Assembly: GCA_020912385.1 (NCBI GenBank)
Contig: CP087208.1
Coordinates: 62,001-126,000, forward strand
Origin: Neofusicoccum parvum
Lineage: Eukaryota; Ascomycota; Dothideomycetes; Botryosphaeriales; Botryosphaeriaceae
Direction: 5' to 3'
DNA: 64,000 nt
Below the pieces are notes generated by a model. The model did no database searches, was not told the origin of the DNA, and saw nothing but the letters and a program-made list of their open reading frames with translations. A program made the position numbers and the translations under genes. How positions within the stretch are numbered: the stretch's first letter is position 1; each line of letters begins with the position of its first letter. Below are positions 1 through 64,000 of the stretch, one piece after another.

Positions 1-529
1 GGGATATCAGAGATAAACAGAAAAGAAAGAAGCCCTAGGAATGTTACAACTTACCCAAGGGCAACATGAGCACCTTTTCCCTTGAACTCGGTTCCCATCG
101 CATACCCGCGCTGCTTTATGAGCGCTTTGTCCCACGTGGCGGCAGTCGTCACTCCAGCAGGGAACGTGCTCGCAAGATCAGCAAGACGGTCGCCAAGCGG
201 GCCATCCTGAAGACAGAAGCCGGTGAAATTAAGTCGATCGATAGGTGCAATATTACCAATGCAGCTTTCAGCCGAAGATCCGGTGACTATGGACACCTTT
301 TCGGTGAGGTTGAGGCGCGATAGAAATTCATTCGCTTGGACAAGAGCACTTTCCCAGCCGCCGGCCCCCGTTGTATTTGCTTCATATCTCTGTCAGTACT
401 GACGACACAAGTGGGACATGCACACTTACAAAGCAAGGAAGTATCGGGTGTGGTGAAATGCGCCTGAGCCCAGGCAAAATCCTTGCCAAACAGCAAGGCA
501 GACGGCACGAGAGCCCTCAGGAAAAGCAT
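1..529 (-). CDS. Beta-glucosidase, GH3 family (5' part, runs off left edge)
   Basis: This is the N-terminal part of a secreted glycoside hydrolase family 3 beta-glucosidase, which releases glucose from cello-oligosaccharides or aryl-glucosides. Exon 1 (430-529) encodes a hydrophobic signal peptide starting MLFLRALVPSALLFG. A 50-bp intron (380-429, GTAAGT donor, CTGAC branch, AAG acceptor) leads to exon 2 (55-379). Exon 2 shows the GH3 N-terminal signature: LNLTEKVSIVTG, then IDRLNFTGFCLQDGPLG, then FPAGVTTAATWDKALIKQRG and an EFKGKGAHVALG block. These match the substrate-pocket region of family members. A GTAAGT donor at 49-54 starts the next intron, so the catalytic Asp and the C-terminal domains lie outside the window. 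The family call is firm; substrate preference cannot be judged. Confidence 0.9.
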
Positions 530-2076
530 GGTATCAGGAAGTCTACGAAGACGCCGCTTGAGTGATGCTGTGCCCAAATGACAGCTTTTCCGCACCCCTT
601 TATAGTTGGATCTCAATGACGTGATCTGCAGGTAGTGTGAAACGAATACGCAAAAATACGATTACGCAAGATCCATGTTGTCGCGATGCCGGGAGAGGCC
701 CCGGCAATCTGCCAATAGTACTTTCAAAGCTTCAAGAGGACCACAAGTAATATGGACTGTCGGGCCTGTTTCCTGCGTCCCAAAGCACGAATCTCTATTG
801 GTCTTGATCCTTAGTTGCGTTAGTGTAATGACACCGTGGAGACCGTAGGCTACGGCGGGCGTAGCGGCAAAGTGCGTTAAACCTCCGAGCAGCCTCGGGG
901 TTTCAGCAAAATCGCCATCCGACTTCCTGCAGTGAAGCAAGCCACTTGGACTACCAGGTAAAACTGCCAGGCGTTGGATATGGATTGGCGCCGAAGCCTT
1001 CCTTACCTCGCCAAGCTTTGTAGTGATACTCGCTAAGAGATTGTACGAGAGGGTGCCGACTAGAGTTGAAGAGGTGGCTGGAGTACTTCCTGGGATGCGA
1101 GCCGTGAAGGGTATGACTTTTCTGGACTCGAAAAATACGCAACCCGAATGCGGATCAATCGGCAAGCGCAAAATTTCCTCCGTTTCCGTCCCTTGTTCCT
1201 TGTTCCTCCTAGAAAGTCTCTCGTTCGCCATATGATTCGAGGATTTTGACAGCTAAACATTATATACGTGGGGATTTAGAAAGCTATAGAGGGTGCTAGT
1301 GAAAGACGGCGGTTTTTACCTGTCCACGTGGAACATGGGAAAGGTGGGTGTTAAGATCGCTCCCGCTTTTCAGTATACAACTGGTGCGACGATGTACGGT
1401 CCGATGGCGCTAAGGAGGCGTGGAAGGGTTGGGGTGCGGGACTCGAGAGGGAGTTTGACTGCTGCTCTGCTGCTTGGAGGGACAAAAATTTAGTTCCTAG
1501 TTGTTGAACGGCGCGAGAAAGTAGACACCGCTGCCTTCTTTATTCATGCTACTTGGGTTTCTTATATACGCGTGCATAACGGGACTCGGAAGTGTACCTA
1601 TCCGTGCGCATAAAGGGGAAGTGTTACATGTAGTTGCAGGTGCGTTGCATAACAGTAAGACAGGTAGTGCTGGTACATGGATAAAACAGTAAAGAGACGT
1701 GTGTTTGAGAGGCGAATGTGGTTGACACTAGTTGATTGTTAAGCTACTATTCTCTTGGCTCGAAATTTGATGGTAACAGCGTAACAACAAACACCCGGAA
1801 GCTTTTAATCCAGCATAGGTCCGTTGGAACGATTTCAGCATCTTGTCATGAATGATCAATTCCTTCTTGGAAAATTAGTTTGGCGGTGCGAATCAGCACA
1901 ACTAATCAAACAACAAAACTAAATGCGCTGTGATATTTTGACTACAATGTTTAATGAAACATAAATCGATAGATTTGGGTTAGGTAAATAGAGACATGTC
2001 TATGCTTTGACGCTCGTGTTTCCGAATCCGCCCATACTAAAATATATCATCCCGCATCGGTGCAGTCACCCCTTCT
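530..2076. other. Intergenic, GH3 to laccase
   Basis: Upstream region of the GH3 gene and downstream region of the laccase. A minus-strand ORF of 189 codons (662-1231, beginning MANERLSRRNKEQG) is the only sizeable frame. It has no motif I recognise and no signal peptide, so it is a low-confidence hypothetical at best. The part from 1500 to 2076 is AT-richer and I see no gene in it. Confidence 0.4.
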
Positions 2077-3957
2077 TTATACTCCAGAGTCGTACTGCGT
2101 GATGTTTTGCGCCGCGACATACGACTTCCAGTTGGCGCACGTGCTGTTCAGAACATCCAAATCATAAGAGATTTCCGACTCGCGCTCAAGGATTTGCACC
2201 GCGAAGCCCTCAGACGTATGCCATGCAATATGGCAATGCATGAGCCAAGCCTAAAGTGAGAAAACGTCAGTAACGTATTCCGAATGACACTTGCAAGAGG
2301 GAAAGCGGCCTTACTCCAGGGTTGTTCGTCTTAAAGGCAATCACCAGATAACCACTCGCTGGCATCATGGCCACGTCCCTGCGAGGAGCGTTGACCAGCT
2401 GCAGTGCGTTGGTCTGGGTGGCATCAAAGTTCCCGTAGCCGGATCCAAGAACCCAGAAATCATGTCCATGAAGGTGCATCGGATGGTCCTGGGCAAACGG
2501 CGAGTGTACCAGCATGTACACCCACTCGTCAACCTGGTCGAGCTTGATTACCTGCTGCCTGCCGACCCACGTGTCGTTGCCGTCTGCCACCTGCATCAAG
2601 GTCGGGTACTCCCACACTGTGCGGAATGTCGTCTTGTTCGTGGTCCAGAGCAGCGCATTGTCCGTCACCTGAACAGCGACCTCTTGGTTGCTGGTGGCCG
2701 CAAAGCTGTCCGACGCATTGATGGCTAGGTACGGGACAAGGTTTGAGGCCGACTCGTCAGCACAGGAGTCGGTATAGTCGTAGGCCGAGGTAGCGGGATC
2801 GGCCGTTGACGAGTTGTCGTAGCGAACGATGCCCTTGATGTCGTCGGTGGCGTCAGACTCGGAGCAAGACTCCTGCGGGATGGCTCGCATCCAGAAATCA
2901 CCGCTGCTGAGATCCTTTGCTGTGACAATGACATCGTATCGCTGGCCCATGCCAATGCTCAGCTGCGTCGTGTTGTAGGGTACGATAGGCACAAAGTCGT
3001 TCGCAATAACCTCGAGGGTGTGGTTGTCGATCATGAAGCGAAAGTGGTTATCTGCGGCGGCGTTTACGAGGCGCATGCGGTATCTAGTACCCGCTTCGAA
3101 GACAGTCTCGAAACGGGATCCCAAAGTATCGTTGTAGGTGTTGGTACCGTTGATAAGGCCGTTCACGGCTGTGGGCGGGCCTCCAGTAGCTGCCTGCGAC
3201 ACAAGTTCGTCGGCGGTTTGCTGGTGTCAAATTAGTACAGATCCTCAGCACTTGAATTCCGAGCTTACATGGTACCAGTCGTTCAAAAAAACGTGGCCAA
3301 GGTCAACATCGTAGTTCGCAGACGCCGGGCCGTTGATGACAATACCGCCAAAAACACCGTCCCATGCTTGCACGTAGAAATGAGAGTGGTACCAGCCAGT
3401 GCCATACTCAACTGCACGCCACTGGTATGTATAGGAGTCGCCTGGGGCGATCGGGCATTGGGTGATGCTGGGCACGCCGTCCATCTGGTCGGTCCAGTTC
3501 TGGCGGATGCCGTGGAAGTGAAGACCAGTGCCATTTGTCTGCAGCGAGTTGGTTAAGTGCACGACTATGTTCCGCAGATGTCAGTTGATATTTAGGCCTG
3601 CCAAGCAGTATGGGCGGTCATTGACTGACTGACGGTGTCGCCCCAGTCAGCAATGATCGTGGGACCTGGAAAAGACCCGTTGATCAGCTGTACGGGCAAT
3701 TCGACCCCATCAGGGGCAGCAGTCGTATTCTCGATGTTGAACCAGTACTCCCGAACAACGCCGGTATCGGGAACACTTTCATAGTAGTCGGTAGATATAT
3801 CGAACCCCTCGCTCCAGCACGATCGGTCCGCAGGGCTATTAATGCATCCCGTGTTTTGTTTGGTGTCGGTCTGGCCAAGTGATGGGAGTGCGGCGGCTCC
3901 GAGGGCTCTGGAAATGGTGACGAGCGATGTCAAAAGAAATGCTGGTGAATACATCAT
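2077..3957 (-). CDS. Laccase (asco-laccase, multicopper oxidase)
   Basis: Secreted multicopper oxidase that oxidises phenols and reduces O2 to water. Four exons (3630-3957, 3269-3564, 2315-3220, 2077-2250) join in phase to 567 aa, the usual asco-laccase length. After a signal peptide (MMYSPAFLLTSLVTISRAL), all four copper-binding blocks are present: HFHGIRQNW, WYHSHFYVQAWDGVFGG, HPMHLHGHDFWVLG and HCHIAWHTSEGF. The residue ten after the T1 cysteine is Phe; many ascomycete enzymes have Leu there. The protein ends in DSGV, the C-terminal plug motif of asco-laccases that closes the trinuclear-site tunnel. Several N-x-S/T sites suggest glycosylation. It stands alone with a 1.3-kb upstream gap; role could be lignin, pigment or phenolic detoxification. 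Confidence 0.95.
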
Positions 3958-5302
3958 ACAGCTGAAAGCACTGGACGGCGGTCCAACGCAAAATCACGAA
4001 AAGAGTGTAAGGTGCAGCCAAACGAGTGAGCAAGGACAATCCAGACACGAAAGCCTTGGGGTAGTGTGTGACAGTTCTTGGTGAACAGGACGGTGAGCTT
4101 TGAAATATAGTACAGGCACACCGACGATGAGCTGGCGCAGACGCTGCGGTAGCCAAGGAGCGCTCTGATGGGATGTGGGTCCATCAAGACAAGGCCTCCC
4201 TGTGGAGCTCCGGTGCTAGGCTGAAGCTGAAAAGTCCGAGCTCACAGTTCGAAACAACTGGCGGGTAAACTATCGATCGTTTTTCTTTTAGTGCACGTAC
4301 CTTCGTGACTGTCCCCTGCATCGGCCTTTCGAGGTTGCTCCGAGTTCGGCTCCTACGTACTAGGGGACCTCGAAGACACTGAGAAATGTTACGGAGACTC
4401 TAGTACCAAGCAGCCGTAAGGAGGAAGACCACTATAGCTATATCTGCTGCGTGATTCAGTGTAGTTGCCTATTAGAAGTAGGTTCGGCATCTCCGAGCGT
4501 TGATCCTTAACTCCGAGCTATAAAGCTTCCTCAACGTAAAAAAGTCTTGTAACTTTCGGGCCTATCCCATGAGGCATAATAAGTGATTACAGATACGTTG
4601 ATCTACCTCTTAACACTATCTAAGCCGTCAAAATTAAGTAAGATCAGCCGATAAGACACCGCCCAGCCAGGCTTAGAGGTGTTGCGGATATCCGACAAAC
4701 TGGCACGGCACTTTAAGGCTGTTGACCCAGCCACAGTGCATTCGTAACGCATTCCATATGCTCGGAAGAATTCCAGGGCATGGCCTTGATTTTTCCCTGA
4801 ATCATCCTCGTACCCATAAGGCTGTCTAAGACAAAGCAGTCGGCCCTGTAGATTCCACGGCAAACGGCACGCTAGCACAAGGCTTTTTAGGCTTTAAGCT
4901 TACGCGGCGCATGTGGCCTAACAAGGGGTACCGGCAGTTTCCGTGATAACGCGTCAAGGGGTGTAGATCAGCATGCTCCACCGTTGTAAGGCTTGGATGG
5001 ACACGGCGTTCCCAAGGCTAGTAGAGAATGTTCCACAATCAGGGGCAAATAGCAAGTCCCGAACAAAATTCTACATTTATCTTTCCATTTCGTTTGCCCA
5101 TGCGTTGAAAAAGGAACCGGCCGCACGACGGAAAGTTCGTCTTGCGTACTCATCCGACCTCTGCCTGACCACCTTTGTTCCGTTTGTCACTCGCTTCAGG
5201 CTTGTCCCTCATTACTGTTCCAACATTTAGAGGTACAGGATCTACTTGACTTAACAGTCTAAGGTCTGAATCTTCATATAAATATTTATCCGACGCAACA
5301 AG
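3958..5302. other. Intergenic promoter region between laccase and small secreted protein
   Basis: Divergent upstream region shared by the laccase (-) and the small secreted protein (+). No coding frame shows recognisable motifs; the minus-strand 91-codon frame at 4603-4878 looks random. An AT-rich ATAAATATTTATCC element at 5278-5291 lies just 5' of the ATG at 5303, and its position fits a core promoter or 5' UTR of that gene. Confidence 0.4.
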
Positions 5303-5961
5303 ATGCAGCTCCTCTCTGTGCTCGCCGTACATGCTTTAGGAAGCGCGGCATTCAGCATCCCAGCCGGCCTTACAAAGCGCAAAGCTGAGACGAACGCCAC
5401 GCTGGTCGCGTATGGCGCAAACTCATCCTCTTGGCCAATCGCGTATGGCCTTAGCGATGGTATGTGGTAGTTTTCCGCGGAAGCTCATTGCGCCTCCCTT
5501 TAACACAATTAACATGCCATGATTCAAGATTGACTGGAGCACTGCTAACGTCTCGATTCCTCATATCCGCAGGCCTCCTCTATATCACGCAAACCCCCGA
5601 CGACTCTGAGAACAACATCGCGCCCGTGACATGGGACCTTCCATCCATCACGGGCGAGAATTGGGTCGTCAACGCGACTTTTGCCAACGGTACGGGAGCC
5701 GGGTCACTGTACATTCGGCCCGAGGAGGATAATGCCGTCGGCGTGCTGCCCATGGCTAGCATCTCTAAGATCAACGGCACCGTCACGGGCTTCGCCCTCT
5801 TCGCCACTCAGCTCGTGTACAACAACAACACACAGCTCGAGGCGCAGTTCTGGGCCGAGAAAACCAACACCAGCGGCATATACAGCCTGGTTTGGAACTC
5901 AGATGGCGTCTCGGCTTCTGGAGACAGCTACCCAGTCGTTATTAAGGGCGTCACGTCCTAG
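5303..5961 (+). CDS. Small secreted protein, cysteine-free
   Basis: Two exons (5303-5459 and 5573-5961, splitting a GAT-G|GC Asp-Gly junction) give 181 aa. The start was chosen because it yields a signal peptide (MQLLSVLAVHALGSAAFS) followed by a dibasic Lys-Arg site (GLTKR), a likely Kex2 cleavage point. The mature part is Asn/Thr/Ser-rich, has several N-glycosylation sequons (NAT, NGT, NNT) and contains no cysteine, unlike most small secreted effectors. The pattern of alternating hydrophobic residues suggests a beta-rich fold. I do not recognise the family. It could be a cell-surface or secreted protein of unknown role; expression from its own promoter seems likely. Confidence 0.8.
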
Positions 5962-6596
5962 CTCCTCTAGTGTGTGTGGATGCGTGGAGGAAGGGCTTCT
6001 CGACGGACGTATTCATTGATAAAGGGATAACGGCTAGAGAATAGACCTGGATAAATGGACGTATCAGTCTACGTAAAAATGCATGTGACGCGTGCTTGAT
6101 ATTACTTCTTCTCAATAATACTAGCATAGACGTAGATATATGTAAGATCAACAGACATAGGCTTTGTCATGCAACTGATGACATGGCATCCGTCCAGTCA
6201 ACGCATCTATTTGACCCTGCAGAGTTCAGGGTGATCCTGTACCTAGGGCTTTCAAGAAACACATAACCGAATCAAGCAATCGTTGTCAGCATTTCGAATC
6301 AAATTCTCTCGGCTTGCAGAAGATTTTCGGGAGGGGAAATGTTTCTGGGGCCAAGCTCGAGTTGCGGGGTAGCTCATCTTCGTCAGCGCTAACCTCAAGG
6401 GGCCATTGCTTTCACGCTCTTCGTATCGGCAAAGCCCTAATCGCGCGGTCCCAAGAGCGCCGTAAGCTTATGTTGCAGTTGCCATGGGTATGGGAGAGAG
6501 AGAGATAAATACAAGATCCATATGCAGTGTCGAGATGACGGGCCCAACTTCTGCGCCGCAGCAATTTCTCTTTCTGCCTTTTGAAGGGCATCCACA
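5962..6596. other. Intergenic
   Basis: Terminator region of the small secreted protein and promoter of the GMC oxidoreductase. Short frames only. A GAGAGAGAGATAAATAC stretch around 6490-6510 may be part of the core promoter of the gene beginning at 6597. Confidence 0.35.
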
Positions 6597-8708
6597 ATGG
6601 CCGACACCACAAACGGCACCAGCGGCGCTCTACCGGCGGTTTTAACTTCTGCTGAGGAATTTGTTTCCCAAGAGTACGACTACGTGATCATTGGCGGCGG
6701 CACGGCAGGTCTTGTGATTGCTGCACGCCTGACAGAGAACCCCGATGTCACCGTCGGTGTCCTTGAAGCCGGGAAGAACAAGCTCGACGACCCGATGGTC
6801 GATATCCCGGCACTGTTCAAACAGATGCTCGGCAACCCCGAGTATGACTGGATGCTCACCACCGCACCGCAGGCTGGCACCAAGGGTCTTGTCCATCAGA
6901 TGCCGCGCGGCAAAGTGCTGGGAGGCTCAAGTGGTATCAACTACATGGGGTATGGAGAGATTTTCTGCCTGCCTGCCATGAACATGACGAAACTGACCCT
7001 GGGTCCGCAGGTACGTGCGTGGCTCGGACCAGGACTACGATGATTGGGCAATTTTGGCAGACGACGCGGCATGGTCGGCGGCCAACATGAAGAAGTACAT
7101 CAAGAAGCACCAGACGCTGGACCCGATTGACGACGCGATTACCAACCGCTCCGCCATGTCGTTCGTCCCAGCGAATCACGGCACCAGCGGACCAATCCAT
7201 ACGTCCTTCAACGACTCCCGCCTGTCCCTCGAGGACGAGTGGATCCTCGCTTGTGATGCCGCTGCGGACCTTGATGGCAAGAAGCCTATTGACCCCTGGG
7301 GCGGCGAACATATCGGCTTCTACAACGGCCTTGGCTCCATCTACCGCGTCGGCCCGCACCGAGGGAAAAGGAGTTATGCCACGCGCAGCTACCTGGAGCC
7401 CAATGCCCAGCGCCCCAACCTCAAGGTGCTATGCGAGGCACCTGTCACCTCCATCGTGATTGAGACTGCGGGGGAGGCTGATGTGCTCGCCACTGGCGCG
7501 CGGTTCACGCACCGCAGTGCCACGCACATTGTGAGGGCACGCCGCGAGGTCATACTGAGCGCCGGTGCAATTCACTCCCCGCAGCTGCTGGAGCTGTCTG
7601 GCATCGGCGATCCGGCGGTGCTGCGGGCTGCGGGCGTGGACGTCACGGTCCAACTACCCAGTGTTGGCAACAACTACCAGGATCACATCGCAACGGCGCT
7701 GGCTTATGAGCTGGTGGACGGCGAAAAGTCATTGGATAACATCTGGGACCCCCAGCAGATGGCGCTGGCACAGCATGCACTGGCAGAGAATCAAGGCGGT
7801 CCGCTGACTTCGTCGCTCAGCGGGCAGGGCTTCTTGGCGTACAAGAGGATTACAGACTTACTACACGAGCCGGAGGAGTACTCTAGGACGCTGGAGAATG
7901 TGAGGAAGACCCAGGAGAGTCCGGACACAACGCCGTTCCAGAAGAGGCAGTTGGAGTTGGTCATGGCTCACCTCAAAGACGACGAGTCGGCGAACCTGCA
8001 GTACCTATTCTTCCCTCTGACCGCGGGCCTCACGGATGATACGATCGGAGACCAGACAAATTTGTTCCCGGCTGCGGATCCGAAGAAGCCAAACCAGATG
8101 GCTACGGTGTCGGCGCTTCAGTATCCCGTGTCGCGCGGTTCGGTGCACATTCAAAGCGCAGGTGAGCGTCCGGGCGCGCACAATCAGCTCCTTCCGTTGC
8201 TTCTCTATCCCTTCAGCCCCGCTCGCCTTAAACTGATGATTCCCGGCAGACCCAAGCAAGCCGCCTGTCATTGACCCTGCCTACCTTTCCCACCCTGCCG
8301 ACGTTGCCGTCATGGCTGCTGGCATCAAGTTTGCGGATCGCATCCACAAAACGGGTCCAATCGGGCCAAAGGCCACCAAGCGACTTCGCCCAGCGGAGAG
8401 CGTTGACATCAATGACACGGCGACGGCCGAGGAGACGGTGCGCGACTTCACCATCGGCGAGTACCACAGCTGCGGCTCCTGCGCCATGGGCGAAACCGTC
8501 GACTCTCACCTCAGAGTATACGGCGTCAAAAGGCTCAGGGTTGCAGATGCGAGGTGAGAAATCAGCCAAGCATGGATTGTGCCTACTTCAGACTTTTCTG
8601 ACGCTCTCCGGCAGTATCTTCCCGAACCATGTGTCTGGAAACATCCAGTCCTCAGTTTATGCGATGGCGGAGCATGCCGCGGATATCATCAAGCAGGATC
8701 AGGTCTGA
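6597..8708 (+). CDS. GMC family FAD-dependent oxidoreductase
   Basis: Flavoenzyme of the glucose-methanol-choline family, which oxidises alcohols or sugars with FAD. Four exons (6597-6949, 7011-8161, 8250-8553, 8615-8708) join in phase to 633 aa, typical for the family. The N-terminal Rossmann motif is YVIIGGGTAGLVIAARL (about residues 30-46), followed by LEAGKNK and the GMC signature PRGKVLGGSSGINYMGY. HSPQLLELSGIG is the second GMC signature. The C-terminal active-site region reads EYHSCGSCAMG with the proton-accepting His, then SIFPNHVSGNIQSSVYAMAE with the second active-site His/Asn position. No signal peptide is present, so it is probably intracellular. Its stop lies only 160 bp from the stop of the convergent P450, so the two may belong to one small metabolic pair; that link is inference. 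Confidence 0.95.
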
Positions 8709-8868
8709 GGGACTTGTGCTTTTCTAGCAACCGTGCACATGCAGCGACACCTACGGTAGGCGTAGGCAGCCGTGCTGAGGTGGGTGTTTGGTACTGAAGC
8801 AGTACAAGGCACGTTGTTGTGGGTGGTACGGGTGCACGTATTTTAAAGACCTACTTCATGGAGATATC

Positions 8869-10831
8869 TCACAACTTTCTTTCCGAGAACTGGATCATGA
8901 CGGGGGGCAGTGTGGTGGTAAATGTGTCCAGTGCTTCCTTGTCGAACCTCTCGCCCGTCTCTCCAGGAGCAAATGACACGTTCAACTGCTGCGCAATTCG
9001 AGAAACAGCGAGGCGCAGCGACAGAATGGCCAGGTTCTTTCCCGGGCAAGAATAGACCCCTTCACACGTTAGCGATCGACGTTCAGGCAATGCCTGGAAG
9101 AAATCTTACCAAGACTGAAGGGTATAAACGGAGCCCCATCAGTGCCCATCTCATCTCTCCGCTCCCCAAACCGTTCCGGTACAAAATCTTCTGCCTGCTT
9201 CCAGTATCTGGGATCGGTGTGGATCAGCTGCACGGGAACAAAAACATTTGTATCCCCAGGAATGTATTGCTCATCGACCTGAAGGCCTTCAGGAGGCGTG
9301 ACGCGGTATCCTCCGGTCAGAAGCGCGGGCTTCAACCGAAGGCTCTCATGGATAATGTCGTCGATGTATGTGATCGACTTGACCTTGTCATACGTCCAGT
9401 CTGCTGCCGTTGGCATGGCCGCGTCGGTTTTAGACTGCAGCTTTTTCAGAACAGCAGGGTATTTGGCAAGGTAGTAAAGCACTGTAGCAAGGGTCGTAGC
9501 GGTGGTCTCACTGCCGGCAATGATGACGACACGAGAGTCCTCATGGAGTGCTTCTTCAGACGGAGAAGCCGCTGCGTCGTTTTCGACAAACGCTTTGAGA
9601 AGCCAGGACACAATATCTTGGGGATATTGATCCGGATTCCAGTCCTAGAAAAACATCGCCGAGTCAACCGCTGTGTAGTCTCATGTCCTCCCAGCCCACT
9701 TCCTCAAGTCGGAGGCGTACTTACTCTCTGCTTCGCCTTGATCTCAGCTGCGCACCACCCGAAGAATCCCGCGTAGGGAGCAGCTGCCCCGGGCACCCGT
9801 GAAAGCAAGTTGAGCAGCCAGGGCAGGTGGCTCATGATGCCCAATATCTCCATGTGAGAATGGATTCCCTTGATCGCAGGATGCTCTGTGCCACTGGAGA
9901 CACCACCAAAATCCTTGCCGAAGCCAACCTCCCCCATAATGTCAAATGAGAGGTACATCGACCATGCGGTACCATTGAGAGGGGCCTGCGCCTGGGAAAG
10001 TTGGGCGATGAATTGGTCGACCTTGCGTTTGATACGAGGCTCGTAGGTGCTGAGTGCTATATTTCGGCGGATAAGCTCACACTGTTACAGGAACTCTTTG
10101 GGTAGAACAATGACTGACCTTTGATCGCAAACCCTCGGTCCCAGGCTTTGCGCCTCCGTTTGTGATCATCAAAGTCCCGTGTCATGTGTATCGAGCACTT
10201 GCTGGAGTCACTGTCGACCTGCATGTACCAGGTCGACTTGCGGCATTCGGATGTCGGCCCAAGGAGGAGCGGGACCGCAGATTTTCGCACAATGGCTACC
10301 TCGCGCGGGCCTTCAACGGATTGTTAATCAGTAGACTCAATGTATGGAAAGTCAGGTGAACTCACCGGTGCGGATGAAATCGCCATACCGATGGTGCATC
10401 CTCTCAATCTCCTTGAAATACTTAACCTCCTTCCCCGCCAGATATGCCGAGTAGAATCGCGAGACCTTCGCGCCAAAGGGACCAGGAAACTTTCTCAGCC
10501 GATGGAAGAAGACTCTGTAGATGGCGATGCTGAGGAAGAGGCCTGTGTTGGAGCTGAGCGAAGCAAGGCATGTTCTGGACAAAGCCGAAAGAAAAGAAAA
10601 CCCGACGAGAACATAGGCGAAAGTGAGCATGACAGTGGCGGCAAGGAGCGACGACAGGAGATGATACATGAAATTATCGACCTCGAGATTGCGCAGCACT
10701 GTCACGTGGAACAAGACACCGAGTCCTGCAGCAGATACAGCTGCAGTGGGGACATCGGTGTCAAGAGCAATTCTCAGACCCATGAGGGACAGCGCAGGTG
10801 AAGCTGAAGCCACCATGATGGAGGCCTCCAC
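8869..10831 (-). CDS. Cytochrome P450 monooxygenase
   Basis: Heme-thiolate monooxygenase, five exons (10366-10831, 10119-10310, 9725-10056, 9110-9644, 8869-9059), 571 aa. The N terminus is unusual in having about three hydrophobic segments (residues 10-90) before the proline-rich hinge RKFPGPFGAK, as in fungal P450s annotated as tryprostatin B 6-hydroxylase-like. The I-helix reads VIIAGSETTATT, the K-helix ExxR motif is ESLR, PERF follows, and the heme loop is PFSLGVYSCPGKNLA with the Cys ligand. The intron at 9060-9109 splits the heme-loop glycine codon. GPTSECRKSTWY in the B-C region is characteristic of this subgroup. The enzyme should sit in the ER membrane. Its substrate is unknown. It converges on the GMC oxidoreductase. 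Confidence 0.93.
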
Positions 10832-11529
10832 AGAGCGATGGGGGGAAAAGACGAAAAATTATTTGAAAAGAAGACTGCAGCAGTGCATCGGGACGCGCAG
10901 AAGAGACGGGAATTTAAGACGGCTTTCGCGCAAACCAGGAGCCGAGCAATTGCATGCCGTGGGGTCCAGAAAGGCGGGCCCACGGACGGAGTCAGCGAAG
11001 CGCATTAGCTTTACGCAGTACGGGCGGCACAGCAAGGACGAACTAGCCTTTCTGGACCAAAACATGTGGCGCAGGACACACAAACCCCAGTAGTTGCTTC
11101 GTGTAAGGGCGATCGGCGGTTGTATATCCGCAAGCCGTGGCCCAGTAGCTTGGACCGGACACTGCATGCGACTTCTACGCCGCACAGCTGCTGAAGAACA
11201 TGGAGAGGGAAATTTGGGGAGGAGGCACAGCATGCCAGCACAAACGAACGAGTGGGACTCTTGAGGAAGCGAGTGCCGTGTGCCGAGGGCCATCGGCTCG
11301 AGATACCGGATGGGTGGCATGGATTGACTCGTCGAATTCTGCAGCACCGGATAGACCTAAAGCATTGCTTCAATTCTACGCCGCGATAGGGGAAAAGGCG
11401 ACCCTATTCGCTTTCCGAACAGGGTTGCAGGAAGTAATTCCGGAAGGCTCAACTCAACTCCGTGGCTCTCCCTTTTCTCGGCGTGGCCGTCCTCCTCCAC
11501 ACTTCACTTGCGCATCCCAAGGCATCAAT
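10832..11529. other. Divergent intergenic region, P450 and PTH11-like gene
   Basis: Shared upstream region of the P450 (-) and the rhodopsin-fold membrane protein (+). Frames are open on both strands but show no recognised motif. I see no further gene here. Confidence 0.4.
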
Positions 11530-12839
11530 ATGGCAATTGAAAGCCTCGCATCGTTGGCATATGCAGTCATCTCTGTCGCATTCGGTATCGGGACAGCCTC
11601 ATTCTTCATTCGACTGTACTGCCGGGCGATCCTCCTGAAGTCGTTTGGCTGGGACGATGCTATCTCTACGTTTCTCTTGGTATAGAGCAGCTGCGCAGAC
11701 GTTCTTTTATCCCTCTGTCTCTGACGCTAATGTCTTCAGTTCGTAAACTCAATGCAGCAGGCAATCTTGTATATGTTCCTGCACTATGGCTGTGGAACGT
11801 AAGTGTCATCCGGCGGTTGGTTGAGGTAGTTGCAAGACTCAGGGTTACCAGGCATGCGACAACGCTCTCGACGTACCAGCTCGAGCGGATCAATACTGTT
11901 AGTCCAAACCTTCACCGTCTTTCAATCAGTAGTAACAGTCCTCATCAGTGGTTATTCGTCGAGGAAATTTTCTACATGTTCACCCACTGGACGATCAAGC
12001 AAGCATTTTTGCTTTTCTACCTTCGACTATCACCGAGTGTTGCCTATCGGTACTGCGTCATCGGAGCGATGGTGGTGAATACCGTCTTCACAATCATCAA
12101 CTGGCTGCTTGCTTTTCTTCAATGCACCCCCTTTGATGCCATCTTCCATCCCGCATTGCATCCCGACGCGAATTGCATTGACAAAAACATCCTGCTCATG
12201 GGGCCTTCAGTGTTGGTGAGTGTATGCAGCCATCCCCTACAGACGAACTCTGCTCCACCATTCTGTGCATTGGAGAGCCAACCACACTTCCTACAGAACA
12301 TCATCACCGATGTGATTATCCTCGCCCTTCCAATTCCAACGGTCTGGAGCCTGCAAATGCCGATGCGCCGGAAGATTGCCGTGATCGCCGTTGTCAGCTT
12401 CGGCGCCTCTGCCGTCATTGTCGCAATGTGCCGCTTCATCGTCCTCCGAGAGCTGGGCACCACGGAGGATCCGTCATACACACTTGGAAAGATGATAGTC
12501 GTTGCGGCACTTGAGATCCAGTTCGCCATCATTGCTGTCAATCTTCCCTCCATGAAAGTGCTTTGGACACGCATGACTGGAGGGTCGAGTGCAGGGCAGA
12601 GCGAGCCGATTTCAAACAGCAAGGGCTACAAACTTTCTTCCATGGAGCGTCACGACGGGAGCAAGTCTCACTGGAGCAAGCGTAGCAAGTCAGGTATTGT
12701 TGCAGATAGCATCACGCACCACATCGGCGGCATTACTGCAGCGGATTCAGAGGAAGAGCTGTGGCATAATGGACACCAGAACAGGATCCACGTTACCCGG
12801 ACGGTTGAAGTTGCAGCAGACGATTCAGGGTCCAAATAG
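11530..12839 (+). CDS. PTH11-like integral membrane protein (fungal rhodopsin-fold/SAT5 family)
   Basis: Seven-helix plasma-membrane protein of the large fungal 'rhodopsin domain' family related to PTH11 receptors. Five exons (11530-11679, 11740-11798, 11852-11897, 11949-12215, 12297-12839) give 354 aa. Exon joins were chosen so that family blocks stay in frame: RLYCRAILLKSFGWDDAIS after helix 1, YMFLHYGCGTH, the EEIFYMFTHWTIKQAFLLFYLR helix, ANCIDKNILLM, and NIITDVIILALPIPTVWSLQ. A conserved MPMRRKIAVIAVVSFG follows. The last ~100 residues are a Ser/Lys-rich cytosolic tail. The CFEM domain of some PTH11 members is absent. Such proteins often flank metabolite clusters; a sensing role is inferred from the family only. 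Small exons 2-3 make the middle part less certain. Confidence 0.85.
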
Positions 12840-13078
12840 ATTTGGAAATGTGACTCACGGGCGGGATAGCAGCACACTGCCCAACCTCTCTGTAGTAGAC
12901 TCATCGGCCAATTTGGTCTTCACAGTACCGAAATCACATTTCCCCGCCCCGAAGGCCACGCAAATCCTCGCGTTTTGGTCTCCGCCTCTCAAAATTCACA
13001 TTCCGGAATTTGTCCGGAATTTGAAATCAACCGTGACGTGTGAGTAAGAGATAACCGGACATCCCAAGCCCTCGCTGC

Positions 13079-14249
13079 TCAAACACCCTCCAAATCACTA
13101 TAGAGCTTCCACTGGTACTCCTCGCTTGGATCATTGAACCTGACCTTCAGGTCCATCTGGGAGATCTTCTCCATGTCGCTTGCTTCAACGTCGAAATCCG
13201 CCTCAAGATTTTGCCTGATCTGCCAATCAATCACACTCTTCGGTATCACCGAGCGGCCGCAGTTGATGCCCCAAGCCAATGCCATCTGGACCGCGCTCTT
13301 TTTATATTTCGCCGCGAGCTCCTGTAGTATGGGATGGTCGACGATACGTTCCATGTGCGACTGGCTCTTGCTCCACGAAACTTCTCTGTAAAAAGAATTT
13401 TGGTTCCCCAAGGGACTGAATTGCGTGACGTGGATCCCCTTCGATCTGAGCCACTGATTGAATCCCTTTTGCTGGAGGTAAGGATGCACCTCCATCTGGT
13501 GCACAGCGGGGACCTGCTTGAACATTAGGCTGTGAAAACGTGCTTTGGAATGTTATCAACAACTTACGATGCTTCCTTTTTCGAGCAGCAACTCGACCTC
13601 TCCCCGACTGAAGTTCGAAACCCCAATTGCCTTCACTTTTCCCGTGCGAAGGAGCTTCTCCATTGCTTTCCACGTGTCCAAGAGTGTCGTCTCTCCCATC
13701 AACATCTTCCCCGTCTCTTTGTCTTTCGGGAAGCGGTCCTCTCCACGTGCGAAGGTGCACGGGTAGTGCATCATGAACAAGTCCACATACGGCGTATTGA
13801 GATCCCGCAATGAAGCATCAAGACCAGCTTCGACATCGTCCGGGTGGTAGGAATTGCACCAAAGCTTCGTAGTCAAAAATATCTCGCTACGAGGGACACC
13901 GCTACGCTGAATGCCTTTGCCGACCTGGACCTCCGTGTCGTATCTTCAGGGGGGTTAGCAGTACCTTTCACAAGGAGTTGGCTCTTCCTTACACCCGTGC
14001 CGTATCAATGTGGCGATATCCTGTCTTCAAAGCGGTGCACACGGCTGTTTCTTGAGCATCAGGGTCCTGGAATGTGCCGAAGCCTATGGCTGGGATTTTT
14101 GCACCAGTGTTAAGAACGTGATGTCGTGTCGAGGCTGTAACGATATTGCGGCGAAGTTGCGAAGAGACTGTCGAGCGGGGCTGAAGGCACGACGGCTTCC
14201 CCGCAAAACCGCGAGGGTTGAACAAACGTCTCGCATTGGTTAACATCAT
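13079..14249 (-). CDS. Aldo/keto reductase with N-terminal leader
   Basis: NADPH-dependent aldo/keto reductase, three exons (13993-14249, 13568-13943, 13079-13513), 355 aa. The AKR catalytic tetrad is visible: Asp in YRHIDTA, Tyr in [10 protein letters not shown], Lys in TTKLW and His in [34 protein letters not shown] and the cofactor-binding SVIPKSV follow. About 45 residues precede the first core motif ([15 protein letters not shown]). They are rich in Arg/Ser with almost no acidic residues, which resembles a mitochondrial targeting leader; a downstream start is the alternative. The acceptor of intron 2 was set at 13514 because it restores phase and the VPAVHQ block. Convergent with the PTH11-like gene, 240 bp apart. 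Substrate unknown. Confidence 0.9.
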
Positions 14250-15485
14250 TGCTCTGGTAGAACAGACACCGGAGCTGCCGCGTAGAGAGGCTTATTATGT
14301 ACGTTGGTGTCTTTACCCACCATGACTTTGTTGCCAAGCCCCCTCACTTGTCTCGTCTCGAGGGTGCCTTGAAGGTCTGATTTGGGGACATAGTCGCTGA
14401 GTCATTTTCTTGTTCTCTTCCTGTGGCCAGGAATTTTGAGCCCTCGTTTCGGGGTCGCGCAGCACAAGTGGGGAACACGGTGCGCCCGCTCGGCTCCAGG
14501 TACACATGTGCGTCTTGATCAGCGTGGCCACGATCACGCATTAGCGCCAGGGATAAGAGGCGGGCAAGGACTTCAAGGGTCGCGTCAAAGGTTCGAACAC
14601 TGATAACAGGGTCGCGTTCGTGCCTGTGTATCCATAACACAAATACAGGGGAACGGGCTATCATCAACGAAGAGGGATTTGCGCCGCCCGGCCTTGATTT
14701 TGGAATCCTGCCGCAGTGCGGGAAAATCCGCGCAAATCAACATCCCGCTTTTTGAGCTCCATGCTCTCATCTTGCGGCACACTCATCTTCCTTCATACAA
14801 ACGTTCCTTGCAGAGAACCATGTTGCTGCGCACTATCTATGAGACAGGCTGACTGCAGGAAAAGCCTAGCAGCTGGATGTTACACCGTACAAGAACAATT
14901 CATATGCAATGCCTCGATTCCATTCCCTCCCATCCGAGTCGCTTGCAGCATCAGACGGGGAGATCAACACGGGTTCTCAGATTCAAGATAAGCATTACTT
15001 TATTCCATCCAAAAGGTGTGCTGGTTCCCACCTACTGAAGCCGGTGAACAGCCATTGCACACGTCGTTCAGATCCTGTTCCTCAGAGCTAGAGAACGCCA
15101 TGGTCGTTATTGACAGAAGCACTTCTAGGCTGATAATCGAGGGTTCTCTCCGTAGAAGAGGCATGCACTGAGATCAGCCGCGTTCGGTCCGTAGTATATA
15201 TACCCGTAATGAGCATGCAATGCTTTGCATAAGGCTCCATTGAGCCGGTCAGAAGGATAATGCCTTGCGGAATCATTCCACAGCGCACGACACGGATGGG
15301 ATTGACAATGTCGTTCACTCCAATACTCAGCATATCGAAGCAAGCAATGATGAAAAGCGAGAGAAGTGAGTACGGTCATGCGTGCAGTGGTTCTGATTGG
15401 CTCGTCAGACTGAGGGAGCAAAATTATGTACATTCTTCCCTAGATACTATATATATTTACAAAGAAGCTCACAGAATTTGGTCCC
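14250..15485. other. Intergenic, no gene recognised
   Basis: Only short frames without motifs on either strand. The region contains the upstream sequence of the aldo/keto reductase and the 3' flank of the GH12 gene. No tRNA-like fold or repeat was seen. Confidence 0.4.
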
Positions 15486-16298
15486 CTATTTGTAGCTAAC
15501 AGTGTAGGAAGAGGTAGTCAGCTTGGCGTTAGAGCCAACGAAGGGCTCAGTCCCGGCGCCAATGCTCTTGAGGTACTGAGAAGCGGGAAGGCCTTGGCTT
15601 GAAGTAAGGTACTTGATGAAGTCATTCAGGTTTCCACTGAAGTTGTTGATGTTCGACGCCGCAACGAAGGAGAACACGGTCAGTTGGCTATTCTTTCCCT
15701 TGTACAGCTTCCAGGACGAGCCAGCAAGGGTGACGGTGGCAATGGGAGAGCCAGTGGCCGAGATGGGACCCGCGCCGCCGAGAGCAGCAACCCAGATCAT
15801 AATTTCCTACAAGATTCGCCGTCAGAGACTGCGGCGCGCCGGTTGAGGAAAGTTCTTCCAGGGTGTACTTACATATTCCTCGCTTCCGGTGGCAGAAGAA
15901 GAAGTGAAGAGATCGTAGGCGACGTTCGCGACAATCCCACTGCCGGTGTAGCTCCATTTCCAGATGCTGTTAATGCTACTGATGGCGCTGAGCTGCTTCG
16001 AGGTGATGTCGACAACGACGTTCGCGTACGACTTGACCTGGTTGGAGACGCCGGACCAGCTCCACGACGTGTGCCAGGAGATGGTGTTGCTGTTGAAGCT
16101 GTCGACGCCGGTGCACTGCGAACCGCTGACACCAGAGGTAGATCTTCCCCACAGGTTGTTGTAGGTGGTGTAGGGGCCGTTCTTGACGTTGTCCCAGTCG
16201 CCGCAGAAGTCGGCACGGCGCTCGAGAGGAGCAGCGGAAGGAGCGGCAGAAGCGAATGCGGCCGTGGTGGCCCAGAGAAGCGCGGTGGAGAACTTCAT
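15486..16298 (-). CDS. Endo-beta-1,4-glucanase/xyloglucanase, GH12 family
   Basis: Secreted GH12 glycosidase acting on cellulose or xyloglucan of plant walls. Two exons (15873-16298 and 15486-15806) give 248 aa, normal for the family. The start gives a signal peptide ([18 protein letters not shown]) and a short pro-region ending in Arg-Arg ([13 protein letters not shown]). Family landmarks follow: [25 protein letters not shown], the nucleophile Glu in [16 protein letters not shown] immediately after the intron, and the acid/base Glu in [14 protein letters not shown] near the C terminus. The phase-0 intron falls between EEY and EIMIW. There is no cellulose-binding module. Whether xyloglucan or beta-glucan is preferred cannot be read from this sequence. 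Confidence 0.95.
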
Positions 16299-19208
16299 GT
16301 TTGAGATGCGGAAAGATTCAATGAGAGGCGGGTTGAACTGTGGTTGAGCTGGCCAGTGAAGCAGATGCAGGGTAGATACCAATTGCCGGTTGCAGCTCTA
16401 TTTATACTGCCGCCGCAGCGTTCTCGTGGGAGAACCGGGACGTTGTCCCTCGCGAAGCCACTGCATGTTTGGTGGAATCCTCGCTTCGTTTCTCTCCGCA
16501 GCCAGCCCGACAAGCCGTTTCAGCTTATTGTTAAGCATACTCTCGGCTGCCCCATTCGGCCTCGGTTGCGGAGCTCCTTTACGCATCTGGTCAGGTGGCC
16601 AGCGCTAGTTCTCTGTTTGGTGAAACCTTATCCGTGCACCCTATTGTGTTTCCTTTCTCGGCGTGTCTTGGCTTCTCCATCGCATCTGCAGCGTCCGTCT
16701 GCGCGGGGTAACCATGCAAGATCTGCTCCCAAAACACTGCCGCACTGCATCATAACGCGCCTCCGCGACGTCTGCACGCGTCGATGAGCTCTCGGAATTT
16801 TTTCCCTCGGTGGCGCTGGCTAGTGTTCTGCTGCGACTCGTCGCAAATTACCACAGGGCCGTGGTGCAATTCGTGTTCGGTTGAAGGGTTATTTTAGGCA
16901 CAGCGCGCCGGCCGTGCCGACTGACCATGGCCGCAGAAACGTTCGCTTCGAAGCTCCGTCGAACATTCCTCATGTGATGTCTCCTGTGGCTGTCCTCCGT
17001 CCACCAATCAAGGGCCGGGGATGCAGCCATTGGGTGGCTCCGCAGTGTCCGCCGCTTGATTGGATTTCATGCATTACCTTTTCGCACCTTGTTCTAGACG
17101 CACCTTTGGACTTGAATGTCTCTCGGGTAGCAGTCTTCGCGGTCGTATTCCGAGTAGAACAACATGCCAAACTGTCACGCTCTCTTTCCTTCCTCGCCCC
17201 TTGAAAGTCAGCATCCGGATGCCGAACGGGTGTACTGGTGTCGCCCCATTACTGGTCTGCGGACTTCGGTGGACCGGCGAGAGTTGTATGATCCGTAGAC
17301 AAATCACGCGAAAATAGCAGATGAAGTTGGAATAATCATCTTTTGGCTGTGCAGTAGAATGATGGTAGGATGATTATGCAGTGCTTTTCTCGAGGCATGC
17401 AACTATTTACAAACTTTGTTTCAGCACCACTGGTTGAAAGTCCTTGTCCCCGCTTCTTTAATTGTATTCTCTTGTCTGGCAACATGGACTGGAGAGTCGC
17501 CAACGATGTAGGAAGCGCTACACGCACTGGCTGACCGAACGTCACTCACAGCCGAAAAGGATCATTGTGGGTCGCATCCTCAGCTCACTATGAAGAGCTA
17601 AAAATCATGACCTGCGCGTCCGAGCCCTGGAGAAAATCCTGGATGGTGGGGAATCCCATGATTCGATCTGTAGGTCCGTGTGGACCGTGGTTCCGAAGTT
17701 CTGTATTCGAGTATCTTCTTGCGATTATCAGCGGGTGATATCTTTCAGGAAGGCAGGATTAACAGAGCTGTGTTTTCAAAATTCCAAGATCCGGATGTGT
17801 TTGCAGGAGGTTATTGGAGCTGTGCTTTCTGTTCGGCCTGGCGCGCAACCTGATGGATTCAACAACTGTAAAAGATGCAATCTTAAATCGCCCAAAGTCA
17901 GTCACTTCTACATACTATTGGAGTGGGATAGAGCGGAAGATGGCCGGCGACGCGAGACATTGCGTCACTTTTCTCCGGACAGGTGCGACGCGCGGAGGTT
18001 TTGATTGGCTCGTGTAGCTGGGACTCTTTACGGAAGGAATTGCACAACTGGTGTCTCTATGAACGTTATCGCCGTAGATCGAAAACATGGCCTACTATTC
18101 TACACCCCTAATGGCCGTGTCTTGGGAAATGTTGCACCGCCAAACAATTGAAAGAGTATTCACGAGGGGCGCAGACCTAACCCCTCGACGATGACCACGG
18201 CGCCACTCCAAGAATCCTTGTCAAGCAGTCCAATTGAAAAACCCGCCGAAACTTTATGCCTATTACGTACGAGTCTTCGAGCCTTTTACGAAGACTACAA
18301 ATGCCTCCTGCTAATGCTAACAACACCGAGAGAAGTTGCACACATGGAAGAGACCGATATGGATGCGCGGTAACAACGACCTGATATTCTGACAAGACCC
18401 TGAGTATTAACATGACGTGAAGATGATTACGTACAGATTTCTGCATCTTAGAGAAGTATAACTGCTTCTTCAGTCAGTCGAGGCGGGTGGAGTTGGCGAT
18501 AAGGCGGCTTTTCCAGAAAAGGTTCCGTCAAAAGATGAAATCGTGGACTACGAAACCTTGAGGAAGCAACATATATATACTTACCATTGATGGCCACGTT
18601 GGAATACTACATGTGAATGACACTGACTTCGCAACTTACAGCGTGGTATAATTGCGGTGCACCCAGAAAAAAAGAGAAAGTGCCCTGAAGCAGCGCGGCT
18701 GCTGGCTTTGGCCAATGCCCGTAGGCGGAACGAGTTCAGGGAAAAATTATTTTTCTTCCTGAAAGCAGTATCATCTTGAGGATTATGGTCTTGAACGCAA
18801 GGATTAGTGATGATGGGGTCAGATGTAAATGCTGACCTATTTACCATGAACCCGACGAAGATTTATCGTGGCACGCGCGAGAATGGAGAGAAAAGAAAAG
18901 TTCGCTAGGAAGATCTTACAAGTTGCTCACCGGTCAATTTGAAATAAATCGCAACCACGGACCCTCAAGCAGGGTCGATGATGTGTGTCGAGCACCTATC
19001 TATCTGGAAACCCGGAACTCTAGTAATTAGGAGAGTTTTTAAAATTGGCGGAGAAAAAGAGATTCCGTCGTTAGATACGGTTCAGCAACGAGGCTGCGAT
19101 GCCGTTGCTGACTTCTACTGTCAACCAAGTGCTGTCCGGACTCCGAAGAGACGATGCCACAATCCTACGGTTGCTTAGTATGAGGAATCTATATAACAGG
19201 TAAGACAC

Positions 19209-19379
19209 ATGCAAAGCACAGCATGGAAGCTGATATTCAGTGCTTTCCTGTTCTCGCTTGTGCAAGTGGTCTCCAATGCGGGAGACATTCCAGACGTCTC
19301 CCGGTCGGTCTACCAGATGAACAAGAATGTCAATACTTATACATGTCGGAGCCTGCCAGCAGACTCAACAGCTTACTGA
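19209..19379 (+). CDS. Candidate small secreted peptide (56 codons)
   Basis: A short frame of 56 codons begins with a convincing signal-peptide shape: MQSTAWK, then a hydrophobic core (LIFSAFLFSLVQVV) and an SNA/G cleavage-like site. The mature part would be about 32 residues with a single cysteine. The sequence CTTACTGACTC at the frame's end followed by ATGCAG about 14 bases later looks like a branch point plus acceptor, so the true gene may be spliced and encode a different C terminus (GTCAATAC at about 19328 would be a weak donor). I do not recognise a family. It could be a chance frame. Confidence 0.3.
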   Translation: MQSTAWKLIFSAFLFSLVQVVSNAGDIPDVSRSVYQMNKNVNTYTCRSLPADSTAY

Positions 19380-20660
19380 CTCTTGGAAAATGCAGTGCAC
19401 CTCCGCCGAAATGTCCATGGGAAGGTCCCGGGGTAGGCCACTGCTTGGTGGCCGAACCGCGCCGTAATTTGAAAACGCGCTGCTGGTGATCTTCATATTA
19501 TTGCCATTCCGCACTGCGACACGACAGAGTTGTCGAAACCGCACCCAGACCTACAGATTGAATCCGGCGTAATATACTGGTGCAGATCGTTCCAACCGCT
19601 GCCGTCTTCCAAGGCGTTCACGGTTCCTGCCGAATGCTCCGGCCAGGGTCAGCCAGTCGTAGCGGCTTGCCATGGCTTGGCTCGGCGCTAATTTGCTGGG
19701 CCATACGAAGGATACTTTAGGCGCTCTGCACAAGAAAGTTTGGTCTTTCCGAGAACGTTTGGTCTCTTTGCAACAGGCGAGCAGTAGTAGTACGGACTAG
19801 TGACGGAGGAGACCAGCGGACGTGAGCGTGCCAATGAAGCGCGCGGGAACGGAGGTAAATAAGCTTACACGGAAGCGTCTCCACACTGACGTTGTTGTCT
19901 CAAACGGCGCTGTCAGGGAACATCGGGCCAACCTCGTATACAACTGCCGGGCCGCATTAAGAGTCATGAGTAAAGCCGAGTTCTTATATCAGGGACGCGC
20001 GCCATGACAGCGGACAGCGGAGGGCAGCAGGACTCTCCAGCCAAGCGGCTCGCAGAAGGACACGGACCGAGGCCGCGGCTCAAACAAGCAGTGCAGGGGC
20101 CGGACTTACGGTGTCAATCATCACCACTCTCTAATCTCTCGGTAATCTCTTTGGGGGATTGCCGAGCACGCCGTTGCGCCGGGTCCTGACGCAGCCCTGG
20201 GCGCGCACACCGGCCAGGGCCCAGGCATCGCGATCTGCTCTTCTGGTGTTGGAGTTCCTTGGATTTTCTCTGGCGGTGGATCCCTGGCAGGGGGCGGCGG
20301 AGGGCCTCCGGAGCGGTGCAGCGGGCCACGCCATTCGCCAGCGCGCGCAGCACGATCACGATCACGTCGGGGATTTTGCATCCTGCGCGGCGATCTGCTC
20401 CCCGACCAGCGCGCTGCTGCTGAGGCTGCGAGGCTGCGAGGCTGCGAGGCGGGCGTCGCCACCCGCCCTGGCGCCGATCGCTGCGGGCTGAAGACCGACG
20501 GGCGTCTGATAGGCGCAACGCGAGAGCGAGCAGTGGGTGGTGAGGGTGGTGGAGGGAGTGTGATTGCGGGCGTGGCGTCGAGCCGACCGACATAATGCCG
20601 CGGGCGCGCCGGGAGCCTGAGCCCGCCGTGCGGCAGCTGCGGCTTGCTCCGCCGACGGCG

Positions 20661-20690
20661 CTGGTGCTGGTGCTGGTGCTGGTGCTGGTG
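20661..20690. repeat. Hexanucleotide microsatellite (CTGGTG)5
   Basis: Five perfect tandem copies of CTGGTG, continuing imperfectly into CTGGCGCTGC, within the GC-rich stretch upstream of the 7TM gene. It makes long artificial Trp/Cys- or Leu/Val-repeat and His/Gln-repeat frames on the two strands. Confidence 0.9.
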
Positions 20691-21461
20691 CTGGCGCTGC
20701 GCTTCGTCCCTTCGCCGGCGTGGACGAGGGCGCGGTGGAGGCGGCGCGCGAGCGGGCGGCTTCAGCGCGTGTCGGCGTGCGCGGCCTGAGGCTGCGACAG
20801 CGCTCGAGGGCGCAGTGTCGCGCCGCCGGGCTGCTCGTCGGGTGTTGAGACAGCTGCAGCGCGCCCGCTTGGCCCGTTGCGGCGCGGCCCCCGGTTTCAG
20901 TAAAGCTACCAGGCGGACGGCGCTCCGCAGAACGCCTCTGCCTCCGCCAGCCGCGCCCGCCAACCCGTTGCAGCTGCACGTGGATTCCGCGCTGCTGGCG
21001 GCTGCGGGCCCGCCACGCGTCGCGCGCTCCAGGCACTGCCAGTGCCGCATCGATCGGGCGCGCGCGGCATGGCGACGGATTGCGCCTAGGGGCACGCTGA
21101 TCGCTCGCCTGCCGGCCCCCTTGCATGCTCCTTCATCCGCCGCCCGCCCGCCGCGAGTCAGCGCCCAATCAGCGCGCGCGCGCGGCGGCTTAAGCAAAGG
21201 GGCGCTCTCTGCCTGGCCGCATGCAGCGCGCGCGCAGCTCCCGGACCCTGCGGCGCCAGCGCCAGCGCCAGCGCGGCCTCCGCAGAACCCAAAGCAAACT
21301 GGCTTCGCCTAGCAGGAGCAGCCTCCGTCTCGCCTGCGCCGCGCCCTGTCGCGCCCTGCCGCGCCCCAGGGGCTCTTATATGATCGGCTCCAACGCTCTC
21401 CGCAATCTACGATCCGCCTGCTCCACCGCCGCCTGCAGGTCACGCGCCTGCAGCAACCACC

Positions 21462-22829
21462 ATGTTCGACACCGCCGAGGAGACGTCGCCGCAGTACACG
21501 CCGGACACCACGGCCAAGGGCATCAAGGCGGCGTCCATGACCCTGTCGGTCCTCACCATCACGCTGGTCGCCGTCTGCATTGACCGCTTCGTGCGGAGCG
21601 TGAAGGCCTGGAAGGAGCTGCCGCTGCCGCAGTGGACGCTGTTTTCTTTCTACTGTCTGTCGTTCCTGTTTAGCTCTGTATCAGCCATTATCAAAGACTT
21701 GGAGCCCAATACGACGCGCGCGCTTTGCGACGCTTCCATTCTTGTCTGCCTGCTGTTCTACCTCAGCGCCAAAGTCCTGCAGTACCACTACCTGGTCGAG
21801 CGCGCCGTGAGCAGCCCACTCCTCCTCCTCGATGCCGCGCGCTGACCGCCCCGAAGCACATCGTGCGCGCCGACCGCACCCCCCGCATCAAGGACAAAGT
21901 CTACGTCTTCAACTGTCTTTTCCTAATCCTGCCGTACATCGGCCTGGTCATCTTGAACTTCTACTGGTCAGTCACCCAGCCAATCGCCGCGCTGAACCCG
22001 CGCTAAGCACCGCTCTCCCCAGGCGTCTCGGCTACATCAACACCGAGGGCATCTGCATCAATGGCCTGGAGATGCAGGGCCTCATCCCGCTGCTGGCCTT
22101 CGAAATCCTCATCAACATCTACATGACCCTTCTCTACATCTTCCCGTTCCGCAAGGTGCTGTTCAAGAAGCAGCCGCTCGGCCCCAACAGCATCCTCCAG
22201 GCAATGGCGTACCGCACCTCCATTGCCACCTGTTTTATGATTTTCGTTACTGTCGGCAACCTGATTGGCCTGATGGTGCTGCATGGCGAGCCCGTCTGGC
22301 TGTGTTTTATCTGCTGCACTGGCGACGTGGCGATATGCGTCATGCTTCTGCACTGGTACGTGGCCCCAGGCAATCGCGAAAGAGCGAGCAAAGACACTGA
22401 CATCTGCCGTCCAGGGTGACGAAGAATGACCGTGAGCGCCGCGGATTCCAATTTTCCGAGGAGTTGAACCAAGGCCTCAAGCTGAGGCCAACGCACTACG
22501 ACGACGCCGTCATTGACGCGTTCTGCAAGGCCACGGGCCTGGGGGAGCCGGAGGCGGACGGGCAGATCCGGGTGACCAAGCAGCTGAAGTTCGAGGTCAA
22601 CGGCCAGACCGTGCACATCACAACCACGCACGAGGAGGAGGACGACAACGCCACCATCCCGACCAAGGGGCGCATGTCGCGGCACGGCAGCGAAGACAGC
22701 ATGATCGAGATGGAGCGCGGCGAGGGGCGGTTCAGAAGACGAGAGAGCCAGGACCAGGATAGCATAGGGCTCAGCGACGACAGCATAGGCAAGGGCAAGA
22801 GCTGGCGGCCTGAACACTCAGCGCTATAG
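21462..22829 (+). CDS. Predicted seven-transmembrane protein, GPCR-like
   Basis: Four exons (21462-21806, 21857-21966, 22023-22355, 22415-22829) give 400 aa; two introns split a TGG codon as TG|G. About seven hydrophobic helices are visible, starting with SMTLSVLTITLVAVCI and ending with FICCTGDVAICVMLLHW. After helix 3 the motif ERAHIVRADRTPRIKDKVY is a cytosolic loop of the type seen in an uncharacterised fungal receptor-like family. A hydrophilic C-terminal tail of about 140 residues is rich in Glu/Arg/Ser and could carry regulatory phosphorylation sites. No signal peptide or enzymatic motif is present. The most likely location is the plasma membrane. The GPCR-like label rests on topology alone. 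Confidence 0.85.
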
Positions 22830-23344
22830 CCGTTTCTTCCACGCCTTAATGACCACCAAAAGTTACGTCCAAGAGGACTGCAAAGTCTATCCGGCGCTGA
22901 TGCAATTGTGCTCCAACCTTGTTTGCTGCGGCACGGCATGGATGTGCTGCTGCTCGCCAGCCGGCTGCTGCCGCACCGTCCGCGCGACGCGGGCGCCGTG
23001 ACGAAACTTCCCCACTTCTGGCAGCGCAAAGCTTTTCGGGAAGTGCCATGGCCGGCGGGCGCTGGCGCCGTCGCTGTCAGAATCCTTCGCGGCCCTGGCC
23101 CACGAACCCGAGAATCCTGCAGGCCGGGCTTTGGCTGCAGACTGGACCCCGGCCCGCCCATGAAACGGACCGCGAAAGCTAGATTCGTCGGGAACACTCA
23201 TCCGGACCCAGGGTTTGCGCCACGACCAAGCCGATCAGCAGCAAGGTTTGCCCGTTAAGCGACGCTAATCTCACATGTAAACTGCTCCCGCTAAGCCACG
23301 ATCGTACGACAATCCGCGAGGGGAAGGCCTGCTGGAGCTCCTGC
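22830..23344. other. Convergent intergenic region
   Basis: Tail-to-tail spacer between the 7TM gene (+) and the Zn2Cys6 regulator (-). GC-rich with several overlapping short frames; none has a recognised motif. Confidence 0.4.
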
Positions 23345-25992
23345 CTATAACGTGAACCCGCTGAGCTGGTCGGGCTCTAGCCACTGCAGACTCAGCTGCG
23401 AGTCCCGCAGGCAGCGCATCAGGTCCTGCTCTTCCAGCGCGTCGAGCGAGCGACCTGCCTGGACGGCGCCTGCAGCATCCGTCCCGGCTGCGGTTTCAGG
23501 CACCGCGTGCGGCCGTGATGTCATCCGGGCAGCCTGAGGAGTCTGCGGTGGCTGCGTAATATACGCTGGCGGAAGTATGTCGTGCACGAAGGAGGACTGG
23601 GCGGCCACGCCCCTCGGCGTCGCGCAGCTTTCGGCCTGGCTTCGCGGCCCGAGATCTGCTCGATGCGTGGCGCCCGCCGGAGGAAGAGCGTGCGTGGCGT
23701 TCCTGCGGCGTGCGGGGTTGTGCGGCCTGCTGCACCCATCCTGGCCCGCTACTCTTCGCTGCGGCGCTGGCGCAGGAGCATCCTGGCCAGGAGCGGCGCT
23801 GATGGGCGTCTCTGTCGCAGTCTACCAGCGGAACGCAGAGCTGAACAAAGGCGTCGAAGAGCCTTCTGACGCCTTCGATGGCCGGGTTCCCCCTCCTCCG
23901 GTTTGTGACGAAGACGTTGAGGTTATCTGTGACGGCGCGGAGGAGAGCAAGGTCGTCGGCGTCCGATGTTGTGATGACGTCGCAGAAGATAACAAAGTAC
24001 GGGTTCAGGGGATAGAAAAGAACCAGCCTGATTTGGTCTCGTCAGCACTTAGAAAAGGGGCTTTGTCCGATGGATTTCCCTACCAGGAAACCGAGGCCTG
24101 GAATTGTCGGACATCTCGCTGAGAGTGTTCGCCGTAGTCCTGCATGTCCCTTAGAGCTTTGAGGGAGCGTCTGGCAAATTCCAGGCACTTCTCAACCCCA
24201 CTCGGAGACTCCGCCAGGCAAGGGTGTAGGCGCGCGATCGATGTCATGATGGAGTAGTACGAGAAGTCCACCCCAATCCATTCGCCTGCGAGAAGATCAT
24301 CCTGAATGAATACATGCTGGGATCGGAACTGACGCAGCGTGGTTAGTGACAAATCCTCCTTTTGCTGCGCTCTGGGATCGAGGAGTTAGCCTGGCTTACG
24401 TCCTTGATTCTAGCTCTGATCTCCGCTATCTTCTCCAGGAACCAATCGACCTTCGCCGATCTCGTGTCCTGTTCCAAAGTCCGGCTTTTTGAATGTGTCT
24501 CCCTAATCACACAATCTTGGACTTTCGCAAACTCAAGATAGACGTTCGTCAAAGCATTGGCTGGCATCGCAGGCTCAAGTGGTACAAGCAGAGCGACGTT
24601 GATTTCCATGTCCAGGAAGCAAGCGGGACGATTGAGGCTCATTGACAACGCCTTTTCCATCATGTAGCAATGACAGAGGCAGTGACGTACTTCAAAAGCC
24701 ATCTCAGCAACCGAGCTTGTGGCTAGATTATAACCGCCGATAGATGTGGCTACGCGACAGGCCGTCGCACTCAGCTGCCAGCACTGTTCAATCTTGCCAA
24801 TGAGATGCTTCAACATTGCCTGGAAGCCGATTAGCCTTTACAAACCACGGCAAGTTTGAGTTTTGCTTACTCCATGGAGCAACGCTTGCAGGAGGGACTG
24901 ACTCGGAGGTTCCAGAACCCCGATTTTGTCCAAGGCGGCCTCGATGTTACGTTCGCACACATCTCGCTTGTCTTCTAGGAGCACTTGGAGATCATCATTT
25001 GCCGAGTCCATGTCCACCGCGGTCAAGTATATGTAACTCATGTAATTCACGTTGATGATGTAGTGCAGCCGGGAGAAACCATGCACACTGTTCTTCAGCA
25101 GGCTGTGGCCTGTTGTTCGAACTCTTGTCTGGAAATAACACATGTCAAGGTGGAGCGTAATTTCTCAGCCAATCTAGGAGGGGCGCCGCCTTTATGCCAT
25201 TCTGGTTTATTGCGGTGTGCTTGGCAAGGCGTTTGTGTACGTGTACACGTACCGTTCAATACCATACATACAGCCTCAACAGAGGAACCATACTGTCATC
25301 CGACGGTCGTGGGGTTTCGCATTCAGTCTTTCCATTGTCGCGAGCAGGATGCGGGGCTGACGAGCATTGACGGGCCAGCGCGATTGCAGACTTGAGATCC
25401 TGGCACCTCTCGACATCGAGGCTTTGACGATTCTGCAGCTCGTACTGAATCAAGTTCTCGGCATGGATTGAGACCGGACTCCGTGGGTTATCCGCACTCA
25501 AGCTGGCTCCAGTGTGAGACTGATCGGGTATGGATTGATGCCAGTCTGAGGAGTCGTCTACGCTGCTCTCGTTATTTTAATATTCCTCCATGCGCGCGGA
25601 AGGAGTATCTCCAGCATCGGTTAGGGCTGCGATAGGCTCTCGAGATATTTGAGAAGGCGTGTTTTCACCCCTAGTCTGTAGGTTGAAGCTTCCATGGGGT
25701 CGAATAGAGCGGGAATATACATGGGAAGCTGGAGGCAAATGACTGTCCCTGCAGCTAATATTAGACAAGGTCTTTGTTTGATTGCTGCTGTGATCTGAGA
25801 CGTACACATGTTGACATGCTTCCGTCTTCTCGGCCTGGTTCGCTGGCAAGTAACGGAAAAGCTGGTGTAGTTCTTGCACGGGCTGCGTCGGTCACATTTG
25901 GTCTGCTCATAGCGGTTAGGGCCTGGAACTTGAAGGAAGATCAAGAGCAAAGAGACCTTCTTCTCAAAACAAAAATCACACTTGACCGGCAT
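23345..25992 (-). pseudogene. Zn2Cys6 transcription factor, probably degenerate
   Basis: A fungal binuclear-cluster regulator can be followed in pieces. Exon 1 (25957-25992) and the exon ending at 25902 give CDFCFEKK|TKCDRRSPCKNY, then SFSVTCQRTRPRRRK. The fifth zinc-ligand Cys is Tyr. After about 25820 the frame must shift to reach a plausible linker, and that frame meets TAA at 25577-25579 before continuing in phase with AENLIQYELQNRQSLDVE. The middle-homology region resumes at 24871-25129 (HYIINVNYMSYIYL, RDVCERNIEAALDK), 24400-24819 (RHCLCHCYMMEKALSMSLNR), 24084-24328 (EWIGVDFSYYSIMTSIARLH) and from 24027 (LVLFYPLNPYFVIFCDVITT), all joined by good introns. So the 3' half reads intact while the DNA-binding half looks damaged. 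The C-terminal end is uncertain. Unusual splicing could rescue it. Confidence 0.65.
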
Positions 25993-26703
25993 TAGCGCAC
26001 ATGTAATCGACGCCTGAGTTCTGCACGGGTGAGATCGTGCTCATGACGTACCGCACGGAGACGAGGGCGCGTTGTGGACGCTGAAGAGACGATTTCCTCT
26101 TCTAACATAGTATCGATAGATCCTAGATCATAAACAGGAATTGGTTATTCGACGACAACGCGGTTGAGGACGCCGGAAGTTGGCGGGCATGCACAGGTGC
26201 GGCGAAGGGGGCGCCACGACGGACTCATCCGTAGCTACAATCTTGCCCAAAAGAGGGGGTGACAGGAACGATGGACAATGCTTAGCAGGCGTGCGGAAGC
26301 GTTTCCTGTCGGGTGCTCCAATCGGCTCATAAGTAACCAGTTCGGGCCCGAGCCGAAATCCGAAATCCGGCATGGCAACCCACAGCGCGAATATCTCCAC
26401 GTCCGTTTGCACGATAGATTCAATGATCGCCCTCACGAAGTCTGGGACGTTGCATGCATGGCCAAGTGGCAATGGAATATGAAGCGGGTGTAGCACCTCT
26501 GCGTGTTCCTTCTTCCGGCCTGGAGATTTCTCTAGCACATGCAATCGAATTCGTCCTCGCTCGTGCCTGTGTGGTCCGTACGAGTCAGCCATGTCGGCCT
26601 CCCTTTAAATTCTCTTCTCTGAAGCGACCGACACCGAGACGAATAGGGTGCTGTCAGCTGGTGTTGTTGCTGTTGACAGGATAGGTATGTGCTCCTCGCA
26701 AAC
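25993..26703. other. Intergenic between regulator and transesterase relic
   Basis: A 154-codon minus-strand frame (26128-26592, beginning MADSYGPHRHERGR) is open but carries no motif I can name. It could be another eroded gene. Nothing else is recognisable. Confidence 0.35.
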
Positions 26704-27064
26704 ATGCCTGCTTCTTCTTTTGACAGCTCTCGAGGAAATCCATTCATCCTCAAAGGATTTGGCCGCCGCTCTTTGTCCTCAGCTTCGGCCAACGTAGATC
26801 CCGACAGTGTCTTCGCGCTGTACTCTATCACCAAGACCGTGACCGCCATTGCCTGCCTTCAATGCGTGCAACGCGGTTAGATAGAGCTTGATGTTCCCAT
26901 ATATGCTGTCCTCCCCGAACTGAGAGAGTTCCAGATCCTTTCTATCTCCGAGAAAGGCAGCATTGAACTGAAACCGCACTCCGAAAGCATCACGCTACGG
27001 CACTTGCTGAGCCACACGAGCGGCATCGGCATGGACCAGTTTGGCCCCCACCTCCAAGCATGTG
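26704..27064 (+). pseudogene. Beta-lactamase-fold transesterase relic (LovD-like)
   Basis: Fragment of a serine-hydrolase of the class C beta-lactamase/LovD acyltransferase family. The catalytic Ser-x-x-Lys is visible in SVFALYSITKTVTAIACL, followed by LQCVQRG, an in-frame TAG (26878-26880), then IELDVPIYAVLPELREFQIL and LRHLLSHTSGIGMD, which is the standard order of family motifs. The N-terminal strand and everything after the HTSG block are missing; intact members are about 400 aa. The frame ends at a TAG near 27064, where the opposite-strand P450 relic begins. The internal stop sits where many relatives have a Gln or Leu after the RG pair, so CAG to TAG is one explanation. Non-functional with high probability. 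Confidence 0.8.
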
Positions 27065-27065
27065 G

Positions 27066-27990
27066 TTAGCTGTTCACGTCCCCAGAACCACCTGTAGGGG
27101 TCAGAAAAGTACATACTCAAATTAGGGGAGTTGAGCCGGTGTGTCTCTCTCATGAAGCTATCAAGTTTTTGCAGCTCCCACAACGCTTGCTTGGTAGCAA
27201 GAGTGCCATGCTGCCAGAGAACTGCCTAGACTTCTGCACGTAGTTCGACTACGTACTCTGGGTGTGCTGCCATCTCGCAGAGACATTGGGTGAGAACTGA
27301 TGACGTTGTGTGAATGCCTCCTACCGCAAGGTTCATTTGACACTTGATCAACTCCTCGACTCCCTTCGGTGTAGTCCATTCGGAATTTCGGGTAAAATGA
27401 TACAGCATTGCTGCCAGGCTTGGCTCCTTGATTCCAATTTCTTCACAACGGCGGATATCGGCCAGCTCCTGGAGGACAATGCGACGTGCTTCAGCAAGCG
27501 GGTTCTGAACCGCTTGATATTGAGGAAGGAATCGGTAGGTGAATAGGTACAGCAACTTCGGCCACTGCTTTAATTCATGGGCATACTTCGTCACAGAGAG
27601 AACGTTCTCAGTCGTAATGGTGATCCAGGTAGAATCGTGCGGCGCACTTTTGCTCATCATGACTCTGGCCGTCATGACGGCGATCATTGCGGGTTACCGC
27701 ACTTCGCACAGGCCGCCCAGCGTACTCCTTTGCGGGGCGAAGTTAGACTTGCAGATAGCTACGTGTAGTACTATACTGTCATAAAAATACGGGTCCAACC
27801 TTCCTTGGTGAGGCCAAGCTTCATGCAATGTGTGCCGGAATTCGGAGATCAGAGAAGCAATGGGGACGTGCGACTGTTTCCGACGGAGCCCCAAGGGTTG
27901 ATACTTTCCGAATTCCGAGACGCCTAGCGATGCGTGCCGAGATGGGGACTTTGTGAAACTTGCATGCGCGGTTCCAGACTCCAGTCTCAA
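27066..27990 (-). pseudogene. Cytochrome P450 relic
   Basis: Truncated P450 of the fungal subgroup with an HTTS-type I-helix. The readable part (27226-27687) has ITTENVLSVTKYAHELKQWP, FLPQYQAVQNPLAEARRIV and the I-helix AVGGIHTTSSVLTQCL. A TAG at about 27235 interrupts AEV*AVLWQHG, after which the same frame continues to the K-helix region LQKLDSFMRETHRLNSP containing ExxR. The heme-binding loop and the N-terminal membrane anchor are absent. Upstream (27694-27990) only weak similarity remains, with frame disruption. The 3' break coincides with the end of the transesterase fragment on the other strand, indicating a rearrangement joint at about 27065. Confidence 0.8.
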
Positions 27991-28050
27991 TTAGCAAGGA
28001 CTATATCGATCTATGATTTCAATTGGTGGTGCCGCTACAGAAGAATCTGA

Positions 28051-28346
28051 TCGAAGGCCGCGGCGGACGCGCTGATGCTTGCGCTGGCCACGGAGCTGTC
28101 GAGCAAGTATGGATGCACCGTCGACGCCGTGTCCCCAGGACTGACCAGCACATCAGGGTTCATGCGAGAGTTTGAGAAGTCCGGAGAGTTCCTGTGCAAT
28201 GTTTTTTCAACATGAGAACGCCGGTGGCTGGCTACATTGGCCTGCCGGGGGATGCTGCCCATGCAGTCATGTTTTTCCTAGACGAGAGGGCGGATTGGGT
28301 GAACGGAGCAAGTATCAATGTATCGGGCGGGATGTTTCTGGGTTGA
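28051..28346 (+). pseudogene. Short-chain dehydrogenase relic (C-terminal half)
   Basis: Only the part downstream of the catalytic Tyr remains. SKAAADALMLALATELSS and the VDAVSPGLTSTSGFMREFEK loop are in one frame. That frame stops at TGA about 28214, and the rest (MRTPVAGYIGLPGDAAHAV, then ADWVNGASINVSGG and a stop at 28344) is in a second frame. Together they give the normal order of the SDR C-terminal third. The Rossmann glycine motif and the YxxxK active-site Tyr are missing. A frameshift plus 5' truncation marks it as a pseudogene. Confidence 0.8.
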
Positions 28347-28536
28347 GATGTTCTTCTCGTAGCGGAGATGCTATTGCTTCCACATGACGATATGCCAATC
28401 TTCACTCTATGTTTGAGGCTGTGGTAAAGACGGCGAATTTCAAGGCGTTGCTGCATTGGTCTACATGTACACCGGCTATAATAACACATCCTATTATGCT
28501 ATAATTTTCAAAGTTCTTCATCAATTTTGCGTCCGT

Positions 28537-30487
28537 TTAGAGATCGGGGAATGTTCGTTGGAAATCAGAGTGCACGAACTGACCTTGTTCAGCGCTACAC
28601 AGCCTGCCGTCCTCTGCAACCTCCCAGTCATCACTACCTACGGCTCCAAGGGCGTAGAACACGCTTGAGGGGTCGTATTTGGCTTTGATCTCCCGAAGCT
28701 TCTCGTAGTTGCTACCGTAGAAGGCCGTTTGCCAGTTGGGTTGACGGAAATCGGCCTGTGCATATCAAGTCAACACGTGTAACACATCCATCGCGAGAAT
28801 TACAGTGTGTAATTACCTCGTTGAGATAGGCACCAGACTCAGGAGCCAGAGCGGTCAGTTGCGGAATGTAGTTGTCAGTCATCTTGTCTTGCCATTCGAT
28901 CATCTCTTCCCAGGGCGCGGTAAAATTCCAAGGTCTAAGAGCTTCTGTCAGCAGTAGTTCCACACTTAAGTCTACATGGCGCTTACGTGGTAATCACAGT
29001 ATCAATGAGAGTGTCTCTCCAAGCCGGGAGGACTGCGTTGTCCACATCACCGGCAACAGCTTTGGAAACGTTCAAGCCTACGCCGATGAATATGGCGCCA
29101 TCCTCGGTGATGTTCCGGTACGCGGTAGTCAAAGCATCGTTGTTAGTCTCGACGACGCTTCTAGGAACAAGCCAGCCGCCGTATTGCGCAATACCGACCT
29201 GGATGGGACTCTGCATGGTCGAAAACTGGGCGTAGTATCCGGGGAATTGGTGGATGTAAGTGGAATACGTGATGTTCAGCTCATCCAGCTTGTCGAGATA
29301 AGGCTGAAGCAGGGCCGTGAGGTCTTCGGCAGAGACGCCTGGCGCGGTGATGGGGCTGAGGGAGAAGGAGGTGTTGGTAAAGTACCACACCACCATGGCA
29401 CCGGCATCGACGACCTTCGGGAGAGCAGTGTGCCACGCACCCACCGCCTCGTAGTACGTGTCCGCGGTAAGTCCTTCCGCGCTGAACGTCAAGTTTGCTC
29501 CAGCCACGGGAATGTCCTCGTGCGCCTTCGAAGTCATGGAGGTCACGACGCCGTAAGTGCCTCCTCCGCCGCCCGACAGCGCCCAGTAGAGATCGGAGTT
29601 CTCCTGGCGGTTCGCAACCAGCACCTCCCCAGTCCCGTCCACGACCTCCCATTCGAGAACCTGATCGGCGGCCAGGCCGTACTTCGAGGCCAGAGCCGAG
29701 TGCCCGCCTCCCTGCGAGTAGCCGCCCGCAATCCCGACCGTGGGGCATTCTCCGCCCACAACGGCGAGCCCGGCCGCGTCGGCAGCCACGTAGGCTTCGC
29801 CGCCCTGAACACCAGAGCCGAGTTTGATGGCTTTTCCGGAGTAAGTGGCGCTTGAATAGTCAATGATGCTGATGTCTTTCAGGTGGTGCGTCCAGATGGC
29901 AAGTGATCCAGCGCCCGTGGACTTTCCATTGTAGCTGCGCAGCTGTCAGCGCATGTTAAAGTCCAATGTTCGAATAGTGCATGCAGCACTTGACCTTCAA
30001 TGTCCAACCGATGTGCGGGCACTTACTCGTGTCCTGTATTTCTGATGACCAGTCGGATGTTTTTCTCCCTTGCGAATCGGACCCCCGCGGCCACATCCTC
30101 GGTCGTAGACACGTTGATGGCGTACCGCACGTAAGTTCCCAGCACACAGGGGGAATCCTCGGCAGCGAATGGGTCACAGCTGCGATTGGCAAAGAAGGGG
30201 GCCATGATGGAGCTCGAAGAGTCGTAGTGCTGCTGCGGCCAGAGCCAATTGTCGCGGAGGGTCTGGCACGTCGACGCGTCATAGACCGGATCGTGGCAGG
30301 GGGCGGCAAGAGGGACCGTCGCCACCAGCCGGCCGCCGACGGTCTCGTTGAGTGCTTGCCACTCGGACGCTGCCGGCCAGCACGCGTCTCCGGGGAAGCA
30401 GCGGCAGCTCTGGGCGGACTCGGCAGCCTGCGCAGACCAGACCAGGGCGTTGAGCGCCGCCTGGCGCAGTACCGGGCCGGATCGCAT
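28537..30487 (-). CDS. FAD-linked oxidoreductase, BBE/VAO type (isoamyl alcohol oxidase-like)
   Basis: Secreted or vesicular flavoprotein oxidase with four exons (30027-30487, 28987-29934, 28817-28934, 28537-28755), 581 aa. After an N-terminal hydrophobic stretch and a Cys-rich start (SCRCFPGDACWP), the FAD-binding PCMH domain shows both covalent attachment sites: His in IRNTGHDYNGKS (the intron splits the GAC codon after His) and Cys in GGECPTVGIAGGYSQGGGHS, so FAD is probably bound at two points. The C-terminal BBE segment (NWQTAFYGSNYEKLREIKAKYDP) is complete. The protein resembles fungal isoamyl-alcohol-oxidase-type and metabolite-tailoring oxidases. It is the only apparently intact gene beside the three relics. 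A TATTTAAA element lies about 65 bp upstream. Substrate unknown. Confidence 0.93.
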
Positions 30488-30547
30488 GCTGGGAGGCTGA
30501 GGATGAGGCTCGAAGAAAGCTTCGAGGGTCCTCGGCAGGTACGAGTA

Positions 30548-30558
30548 GTATATTTAAA
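30548..30558 (-). promoter_or_regulatory. TATA-like element of the BBE oxidase
   Basis: GTATATTTAAA (a palindrome-like TATTTAAAT core) lies 60-70 bp upstream of the start codon at 30487, a suitable distance for a fungal core promoter. Confidence 0.45.
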
Positions 30559-31208
30559 TGTTCCTCCTCTTTTTGCTGGACAACGGCCGAGCCCCGCAGT
30601 TCCCGCTCCTCCCGTCCCGGCTAGGCGCGTTTGGGGCCGCCGACCCGCAGCTAATGCAGGAGCCGAATCCTACGGAGATATGAATACGCTCCGCCACGGC
30701 ATGTGTTCCCTGAACGAGATGTGGCTGGAGCAACGGCCGGCCCTCTGCCTGTTCTCTTGTTCCACACCGCTTCTAGAGCGCCACGTCGGCTCTTGCCAAC
30801 CGAGCAACGGGTCATAAACGGTCTCAATGACTCGTGCCTATATTGCAAGCAGTAAGAAATTTTCCATCAGTAATCCTTGGGGGTCCGACGGTGACCGGGC
30901 TGAGTGGGCTTCTCTCGTGATATACCCTCGCTTATCGACATATGCGCCATACGAATGGTCCGGGAAGATAAGAGGGTCAGTGGAACGGAGCGACCCGAAA
31001 ATTTGCAATCCTTGCACAACCTTCCCACTGGAAACTGGCGGTACAACTTGGTGAGTGATGCACTTGGCAATGGCAAGATCTGGAGAAAATATCATAACAG
31101 TGTATATGTTTCAATGCCTACGTCTGTAGTAGAGGGTCAACACGCGTATTGGCCAACCAATGCTGGCTCTCTCCTGATTCCTCCCCACATTGCCGCCAGC
31201 CCGGAACT
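30559..31208. other. Intergenic
   Basis: Upstream part of the BBE oxidase and 3' flank of the next minus-strand gene. Short frames only, without recognised motifs. Confidence 0.4.
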
Positions 31209-31952
31209 CTACGAGTGCGTGCCGGTACCGACGCAGAAAGGAACGGGGTAGGTGTCGCTGCTGCAGAGGCGGATGGTGCCCTTGACCCAGCTCAAGGCGC
31301 CGTACGTCGTGGACGTGTAGGCGTCGACGGTGAAGTCCACGCGGGTCGGGTTGTCGGTGCAGCCGTCGAGGATCTGGCCGGTGTAGCGGGTGGTGTCGGG
31401 GTTGGAGACGATGATGCCGGACTTGCCCTTGGGCACGAAGAACGAGTACTCGGCCGTCTGTTCGGTGGTCCAGGTGGTGCCGACGTCGACGCCCAGGCTG
31501 ACCGACAGCACCTTCTCGAACGTCGACTTGACGCCGGTGCTGACCGTCACGCTGTTCGCCAGCGAGAAGCCGTCCGACACCGTCACACGCGCGCGGTCCG
31601 CCTCGGCGGTGATGACCGACGACATGGGCACGTCCCAGTTCTGGAACTGCGTCTTCTCCTTGAGCTGCACCTCCTGGGACTGCTCGCAGTCCTGGCGGCG
31701 GGAGAGCGGGAACGGGCTGGTGAAGTTGGAGAGGCGGCGGTCGAGGGTCGGGAAGGTGGAGTTGCCCCAGGTGGGCGGGGGGACGCTGCGGGCCTTGAGG
31801 AGGTCGTAGTCCCGGACCTTCATCACCTCGTGGCGGCCGTTGTCGCCGAGGAGGATGATGTCGTCGTCGGCGAGGATCTTGCTGGCGGAAGGAGCGGCGG
31901 CGGCCAGGCTGCTGAGCCCGGCGAGCAGAGGAATGAACGAGGTGAAGTGCAT
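31209..31952 (-). CDS. Secreted effector-like protein (CELP0028-like, tentative)
   Basis: Single-exon gene of 247 aa. The start at 31952 was preferred over an in-frame upstream ATG (31994) because it places a classic signal peptide (MHFTSFIPLLAGLSSLAAAA) at the N terminus. A pro-region with EVMKVRDYDLLKARS and an Arg-Arg (LSRRQD) precedes a Ser/Thr/Val-rich domain (VTVSTGVKSTFEKVLSVSLG, TAEYSFFVPKGKSGIIV) of probable beta strands, with three Cys residues. The layout resembles fungal proteins annotated as 'CELP0028 effector-like'. The alternating strands with TTWTTEQTAEY also recall aerolysin-type folds; both comparisons are from memory of patterns and are weak. No enzyme motif is present. Confidence 0.8.
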   Translation of the reverse strand: MHFTSFIPLLAGLSSLAAAAPSASKILADDDIILLGDNGRHEVMKVRDYDLLKARSVPPPTWGNSTFPTLDRRLSNFTSPFPLSRRQDCEQSQEVQLKEKTQFQNWDVPMSSVITAEADRARVTVSDGFSLANSVTVSTGVKSTFEKVLSVSLGVDVGTTWTTEQTAEYSFFVPKGKSGIIVSNPDTTRYTGQILDGCTDNPTRVDFTVDAYTSTTYGALSWVKGTIRLCSSDTYPVPFCVGTGTHS

Positions 31953-33608
31953 GGTGAATGCGGGGCGAGCGGGGCAGCGGAAAGAAGGGGTCAACGAGAG
32001 GCCAGTGAAGGATCAGATGTGCGCTGGATGGAGAAAGCGTAGAGACGCAGGGTATCCTTATGTAGCCGGACCCGGGCGCCATCACTCTGCGGGCCGCCTG
32101 ACTGCAAGATTCAGGACTCCTGCGCCGAAGACCTGGGCTTACCGCAACGAGCGAAAGGGTAGACGGTGCGAGTCGAGCCCGGTTAACGACACCTGATGCT
32201 GCAGAGCGCGGACTCGTCGACACGCCGTCGGTCGACGTGTGGAGATCTTGGCAGATGGTAAATGCTGCGCCTGAGGCCGCTCGCGAGTCAACTGTCCCAA
32301 GCCTGCTGCCCGCAAAAGAGGGAGCAGCGCCAGAGTGCGAGAGCCCGAGAATCTCTCCACCTGCCCCAGGGCTCGACGCTCGTGTGCTTTAGTCACCCGT
32401 TACACCTTCCGTTCAGTGTCCCATCATCTTCAAGGCCCGCGCCGGAAGCCTGAGGCTGCGCGACTCACCACCAGCGAACCGTGAGGTGACCATCCGGATG
32501 GGGCGATGCTGGTGTCCATCGTGGCCGAAGACACGAGTCAGACCAGGCGTCTACTCCACGTGCACCGACAGCCGCGCGATACAGAACCGGCGTGGAATAT
32601 TGCGCTGAGGGCCTGAATGGGGATCTCGCGGCGCTACGGCTGGCTGCGGCGATGGGGTTTCGGAGCGAGCGAAGCCTCAGGGGCCACGGACTGCGCTGCT
32701 GGCAGGTTGAAAAAAGGAAAAAAACCCCCTGCTCTTTACCTCTTGCCCGTCCTCAGACTCCTGCCCTATATGCAGAGAAGGATCGGGGAACAGAACAAGA
32801 ACAGTGGCGCGCCGGCTAGCGAGATCTTGGAATGCGGCTGCGAACGCCTCGAAGGCTTGGCCAGGGGCTGATCCTTATTTAGACATCCTCACCGTTGGTG
32901 ATAGGCGCGTCAGGCCTCCCGGTTGGCCAGATGGGGCCGCGGAATGAACCGACGTCTGAATCAGACGCCTGGGGCCAGCTATCTTGGGACTGACGTCGTT
33001 CGCAGTTCGCCTATATCTACTTCGCGCGAGGCATGCCGAAAGGCGAATGGTTGCACCCGTCTGGAGACAGCACGTTATCTGGGCCGCCGGGTATGCCTGG
33101 AGCGCCCGCCCTACCCGCTCGGATCCCCCACCAGTCGTGCACACTGGTCTAACATGGCCGTGGAGCATCCGCACTTGCCAAATGAAATAAATGAAACAAG
33201 TAGCATTCCGATGCACCTAAAGCTCTACGGGGAGCATTGGCTGCTTGCGAGAGGGTCCGAGTCCTGCGGGATGAAGTCATGGACGCTTTTACCAGAATAA
33301 TACCGCCATTCGGCATGGATGTAGCTCACTACAGTGTGCCGAGATTGTCAGTGCGTAGTTAGTCAAGCGAGCTACTTCGATAAACAGATGCCAATAAGTA
33401 GCGCGAGTAAGCAACACCCGAACGCTTTATCGTACCATATTGCCAAATCGCGGAAGGCGCATGCCAGACAGCTTTCAGACAGCATGAATGTCATTTTCGC
33501 CATTACTAATTTCTCCAAAGTACTGAATGATCGCTTCCCGCTGCGCTGCGCTAAAAAACAAAAGACTGGACCGAAAGAACCCCTACAGTACGATGGACGC
33601 TACCCAAC
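31953..33608. other. Intergenic
   Basis: Promoter region of the secreted effector-like protein and 3' flank of the vWA gene. Numerous short frames but no motif, no tRNA-like sequence and no obvious transposon remnant. Confidence 0.4.
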
Positions 33609-36600
33609 CTACGCACCACCCCCCACAACCCTCATCTCATACCTCGCCTTCGCCTCCAGATTGTTCTGCGTCCAATCGTGCTCGAACGCCTCCACGCCCT
33701 CGCCCTCCCTCCCCTCCGCCCTCAACGCCACCCGCAACGCCTCCAAGAAGCTCGGCAGCGCCCGTCTCACCTCGCCGTCCAGGCCGTCCTGGAACACATC
33801 GCCGCGCCTCGCCGCGCAGATCTTGCGCCTGACTGCGAGCACGAACGCGTCGACGTGCTCCGCGGATCCAGCTACCACGGCGCGCCGCGCGGACGCGTCC
33901 ATGGCCGACCAGGCGCGGGCGACGCTGACGTGCAGGTTGTAGTGGGTGCTGGCGGGCGGGACGGGCGAGGCCGTAACGGCGGGCAGGCCGGTCTGGTTGG
34001 CCTGGGCGAAGGCGGCGGGGTCGACGGCGAAGGCGCTGGCGAGGTGGTCGGCGCGGCTACGGCGGAGGGCGTCGCGGTGAGCGTTGGCCCACGGCTCGTG
34101 CGGGCCCGGGAGCGCGCCGGCGGCCGCGAAGGGCTCCGCGCAGGCGGCGAAGCAGCAGCGCAGGACGCTGGGGCCGAAGGGCGTGGCGAAGGGCGACGGC
34201 CCGGTGTGGCGGGCATGGAAGGCCTGGTCGGCGGCGTCGCGGCCGCGGAAGATGGAGCGGAGGATGGGGTTGGTGACGGTGGGGGCGAGGGGCGCGCCGC
34301 CGGCATCGAGGACGCTGTGGGAGAGCGGCTGCTCGGTGCGGAGCTTCTGGAAGAAGGTCTTCGCACGGGTGTGCTCCCTCTGGTGGTAGACGAGCCAGAA
34401 GGCGAGCAGCTGGATACGGCGCATCAGGCGCTCCTGATCTTGAACATCCCAATCGGCGAGGAGCTCGGCGTCGGCCGTCAGGAAGGCAGAAAGGCGGGTC
34501 CAGAACACGGTAGGGTCAGTGATGAGCGAGTTCTCGTCGCGCGTATCGACGGGAACCAGATCGATGTTGAAGCGCGTGTAAATGGTCTCAAGCAGCGGCT
34601 GCTTCCACGACTGGTTGCCGCTCTGTGCGTTCTTAAAGAGCAGCGCCAGGTACGCCGACGCCACCGAGTGAAGCAACTTCGCCAGGCGTAGGTCGCGGAT
34701 CGTCTGCGAGTCGAATGCGCCTAGCTGCTGCCCGAAAGCGACTAGCTGCATGAAGCCTGCCGCCGGGTACCCTACTGCCCAGCTGTCGATGCCCTGGTCG
34801 CGGAAGTCTCTGACCGCCCACGCGAGAGCTTCGCGGTACGTCACCCACTTGCCCTGCTCGTTGAATGTCTCCCTGCAACCCGTGTTGTGCAGCATGTTCT
34901 GGAGTACCCACTGGAGCATATCCCGTCTCTGCACGACGTCCGCGTCCTGAGAGACTTCCGGCCCGGCGCCAGCCCACTCCTTGTCCCTCAGTGTCCTATC
35001 CAGAATAGTCATGAACAGCTGCGAGGCTCCGGAGGCGCCGGTGCGGAGACCGCCGGTGAGAGCCATGTACAGCTGCTCTTGGATGTACTTCTTGTTGCTT
35101 CCCGTATAATCCAGAGTAGGCAGGACAGCAGCGAGGTCTTCTCGGAATAGCGACCTTCCCTGGAAGGCGAGGGCGCACTGGAAGCACACGTTCTGGCTGG
35201 AGATAAGGTCGCTGTTGGACTTGAAGCGGCCCGCCGCGAGAGGAAAGTCGAGCGCGAAGTTGTCCGTGTTGGCGGCGCCATCAGCCCCAACCTTCAGCGC
35301 AACCGACATGATCTCGTTCTCTCCGCAGCAGATCTGGCACTCCCCGCGGAAGGCTGTGGGAGTGTCGAGATCAAGACTGGTGATGGGAATCTCACCGCCC
35401 TCTGCCACGGTGGCCGCCCGCTTCGCACGGTTGCTTCGGCGAGAGAGAATGTCTGCGGTGTAGCCGGAGCTTTCCAGGTGAGCAAGCTGCTCCAGCGCAC
35501 TGTTTACCAGTCTGTTGCGCTGACGCACGGCCTGGCTTTCTCCCGACTCTCTCAGGTTCTTCATTGCATCCTGGTAGTGGAGGCGGTTGTTTGCGTGGGC
35601 CTCCCTCAGCTGCAGCTGGAGCGCCTCGCGTGCTGCGCTGTCCGTGTCCGGGTTGCTCAACTTGGAAACAATATCGGAGGCACCCGACACATCCTCAAGC
35701 TTGATGGTGATCTCCTCAACCTTCTGGGTGAGAAGGAAGGCGCGCAGGTCCTGGATGCGGCCGCGTGTCTTGCATGCAACCGAAACGTTGTTGAATGCCT
35801 CTTCGGCCAGCAGCTGCCCGAGGTCCTCGTGGGTCAGCATGCCGCCTGCGGTGAAGAGGAGATCCAGGTCGACGACAGCGTTCTCGTTCTCGCGCTGCCA
35901 CTGCTCTCCGAGGTTGATTGCCCCCGTCGAGAGCTTGGGACGGCTCTCGGCCGACGGAACGTGGATGTCCTGGCTCTGGAACAGCCGGATCAGCTCGCCC
36001 TCGGAGAGCAGCCGCTTGAGCGGAGTCCAGCTCGACAGGTCGGGGGCAGATTCAGCTCCATTCGAGGCGAGCGGCGCAAAGCAGCCCTTGGCAGCAACGA
36101 CGTAGACGTGGCCGGTAGGCACCTCCTTGAAGAGGATGAGCACGTCCGGGGCGTTCGCAAAGAACGAGACGCCGACGGAGATGTTGAGGTCGGACGGGGT
36201 GGGCTTCTTCTTGCCGGTGATGACGAAGATGGCGGGAACGTTGAGGACGCCGGTGTCCATGGCCAGCTGGCACAGCACCTGCACGTCGTTCTCCCAGATC
36301 TCTCCGTCGGTGAGGAGGTACCACACGTCAGACGAGCCGATGGCGTCCACGGCCGACGCAGTGGTCAGGATGTGCGAGGGCTGGGTGCCGCCTCTGTTGG
36401 CGGTCCAGCTCACGCTGCCAAAGTCGGCGGTGGGGTCGCCGCAGTAGGTTCCCCATGTGGCGGCCTTGTCGTTCGGGTGGCCTTGGTGCAGCTTCTCGGC
36501 GAAGTCACGCTCATCCCGGATGATTCTGCCGGCAGTGGAGCCAGATGCATCGACAGCGAAGAACTGGCGTGCCCGGTGCAGCGGGACGTGGGTGACGTGA

Positions 36601-36665
36601 TGCTCGGCGGTAGCGCGCAGCTTCCAGCTGGCGCGCAAGGCGGCGGCGGCAGAGGTGGAATCCAT
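33609..36665 (-). CDS. von Willebrand A-domain protein with Cys-rich (CxxCC/CxxC) module
   Basis: Intronless 1018-aa intracellular protein. The start at 36665 (MDSTSAAAALRASWKL) is favoured over a longer in-frame start. Near residue 35 a vWA domain begins with a complete metal-ion-dependent adhesion site: FFAVDASGSTAGR (DxSGS), the Thr in GGTQPSH and the Asp in WYLLTDGEIW. A helical, charged region follows with possible coiled coil (EALQLQLREAHANNRLHYQ). At mid-protein ECQICCGENEIM and, about 50 residues on, VCFQCAL form a CxxCC...CxxC pair likely to bind zinc. The remaining 450 residues are helical with no motif I recognise. vWA proteins usually act as metal-dependent scaffolds for protein contacts. 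No partner gene such as a MoxR ATPase is visible nearby, and the function is unknown. Confidence 0.85.
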   Translation of the reverse strand: MDSTSAAAALRASWKLRATAEHHVTHVPLHRARQFFAVDASGSTAGRIIRDERDFAEKLHQGHPNDKAATWGTYCGDPTADFGSVSWTANRGGTQPSHILTTASAVDAIGSSDVWYLLTDGEIWENDVQVLCQLAMDTGVLNVPAIFVITGKKKPTPSDLNISVGVSFFANAPDVLILFKEVPTGHVYVVAAKGCFAPLASNGAESAPDLSSWTPLKRLLSEGELIRLFQSQDIHVPSAESRPKLSTGAINLGEQWQRENENAVVDLDLLFTAGGMLTHEDLGQLLAEEAFNNVSVACKTRGRIQDLRAFLLTQKVEEITIKLEDVSGASDIVSKLSNPDTDSAAREALQLQLREAHANNRLHYQDAMKNLRESGESQAVRQRNRLVNSALEQLAHLESSGYTADILSRRSNRAKRAATVAEGGEIPITSLDLDTPTAFRGECQICCGENEIMSVALKVGADGAANTDNFALDFPLAAGRFKSNSDLISSQNVCFQCALAFQGRSLFREDLAAVLPTLDYTGSNKKYIQEQLYMALTGGLRTGASGASQLFMTILDRTLRDKEWAGAGPEVSQDADVVQRRDMLQWVLQNMLHNTGCRETFNEQGKWVTYREALAWAVRDFRDQGIDSWAVGYPAAGFMQLVAFGQQLGAFDSQTIRDLRLAKLLHSVASAYLALLFKNAQSGNQSWKQPLLETIYTRFNIDLVPVDTRDENSLITDPTVFWTRLSAFLTADAELLADWDVQDQERLMRRIQLLAFWLVYHQREHTRAKTFFQKLRTEQPLSHSVLDAGGAPLAPTVTNPILRSIFRGRDAADQAFHARHTGPSPFATPFGPSVLRCCFAACAEPFAAAGALPGPHEPWANAHRDALRRSRADHLASAFAVDPAAFAQANQTGLPAVTASPVPPASTHYNLHVSVARAWSAMDASARRAVVAGSAEHVDAFVLAVRRKICAARRGDVFQDGLDGEVRRALPSFLEALRVALRAEGREGEGVEAFEHDWTQNNLEAKARYEMRVVGGGA

Positions 36666-37279
36666 GGTTGATGGGGGACAAGATGCGGCACGAAGCAGGC
36701 GCAGCTTTATAGAAACGAGAGAGCCGGCATGGAGGTCAGACTCACGAGCGACGCTGGCTTGAGTCACGGTGAGACGGGCGGAGAGAGGCTGGAACTAGAT
36801 TAGCAGTTGCTCGCGCCCGATCCTTCGATGCCTCCTCGCTGTCCCCATTGGGGAAGGCTGGAGACGCCCGGCGGCGGTGCCTGTCAGCTCCATTGTGTGC
36901 TGCACAGGACCGGCGGACAACGGCGGTGTCTGCATGGGTGAGTCGACAACGACGGCAGGCACCAGCGCGGCCAGCCCCCACCGCGGCGACGGCACGGTGG
37001 GTGACTCAGCCACCCAATGGCGACGGCGAGCAGCGCGCGGCGGTCCGAGAACGCGGCACGGCATGCGGGCTGACGGAGGTCGTGCTGGCCGGCAGTGTCG
37101 ACGATGCTGGAGGTGGCTTGCGGGGCGAGGTGGAGCGAGTGGGCGGTGCGGCGGTGGTGGTGATGGGCGGGCTTGCTGAGTCATGGCCGTGTCGCCGGTC
37201 TCTCTGCATCAGTGAACGCGACAGCGCAATGGAACCAGCGCAAACGTGTAGCATTCATTTCTAGCGCTCCCCACTGCCC
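36666..37279. other. Intergenic
   Basis: Upstream region of the vWA gene and 3' flank of the YaaH-family gene. GC-rich; the open frames on both strands lack motifs. Confidence 0.4.
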
Positions 37280-38386
37280 CTACCCGCTCCTTCTTGCGCT
37301 GATGTCGCCCATTGGAAACAGGAATGACGGCAGGCCCTGGTCCCTGCAGATTGCATTGCCCATGCTGTAGTAGCCCAGCATCCCCGCCACAAATGCGAAC
37401 GACCCGGCCGCCTTCTTCACCGCAGCCGCCGTGTCTGCCCGCCCGTCGGCTGCCGCAAAGTAGCTGGCTCCCAGCAGGCAGAGGTAGATCTCGAGAGCCG
37501 TGTACGTCGCGACTGTCACGCCATTCCTGCCGTGCTCGTTAGGATCAGATCCGGCAATGTCTGCGTTGTCGTACGCACGTGGTCAGGGAGCCCAGCAGGA
37601 AAAATGTATTAAACACCGTCCACACTGTGCCAAGGTCAGCAACGGCGCGCTGCTGCTGCGGGCCGTCTCTACGCACGAACACAGAAGAATCCCAGCGCAT
37701 TGTTGTATCCCGTTTTGTCGTCGCCAAAGGTAGAAGAAACGCCGAACAACGGCGTCAGAATGGCCCCAAACCCGCCATAGAACATGCCTGGAGACCGCTG
37801 TTAGCAGCAGACCACTGCCCGGCAGCACGGCGTGGAGCGTTACCGTATGCACTAAAAACCGTATAGTTGTAAGAGTTGCCGCGCACCAGCTCCCACTGCG
37901 CCGAGAGAACCATGCCGATGCCTGCAATGAAGAAGAAATTGCCAATGAAGGCGTTGGCCATCGTCAATCCGCGCCACTCCACCAGCGCGCAAGAAAGGGT
38001 CGTGATGGTCGTGGCAAACGCCCCGAGCGCGAACGCTGTCTGGTGGCGCGTCAGTCCGGAGTGTTCAGTGTGCAGCGGAGGACCGTACAGGGCTGCCCAG
38101 CGACCTGCCATTCGTCCAGGTACGCTCGTTACGTCTTTCCCACTTGGTCGCGCTCGTCGCCATATGTTGAGTCGACGAATCCATTCCAGCTCTCGGCGTC
38201 GTTCTCGGGCGGCGTGAACTTCTTGACGCCCCAATGGATGGCGACGGTGCATACAGCGATCCAAAGAAGCACGTAGCCCTGCTCCAGCAGCGGCCCTAAG
38301 TACTCCGCCCGGTTTGCGTACAGGACAGACGCGGCACACACCAGCCGGCCGGTCATGGGGTCGTCGACAGGGCACGAGGAAACCAT
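37280..38386 (-). CDS. GPR1/FUN34/YaaH family membrane protein (acetate-transporter type)
   Basis: Multi-pass membrane protein of the AceTr family, which moves acetate/succinate or ammonium-related solutes. Five exons (38144-38386, 37844-38039, 37683-37787, 37579-37624, 37280-37526) join in phase to 278 aa. Family landmarks are ALGAFATTITTLSCALVEWRG, GMVLSAQWELVRGNSYNYT, FSAYGMFYGGFGAIL, ALGFFLWTVFNTFFLLGSL and ALEIYLCLLGASYFAAADG, covering six helices. The first exon adds an N-terminal segment with an extra hydrophobic stretch (LLEQGYVLLWIAVCTVAIHW) not usual in the family. It is joined through a less typical GTGGGA donor, so exon 1 could belong to another transcript. The short exon 4 (46 bp) was placed by phase and branch point. 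Confidence 0.75.
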
Positions 38387-40063
38387 TGCGTAAGAGTCCG
38401 AGAGAGAGAAGCACAGGTGGATGGAACGGTCCGCGGATGCAGCAGGACGAGCCCGCGGTCGGCCAGCAGCTCTTAAGTACTCGGCATCCCGGATCGGCAT
38501 GATCGGCCTGATCGTAAGTTTTCGGCGCGAGCGTGTCGGCATCTTCTCCTGAAACCGCCGCACATCACCCCACACTGTGGAGCTGATGCACCAACACGTG
38601 CAGCCGCAGCTGATTGTGTGCCACGGTGAGCTCTTCGGCAAGACCCTTTCCCGGCCCACAAGTCAAATGCGTGCCATAGTCACCCCATCTCAGGCTGCCG
38701 CTTGCCTGTGGTGGTCTGGGCCTCTTCTCAAATTTTTCCCCGGCGCTTCCTTCGTACGGTTCTCTCCTGCTCCACCCAACTTTGCTCATTCTCTCATTCG
38801 GCGTTCGCAGAGGATCGCAATTGGGGAGACGGCCTCGACTGCCATCCAGTCTCCAGACGAGCTGACCAACGACCGGCCACTCTGCAGAGCAGGTCCGCAG
38901 GACGGGTCCGCGATCTACCCCCACGCTAAACCTACCTGGCGCTTTTGCCCGCCTGCGACAGTGGCCCGCATAGGGCATCTCCGACAGCCTTACGAGGATG
39001 GCATGTATCCAGGTAACTCACACATCAGTATCATCTATTTCCAGCAGGCGATATTCCGGCGAGAAGGACCTTAATCCACGAACCCCTGCCCCGCCATGTA
39101 CCGTGCAGTCGGTCTTCGGATTCCGGAGGCCAATTAGTCTTCACGCACGCTCATCCGAGGGCTTGTTCCCACGTGGATTCCATGCGTGACGTGGCCTTGC
39201 GGATGTTGCAGCTTCCACTGCTCTGGTGTTCCGCTGGTAGAATTGGCAGCTGCGGCGAGCTACTTAACGCCATGCGCGACGAGATGCTGCTTGCGATGAA
39301 CATCTTAATGCTATGACTCGTAGCACACATCATAGATCGCCACGTTTCCGGGCCGGACCCTCTAGGTTGTGCCGACTTCTTATATATGCGGGCAGAGTCA
39401 TTTTCCGCTAGAAACAATTGTTCCAAGCCACGCATCTGTTCAGGCCGTTCCAGGCACCCGGGATCTCCTATCTCAGCACAGAGTGTTCAAGCCGTCGCTC
39501 GTCAGTCTTGCAGCAAGTGTCCGTCTCATGTCCCATACTTCACCGAGCGTTTTTGCTGCTATCAGCCCGCAAACGCTGTCCTCGGAACTTCGGACTGATT
39601 CCGTGCTGCGATGCCCTCGTCTCCTGCTAAAAACCCTCTTTGTGCGGCTTTTACAAAGGTTCGCGCGATCGTTGCCGCTTTCCTGGTTTGGCTGTTGAGA
39701 TACCCCGGGCGCGGAAGCTATCGTACTCGCATTGCCCATTGCCAATCGATGGGTAACGAGTTCCTTATCTAAGCCTTGCAAGTGAGACTCTGCTACTTGG
39801 CGGAAGCGTTGGTTCTGGCTGTGGATTGGACGTCCACGCTTCTGGAATGCTTTAGCTCCATGCACCCTGAATCGCAAGGTTTGCAAAGTGCCACGCGAAA
39901 CACGCAGCGGGAGAAGCTCGTGGTCGGTCCGAATCGCAACTCTATTCTGCATGAACGAACCGATCACTTGTCGGGCTCGAGGCCCAATCTCTTCCCCTCA
40001 AGATGCCGTCTATATCTTCGGGGCAGCGGAGGAGAGATTCTTCCAGCTGTGGAAGCCGCAATC
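38387..40063. other. Intergenic
   Basis: Divergent upstream region of the YaaH-family gene and the cAMP-receptor-like gene. The largest frames (165 codons at 38577-39074 +, 164 codons at 39473-39967 -) show no motif or signal peptide and overlap one another's complements. No gene is supported. Confidence 0.4.
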
Positions 40064-41662
40064 ATGTCAGACACACAGGATGGAGTAACGCGCCTCGACC
40101 AGGCTTTGGCGCGGGTCTCTGCCATGCTTGGGCTCGCGGGCTCCCTTTTCATCATCGCTACCTTCGTTCTGCAGCCGAGATTGAGGAGACCGATGAACCG
40201 CTTGCTCTTCTACACATCTCTAGGCAACTTGTTCCTCGACACGTTCTATTTCGTCAGCGTATGGGGCATTCCAAAGCCCGGCGGTAGTATGCATCTGTGT
40301 CGCACGCAAGGCTTCATGATCCAAATGTACATCCCCTCTATTTTTCCACCATGTTCGCTCAGCTGACATGGTCCCACAGATTCTCCCTTTCGCCTTCCCT
40401 GTGGACGACCTCCATGGCCATCAACGTCTATCTCATCGTATTCAGGTAAGATGAGGCTGTGGTTCGCAGAGGAATATCAAACACGCATTGACCTTTGTCA
40501 TAGGAAGTTCACCACTCTCGAACTAAAGAGACTCGAGCCTTGGTATACCAGCATCAACTACGGCATTCCCCTCGCAATCGCCTTCGTGTTTCTTATGCTG
40601 GATGTTGCGCCCAGTCAAAAGGCCATATACGGACCAGCTACAGTAAGTCGCCAGGAGCCAATCTTACAGCGACGGAGCTAACGCGTCCAAGCTCTGGTGT
40701 TGGATAGATTCAAAATGGCAGTGGATGCGAATGGCGTTCACGTTCGGTCCCATCTGGTGAGCACAGCAGATCACCGCAGCTGTCGCCCTGCTTACAATGA
40801 TCAAGGGTTCTGATGCTAGTCTGCTTCGTTCTGTTTATCATTACAGGCATGAAGATTGTGCTCCAAGCCCTCGAGCTACGCCGTGGGGGCTACGGTTTCG
40901 ATGACCCCGTCACAGTGCTCCAAGTTGGAACTCCATTCGTGCCCCCAACCCATGTCATCCGGTTTACCGAAGTTCAAGTGACTGAGTCCTTCTCCAAGAT
41001 CGAGGACCCCAAGTTGCAGATGGCTACGACCACCACAAGCCCAGAAGCGCCGGAGGAACGAGGGAATGAGAGTCAGGTACAAGACCCCAATCAGCCGGAT
41101 TCGCAGCCAGCCTCCCAAGACTTGGAGAAATGCCCTTCGAAACAAGAAAAGGACAATCAAGGGGGGCCGCACGGAACAAGCGGGAGTACCGTCTCGGTAT
41201 CCAGGCCCTCGAATGCCGCACACTGGCTCCCCCGCATTCCATCAAGGGCCCGTTCCCGAACCGGAAATCTGAGCTTGAGTGACCCCAGAGCAGTGCACGC
41301 ATTGAAAGCAGCGCAAGCATACGCAAAAATCTCGATCCTGGTATTTATGACATTGCTCATCGTCCACGTGAGTATTCCGAAAGACCTGGCCATCCGCCGT
41401 GGCTGTACTGACAGTTCCCGGGTAGACGCCTGCCGGAGCTAACCGCATCTACATGATGCTGCACGACGGCAACCCTCAGCCAACGGTCACCCATTTCCAC
41501 GCCGCGCTAAACCCTCTGCAAGGCCTCTTGGACGCAATTATCTACGTAGCGATGTCGTGGCCGCAATGCCGGGCTATCTTCCGCGACACTTCGGAGTCAA
41601 TCCACAAGAAGATAGAGCGGCGGAGGCGAAGGCGTGAAAACGCTCGAAACTTCTACGGTTAA
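40064..41662 (+). CDS. cAMP receptor-like G protein-coupled receptor
   Basis: Seven-helix receptor of the Dictyostelium-cAR-like fungal class. Six exons (40064-40326, 40380-40445, 40504-40642, 40692-40756, 40806-41367, 41426-41662) give 443 aa. Helix 1 (VSAMLGLAGSLFIIATFVLQ) is followed by RRPMNRLLFYTSLGNLFLDT and CRTQGFMIQIFSLSPSLWT. SMAINVYLIVFR ends helix 3 and is followed by RKFTTLELKRLEPWY. YGPATLWCWIDSKWQWMRMAFTFGPIW is the class-typical block before helix 5. A long third cytosolic loop of about 150 residues is rich in Ser/Pro/Gln, and the last helices (ISILVFMTLLIVH, TPAGANRIYMM) precede a short basic tail. It should signal through heterotrimeric G proteins; the ligand is unknown. Confidence 0.9.
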
Positions 41663-41830
41663 ACTTCAATGGCCACGCGTCGCCACATCTCGCCGCGCGG
41701 ATTTGAAGCCCGGCAGTCTTCATGCCCAAGTTAGTAAGCTTGCCATCAGTAGGGTGGAGGCCTCACGGTTTTTCCTTACGAGCATGTAACGAACTCATAC
41801 CAGATAGACATATTCCAAGATCGTTTTCAT

Positions 41831-42443
41831 TCAGCCTACAGTCGACAAAGTAGTTGTGGCTGTCGGCACGCCTTCACCGTTCCGCAAGATACCAGTTGAC
41901 GCGCACGTTGAGCTGACACACGGGTACGGATCTCCGCAGTCCGCGTCGTACGCGCAACTCCAGCCTGGACAGCCCCACACGCATACCGAGACCTGCGTGG
42001 TAGCAGAGTCGACGAAGGTGGTGAAGACGTGAAAGCTCTGGCCCGGCGGGGAGGTGATGGTGGACCTGAGGCTTGCTGCCAGCGACGAGTTCCTTTCGAG
42101 CTCAACGTCAGCGCAGCCGTCTCCTTGGAGTTTCGGAGCCCGAGCCAAGGGCGCTTACCTACCGAGATGAAGCGTCGGGCGCCGAAGCGGAGTCGGTGTT
42201 CAGGACGGTCGGGAGCACGCTCCCCAAAACGATGCCGATCAGAACAACAAGCCCGACCAGACCGGTCCACGCAAAGCATGTCCGGGACCGGACCGGCTTC
42301 CATGACACGACGCGAGAGTTGTGGTACTCGTAGTGGTCTCTGCGGTGGCCGTATTGAACTAGGTTTCCGATTCCGTCGATTGCGTTGCCGTGCCAGAGGT
42401 TCTGATTCGCCGAGGCCGTTGATCCTGAGTCGCTGAGGGGCAT
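41831..42443 (-). CDS. Single-pass membrane protein with Cys-rich C-terminal ectodomain
   Basis: Two exons (42163-42443 and 41831-42065) give 171 aa. The start at 42443 (MPLSDSGSTASANQN) was chosen over an in-frame ATG at 42494. A polar, Tyr/His/Arg-rich N terminus is followed by one strong helix (WTGLVGLVVLIGIVLGSVLP) and then a Ser/Thr-rich stem. The C-terminal part has seven Cys in about 45 residues (VCVWGCPGWSCAYDADCGDP, CVSSTC), suggesting a small disulfide-bonded extracellular module. The basic cluster before the helix (RSRTCF) predicts a type II orientation. The intron has a plausible donor (GTAGGT) and was ended at CCTCAG to keep phase; the exact acceptor is less certain. Family not recognised. 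Confidence 0.65.
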
Positions 42444-43268
42444 GGCGCTGGGGTGGAAGAGGAAAGCAGTGAGCCTTGAGAAATTCAAGGCCAAGGCGTA
42501 GCAAAGAAATCACTAGCGCTCGAGGCCACAAGGCTGTCGTTCCTTTTCGTTCCTTAGACACAAGTAATCCTAGGAGCCTTCGTGGGGCGGCTTAACGTTT
42601 GACAGCTTCCATCGTACTGTACTCTCTAAACTTGGTAAATGTAACCTCCCTTTCATGCAGCCCTGTTGAAAAGGCTTTTGGTTGATCAACCGCCCAGCGA
42701 GCCGTTCTGTATCCCGAAAGATTACCTTAACAACACCATGTGCAGTTGGTGTCCATTCATTAATTGGTGGATTTAATGTGGCATTCTCTGCTTACTCCTA
42801 TTTAACTTTCAGGCCACGAGGCAGACTACGGAAGATAGACACGTGGTGGTACAGGGACAAGGCGACTGCGGTGTAGGCTTGGGAGTGCATAATATGATTT
42901 GCGGTGTCTGTCACGGCCCTGCTGCTATTCGCCGGGATCTGCTGCAATATTCACGCAGGAACTCTCGGCACCGGATATCGTCATGCGATTGGTTCTGACT
43001 GCGAAGGCCGCATCTCAGCCTTATTGGAAAGGCCCCGCAGGATTCTGCAGCTGAGGATCCCGCGGCCCAAATCCAGACATCAAGCACTGTGTAGCGGGGC
43101 CAAAAACAGACAAAATGCGTCAGCTCAGCCCAAACATCCTACGAAGCCTCTTTCAACACACGGAAGATTCCCTGAGGCTTTTAATAACAATCAGCTAGGC
43201 CACGGCAGGGTCAGCAGGAAGGCTCATCCGGGCGCCCTCGCCGCTCGCCAGGCGATTGTCACCAGAAC
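42444..43268. other. Intergenic
   Basis: Divergent spacer between the Cys-rich membrane protein and the SesA-domain gene. No motif-bearing frame. Confidence 0.4.
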
Positions 43269-44206
43269 ATGTCTGGACTTGAGGTCCTGGGTGCGGTCGC
43301 TAGCGCCTCGCAAATTTCCTTCTACGTCTGCAACATTGTCGCCGCCGTGCAGGCAATACGGCGAGAGCTGCGAGAGGCTCCGCAGCGCATCCAACAACGG
43401 ACGAAGCATCTCTCTTTCCTTCTTTCCATCATCAACTCGATCCAGACCAACCAACTTTTCCACACGTCCGAAGTCGAGAACCATCTCAAGGATATCCAAG
43501 AACGCATCTACACACTCCGTCTTACGCTCGAGAGCAGCAACAAACCACTAAAGGACCAGTCTCTTCGGAAGGTCTGGCGAGCTCTAGAAACTCTCCGCGC
43601 CGAGACTCAGATATTGAAGAGTTTCGACGCACTCGAGAGTGAGAAAAGTAGCTTGCTCCTCTTCATCGCCGGAGCGTACGGGGCAAAACTGCACGAGGTT
43701 TATCAGCTGGCTGTGGACATCAAGATGGATCCGAGCAGCAGAAGAACGACCGAGACGCTTGTCCCAAAGCTGGAAGCTGAGGTTTGTTTTCCGCTGGTGT
43801 GCTCGAGTGCCACGGCTGATGGTCCAAATAGAAACACAACGCCGAAAATTCCCAGGCGCTGTGTGCTTTGAGGTCCCCGGCAACGAACACATCATTACCG
43901 TGCACCAGCCCTACCGAGGGAATCCATGGTAGGAACCAGGCCCCCACATTGCGAGACGAATCTGCTTCGAAGAGTGCCCATACAAGCACTGCATACACGA
44001 ACTTGTGGACGAACAACATGATCAAAGGGAATGGGAACAAGGTCACCAATGGCAACATTTCAAACGGCCACTCTGGTGTCCATCAACGGAGTCAGTGGCA
44101 AGGCAACGGTGTAGAAGGAGATGGCAATGAGGTAATCAACGGGAATGTGTTCGGGAAGACACAGATACTCAACAAGCTGGTGTTATTCTACAAAAAGTTT
44201 AGTTGA
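43269..44206 (+). CDS. SesA-domain protein with two C-terminal amyloid-motif-like repeats
   Basis: Two exons (43269-43781 and 43832-44206, phase-0 intron of 50 bp) give 295 aa. Residues 1 to about 140 match the SesA domain that caps fungal NACHT/NLR proteins and also occurs alone: MSGLEVLGAVASASQISFYV, REAPQRIQQRTKHLSFLLS, then a helical run to EKSSLLLFIAGAYGAKLHE. A Ser/Thr/Pro-rich linker follows. At about residues 232-250 and 262-279 lie two pseudo-repeats, NNMIKGNGNKVTNGNISNG and GNGVEGDGNEVINGNVFGK, with a shared GxGNxVxNGN pattern like the beta-solenoid amyloid motifs of HET-S-type signalling. By family knowledge this arrangement would link an NLR sensor to a cell-death effector; here no NLR lies in the window. 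SesA is well supported; the amyloid role is inference. Confidence 0.85.
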
Positions 44207-44306
44207 AGAATAATTGTAGATCTGTTGATCTAAGCTGTGACTCTGATATCCATCATTGTTTTCTGAAGAAGTCTACCAGAAAAATCGGCCGTTTTCGACT
44301 TTATGA

Positions 44307-45483
44307 CTAGAAGGCCTGCTTAACAAGGTCTTCACTCAGTGCCCACAGCTTCTTCGCACTGTTGGCATCAGTGGCATGTGGAGCCGCGTCTATCAGGTGG
44401 CAGTCACTTAAGTAGATGCCCTTAAGTTCTGCGAAGTTCATCAATATCAATTTCCAGAAGGACTCTATTGGTCACTTACCACTCAGAGCGGGATCAATAG
44501 CAGCAACCAAGGTAGTTGATGCACCCTCTTCGATACTTGCCTTGGGTTTGTATTGACTCAACAACGCGCCGGTGGCTGCCATCGTCTTCGGATCCATGTT
44601 TCTCGACAGATCTGTGCCGATCACTTTCCACAGAGTAAGCCGAGTGTACAAGAGCGCGAGTATTCAGCAGGACTTACTCCCGGGATGAACGGCGTAAGAT
44701 ACCACGCCCTGCGCGGCCAGTCGCCTGTTCAGCTCCACCGAGAACAGGATGTTCGCCGTCTTACTCTGGCCGTACGCCACCATACCCGCGTATCCGTCGG
44801 CGTTAGGCTTGACCAGCTCATCAGGCCAGAGAGGGGGAAACACGCTCGATTCTTCTTCCGGAACGGGCTTGCCTTCCAAGTTGTAGTCATGGAAGCGGAC
44901 TGGAGACACTCGATGGCCCTCGCTGCTGAGGTTGATCACACGAGTGGCTCCGGGGGTGCTCTTCTTAGCCGCGGCCAGGAGGCGGTCGGTGAGCAGGTTG
45001 GTCAGGAGGAAATGGCCGATGTGGTTTCCGGCGAACTGACTCTCGATGCCCTCTGGAGACACCGACCGAGTGAACACCCAGAAGCCGGCGTTGTTGATCA
45101 GAATATCGAGGCGTGGGGCCAGGGTGTTGATCTCTTCGGCAGCACGCCGAACGGAGGCCTGAGACGTCAGGTCTACCAGGACAGACTTGACGTTCGCGTT
45201 TGGCTTGACAGCCTTGATGTCGGCGATCACCTCATCAAGCTTGGACTGGGTGCGGGAAATCAGGAGGAGAAGCTCGGGGTCATGTTTGGCGAAAGCCACC
45301 GCGGTCGCACCACCAAGACCAGTCCGGGCGACGCCGGTGATGGCCACTGTGGAAACGCGTCAAGTTTGTTTCTCGGCATGTCTTCAGCGACGACTTACCG
45401 ATGCGGCCTTTGATCTGGCTCGCAAAGGCCTCGGCCACTTCGGCGGCCTTCGTGTCGTGTCCAAATTCGGCGCGGGTAGTCAT
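44307..45483 (-). CDS. Short-chain dehydrogenase/reductase (retinol dehydrogenase-like)
   Basis: Classical-type SDR, four exons (45399-45483, 44678-45346, 44480-44623, 44307-44428), 339 aa. The cofactor motif is ITGVARTGLGGATAVAF, a variant with one extra residue between the glycines that many fungal members share. NNAG is followed by the catalytic Ser in VINLSSEGHR and YGQSKTAN with Tyr and Lys. HPGMIGTDLSRNM follows the exon 2-3 join. The C terminus (GIYLSDCHLIDAAPHAT, then SEDLVKQAF) is complete. The layout resembles retinol-dehydrogenase/WWOX-like reductases of fungi. No membrane anchor is evident. Cofactor preference and substrate cannot be assigned. A second in-frame ATG at 45498 would add five residues. 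Confidence 0.93.
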
Positions 45484-45937
45484 TTTGGCTGTGTTCAAGT
45501 TTCTAGTGGAATCAGATTGCTGGTGTAGGCGTGAGTGGCTGAGTGCGGATGTCTCGATGGCTGGTTCGTCAGTCCCGACGGGCCAGCGCTGTATTTGTAG
45601 TTTTGCTTCGTTCTTGAATCGACCAGCATTCTGTTAGGCGCTGCCTCTCTATGAATTTCTAAGCATGTGTTTGGAGTCCTGGGTTTCCCCGGAGGTCAAG
45701 TCTGCGGTGCGTCATGGCGGACTGAGGCGAGGCGGGCAACTCCGGCAGCGAGGGAAGGCCAGCTTCGGGCCCCAGAGGCGGCTTCCTTCGGGCCCCAGTG
45801 GCGGCTGCCTTCGGGCCCGCATGCACGGCCAACTTCGGCCGCCCGTCTGCGCCAGCCCTCACCTCGCAACACCGTCTGCGCACCTCCTCCAGGCACACCC
45901 CTCCCGGCCGTGCTCGACAGCCGAAGCCGCGCCTCAG
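45484..45937. other. Divergent intergenic region with GGGCCC repeats
   Basis: Shared upstream region of the SDR (-) and the Zn2Cys6 regulator (+). Around 45760-45820 there are three imperfect copies of a TTCGGGCCC(CAG)-containing unit about 24 bp apart. The regulator's frame is open upstream to 45665, but the repeat-derived sequence there is low-complexity, so the start at 45938 is preferred. Confidence 0.45.
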
Positions 45938-48031
45938 ATGACAGATCCTCAGGCCCCAGACAGCGCTGGCGCAGCGGCCGCCCTGCCGCGTCGTAACTAC
46001 CAAGCCTGTCTGGAGTGCAAGCGGCACAAGGTCAAGTGCAACATGGGCAGCTCGGAAAGTCCTCAGCCGCCATGCATCAGGTGCCGCCGCGCCCAGCTCC
46101 AGTGCGTGTTCGGCCCTGTCCGGAGGCTCAGATCGCGCGTGAGGCGGAAGAACGGTGCAGGTGTGCCGCCCACTGCCGCGGCCGCTCCCATTCCTCCGCC
46201 CGTCGACGCTCGCGAAGATGATTTGCGAGCCGAGAGCAGAAGTCCCCCGCATGCCGAAGCTCAGGCGCACAGCGAGACTCATCACGACGTCCGCGAAGGA
46301 TCTCCTGATGCGGCCGAGGCCACGGTGCCGTCGACCGATGATGCCCGCGCCGCAGCGCCCGGATATAACCTTTCTTCGTGGAACCATTTCAATATTTGCC
46401 GAGACGGATACCTCACTCCTGCAGAGGCCGATCATCTTGTCGACCACTTTTTCCGATGGATGCACCCCGTTTTCCCACTCGTCGACCAGCAATACAGTTC
46501 CAGTGCGAATCGAGAGCAGTTGATCACACGGGAACCTTTCCTGTGCGCCACTATCCTTGCCATTTGTTCGAGATGCTCGTGGATCCATGCGTATCCTGCG
46601 TCCCCAAGAGCCATTGAGGCTCACGGCATGTTATACCGACACCTGCAGTCGGAGATTTCACGGTGCATATGGGCTCCTGACCGACGCCGCAACGCCAGAG
46701 CTCTGGGGCTCATCGAGGGTATTGTGCTTCTTGTTGAGTGGCACACCCGCTCTTTGGATCTCGTATCTCCCCCGATGGATATATCGGGTCCTTACGCCCT
46801 CGGAAGCTATTCGTTCAACCCTTGCCCTAGCTCTACATTGCCGGATGTGTCAAACTTCGAGTCCGAGGTGCTCAATGCCTCTGAGACAATCAAGTCCCTG
46901 CTCACAGCCACATGGCGCCTTCTCGGCATTGCTATAACCCTCTCCGATGAGATTGGCCTGCATCAGGTCATCACCAAAGCCGGCGAGAGGCAAATGCAGG
47001 ACGGCACCGATGGGCCACGCCGGGCGCGCGTACGAGACTTTTTAGTCACCCTCGTTTGGGAACATTCATTCCGACTCGGCCGCAAATGCGTGCTTGTTCT
47101 TCCACCAACCCCGCCAGAGCCCGCACAACGAGAGCCGGCCAGCCAGTTGAGCGCGCTTTTGGACAGCAGGACTGAACTGTACCGGCTCCTCCAACTCGTT
47201 GAGAGCACAGTGTATTCTACGCCCCGTCACACCGCAGACATCATCACCTCCGGCCGATACGTTTCCATCATCAGCGACTTCTCAGGCTACCTCGCCGCCT
47301 GGAGAAGCCGCTTCGAGCATCTCAAGGGGCCTGGTCCCTTGAGGAAACACCTCGAAATCATCTGGCATAGCGCACGAACCTTCCTTAACTGCGTTGCGGT
47401 GCAGGCCTTTGCTATCCGTTGCGCGACCGCGGGGCGGAGGCCGTCCTCCAGAGGCGCGGGCGCGGGAGCAGCGAGCAATACCCAGAGCTTCACGCAGTCT
47501 GCACAGCACTATCAGGACCTCAGCCTGGCTGAGGACGTGACCAAAGACGCCGAACAAGTCCTCGAGATCGCTCTGGCGCTGCATCGTGAAGGCTATCTCC
47601 GCCACGCCCCCATGAACCTCATGTACCACATCATGGCCGCGTCGATGCTTCTTCTGAAACTGCAGCTTCTGCCGGTCCGCATCAGTGGCAAGAGGGGCGC
47701 CGGAGACCCGATGGCCCCTCTGAAACAGATCGCCAAGGCTCTGGAAGAAGCCGGCATCGACGATGTCCACGTGTGTTGCCGGTTTGCATCTTGCTTCAAG
47801 AGGCTGATGCGCAAGATTGAGGCAGACCGCGAGCAGCCTCGGCCAACAGTCGAAGCTTCAGACCCAGGCCACCAAGGCCTTGAGTCCGTCTCCGGGATCC
47901 TATGGCCCAGCGGGGATCCTGACGCTGCAGCCGACGCCACGGCAACGGGATTGCCGTTTGGCACTTCTCTCTGCGAGGGACTCTTCTCGCTGGAGCAAGA
48001 TGGCGAATGGCCGCGCTGGTTGGCTTTCTGA
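45938..48031 (+). CDS. Zn2Cys6 transcription factor with fungal-specific domain
   Basis: Intronless regulator of 697 aa. The start MTDPQAPDSAG lies 22 residues before a canonical binuclear zinc cluster, CLECKRHKVKC followed by CIRCRRAQLQC, with basic residues at the expected DNA-contact positions (KRHK). A Pro/Ala/Glu-rich linker follows. A fungal_trans-type middle-homology region begins near GYLTPAEADHLVDHFFRWMH and continues through FPLVDQQYSS, a LCATILAICSR helix and ATWRLLGIAITLSDEIGLHQ to VTLVWEHSFRLGRK. The C-terminal part is helical. No adjacent catabolic cluster is obvious, although the divergent SDR shares its 450-bp upstream region and could be its target; that is inference from position only. 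Confidence 0.93.
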   Translation: MTDPQAPDSAGAAAALPRRNYQACLECKRHKVKCNMGSSESPQPPCIRCRRAQLQCVFGPVRRLRSRVRRKNGAGVPPTAAAAPIPPPVDAREDDLRAESRSPPHAEAQAHSETHHDVREGSPDAAEATVPSTDDARAAAPGYNLSSWNHFNICRDGYLTPAEADHLVDHFFRWMHPVFPLVDQQYSSSANREQLITREPFLCATILAICSRCSWIHAYPASPRAIEAHGMLYRHLQSEISRCIWAPDRRRNARALGLIEGIVLLVEWHTRSLDLVSPPMDISGPYALGSYSFNPCPSSTLPDVSNFESEVLNASETIKSLLTATWRLLGIAITLSDEIGLHQVITKAGERQMQDGTDGPRRARVRDFLVTLVWEHSFRLGRKCVLVLPPTPPEPAQREPASQLSALLDSRTELYRLLQLVESTVYSTPRHTADIITSGRYVSIISDFSGYLAAWRSRFEHLKGPGPLRKHLEIIWHSARTFLNCVAVQAFAIRCATAGRRPSSRGAGAGAASNTQSFTQSAQHYQDLSLAEDVTKDAEQVLEIALALHREGYLRHAPMNLMYHIMAASMLLLKLQLLPVRISGKRGAGDPMAPLKQIAKALEEAGIDDVHVCCRFASCFKRLMRKIEADREQPRPTVEASDPGHQGLESVSGILWPSGDPDAAADATATGLPFGTSLCEGLFSLEQDGEWPRWLAF

Positions 48032-48757
48032 GCAGATGAGTTATGAAGGGCGAGGAAAGAAATTCAGCTGATCTTGTGCGGCTTGACCGTTGAGGCCGCG
48101 GCCTCGGCGTCCATCGCAAACGCTGAGTGCTGGGTTTTTACTGCTCATGTGCGCAGTCGCGTTGGGAACAAGAGTGAGGGTTGAGGATATTTGTAGATGG
48201 CGATGTTTTGGTATCCATTGGTCACAGGTGCGGGCTTTACGTCAGGGTTGGTGTGGTCTTGGGCGTTGGGTCGCTGCGAGCTCCGCGGCTCGAGACATGC
48301 GGGATTAGATTCCGAATGCACAACCCATTCTGATCCCATGTCATGGCGTGGTGTGCAAGAATCTACTCAAGGCCATGCATCACGAGCGCTCTTTGTTCTC
48401 TGGTTCGGAGGTGAAGTTTTTCGGTCCGGACGGGATGAGCGATGGTGCCATTCGCAAGTCTTGCCCGTAATCCCCCGTAGTCCCTAATAACGCATCGAAC
48501 TGGGGCTTGACGTCGGCTTTAGGGCGACACATGACAGCTGCCTTGAGGTTCTGCGGTGTTTTCGGAGCTCAAGTCCACACCGTCCGATGGTACCGTGGCC
48601 GGCGGGCGTGGGTCACCACCACGCCAACGGATTTCAGAGCTCCGCCACAACTCCTTACCACCTCAAAAAAAAAAAAAAAAACATCGCAACATCACGCAAT
48701 TGCCGCAGCATCCACAGCGAAAGCTGGTCGAGCAGCCTGCGCTAAAGTTCTCTCAAG

Positions 48758-48765
48758 TATAAAAG
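48758..48765 (+). promoter_or_regulatory. TATA box of an unassigned transcript
   Basis: A consensus TATAAAAG is followed at once by a pyrimidine-rich tract (CTCTCCTCGCCCCTTCTCTTC), the arrangement of strong fungal promoters. No annotated-type gene follows, only short ORFs. Confidence 0.55.
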
Positions 48766-48964
48766 ACCTTTCGCTCTCCTCGCCCCTTCTCTTCTTTTTT
48801 TCTTCAAGTCTGCACTTCCAGGCTTGCCGACCGTCAATTTCCTCGCTGTCAACGAGCTTCAAGCACAATAAAGCCGTACAAAGACAAGCAATCGCCCTCA
48901 TCAGCTGCTACCAACAAGAAGCAAGCTCTCCTCACCCTCACGCGTGTAGACAAGTCAAAAACTG

Positions 48965-49020
48965 GTATGTTTCTCCTCAAGCTCTGCCACGCGATGAACC
49001 ATCTACTAACACTCAAGCAG
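48965..49020 (+). other. Predicted spliceosomal intron (UTR or non-coding transcript)
   Basis: GTATGT donor, perfect TACTAAC branch point (49004-49010) and CAG acceptor spaced ten bases later give a 56-bp intron on the + strand, about 200 bp downstream of the TATA box. No long ORF uses it, so it probably lies in a 5' UTR or a non-coding RNA. Confidence 0.5.
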
Positions 49021-49100
49021 TCAACCTCTTCAAAGCAAACAAACAAACAATCAATCAAACCCCCCTCTGACTGTTACCTGCTTCAGCAAGGCCGTCAGAA

Positions 49101-49287
49101 GATGCTTCAAGAAAGTGGCTTACAAAAGAACAGCCTATCAGCCTTGCTAGGTGGAAAGCCACCAAGCAACACAGCAGCCACCCAAAGCAAAAACAAGTGG
49201 AGGATAACAGCATCACAGCTACAGGCTGTACTCAGCTTTGCGCAAGACACACAGCGGTTTATAAACAGAGATGAACCTATAGCGTAG
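49101..49287 (+). CDS. Candidate short ORF, 61 codons
   Basis: An ATG frame downstream of the predicted UTR intron encodes MLQESGLQKNSLSALLGGKP and continues, Ser/Gln/Asn-rich, to WRITASQLQAVLSFAQDTQ and ends at 49287. There is no signal peptide and no family match from memory. Codon use is A-ending and unlike the GC-ending codons of the surrounding genes. It may be a real small protein of the TATA-driven transcript or a chance frame. Confidence 0.25.
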
Positions 49288-49501
49288 AACACTCTTTACA
49301 CCACACACCTAACACCTTACTCTCCGCCTCCCTTTACCTTCTCCTTCTCTCAAATTGACACACAAAATGTATACTAGCATTGAAATTCTTTGAATAGTCG
49401 TAGCCTGCATATCGCTCAGGGCGATGGGTCAGGGTAAATGAATTCAACTCAACTCAACTCAAACCCCCCTCAAATCATCAAAAAGTCAACCAGCATCCAA
49501 C

Positions 49502-49660
49502 ATGGGCTGGAAACGCCTCTTGCAGCGCATGTTCTGCCTGCCGATCGAGCCGTCGTCGCACAAAATCAAGTGCACGACAACGCGCTCAGACATGGTCCCA
49601 GAGATCATTGTCATCCCAAAATCTCTCCCATGGCCTTATGGCCCGGATGAGCAAGTTTAA
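49502..49660 (+). CDS. Candidate short ORF, 52 codons, Met-Gly start
   Basis: The ATG is in a good fungal context (CCAACATGG) after an A/C-rich leader. The peptide starts MGWKRLLQRMFCLPIEPSSH and ends LPWPYGPDEQV. Its codons are mixed G/C-ending and it has a basic amphipathic N terminus with Cys at position 12, which could be a lipid-anchored membrane-binding segment, although Trp at position 3 is not favourable for N-myristoylation. It may be the coding part of the spliced transcript that begins near 48.79 kb. Unrecognised. Confidence 0.35.
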   Translation: MGWKRLLQRMFCLPIEPSSHKIKCTTTRSDMVPEIIVIPKSLPWPYGPDEQV

Positions 49661-50351
49661 GTCGCCGATGGGGCACAAGTGGAGGGGTTTGGGGGAGTTT
49701 GTTTTCGTCGTTGGTGTTGGGGAACTCAAAGTGGTGGGAAAGTGGCGATTTCGCCTTGACGAAGCAATGGATAATGAATCATGAGGGATGAATGGCGTTT
49801 TGGAATCTTGTACTGGTGTTCTGGGCATGGGCAGTGGCGTTTTTGGAGTGTAATGGCGGCATTTTGGGATTGGAATCACAGGAAGGGAAAGTGGTGGACA
49901 AGTGGCGAGTTCGCCGTGATTGCGAAAAGAGCATTCACTCAGAGGCACATTCGTTTATAGACACATTCATTCATGGATACATTCGTTGACAAACACATTC
50001 ATTTGCCCACAATGACTGCAAATTTCCGAATTTAGAACTCCAAGTGCTGAAATTACTTAAATGATGTGTGTTAACTCCAGGAATTTCTGCCACATTGTTG
50101 TGACTGATCGAGGCTGTTGCTTTGAGTTCTGATATAGTGATGGCAACACGCCCACGAAGGATGAATTGAAGTCTCATCAGATGGAATGCAACACGCGCAT
50201 CCGTCCGTGGGTAGTTGAAGTATTCATACGGACGTGACTGTGCAATAAGAAAAATCCAAAGCCATCTGGACGAATGCTTCAACTCCCTATGTGTTGACTT
50301 GTTGCACCACCTCCGAGTCAATCTAGTACCAACCCTGATCATACTCTCCAC

Positions 50352-51999
50352 TCATTTACTGTACTTCTTCCGCAAAATTTCATCGTACTTGAGCACAGCC
50401 CCGAGCACCGTCTGAGCCCCAACACTGCAATTCTCCGGTGAAGCGTATTCAAGCGGAGAATGGCTGATGCCATCCCGACACGGCGTGAACACCATTGCCG
50501 TGGGGACCACCATGTTGGTGTAGATCGAGTCGTGGCCTGAGCCGTGTCAGCACAACGAATCCTCATTTTCTTATCTTAGCCACCTCCGCATGGAAGCACC
50601 TACCAGTGTGAGAAATCAGCCTCTGGTAGCTGTACCCCATCTCCTTCGCCGCGCTCTCCACACACGCCACCGCTTCGGCGTCGAAATCCGACGGATCGTA
50701 GCTCCAGACGTTGCTGTAATCGGTGACTTCCAGGCCATGCGTGGCGGCAACCTTGTGCACGAAATCCTCAATCTGACCGGTCATACCCTGGAGGACCGCC
50801 GGTTCAGGGTGTTGCATGCTGAAGGAGAAGTCGACGGAGGAGGGGATGTTGCAGAAGTTCTGCGGCGAGGACTTGAAAAGCGAGACGGTTGCCATTCCGC
50901 CGTTCGAGGCGTGGCCGATGCGCTCGACTTCGAGGACGATTTTGGCGGCGCCGACGAGGGCGTCTTTACGGATCTGGACGGAGTTCAGCGCATGATTCAG
51001 GTATCACTTCGACCTCACTCACGTCCATGGGCGTTGTATCTGTCTGCAAACCATTAGCAGAGCTCTCGGAAGCAACAGCAAAAGGTACTCACATGTCTCG
51101 TGACTCCACGCAACGAAACGTCGTACCAGCGCATGCCTTGCGCCCCATCCACAACGCCTACATCCAACCCTGCCTTTTCCAACCTCGACCCCTGCTCGAT
51201 ATGCTTCACCCTGATCAGCCGCGCACCCAATCCCAAGAAATCACGCACTCACGATCTCAAAGTGCGCGCTGAGCGGGTTCGTCTTGTACGACACCTCCCG
51301 CGTCCCCATGTACCCAATCCTCCGCAGCTCATCCCCGATCGTCGTCGTCCGATCCGCCGTATCCGTGCACGCGTGCGCGTACGCGATGTCCAGCTTATGC
51401 GCCCACACGGCCGAGGACATGCAACCTGCGCCGCATCAGCCACGCGCCTGCCCCGCGGTCAGCCACTCGCACGTACCGGGCGGAAACCTGGCGCCCTCCT
51501 CGTTGGTCCAGTTGACGACGGCGACGGGCGCGAAGGTGGTCCAGCCGCTCTCCCTGAGCACCTTGACGACCTCCAGCCCCGTGAACACGCCCAGCGGCCC
51601 GTCGAACCGGCCGCCGCTCTGCACGCTGTCCAGGTGGCTGCCCACGCCGATCGGCGCCACGTCGTCCCTCTCTCCGGGGAGCGTCGCCCACTGGCACCCC
51701 ATGGCGTCGACCTCGTACTTCAGCCCGAGCGCCCGCGCCTCCTCCGCGAAGTGGTCGCGCGCCGTCTTGTCGGCGTCGTCGCAGGAGAGGCGGCGCAGGC
51801 CGCCGTCCGGCGTGGCTCCGGCCGCGTCGGCGGTGGAGTGGAGGGTGTCCCAGATGCGGGACTGGGAGACGCGGAGGTTGTGGACGTGGCGGCGGGCGCG
51901 GAAGGGGGAAGATGGGGGGAGGGGTTTTGCGAAGCATGAGGTTAGGGAAGGTTGGGTGAACGCGTGACGGAGGGGGAAGTGCATAAGTCTGGGAGGCAT
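50352..51999 (-). CDS. M20 family amidohydrolase (N-carbamoyl-L-amino acid hydrolase/beta-ureidopropionase type)
   Basis: Zinc-dependent hydrolase of the hydantoinase/carbamoylase subgroup, which removes carbamoyl or ureido groups from amino-acid-like substrates. Six exons (51477-51999, 51253-51425, 51093-51203, 51023-51043, 50604-50973, 50352-50536) join to 460 aa. Metal and substrate motifs are GVGSHLDSVQSGGRFDGPLG, NWTNEEGARFPPGCM, EIHIEQGSRLEKAG and, across a 21-bp exon, TRHTDTTPMDIRKDALVGAA. The C terminus has HDSIYTNMVVPTAMVFTPC with the last ligand region. The N-terminal 50 residues are Arg/Ser/Pro-rich without acids and may be a mitochondrial leader. It is divergent from an MFS transporter 611 bp away, suggesting uptake plus breakdown of one substrate. 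Confidence 0.92.
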
Positions 52000-52610
52000 T
52001 TTGGAGGATGGGTTTGGTAGGTGACTTCAGTTGCAAGAAGGATGGCTGAAGGGAATCAAATAGCAAAAAACAAGTGACATTAGCTGAGATAAAGCTGAAG
52101 TTGATATCTCCCACCTACGAGTGGATGCCATACTTCTCTCCGTCCATGCATGGGGTCCTGGCAGAGACCCCCGCAGACGGCGTTCAAGTCCCGTTCAAGT
52201 CCCGTTCAACCTCCGTCCAACAGCCGTTCAGCAGCCCTCGGGACACGATGGTGTTCAACGCCGAATCCCCCGATAAAGAGCTTTGTGGATCGATACGCCG
52301 GTCCCGCTGCATAGCTCCGGCAGAGGGTGACAGCTATCTCGCGTCTCATCCCACTTTACGCGCTGACTCAGCGGCGCATATCAATGTTGCCCCGCGGCCA
52401 CCCCTCGGGGCACCACTTTCGCATTGCCTATGCGAGGCTTTCCGGCTGCCCATGACGGGAGGGGTCTCCCTGCGCGTGCGCTTGCTACTCATGGGTAGGA
52501 TAACGACGATAAACATTAGGTGAGACAACCCTGCACGAGGAGATCATATATCAGCTGCTGCAACTCCGGAAGACTTGCTGCGAGTCTGCACTTCAGACAC
52601 AGACGTAGTC
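52000..52610. promoter_or_regulatory. Shared divergent promoter, M20 amidohydrolase and MFS transporter
   Basis: 611-bp head-to-head spacer. It holds tandem copies of GTTCAAGTCCC (52182-52203, with a third diverged GTTCAACCTCC to 52214), which could be regulator-binding sites for both genes. No coding frame is supported. Confidence 0.45.
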
Positions 52611-54421
52611 ATGGCGGTACCGCGTGAAGAGATGGTTCCCGGAACCGTGCACCTTGTCGATACGGCGCATGACATGCACTCACAGCATGCGCGCGGTAAC
52701 AAGGACATTGTTCTCGTGCCGCAGCCCAGCAGCGACCCGGAAGACCCGCTGAATTGGTCGAGTAGGCGGAAAGGACTTGCGATTGGGATGGCATACGTCT
52801 ATACGCTTGGTGTGGGGATCTCCACGGCGGTCCAGTACAGCGGTATGTTGTGTGGAATGACACAATTTCACTAGTCTACTGACAAACCTGCATAGTACTC
52901 ACGCCGATTGCCGAGGACACGGGAATCACGGTAGCGCAGCTCAACCTCGGGACTGGATTGATGTTTCTCTTCCTCGGATGGGCGAATTTGCTCTGGCAGC
53001 CTCTGGCTCTGGTTTACGGCCGCCGGGGCGTCTACGTGCTCTCGGCATTTCTGTGTACGTTTCCAGTCATTTGGTCGGCCTACTCGACGAGCAAGGGAGA
53101 GTGGTATGCGCACAGGATCATCCTTGGGATCTTCGCCGCCCCGATTGAGTCGCTTCCTGAGATCACCGTTCCGGACTTGTACTTTGCCCACGAGCGTGGA
53201 ACCTACATGGGCATCTACGCCTTTCTTCTCTTCGGGTCCAATTTCCTTGCCCCGTGAGTCGCTCCAACGCAGTTTCGGAGAAACAAATTGAAGCCGAGCT
53301 GACAATGTTCCAGATTCTTTGCGGGGTGGATCAACGTAGCTGCAGGCTGGAGGTGGGTTATGCATTTTGGAGCCATTGTGCAAGCAGTCTCCTTCGTGAT
53401 CTGTTATTTCTTTATGGAAGAGACCATGTATTTCCGGAAGACGATCGAAGGAGAAGAAGTCACGACCAAGGTCTCTGATGAACCTGAGGAGACGAAAGTG
53501 CCATATGAGAAGGCAGAGCCATCCGAGAGTCAGACATCAGATCCAGAGACGGGGGCCCACGCCGGGCAGGTTGAGCGGAAAGCAGAGCCGTTGACATGGC
53601 GCTCGTACTGGAGAAAGCTCTCGCTCTTCGTTCGCGTGGAGGGCCGGCCATCCAACAAGGCCATGTTCACAATGATGTGGCGTCCGCTGCCGCTGATGTA
53701 CCACTTTCCGTCAGTTTCGTGGGCTGGCTTGTGAGTGTGCCCTTTCGCTTGGTGTAAAGTAAGTGCTGATCGTTCCAGTGTGTATGGGACATGCCTGTCC
53801 TGGTACAACGTGCTCAACGCGACCGCATCTCAAGTGCTCAGCGCGGCGCCATACAACTTCTCTTCTGGACTTGTGGGCACGGCATACCTCTCGCCCTTCC
53901 TTGCAGCGGGGCTTGGAGCAGTGTGGAGCGGATGGTCAGCAGACAAGCTGGCCATCTACCTGGCGCGGCGCAATGGAGGCATCCGCGAACCAGAACAACG
54001 TCTGTGGTCACTTTTGTTGTCCGGAGTGCTGTGCGCCGCCGGACTCATCCTGTGGGGCGTCGGAGCGGCGCGAGAGGTGCACTGGTTCGGACTCATCTTC
54101 GGGTTGGGCATGCTGGCGTTCAGCGTGGTGTGCGGAGGGTCAATCACGCTGTCGTACGACGTGGACTGCTTCAAGGAGATCTCGGGCGAGTCGATGATCT
54201 CGGTCATCATCATCCGCAACACGCTGGGGTTCGCCGTGTCGTACGGCATCAACCCGTGGATCGACCACATGGGGCTGCAGAACTGCTTCATCACGGTTGC
54301 CATGGTGGCGCTGGCCTGCACGTACACGTTCCTGCCGATGGTGTGGTACGGGAAGCAGCTGAGGCGGTTTTCGGCGAAGAAGTACTGGGAGTACGTCGCG
54401 ACGAGCGTGGTGTCGCATTAG
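52611..54421 (+). CDS. MFS transporter (DHA1-type, HOL1/polyamine-drug group)
   Basis: Plasma-membrane proton antiporter/uptake carrier of the major facilitator superfamily. Four exons (52611-52842, 52896-53253, 53314-53730, 53779-54421) give 549 aa. The N terminus has the DPEDPLNWSSRRKG motif common to fungal DHA1 carriers, followed by helix 1. GWANLLWQPLALVYGRRGVY is the loop 2-3 motif A equivalent. A central loop rich in Glu/Lys (EGEEVTTKVSDEPEE) separates two six-helix bundles, and SGWSADKLAIYLARRNGG marks the second half. The ends match family size. Divergent from the M20 amidohydrolase, so a nitrogenous substrate such as a ureido compound is a reasonable but unproven guess. Confidence 0.93.
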
Positions 54422-54935
54422 CGCAGCGGCAGGCTGGGCAGAGTCAGGGCCTGGGGTGTTGTTCAGTTGATCGACGTGAGACCTGGGGTCTTCGGACACG
54501 GAAGTGTCTGTCCAGAGGGGGCACATGGGCGAACACGGGTTCCGCGGGGCACGCGAAGGCGTTTGCTGCACGCATAGCCAGGTAGACCAATCAACGGAGA
54601 GCAGCTGCGATTGGCTGCGAGTGAATCTGCGCCTGCGTGAGGGACGAAACGGAAGGCCGGCTGCTGGCCGTGAGTGTTGTTCCTGCATTGGCCGACACGG
54701 AAGGCTGCGATCCGTTGGACCCTGGCGGGGGCGGTGAGCGCGCGGTGCGCGCCCGGGGAACACCCGACACATTTGTTGCTCAACGCGTCGACCAGCGCAG
54801 CAATCCTTCGCGCGACTTCGGACCCCGCGGCCTCCCTGAGCAGCTGCTTCATCTTTTCTCGACCCATTGGCCCGCCAGAGCACCACCGTCCACCAACGTT
54901 CCCTCCCTGCGCGCGCCCAACAGCCCTCGGTCGCC
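54422..54935. other. Intergenic upstream of ERG2
   Basis: 3' flank of the MFS gene and promoter/5' UTR of ERG2. The frames seen on both strands overlap MFS shadows and lack motifs. Confidence 0.4.
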
Positions 54936-55762
54936 ATGCCCTCGGTCCGCTCTCTCAGCATCCTCGCGGTGCTGGCCGCCGTGCTGCTGCCCATCTACAC
55001 CTGGCTGGAGAAAAACCTCGACTCCTTCTACATCTTCGACCCCAAGGACCTGCACGGCCTGGCCAACCGCGCCATCGCCCAGCATGGCAACGACACGAGG
55101 GGCATCGTCAGCTACATCACCGGCGAGCTGTCCGGCCGCGACGAGCTCACCACATTCGTGAACCTCGACGAGGAGTGGGTCTTCAACAACGCCGGCGGTG
55201 CCATGGGCGCCATGTACATTATCCATGCCAGTAAGTGCATTTGTCGAACCGCGGGCGGACGTGGGAAGCTAACGGCTCAACAGGCATCACCGAGTACCTG
55301 ATCATCTTCGGTAAGCGCTGCGCTCGCAGACAATGAGTAGCAACGGGGGAGACTGACCGTGTAAGGCACTGCCATTGGAACCGAGGGCCACTCCGGCCGC
55401 CACACGGCCGACGACTACTTCAACATCCTGACCGGCACCCAGCTCGCATACGTGCCTGGACAGTACGAGCCAGAGGTGCGTTGAGGAAGGAGCTGGAACC
55501 AACAAGTGGCGCACGTGCTGACGTCAACAAACAGGTGTACCCTCCCGGAAGCGTGCACCACCTCCACCGCGGCGACGTGAAGCAGTACAAGATGGACTCG
55601 TCATGCTTCGCCATGGAGTACGCCCGCGGCTGGATCCCGCCCATGCTCTTCTTCGGCTACGCCGACACCTTCAGCAGCACCCTCGACTTCCCGACCCTGT
55701 GGGCCACCACCAGGATAACCGGCCGCGAGATGATCGCCAACCTGCTGAAGTGGAAGCTGTGA
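54936..55762 (+). CDS. ERG2: C-8 sterol isomerase (ERG2)
   Basis: Ergosterol-pathway enzyme of the ER membrane that moves the double bond of fecosterol from C-8 to C-7. It is the fungal sigma-1-receptor homologue and the target of morpholine fungicides. Four exons (54936-55230, 55284-55310, 55366-55475, 55535-55762) give 219 aa, the usual length. The N-terminal hydrophobic anchor ([17 protein letters not shown]) is followed by [57 protein letters not shown] and the C-terminal [20 protein letters not shown], all strongly conserved. Exon 2 is only 27 bp (ITEYLIIFG). Family assignment is very secure. Confidence 0.97.
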
Positions 55763-56485
55763 AGCGTCATGCGGTTAGGCTTGCGACGATATGTCCCAAA
55801 AGGCAGCATGCCGCCGCGAAGCTCCGCTGCACTACTGTGCCAGCATGCGGAGTAACGCCCGCCGGTCACACGCTAGCAGACCGGACCCGAGATATTGGCG
55901 GAGATATCCATGTATAGACGCCCGCCGCCTGTTAATAGAAGCCTTGCATTAGAGCGAGGCGCAGCCGCATAGAGGGGACTTGAGACGTGAATGCTTTGGC
56001 GAGTCTCGTTCCTGATCTCTCGTATATAATAAAGACGGTCGGCACTTGTCGGCCCTTCTCGCAGCCGTATGCAACTCGCCTTACCCCTCTATCTCCTTCA
56101 GAATGTTTGAGCGCCTTGACGCCGTTTGTCCCTCGGCCACACTTCCCGGCCCAGACATGCCGGCCCTCGACGTCGCTTAGAACGGGCAGCGCGGGATCGT
56201 CTCCAATTTTACCTCCTTAACACCGATTCGCTCATGGTTCATCTCGTCTCTTCCGCCAAAACCGGCATGGCGCGACGTATATCACTGACGCGTGCGCGTC
56301 CAACCATGGCGCTAGCCGCCGCGTGCAGCGGGACATGCCAGTGATAGGGCGGCCGGGTTTATTCAGTACGATGCTCCGCGGGCCGCTTCTGCAGGAACTA
56401 TATATCTTGACGGAAATATGCTTGTTCCAGAAGAAGCATATTCGCGGTTTTCTTGTCGACCTCGCGCGCCCTCCATCCGACGGCC
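55763..56485. other. Intergenic between ERG2 and lysophospholipase
   Basis: Terminator region of ERG2 and promoter of the lysophospholipase. A CTATATATCTTG element at about 56398-56409 is a possible TATA box 77-88 bp before the chosen ATG. No coding frame is supported. Confidence 0.4.
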
Positions 56486-58152
56486 ATGGCGTCACTCAAC
56501 CACCTCGGCGCCGCGGCGCTCTTCATCTCCAGCGCGCTCGCCGCCTCCGCATATGGTCCCGTCGACGCGACCTGTCCGACCACTGCCGTGGTGCGCGCCT
56601 CGGCCGATGGCGTCAACTCCGATGAAGCCGCCTACGTTGCCGCGCGCAAGCCAATTGCGCAAGAGGCTCTCCTGGCATGGCTCACCAAGATCGACCCGGC
56701 CTACGCCGCTCTCGACAGCTCCAGCCTCCCCACCTTGGGGCTGACCACCAGCGGGGGCGGGTACCGCAGCATGCTAACGGGAGGCGGCGTGGTCCAGGGC
56801 CTAGACAAGCGCGACAGTAACGTGTCGACGTCTGGCCTGTACCAGGCCTTCACGTACCAGGCTGGACTGTCGGGCGGTTCGTGGCTGCTGTCGTCGCTGG
56901 CCGGCAACGACTGGCCGACTGTGTCGTCGCTTCGGGACGGGCTGTGGTCAGCCGGCCTGCAGGAGACATTGTTCCTGTCCGACACGTCCGATGGCTCCAT
57001 CGACATCGTCGCCGACCTGGCGGCCAAGGCCGCTGCTGGCTTCGACGTGACGCTGACTGACCCGTGGGGCCGCTCGATATCGAACCAGCTCCTGTACGGC
57101 GACGACGGCGGTGTCAACAAGACGCTCTCCGGCGTGACCGCCAACTCGCAGTACGCATCCGCCGCGGTGCCGTTCCCCATCATCACGGCGCTGGGTGTCG
57201 AGACGTGGGAGGGCCAGTGTGACCCCGAGCGCAACGCCACGCAGTACGAGTTCACCCCGTACGAATTCGGTTCCTGGGACTCTGGGGTCGCCGCCTTCAC
57301 CCCAACTAAATACCTAGGATCCTCCTACTCCGCCGGTGCCACCACCACTGACGGCTGCGTCACGGGATTCGACAACCTGGGCTTCATCTTCGGCACCTCC
57401 TCTTCTCTTTTCAACAGCGTCTGCGTGCCCCTCTACGTCAACCAGACGGAGCTTGGCGTGTACCTCTCCGAATTTGTGCTCAAGCTGCACGAGCTGGCCA
57501 CGCAGGATCTCTTCGCCATGTACCCCAATCCGTTCTACGAGAACCCCTCCTCCTCGCTCGTGTCCGCCCAGGAGAACCTGCACCTCGTCGACGGCGGCCT
57601 GTCCGACCAGAACAACCCGATCTGGCCGCTGCTGCACCGCGCCGACCTCGACGTGCTCCTCGTCAACGACAACAGCGCCGACACGACGGACAACTGGCCC
57701 AACGGCACCGAGATCTACAACACCTGGACGCAGGCGCAGGCGCAGGGCCTGGCCGACCGCATGCCCGCCATCCCCGACGTCGCCACCTTCGTCGCCGAGG
57801 GCCTGAACCAGCGGCCCGCCTTCTTCGGCTGCAACGCCACCGACGCCCTGACCATCGTGTACGTGCCGAACTACAACTTCACGTACGACAGTAACGTCGC
57901 GACGCTGAAGCTGCAGTACACTCCGGCGGAGACGAGTGGTGAGTTTTTAAAGGCTTTCTTTTTCCCCCTCATGAGTAAAAGCAGCAGCGCTAACGCGGCC
58001 GGACAGGCATGATCGCAAACGGCGTGCAAGTCGCGTCGCAGGGCGGCGACGCCCAGTGGGGCGCGTGTCTGGCGTGCGGCATCATGGCGAAGAGCGGCGC
58101 GGCGCTGCCCGACGGGTGCGCGGCGTGTTTGGAAGAGTACTGCTACAACTAA
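56486..58152 (+). CDS. Secreted lysophospholipase/phospholipase B
   Basis: Secreted acyl hydrolase of the fungal phospholipase B (cPLA2-like) family that removes fatty acids from lysophospholipids. Two exons (56486-57938 and 58007-58152) give 532 aa, somewhat shorter than the ~600 of many members. The start gives a signal peptide (MASLNHLGAAALFISSALAA); an upstream in-frame ATG at 56453 is less suitable. The oxyanion-hole block TTSGGGYRSMLTGGG, the nucleophile elbow QAGLSGGSWLLSSLAG (GLSGGS) and the catalytic Asp in LVDGGLSDQNNPIWPLL are all intact. PDV and NFTYDS near the end and six Cys in the last exon (WGACLACGIM, GCAACLEEYC) fit the family. No GPI-anchor signal is seen. Many N-glycosylation sequons. 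Confidence 0.95.
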
Positions 58153-58798
58153 TCAGTCGGCGAGAGTCCGAGATTGTCAGATCTCAGGGGCCAGAAAATA
58201 ATAAAAATTGGAAAGGGTTCTCACAATTCGTGGTGTGATGGGGGAGGGGATGGCGGCAACATAGGGAAGAGATGGGCTGAGAGTCTCGCAATCGGTATAC
58301 CCCGCGGACACGGGAAGGGAGTTGAGGAACCGGATATAATTGCTAATTTCAAGGAGAGACTGCAGAACAGAGCAAGGAAATTAAAAATTACAAGCTACGC
58401 GAGAGTGAACTTTTGTTTATGGCAACGCCCCCAAGCCCCAAATCCCCCAACGGATATATAAGCAACAGTATCATCCAGCTGTCGTCGTGTCTGTGTATTG
58501 AGTGAGTGAGTGAGTGAGTGAGAATTCGGGAGTCTTGCAACTCCCTGTTGAGGCGCAAAGTCTAGAGGTAAGTCTATTGTCGTAAGAGAGAAAACAAAAA
58601 ACGGTTGGACTTTAAGTTCGTAAAGCAGATCGCCTCCCTTGGTGTGTGACAGGGCACCTGCCTCTGGTTTCCCCTCCCCCTTTCCCCGGATGAAAAAAAT
58701 TGGAACAGCCCGCAAAATAAAACGCCAACTCCTACACCTTCCGTATCGCCCCTTCGCCTCTCTGGTATATCTTTACAGGATTAGTACACAGCAGCATA
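58153..58798. other. Convergent intergenic region with (GAGT)n
   Basis: Tail-to-tail spacer between the lysophospholipase (+) and the coiled-coil protein (-). It is AT-richer and includes the GAGT microsatellite at 58500-58522. No gene seen. Confidence 0.45.
58500..58522. repeat. (GAGT)n microsatellite
   Basis: Between five and six uninterrupted copies of GAGT in the convergent spacer. Confidence 0.85.
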
Positions 58799-59962
58799 TC
58801 ACTGCTCGGCGGCAAAGTCAAGCTTGAGGTCATCCTTCTTCTTGTCGTGGAAGAACGACATCCTCGAGAACCTCTCGCGCAGACGGGTCGACGACTTCTT
58901 CTCCTTCGGCTTGCCGTCCTTGGTCTTCTCCGACGCGGCGTTCTTCCTCCGCATGCGGCGGCGCTTGGGGCTCACGCCCTCATCCTCCTCGCCGCCCTCG
59001 TGGTCGTGGTCGTGGTCGTGGTCGGTGAAGTCGCTCTCCTCGTTGCGCGGCGCCTCGACGATGGAGATCATCGACGCCCGCGTGGTCAGGCGCGGGCTGG
59101 GCGGGAAGCCGCTGCGCGGCGGCGGCACGGCGGCCGAGCAGCTGTAGGGCCGCAGCGACTGCTGCGACGCGTTCGAGTTGGCCGTCAGCTCCGTGCTGCT
59201 GGCGTAGCCGGTGTGGCGGTACGGCGACTCGGCCGCCACGGGGCTGCCGTTCGCCGCCCCCGGCCGGGTGTTCGGGTCCAGGGAGTCGTGCCTGTAGGCC
59301 GGGTGGATGTCTTCCTGCGAGCCGCCGACGGGCTTCAGGCCGCCGCTTGGCTGCCGCTGGTGGTGGTGGTAGTGGGGGGGCGGTTGCTGCGTCTGCGCTT
59401 GCTGCTGCAGCTGCGCCTTCAGCTCCTCGATCTCGCCCTCGGCGCGGCGCAGCTCGTTCTTGACGCGCGCGAGCTCCTTCTCGCGGCGCGCCAGCTCGCT
59501 CTCGGCGCGCATGCGGTCGTTCTCGGCCTTGCGGACGTGCTCGAGGAGCCCTTGCATCTCCTCCTCCGACATGTTGCAGTCGGCCGGCGGCTCCTCCTCC
59601 GGCTCCTCGGGCGGCGGCGACGGCGCGCCGAACGAGAAGAAGCCGCGCGCGGCCATGGGGAAGGTCGCGCTGTGGCGCTTCTGCTGCGAGTCCGGCACGG
59701 GCGGGGCGCTCTTGAGGCCGGGCTCGACGTCGGCGGCGGCGGCGGCGGCGTCGGTCGAGATGGTCAGCTGGTTGGCGCGCGCGAACGGGTTGCGGCGCAG
59801 GAGCGACGAGTCGAGCGAGAGGCGGTTGTTCTTGTCCATGGCAGGGCTCTTGGGCAGCTCCAGGTGCTGCTGCTTCTGCTGGGGCGGGCTGCTCGGGGTC
59901 ACGCTGAGCGGCGGCGGCGAGTCTGCAACGAACGACTGCGGGCGCGCGGGGTCGGCCGACAT
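58799..59962 (-). CDS. Hypothetical coiled-coil protein, low-complexity rich
   Basis: Single-exon gene of 387 aa from the ATG at 59962 (MSADPARPQSFVADSP); five codons earlier another in-frame ATG exists. The N-terminal third is Pro/Ser/Ala-rich with SLLRRNPFARANQL and HSATFPMAARGFFSFG. The middle (SEEEMQGLLEHVRKAENDRM through RRAEGEIEELKAQLQQQ) is a strong coiled coil of about 70 residues. A His/Gln/Pro-rich stretch, a Ser-rich part, a DHDHDHDH run and a C-terminal basic region (SPKRRRMRRKN, LRERFSRMSFFHDKKKDD) follow. The SATFP and RRNPF pieces suggest phospho-regulated docking motifs. Fungal homologues likely exist but no function is known to me. It may be a scaffold or nuclear protein. Confidence 0.8.
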   Translation of the reverse strand: MSADPARPQSFVADSPPPLSVTPSSPPQQKQQHLELPKSPAMDKNNRLSLDSSLLRRNPFARANQLTISTDAAAAAADVEPGLKSAPPVPDSQQKRHSATFPMAARGFFSFGAPSPPPEEPEEEPPADCNMSEEEMQGLLEHVRKAENDRMRAESELARREKELARVKNELRRAEGEIEELKAQLQQQAQTQQPPPHYHHHQRQPSGGLKPVGGSQEDIHPAYRHDSLDPNTRPGAANGSPVAAESPYRHTGYASSTELTANSNASQQSLRPYSCSAAVPPPRSGFPPSPRLTTRASMISIVEAPRNEESDFTDHDHDHDHEGGEEDEGVSPKRRRMRRKNAASEKTKDGKPKEKKSSTRLRERFSRMSFFHDKKKDDLKLDFAAEQ

Positions 59963-60728
59963 GGCCTTTTGAATCACTGGGCGGGCGCAGAGTCAGGAAC
60001 ATGAGCGAATAATATAAATTGTGAATGAGAGCGTTTTGGGTCGGCAGCTAGCGAGCGGAGTTTTGCCTGGTGCCGGCAATCCCGTTATGGAGCCTCGAGC
60101 CATGGCTGGCGCCGCGGCGGCGCTCGGCCGCGATCCGAGCCGGAGCAGCGAGGCGGTAGGCGGGCGGGGAAGGGGTCTGCGGAGCGGTGGGTGGTGCAGG
60201 CATGCGCATGCACATGCACGATGGGATCTGGTGGGAGCCATACCGATGGATGTGAGGCCGGGGACCTCGTTCTGTGCCGCCATGCCTTCCGTCATCGCGA
60301 ACGAATGAGAGCACCCGCTGCGGGTGGGACAGCCATGCGCGTCGAGCCTTAAGTTTCGCGGCAGCCTGGCGGGATAGGGGCGGTGATAGGAGACATGACA
60401 CCATGACGCTCGTCCGCAGCGCACACGCGGGGACCAAGCGCGGCGCGCCCGAGCTCGGCCTCAGCGAAGCCCTCCGGCGAGTGGGCGGCGGCGTGCCGGG
60501 AGCCTGAGCGGAGTCTCTTACGCGCGATTAATATGTGCCTGCTGCCGCGTGATGCCTCTATCCTACACTTGCCCGCGCGACCGGCCCCCGGACGCGCAGT
60601 TCTCAACTCCCCAGACAGACCGCCGGCGCGGGCCCGTGCCCGGAGCAGCGCTGCCGTAATGAAGGCGCGCCCTCAGCGAGATGACGCCCCATTGCTTGGA
60701 GGCTCTGCCGGCGTTGCGGGCGACGAGC
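59963..60728. other. Intergenic, GC-rich
   Basis: Promoter/5' UTR of the coiled-coil gene and 3' flank of the next minus-strand gene. Frames are composition-driven and motif-free. Confidence 0.4.
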
Positions 60729-61367
60729 CTAATTCTTCGTGCTCGAAGAAGAATCCGACTGCCCCTCCCCCTCCCCCTCGTGGCCCGTCTTGCCCCTGCC
60801 CCAATTCCACACGTCCCAGATCTGGTCCATGATGAGGTCGCCGTAGCCTCTGCCCTCTTCAATCGCCTCGCGCTCCTCCTTCAGCCGCCTCTCGCGCCAC
60901 CCCTCGGTCTCGCCGCCCATCCACACGCGCTGCAGCACGCTCTGCTCCTGCTTCTTGCTCTCCTGTTCCTGGCCCGCCTGCCGCAGCAGCGCGTCGCGCT
61001 CCTCCTTGGCCCGCCGCTGCATCTCCTGCACCTGCCGCGCCCGCTCCGTCGGCATGTGGTCGGCCGGCTGCACCACGCTGTCGAACTGGTTGCCCACGCG
61101 CTGCAGGATTGTCCGCCCGGTGCGCTCACGCACCAGGTGCTCCGCCCCGATCAGAGTCATGCCGCTGAGGCCGAAGGTGTAGAGGTCGAGCTTGCGCGGC
61201 GGGATCATCGCTATCGTCGGGCAGGCAACCAGCAGGAAGATCGAGAGCCGATGCGTCAGCTTTGCGTAGCCCTCGCGGTCGGCATTGGGGAGCGTGTCCG
61301 TCGACGCCGTTGGGACGGCGGGAGGGGCAGGGTTGGACGGCATGGGTGTTCCTGATGTCGGTGCCAT
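60729..61367 (-). CDS. Small membrane protein of the fungal 'rhomboid family'-annotated type
   Basis: Single exon of 212 aa starting MAPTSGTPMPSNPAPPAVP. Two hydrophobic helices lie at about residues 38-75 (LSIFLLVACPTIAMIPPRKL and LYTFGLSGMTLIGAEHLV), connected by the PPRKLDLYT loop that is the hallmark of this conserved fungal family. A long charged C terminus with coiled-coil potential (ERARQVQEMQRRAKEERDAL) and VWMGGETEGWRERRLKEERE, then GYGDLIMDQIWDVWNWG, matches the family's conserved end. Database entries often call such proteins 'rhomboid family membrane protein', but the rhomboid Ser/His catalytic motifs are absent, so the label is historical. Location is probably a mitochondrial or ER membrane; function unknown. 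Confidence 0.85.
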   Translation of the reverse strand: MAPTSGTPMPSNPAPPAVPTASTDTLPNADREGYAKLTHRLSIFLLVACPTIAMIPPRKLDLYTFGLSGMTLIGAEHLVRERTGRTILQRVGNQFDSVVQPADHMPTERARQVQEMQRRAKEERDALLRQAGQEQESKKQEQSVLQRVWMGGETEGWRERRLKEEREAIEEGRGYGDLIMDQIWDVWNWGRGKTGHEGEGEGQSDSSSSTKN

Positions 61368-61865
61368 GATTGTGGAGGAGAAGTGTCCGCGTAGTCTTGG
61401 TTGCGCAAGACAGGCGTTGTCTGGTTGTGGTTGTAGTCGAAAATGCGGCGAGGAAATTTTTCCAGGGACCCCGTAGCGCAGTAGTGCGCGGTCAAAGCCT
61501 GCGAAGGTCGTTGTTCGTAATGCGACAGCCTCTAGCAACGTGCCGCATAGGCTGGAGGGTGGGGAGTTGTACGCGCGGTGCCAATTGGCGATGGTGATGG
61601 TTTGCCGGAAAAGTCGATGCGGTCATGACATGCGGCCGCCTCGCCGATTCATCGCTCGTCTGACTAAGCAGACGCCTGAATCGTGATGCATGTCGACGCG
61701 CAGTCCCGCAGTCGTACACAGATCTCACGCTTCTCCCCAGCTGCGAGACGCCGAATTTCTCAAAGCAGCATTATGGCCCCTGGAGCACTGACTCCCTGCC
61801 ACGTGGAAGATCAGGGACAGCGGACTGCTGGATGCCTGGCATCTTTATGCAATTGATCAGGCAGG
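61368..61865. other. Intergenic
   Basis: Upstream of the small membrane protein and 3' flank of the JmjC gene. Nothing recognised. Confidence 0.4.
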
Positions 61866-63153
61866 TCACTCTTCACCACCTTTTTCGCCTAACGGATAAC
61901 CATTCGCAACTCCGCCTGTGCTTCTGGCAAAAGAGCACAGTGACCAAAATGGACCGCTGAAGTCCATGTCATACCTGAGAATCATTAGTGTGTCACATAA
62001 AATCATGCCCTCAAGTATTCCACATACCAGTAATTGACAGCACAGCATACGCCTTCCTCTGAGCAGCTTTGCGCCACCTTGTGGTACCTGGACAACAATC
62101 AACATCAAGTAAAGGAACAGAGGTTTCAAGCGAACTCCAAAGGACGTACCATAATGCCGGAAGATATAGCATGTCACCCGGATTCAAAGTGACTTTGACC
62201 GGCCTTGATAGTTTCGAAAACTCAGTGGGCCGTACTGCCGGCTCATCAGGATCCCATAGCGCCCAATTCACCGTTTTTGCCGGCCCTGCCATCTCTACTT
62301 GCAAATCGTGAAGGTCTTCTTCCGAGAAGTCTCCGACGTCTCCCTTTCTGGGCACATACTTGGCCGCAGCAATAGATTTCTCGTTGATGCAAGCGGCCTC
62401 GATCGGCGGCATGAGCGTGAAGTGTTTCTGGCCCAAGACCTGGACGTAGATGTTCTCGTAATTGTCTTTGTGCAGGGAAGTCGTGCTGCGTGAGCTTCCA
62501 AGCCAGAAGTTGATTGCGTCTGGACTTTGCTGAAGAGCTATGCGCGCGAAGGGAATGTCCTTCGGGACGTCTGCGAACAGGCTCTCATACTCGTTGCGGA
62601 GGTTGTCGTTTTCTTCGCTTTGTCAACACTTTCAACTTCAGCACCCCTCAGAAGTCCAGAACATACGAGTCTGAGCATATCTGACGACCTTTGGCTCTCG
62701 GTCGCCGAGCTCTTGATTTTGTATTTTGGATATCACCTCGGAGAAGAGCTCTTCCCTTTCGTACGGCTCCACGAACATCAAGCTTCCGTCGTCAGCCTCG
62801 ATGATAGCGTCGGCGTTGCCTTTGTTGGTTATGGCAACATTGACCAGCTGGCCGTCCATTACTTCTTTGAGGTACTCTGCATTCCAGTTCGTGTTTGACT
62901 TCCAGGAAGATGCTGCACCTCTGACGACAAAAGGCCGGTTTTTGGCCACAAATCTCATGAATTCCAGTGGACTGGGTTCTTCGGTGAGTTCGTCCACACA
63001 TTGCGGGTTCAACTCGTGGTATGAGGTTATCAGTTCTGCGTTGAAGTTAGTGAAATTGCTTCAAGCAGAAAATTTGGTGGGTGGGAAAATGGGTCAAAAG
63101 CAGAGCAATCCACCTTTTACGGACTCAGAGACCATATTTTGCTCCAACGGCAT
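61866..63153 (-). CDS. JmjC-domain protein, JMJD7-like (cupin-8 2OG-Fe(II) oxygenase)
   Basis: Member of the small JmjC oxygenases; animal JMJD7 is a lysyl hydroxylase of GTPases. Five exons (63114-63153, 62667-63035, 62150-62612, 62028-62087, 61866-61974) give 346 aa. The 40-bp first exon (MPLEQNMVSESVK) was found by following the phase of the acceptor at 63036. ELITSYHELN, VDELTEEPSPLEFMRFVAKN and RPFVVRGAASSWKSN are typical of the family. The metal site begins with HKD in TTSLHKDNYENIYVQVLGQK, and the distal His is in LYLPALWYHKVAQS, which spans an intron. VRYAQTQNDNLRNEY follows the second intron. The C terminus NYWYDMDFSGPFWSL is conserved. Divergent from IMP1 with 432 bp between start codons. 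Confidence 0.93.
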
Positions 63154-63585
63154 TCTGGGTAGCGGAATCCGTCACGTGGATGGTTCGCAGCAGTTTCTCT
63201 ATCAATAGTACTGTAGCGAACTCCAAGGGCGCTGAGGGCATATTGGCGCCGTTAGTCATCGTGCTTTGCGTCTCGGTATGGAAAATCTCACGTTTGGGCT
63301 TAATAGCGGTCCGTCCGTCTGAATCCTGCCAGCAACCTTAAGCTTCTGTAACAAATGCAATTCTGCTATAAAGCTAAAGTTCAACACTGACTGGCAGAAA
63401 AAAATGTTCGAAGAACGACTTCGTGGGTGAAAGATTGAGCTGCCTCGCGCGAAGGCATCGGGTGAGACCACCCACAAACGAGCCGGCATTCAACCGGCGC
63501 GTCATTTCCATCTGCACAAGTGCGCGTCACACCTGCGCCTACAGCACAAGCTCGACTCACCTCTCCATCCACCCACCCACCCACC
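63154..63585. promoter_or_regulatory. Shared divergent promoter, JMJD7-like and IMP1
   Basis: 432-bp head-to-head spacer between two conserved genes. A (CCAC)n run (CCACCCACCCACCCACC, about 63568-63584) abuts the IMP1 start codon. No separate coding frame. Confidence 0.4.
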
Positions 63586-64000
63586 ATGCCGTTCCCCCGC
63601 CTCACGCGCCTCCTCCCCTCCTTCGGCCGCACGCCTCTCACCGCGCCGCAGCTCATCTTCCACACGGTCGCGGCCGGGCTGCTCTACCACGTCGTGGCGG
63701 CGCACACGTTCACGATCCGGTTCACGTACGGGGCATCGATGGTGCCGACGCTGCAGACGATCGGCGACGCGGTGGTCATCTCGCGCGCGCACCGGCGGGG
63801 CCGCGGCATTGCCGTCGGCGACCTGGTCAACTACGAGAACCCGTTCCGGCTGGACTACGGCGTGATCAAGCGGGTGGTGGGCATGCCGGGGGACTTCGTG
63901 CTGCGGGACACGCCGGGCGCGGAGGGCGAGGGCTTGATGGTGCAGGTGGGGGCTTCGTTGGGCTCCGCGGGGCCGCTTTGTGCTGACGTCGAGGATAGGT
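63586..64000 (+). CDS. IMP1: Mitochondrial inner membrane protease subunit 1 (5' part, cut by right edge)
   Basis: Signal-peptidase-like serine protease (S26 family) that trims proteins sorted to the intermembrane space. Exon 1 (63586-63945, 120 codons) holds a helix (LIFHTVAAGLLYHVVAAHTF), the catalytic Ser in TYGASMVPTLQ, and the catalytic Lys in YGVIKRVVGMPGDFV after GDLVNYENPF. The Lys-Arg pair and SMxPT motif are diagnostic. A GTGGGG donor at 63946, TGCTGAC branch and TAG at 63996-63998 define a 53-bp intron. The last two bases (GT) would begin the Val of the usual QVPEGH block, so the C-terminal third lies beyond the window. Subunit 1 versus 2 was chosen by the VISR and VNYENPF context; this is likely but not certain. 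Confidence 0.9.
   Translation, partial: MPFPRLTRLLPSFGRTPLTAPQLIFHTVAAGLLYHVVAAHTFTIRFTYGASMVPTLQTIGDAVVISRAHRRGRGIAVGDLVNYENPFRLDYGVIKRVVGMPGDFVLRDTPGAEGEGLMVQVGASLGSAGPLCADVEDR

Follow-up and report, generated by a model that had tools for sequence, protein, structure and literature searches.

The window analysed here is a stretch of 64,000 nucleotides of Neofusicoccum parvum on contig C3; the genome-wide searches covered 43,992,428 bases on 18 contigs. At 43269-44206 (+) the window encodes a protein of 295 amino acids, here called the effector, in two exons with one intron of 50 bp (Table 1). This gene model had been put forward in a preliminary description of the locus and is matched by BFW01_g12900 of Lasiodiplodia theobromae (P0001), which has the identical exon junction and differs at only 2 of 295 aligned residues. 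P0001 carries Ile at the position of the start Met of the effector; its annotation begins at a start further upstream. Neofusicoccum ribis P0002 is identical to the effector in 165/171 and 51/54 residues; its gene model omits most of exon 2, and with it R1 at least in part. Between the helical domain and the repeats lies the Ser/Thr-rich linker described before, with 16 Ser/Thr in 58 residues.

Table 1 Features of the window and of the C17 pair. Positions are those of the window unless a contig is named.
Feature	Position	Strand	Basis or remark
Effector exon 1: SesA-like helical domain, 171 residues	43269..43781	+	gene model
Effector intron, 50 bp, GTTTGT...ATAG	43782..43831	+	same junction in public protein P0001
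Effector exon 2: Ser/Thr-rich linker, two repeats, aromatic tail, stop	43832..44206	+	gene model
Repeat R1, residues 230-248	44006..44062	+	alignment, shuffles
Repeat R2, residues 260-279	44096..44155	+	alignment, shuffles
Divergent intergenic region, 825 bp	42444..43268	.	between both gene starts
Membrane-protein exon 1: N-terminal single motif and membrane segment	42163..42443	-	
Single motif (R0-like), residues 15-32	42348..42401	-	alignment, shuffles
Predicted membrane segment, residues 56-81	42201..42278	-	Kyte-Doolittle 19-window maximum 2.57
Membrane-protein predicted intron, 70 bp, GTAGGT...AAAG	42093..42162	-	acceptor uncertain
Membrane-protein exon 2: Ser/Thr-rich stalk and Cys-rich C-terminus	41831..42092	-	
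Cys-rich module C.WGCPGWSC.....C...YPC....C, residues 131-157	41903..41983	-	common to C18 membrane protein
GMC oxidoreductase	6997-8271	+	window neighbour
Fungal rhodopsin-domain protein	11541-12836	+	window neighbour
GPR1/FUN34/YaaH	37758-38564	-	window neighbour
Short-chain dehydrogenase	44664-45359	-	window neighbour
Zn2Cys6 regulator	45638-48028	+	window neighbour
Lysophospholipase	56411-58009	+	window neighbour
C17 NLR	C17:211820	+	single motif at residue 12
C17 SesA-like L010, about 216.4 kb	C17:215782-216637	-	repeats HRAM-type, Q at position 18

Divergently from the effector, on the opposite strand and 825 bases away, lies a gene for a predicted single-pass membrane protein (42443-41831, -) with a single copy of the motif, which the preliminary description had overlooked. 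The spliced product has 180 amino acids; two alternative acceptors would give 171-173. Its ORF (42162-42509) was the top match to the effector repeats when compared with the 998 other window ORFs of at least 40 amino acids, albeit narrowly, with a score of 51 against 49 and 46 for the next; z values of 5-7 arise by chance among the 3976 ORFs of the NACHT loci treated below. It is also one of the 23 of 999 window ORFs with a strongly hydrophobic segment. The protein is known here from one genome, and no public relative was found at E ≤ 0.01 among 3919 candidates.

The N-terminal domain of the effector had been called a SesA domain. Likeness to SesA was found, membership of the Pfam family was not: neither the effector nor its relatives on C18 and C13 had PF17107 in their match lists, which ran to E 10, and the effector domain has no credible Pfam family at all (best E 0.14). 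Within the fetched loci, an HMM of the effector family reached E 3.7e-4 with the SesA domain of one NLR (L002); at the other three Pfam-SesA loci the matches were weak (0.0099-0.28) and two of them were partly in other frames. The domain is therefore likely, though not proven, to be a remote SesA relative. AlphaFold predicted it to be all-helical (pLDDT 63.3), and the matches in a fold search were generic bundles; none of those listed was to HeLo or MLKL, and the structure search was uninformative as to a HeLo fold. Entries consulted in the PDB contributed nothing of use. A profile of six relatives retrieved 19 proteins among 7998 scored candidates. The six of the 19 that are named come from Lasiodiplodia, Diplodia and Neofusicoccum, all of them Botryosphaeriaceae.

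The C-terminal repeats R1 and R2 both contain GxGNxVxNGN, as noted before, and are separated by 11 residues, close to the earlier figure of about 12. They align with a local score of 61, which was equalled by none of 20,000 shuffles. Absence of the repeats from close homologues had been named as an outcome that would speak against an amyloid motif; instead, relatives in other genera retain the pair. Five of the 19 relatives (P0001, P0002, P0004, P0005 and P0006) include the motif region, of which P0002 has R2 and a portion of R1; for the remaining 14 the annotation stops near the end of exon 1, so they have no bearing on the presence of the motif either way. In six comparisons of four proteins, identity was 61-70% in the domain, 31-47% in the linker and 58-82% in the repeat pair, a pattern from which the repeat pair is judged to be under constraint. 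A short SesA-like protein without NLR that ends in a repeat pair has the layout of an amyloid-signalling effector, as had been suggested.

The proposed assignment of the repeats to the HET-S type was not supported. PMC4518210 describes HRAM motifs as pseudo-repeats that stand in pairs at the C-terminus of HeLo, HeLo-like or sesA proteins, with a loop of usually 6-18 residues, and the effector has this layout, with two repeats and an 11-residue loop. The HRAM signature was scored at eight positions (hydrophobic at 5, 8, 10, 16 and 18, K/R at 15, G at 19, N/Q/H at 3), at which R1, R2 and L008 reached at most 4/8 in any register against 6-7/8 for three repeats of the genome's own HRAM-type pair on C17. 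HET-s_218-289 (PF11558) gave no match to the effector up to E 10, which is weak evidence against HRAM because only 38 of 155 HRAM proteins match this family according to PMC4518210. A genome search with PF11558 found nothing, yet its controls were equally silent. NACHT_sigma, a family of the Pfam library, was likewise not among the matches up to E 10. Pfam and signature scoring thus left the labels HRAM, sigma and Pfam RHIM unsupported for these repeats. Charge complementarity between the stacked repeats (nine opposite and six like pairs) was not significant, 971 of 5000 shuffles doing as well, and was dropped as amyloid support; the structure that AlphaFold predicted for the repeats (pLDDT 40.7) was unusable.

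A second head-to-head pair was found on C18. Here a relative of the effector with a C-terminal repeat pair (244072-244968) is divergent from a membrane-protein gene 914 bp away, which encodes 201 amino acids with the same order of parts as in the window and has an intron GTAAGT...TTAG. This divergent ORF ranked first against the repeats of the C18 effector among 308 others, with 66 and the next at 41. The Cys-rich module is common to the C18 and window membrane proteins (E 6.1e-5 and 1.9e-5). In a search of the whole genome with the C18 membrane protein, the best match outside both membrane-protein genes was the motif of its own effector, at an E of only 0.92, and a profile of the shared repeats missed the membrane motifs of the window and C18 (E 41-110). 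Reverse-transcriptase-like ORFs, recognised by eye, flank the C18 pair at 241262-243031 (+) and 249639-251630 (-).

On C13, the region 860000-880000 (L045 and L046) holds two further SesA-like effector relatives at 867658 and 872601, each with a C-terminal repeat pair. The codon pattern for Q-x-N-G-(N/D) has 87 exact matches genome-wide (51 for the reversed-pattern control), nine of which fall within 11.5 kb of C13, with at most two in every other 15-kb stretch. Seven ORFs of this cluster carry a double motif (862435+, 865861-, 868329+, 870959-, 873278+, 874548- and 876502+), with repeats of the form W..N......Q(I/V/L)NG. Those at 868329 and 873278 form the second exons of the SesA-like genes, and the one at 874548-875600 (-) belongs to a degraded SesA-like copy with broken frames in which the double-motif exon is intact. 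The remaining four gave neither a SesA-like match nor a Pfam match at or over the cut-off; one of these proteins without recognised N-terminal domain is proline-rich. Single-motif exons at 864899 and 869702 join exons with membrane segments; no Cys-rich module was seen in these membrane proteins. A third membrane candidate at 877228-877797 (-), with a weak motif exon (E 1.4) and no start codon seen, was not counted.

Membrane proteins with a single motif and SesA-like proteins with a double motif thus occur together at three loci, and their motifs agree best within each locus. When membrane motifs were compared with effector repeats of the same locus, 2 of 2000 shuffles reached the observed score in the window, 0 of 2000 on C18 and 0-1 of 2000 in four pairs on C13. 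Between loci the number was 66-827 of 2000, except for the C18 membrane protein with the window effector (2 of 2000), so that the match does not fully separate the two head-to-head pairs. These two pairs look like a duplicated unit. With only six possible arrangements, a permutation of the loci does not amount to a test on its own.

Taken together, we consider it just about probable that the window encodes a HET-S-like amyloid signalling system in which a transmembrane protein stands in the place of the NLR and is paired head-to-head with its effector. What the sequence shows is both gene models, the motif they have in common, its pairing at three loci and the conserved repeat pair of the effector; the amyloid fold, an N-in/C-out topology, the direction of signalling, cell death and ligand sensing are inferred. 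The charges flanking the membrane segment are +3 before and -1 (window) or 0 (C18) after it, with hydropathy maxima of 2.57 and 2.73; in C13TM1 the charges are +3 and +2. In such a system an extracellular cue would cluster the membrane protein via its Cys-rich module, and the clustered N-terminal motifs in the cytosol would nucleate a cross-beta fold. The signal would then pass to the effector as this fold templates R1 and R2, the helical domain would be released to attack the membrane, and the cell would be killed or walled off, as NWD2/HET-S does with an NLR as sensor. The wider proposal, that a family of fungal single-pass membrane receptors uses amyloid templating, and no NLR, to trigger SesA-like death effectors, with a motif family outside HRAM and with the pairs and the C13 cluster as self-contained, locus-specific units, we advance more tentatively, as a possibility that falls somewhat short of even.

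The preliminary description had stated that the window holds no NLR, in agreement with our NACHT and NB-ARC searches, and had placed a matching NLR elsewhere in the genome. Activation of the effector by such an NLR, with the membrane protein as a separate member or a modulator, appears improbable to us. The fungal amyloid-signalling sensors in the parts of the literature covered were all NLRs, and at least 58 NACHT and 13 NB-ARC matches were counted in the genome, along with one ordinary SesA/NLR pair. An adjacent NLR with a single motif copy counts among the marks of HRAM, and neither NACHT nor NB-ARC matched anywhere in the window; this mark is not strictly defining, because 98 of 155 HRAM cases had such an NLR, clustering being common but not systematic (PMC4518210). 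Nevertheless, the score of the membrane partner was reached with any of the four effectors by none of 3976 ORFs; they came from 50 stretches at 30 distinct NACHT loci (20 represented twice), the part of the 58 to which this profile and alignment scan was confined. Searching by exact codon patterns, an approach that would overlook even the single motif of the window, gave no hit in the 5 kb upstream of the 58 NACHT matches and one hit 2.1 kb downstream on C2. The nearest NACHT match is about 466 kb away on C3 and about 566 kb away on C13, and none is listed on C18, where NB-ARC matches begin at 613 kb. By the same scan, the repeat region of L010 on C17 found its best match, against 4044 other ORFs of the NLR loci and L010, in the N-terminus of the neighbouring NLR, the second-ranked match being the same stretch in another locus; the motifs of this pair have no Pfam motif match. 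The method therefore detects an NLR pair where one exists, and in the loci scanned it found none for the window family. The adjoining membrane protein fits the partner role better than an NLR elsewhere.

The shared motif could also be a non-amyloid contact, an Asn/Gly-rich turn with which the membrane protein would tether the effector at the membrane, keep it in store there or inhibit it. We regard this as unlikely, though less so than an NLR partner. The motif lacks the HRAM signature and significant charge pairing, and decoy or inhibitor membrane proteins occur in the insect IMD pathway (PMC9496462); two copies in the effector and one in the partner, locus-matched variants and adjacent genes are, however, the layout reported for HRAM pairs. 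It is very improbable that the membrane-protein frame arose by chance or is a remnant, with the effector as an orphan or a gene in decay. The membrane-protein model is absent from public annotation sets and its profile score is weak, P0001 lacks the start Met, and one SesA-like copy on C13 is degraded, but the independent C18 gene has the same order of parts, the Cys-rich module, a standard intron and the head-to-head position, and two further membrane-protein genes are present on C13.

The favoured pairing of membrane protein and effector resembles HET-S/NWD2 and the HRAM pairs (PMC4518210, PMC3321046) in the short effector with a C-terminal repeat pair and a loop within 6-18 residues, the adjacent and often divergent partner with a single N-terminal copy, and the variants that match within a pair. 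It differs in that the sensor would be a membrane protein instead of an NLR and in that the repeats lack the HRAM signature positions. The C17 pair shares the SesA-like protein with a related domain and C-terminal repeats, but its motifs are HRAM-type (6-7/8) and the single motif is borne by an NLR. By analogy, the nearest working parallel may be PGRP-LC/IMD of Drosophila; PGRP-LC spans the membrane. There, a receptor ectodomain is combined with a cytosolic amyloid motif that seeds a motif-bearing downstream protein (PMC9496462). The two systems have no known sequence relation, and in Drosophila the motif is a cryptic RHIM and IMD an adaptor to NF-kappaB, not a helical effector. Bacterial BASS motifs with BELL domains (PMC7889193) likewise combine a helical effector, a C-terminal amyloid motif and an adjacent partner gene; their partners are NLRs, and the likeness drawn here is one of layout. 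Further background is given in PMC5485727, PMC9815663, PMC12881547, PMC10197012 and PMC12261475. The literature searched, bioRxiv and most subscription journals aside, yielded no paper on membrane proteins of fungi that bear an amyloid-signalling motif.

In the parts of the literature covered, fungal amyloid signalling is read out from NLRs inside the cell. If the proposed working is true, cues from outside would be linked straight to a death switch of the HET-S type, in parallel to PGRP-LC in insects, and this would account for SesA-like effectors that are NLR-less ("orphan").
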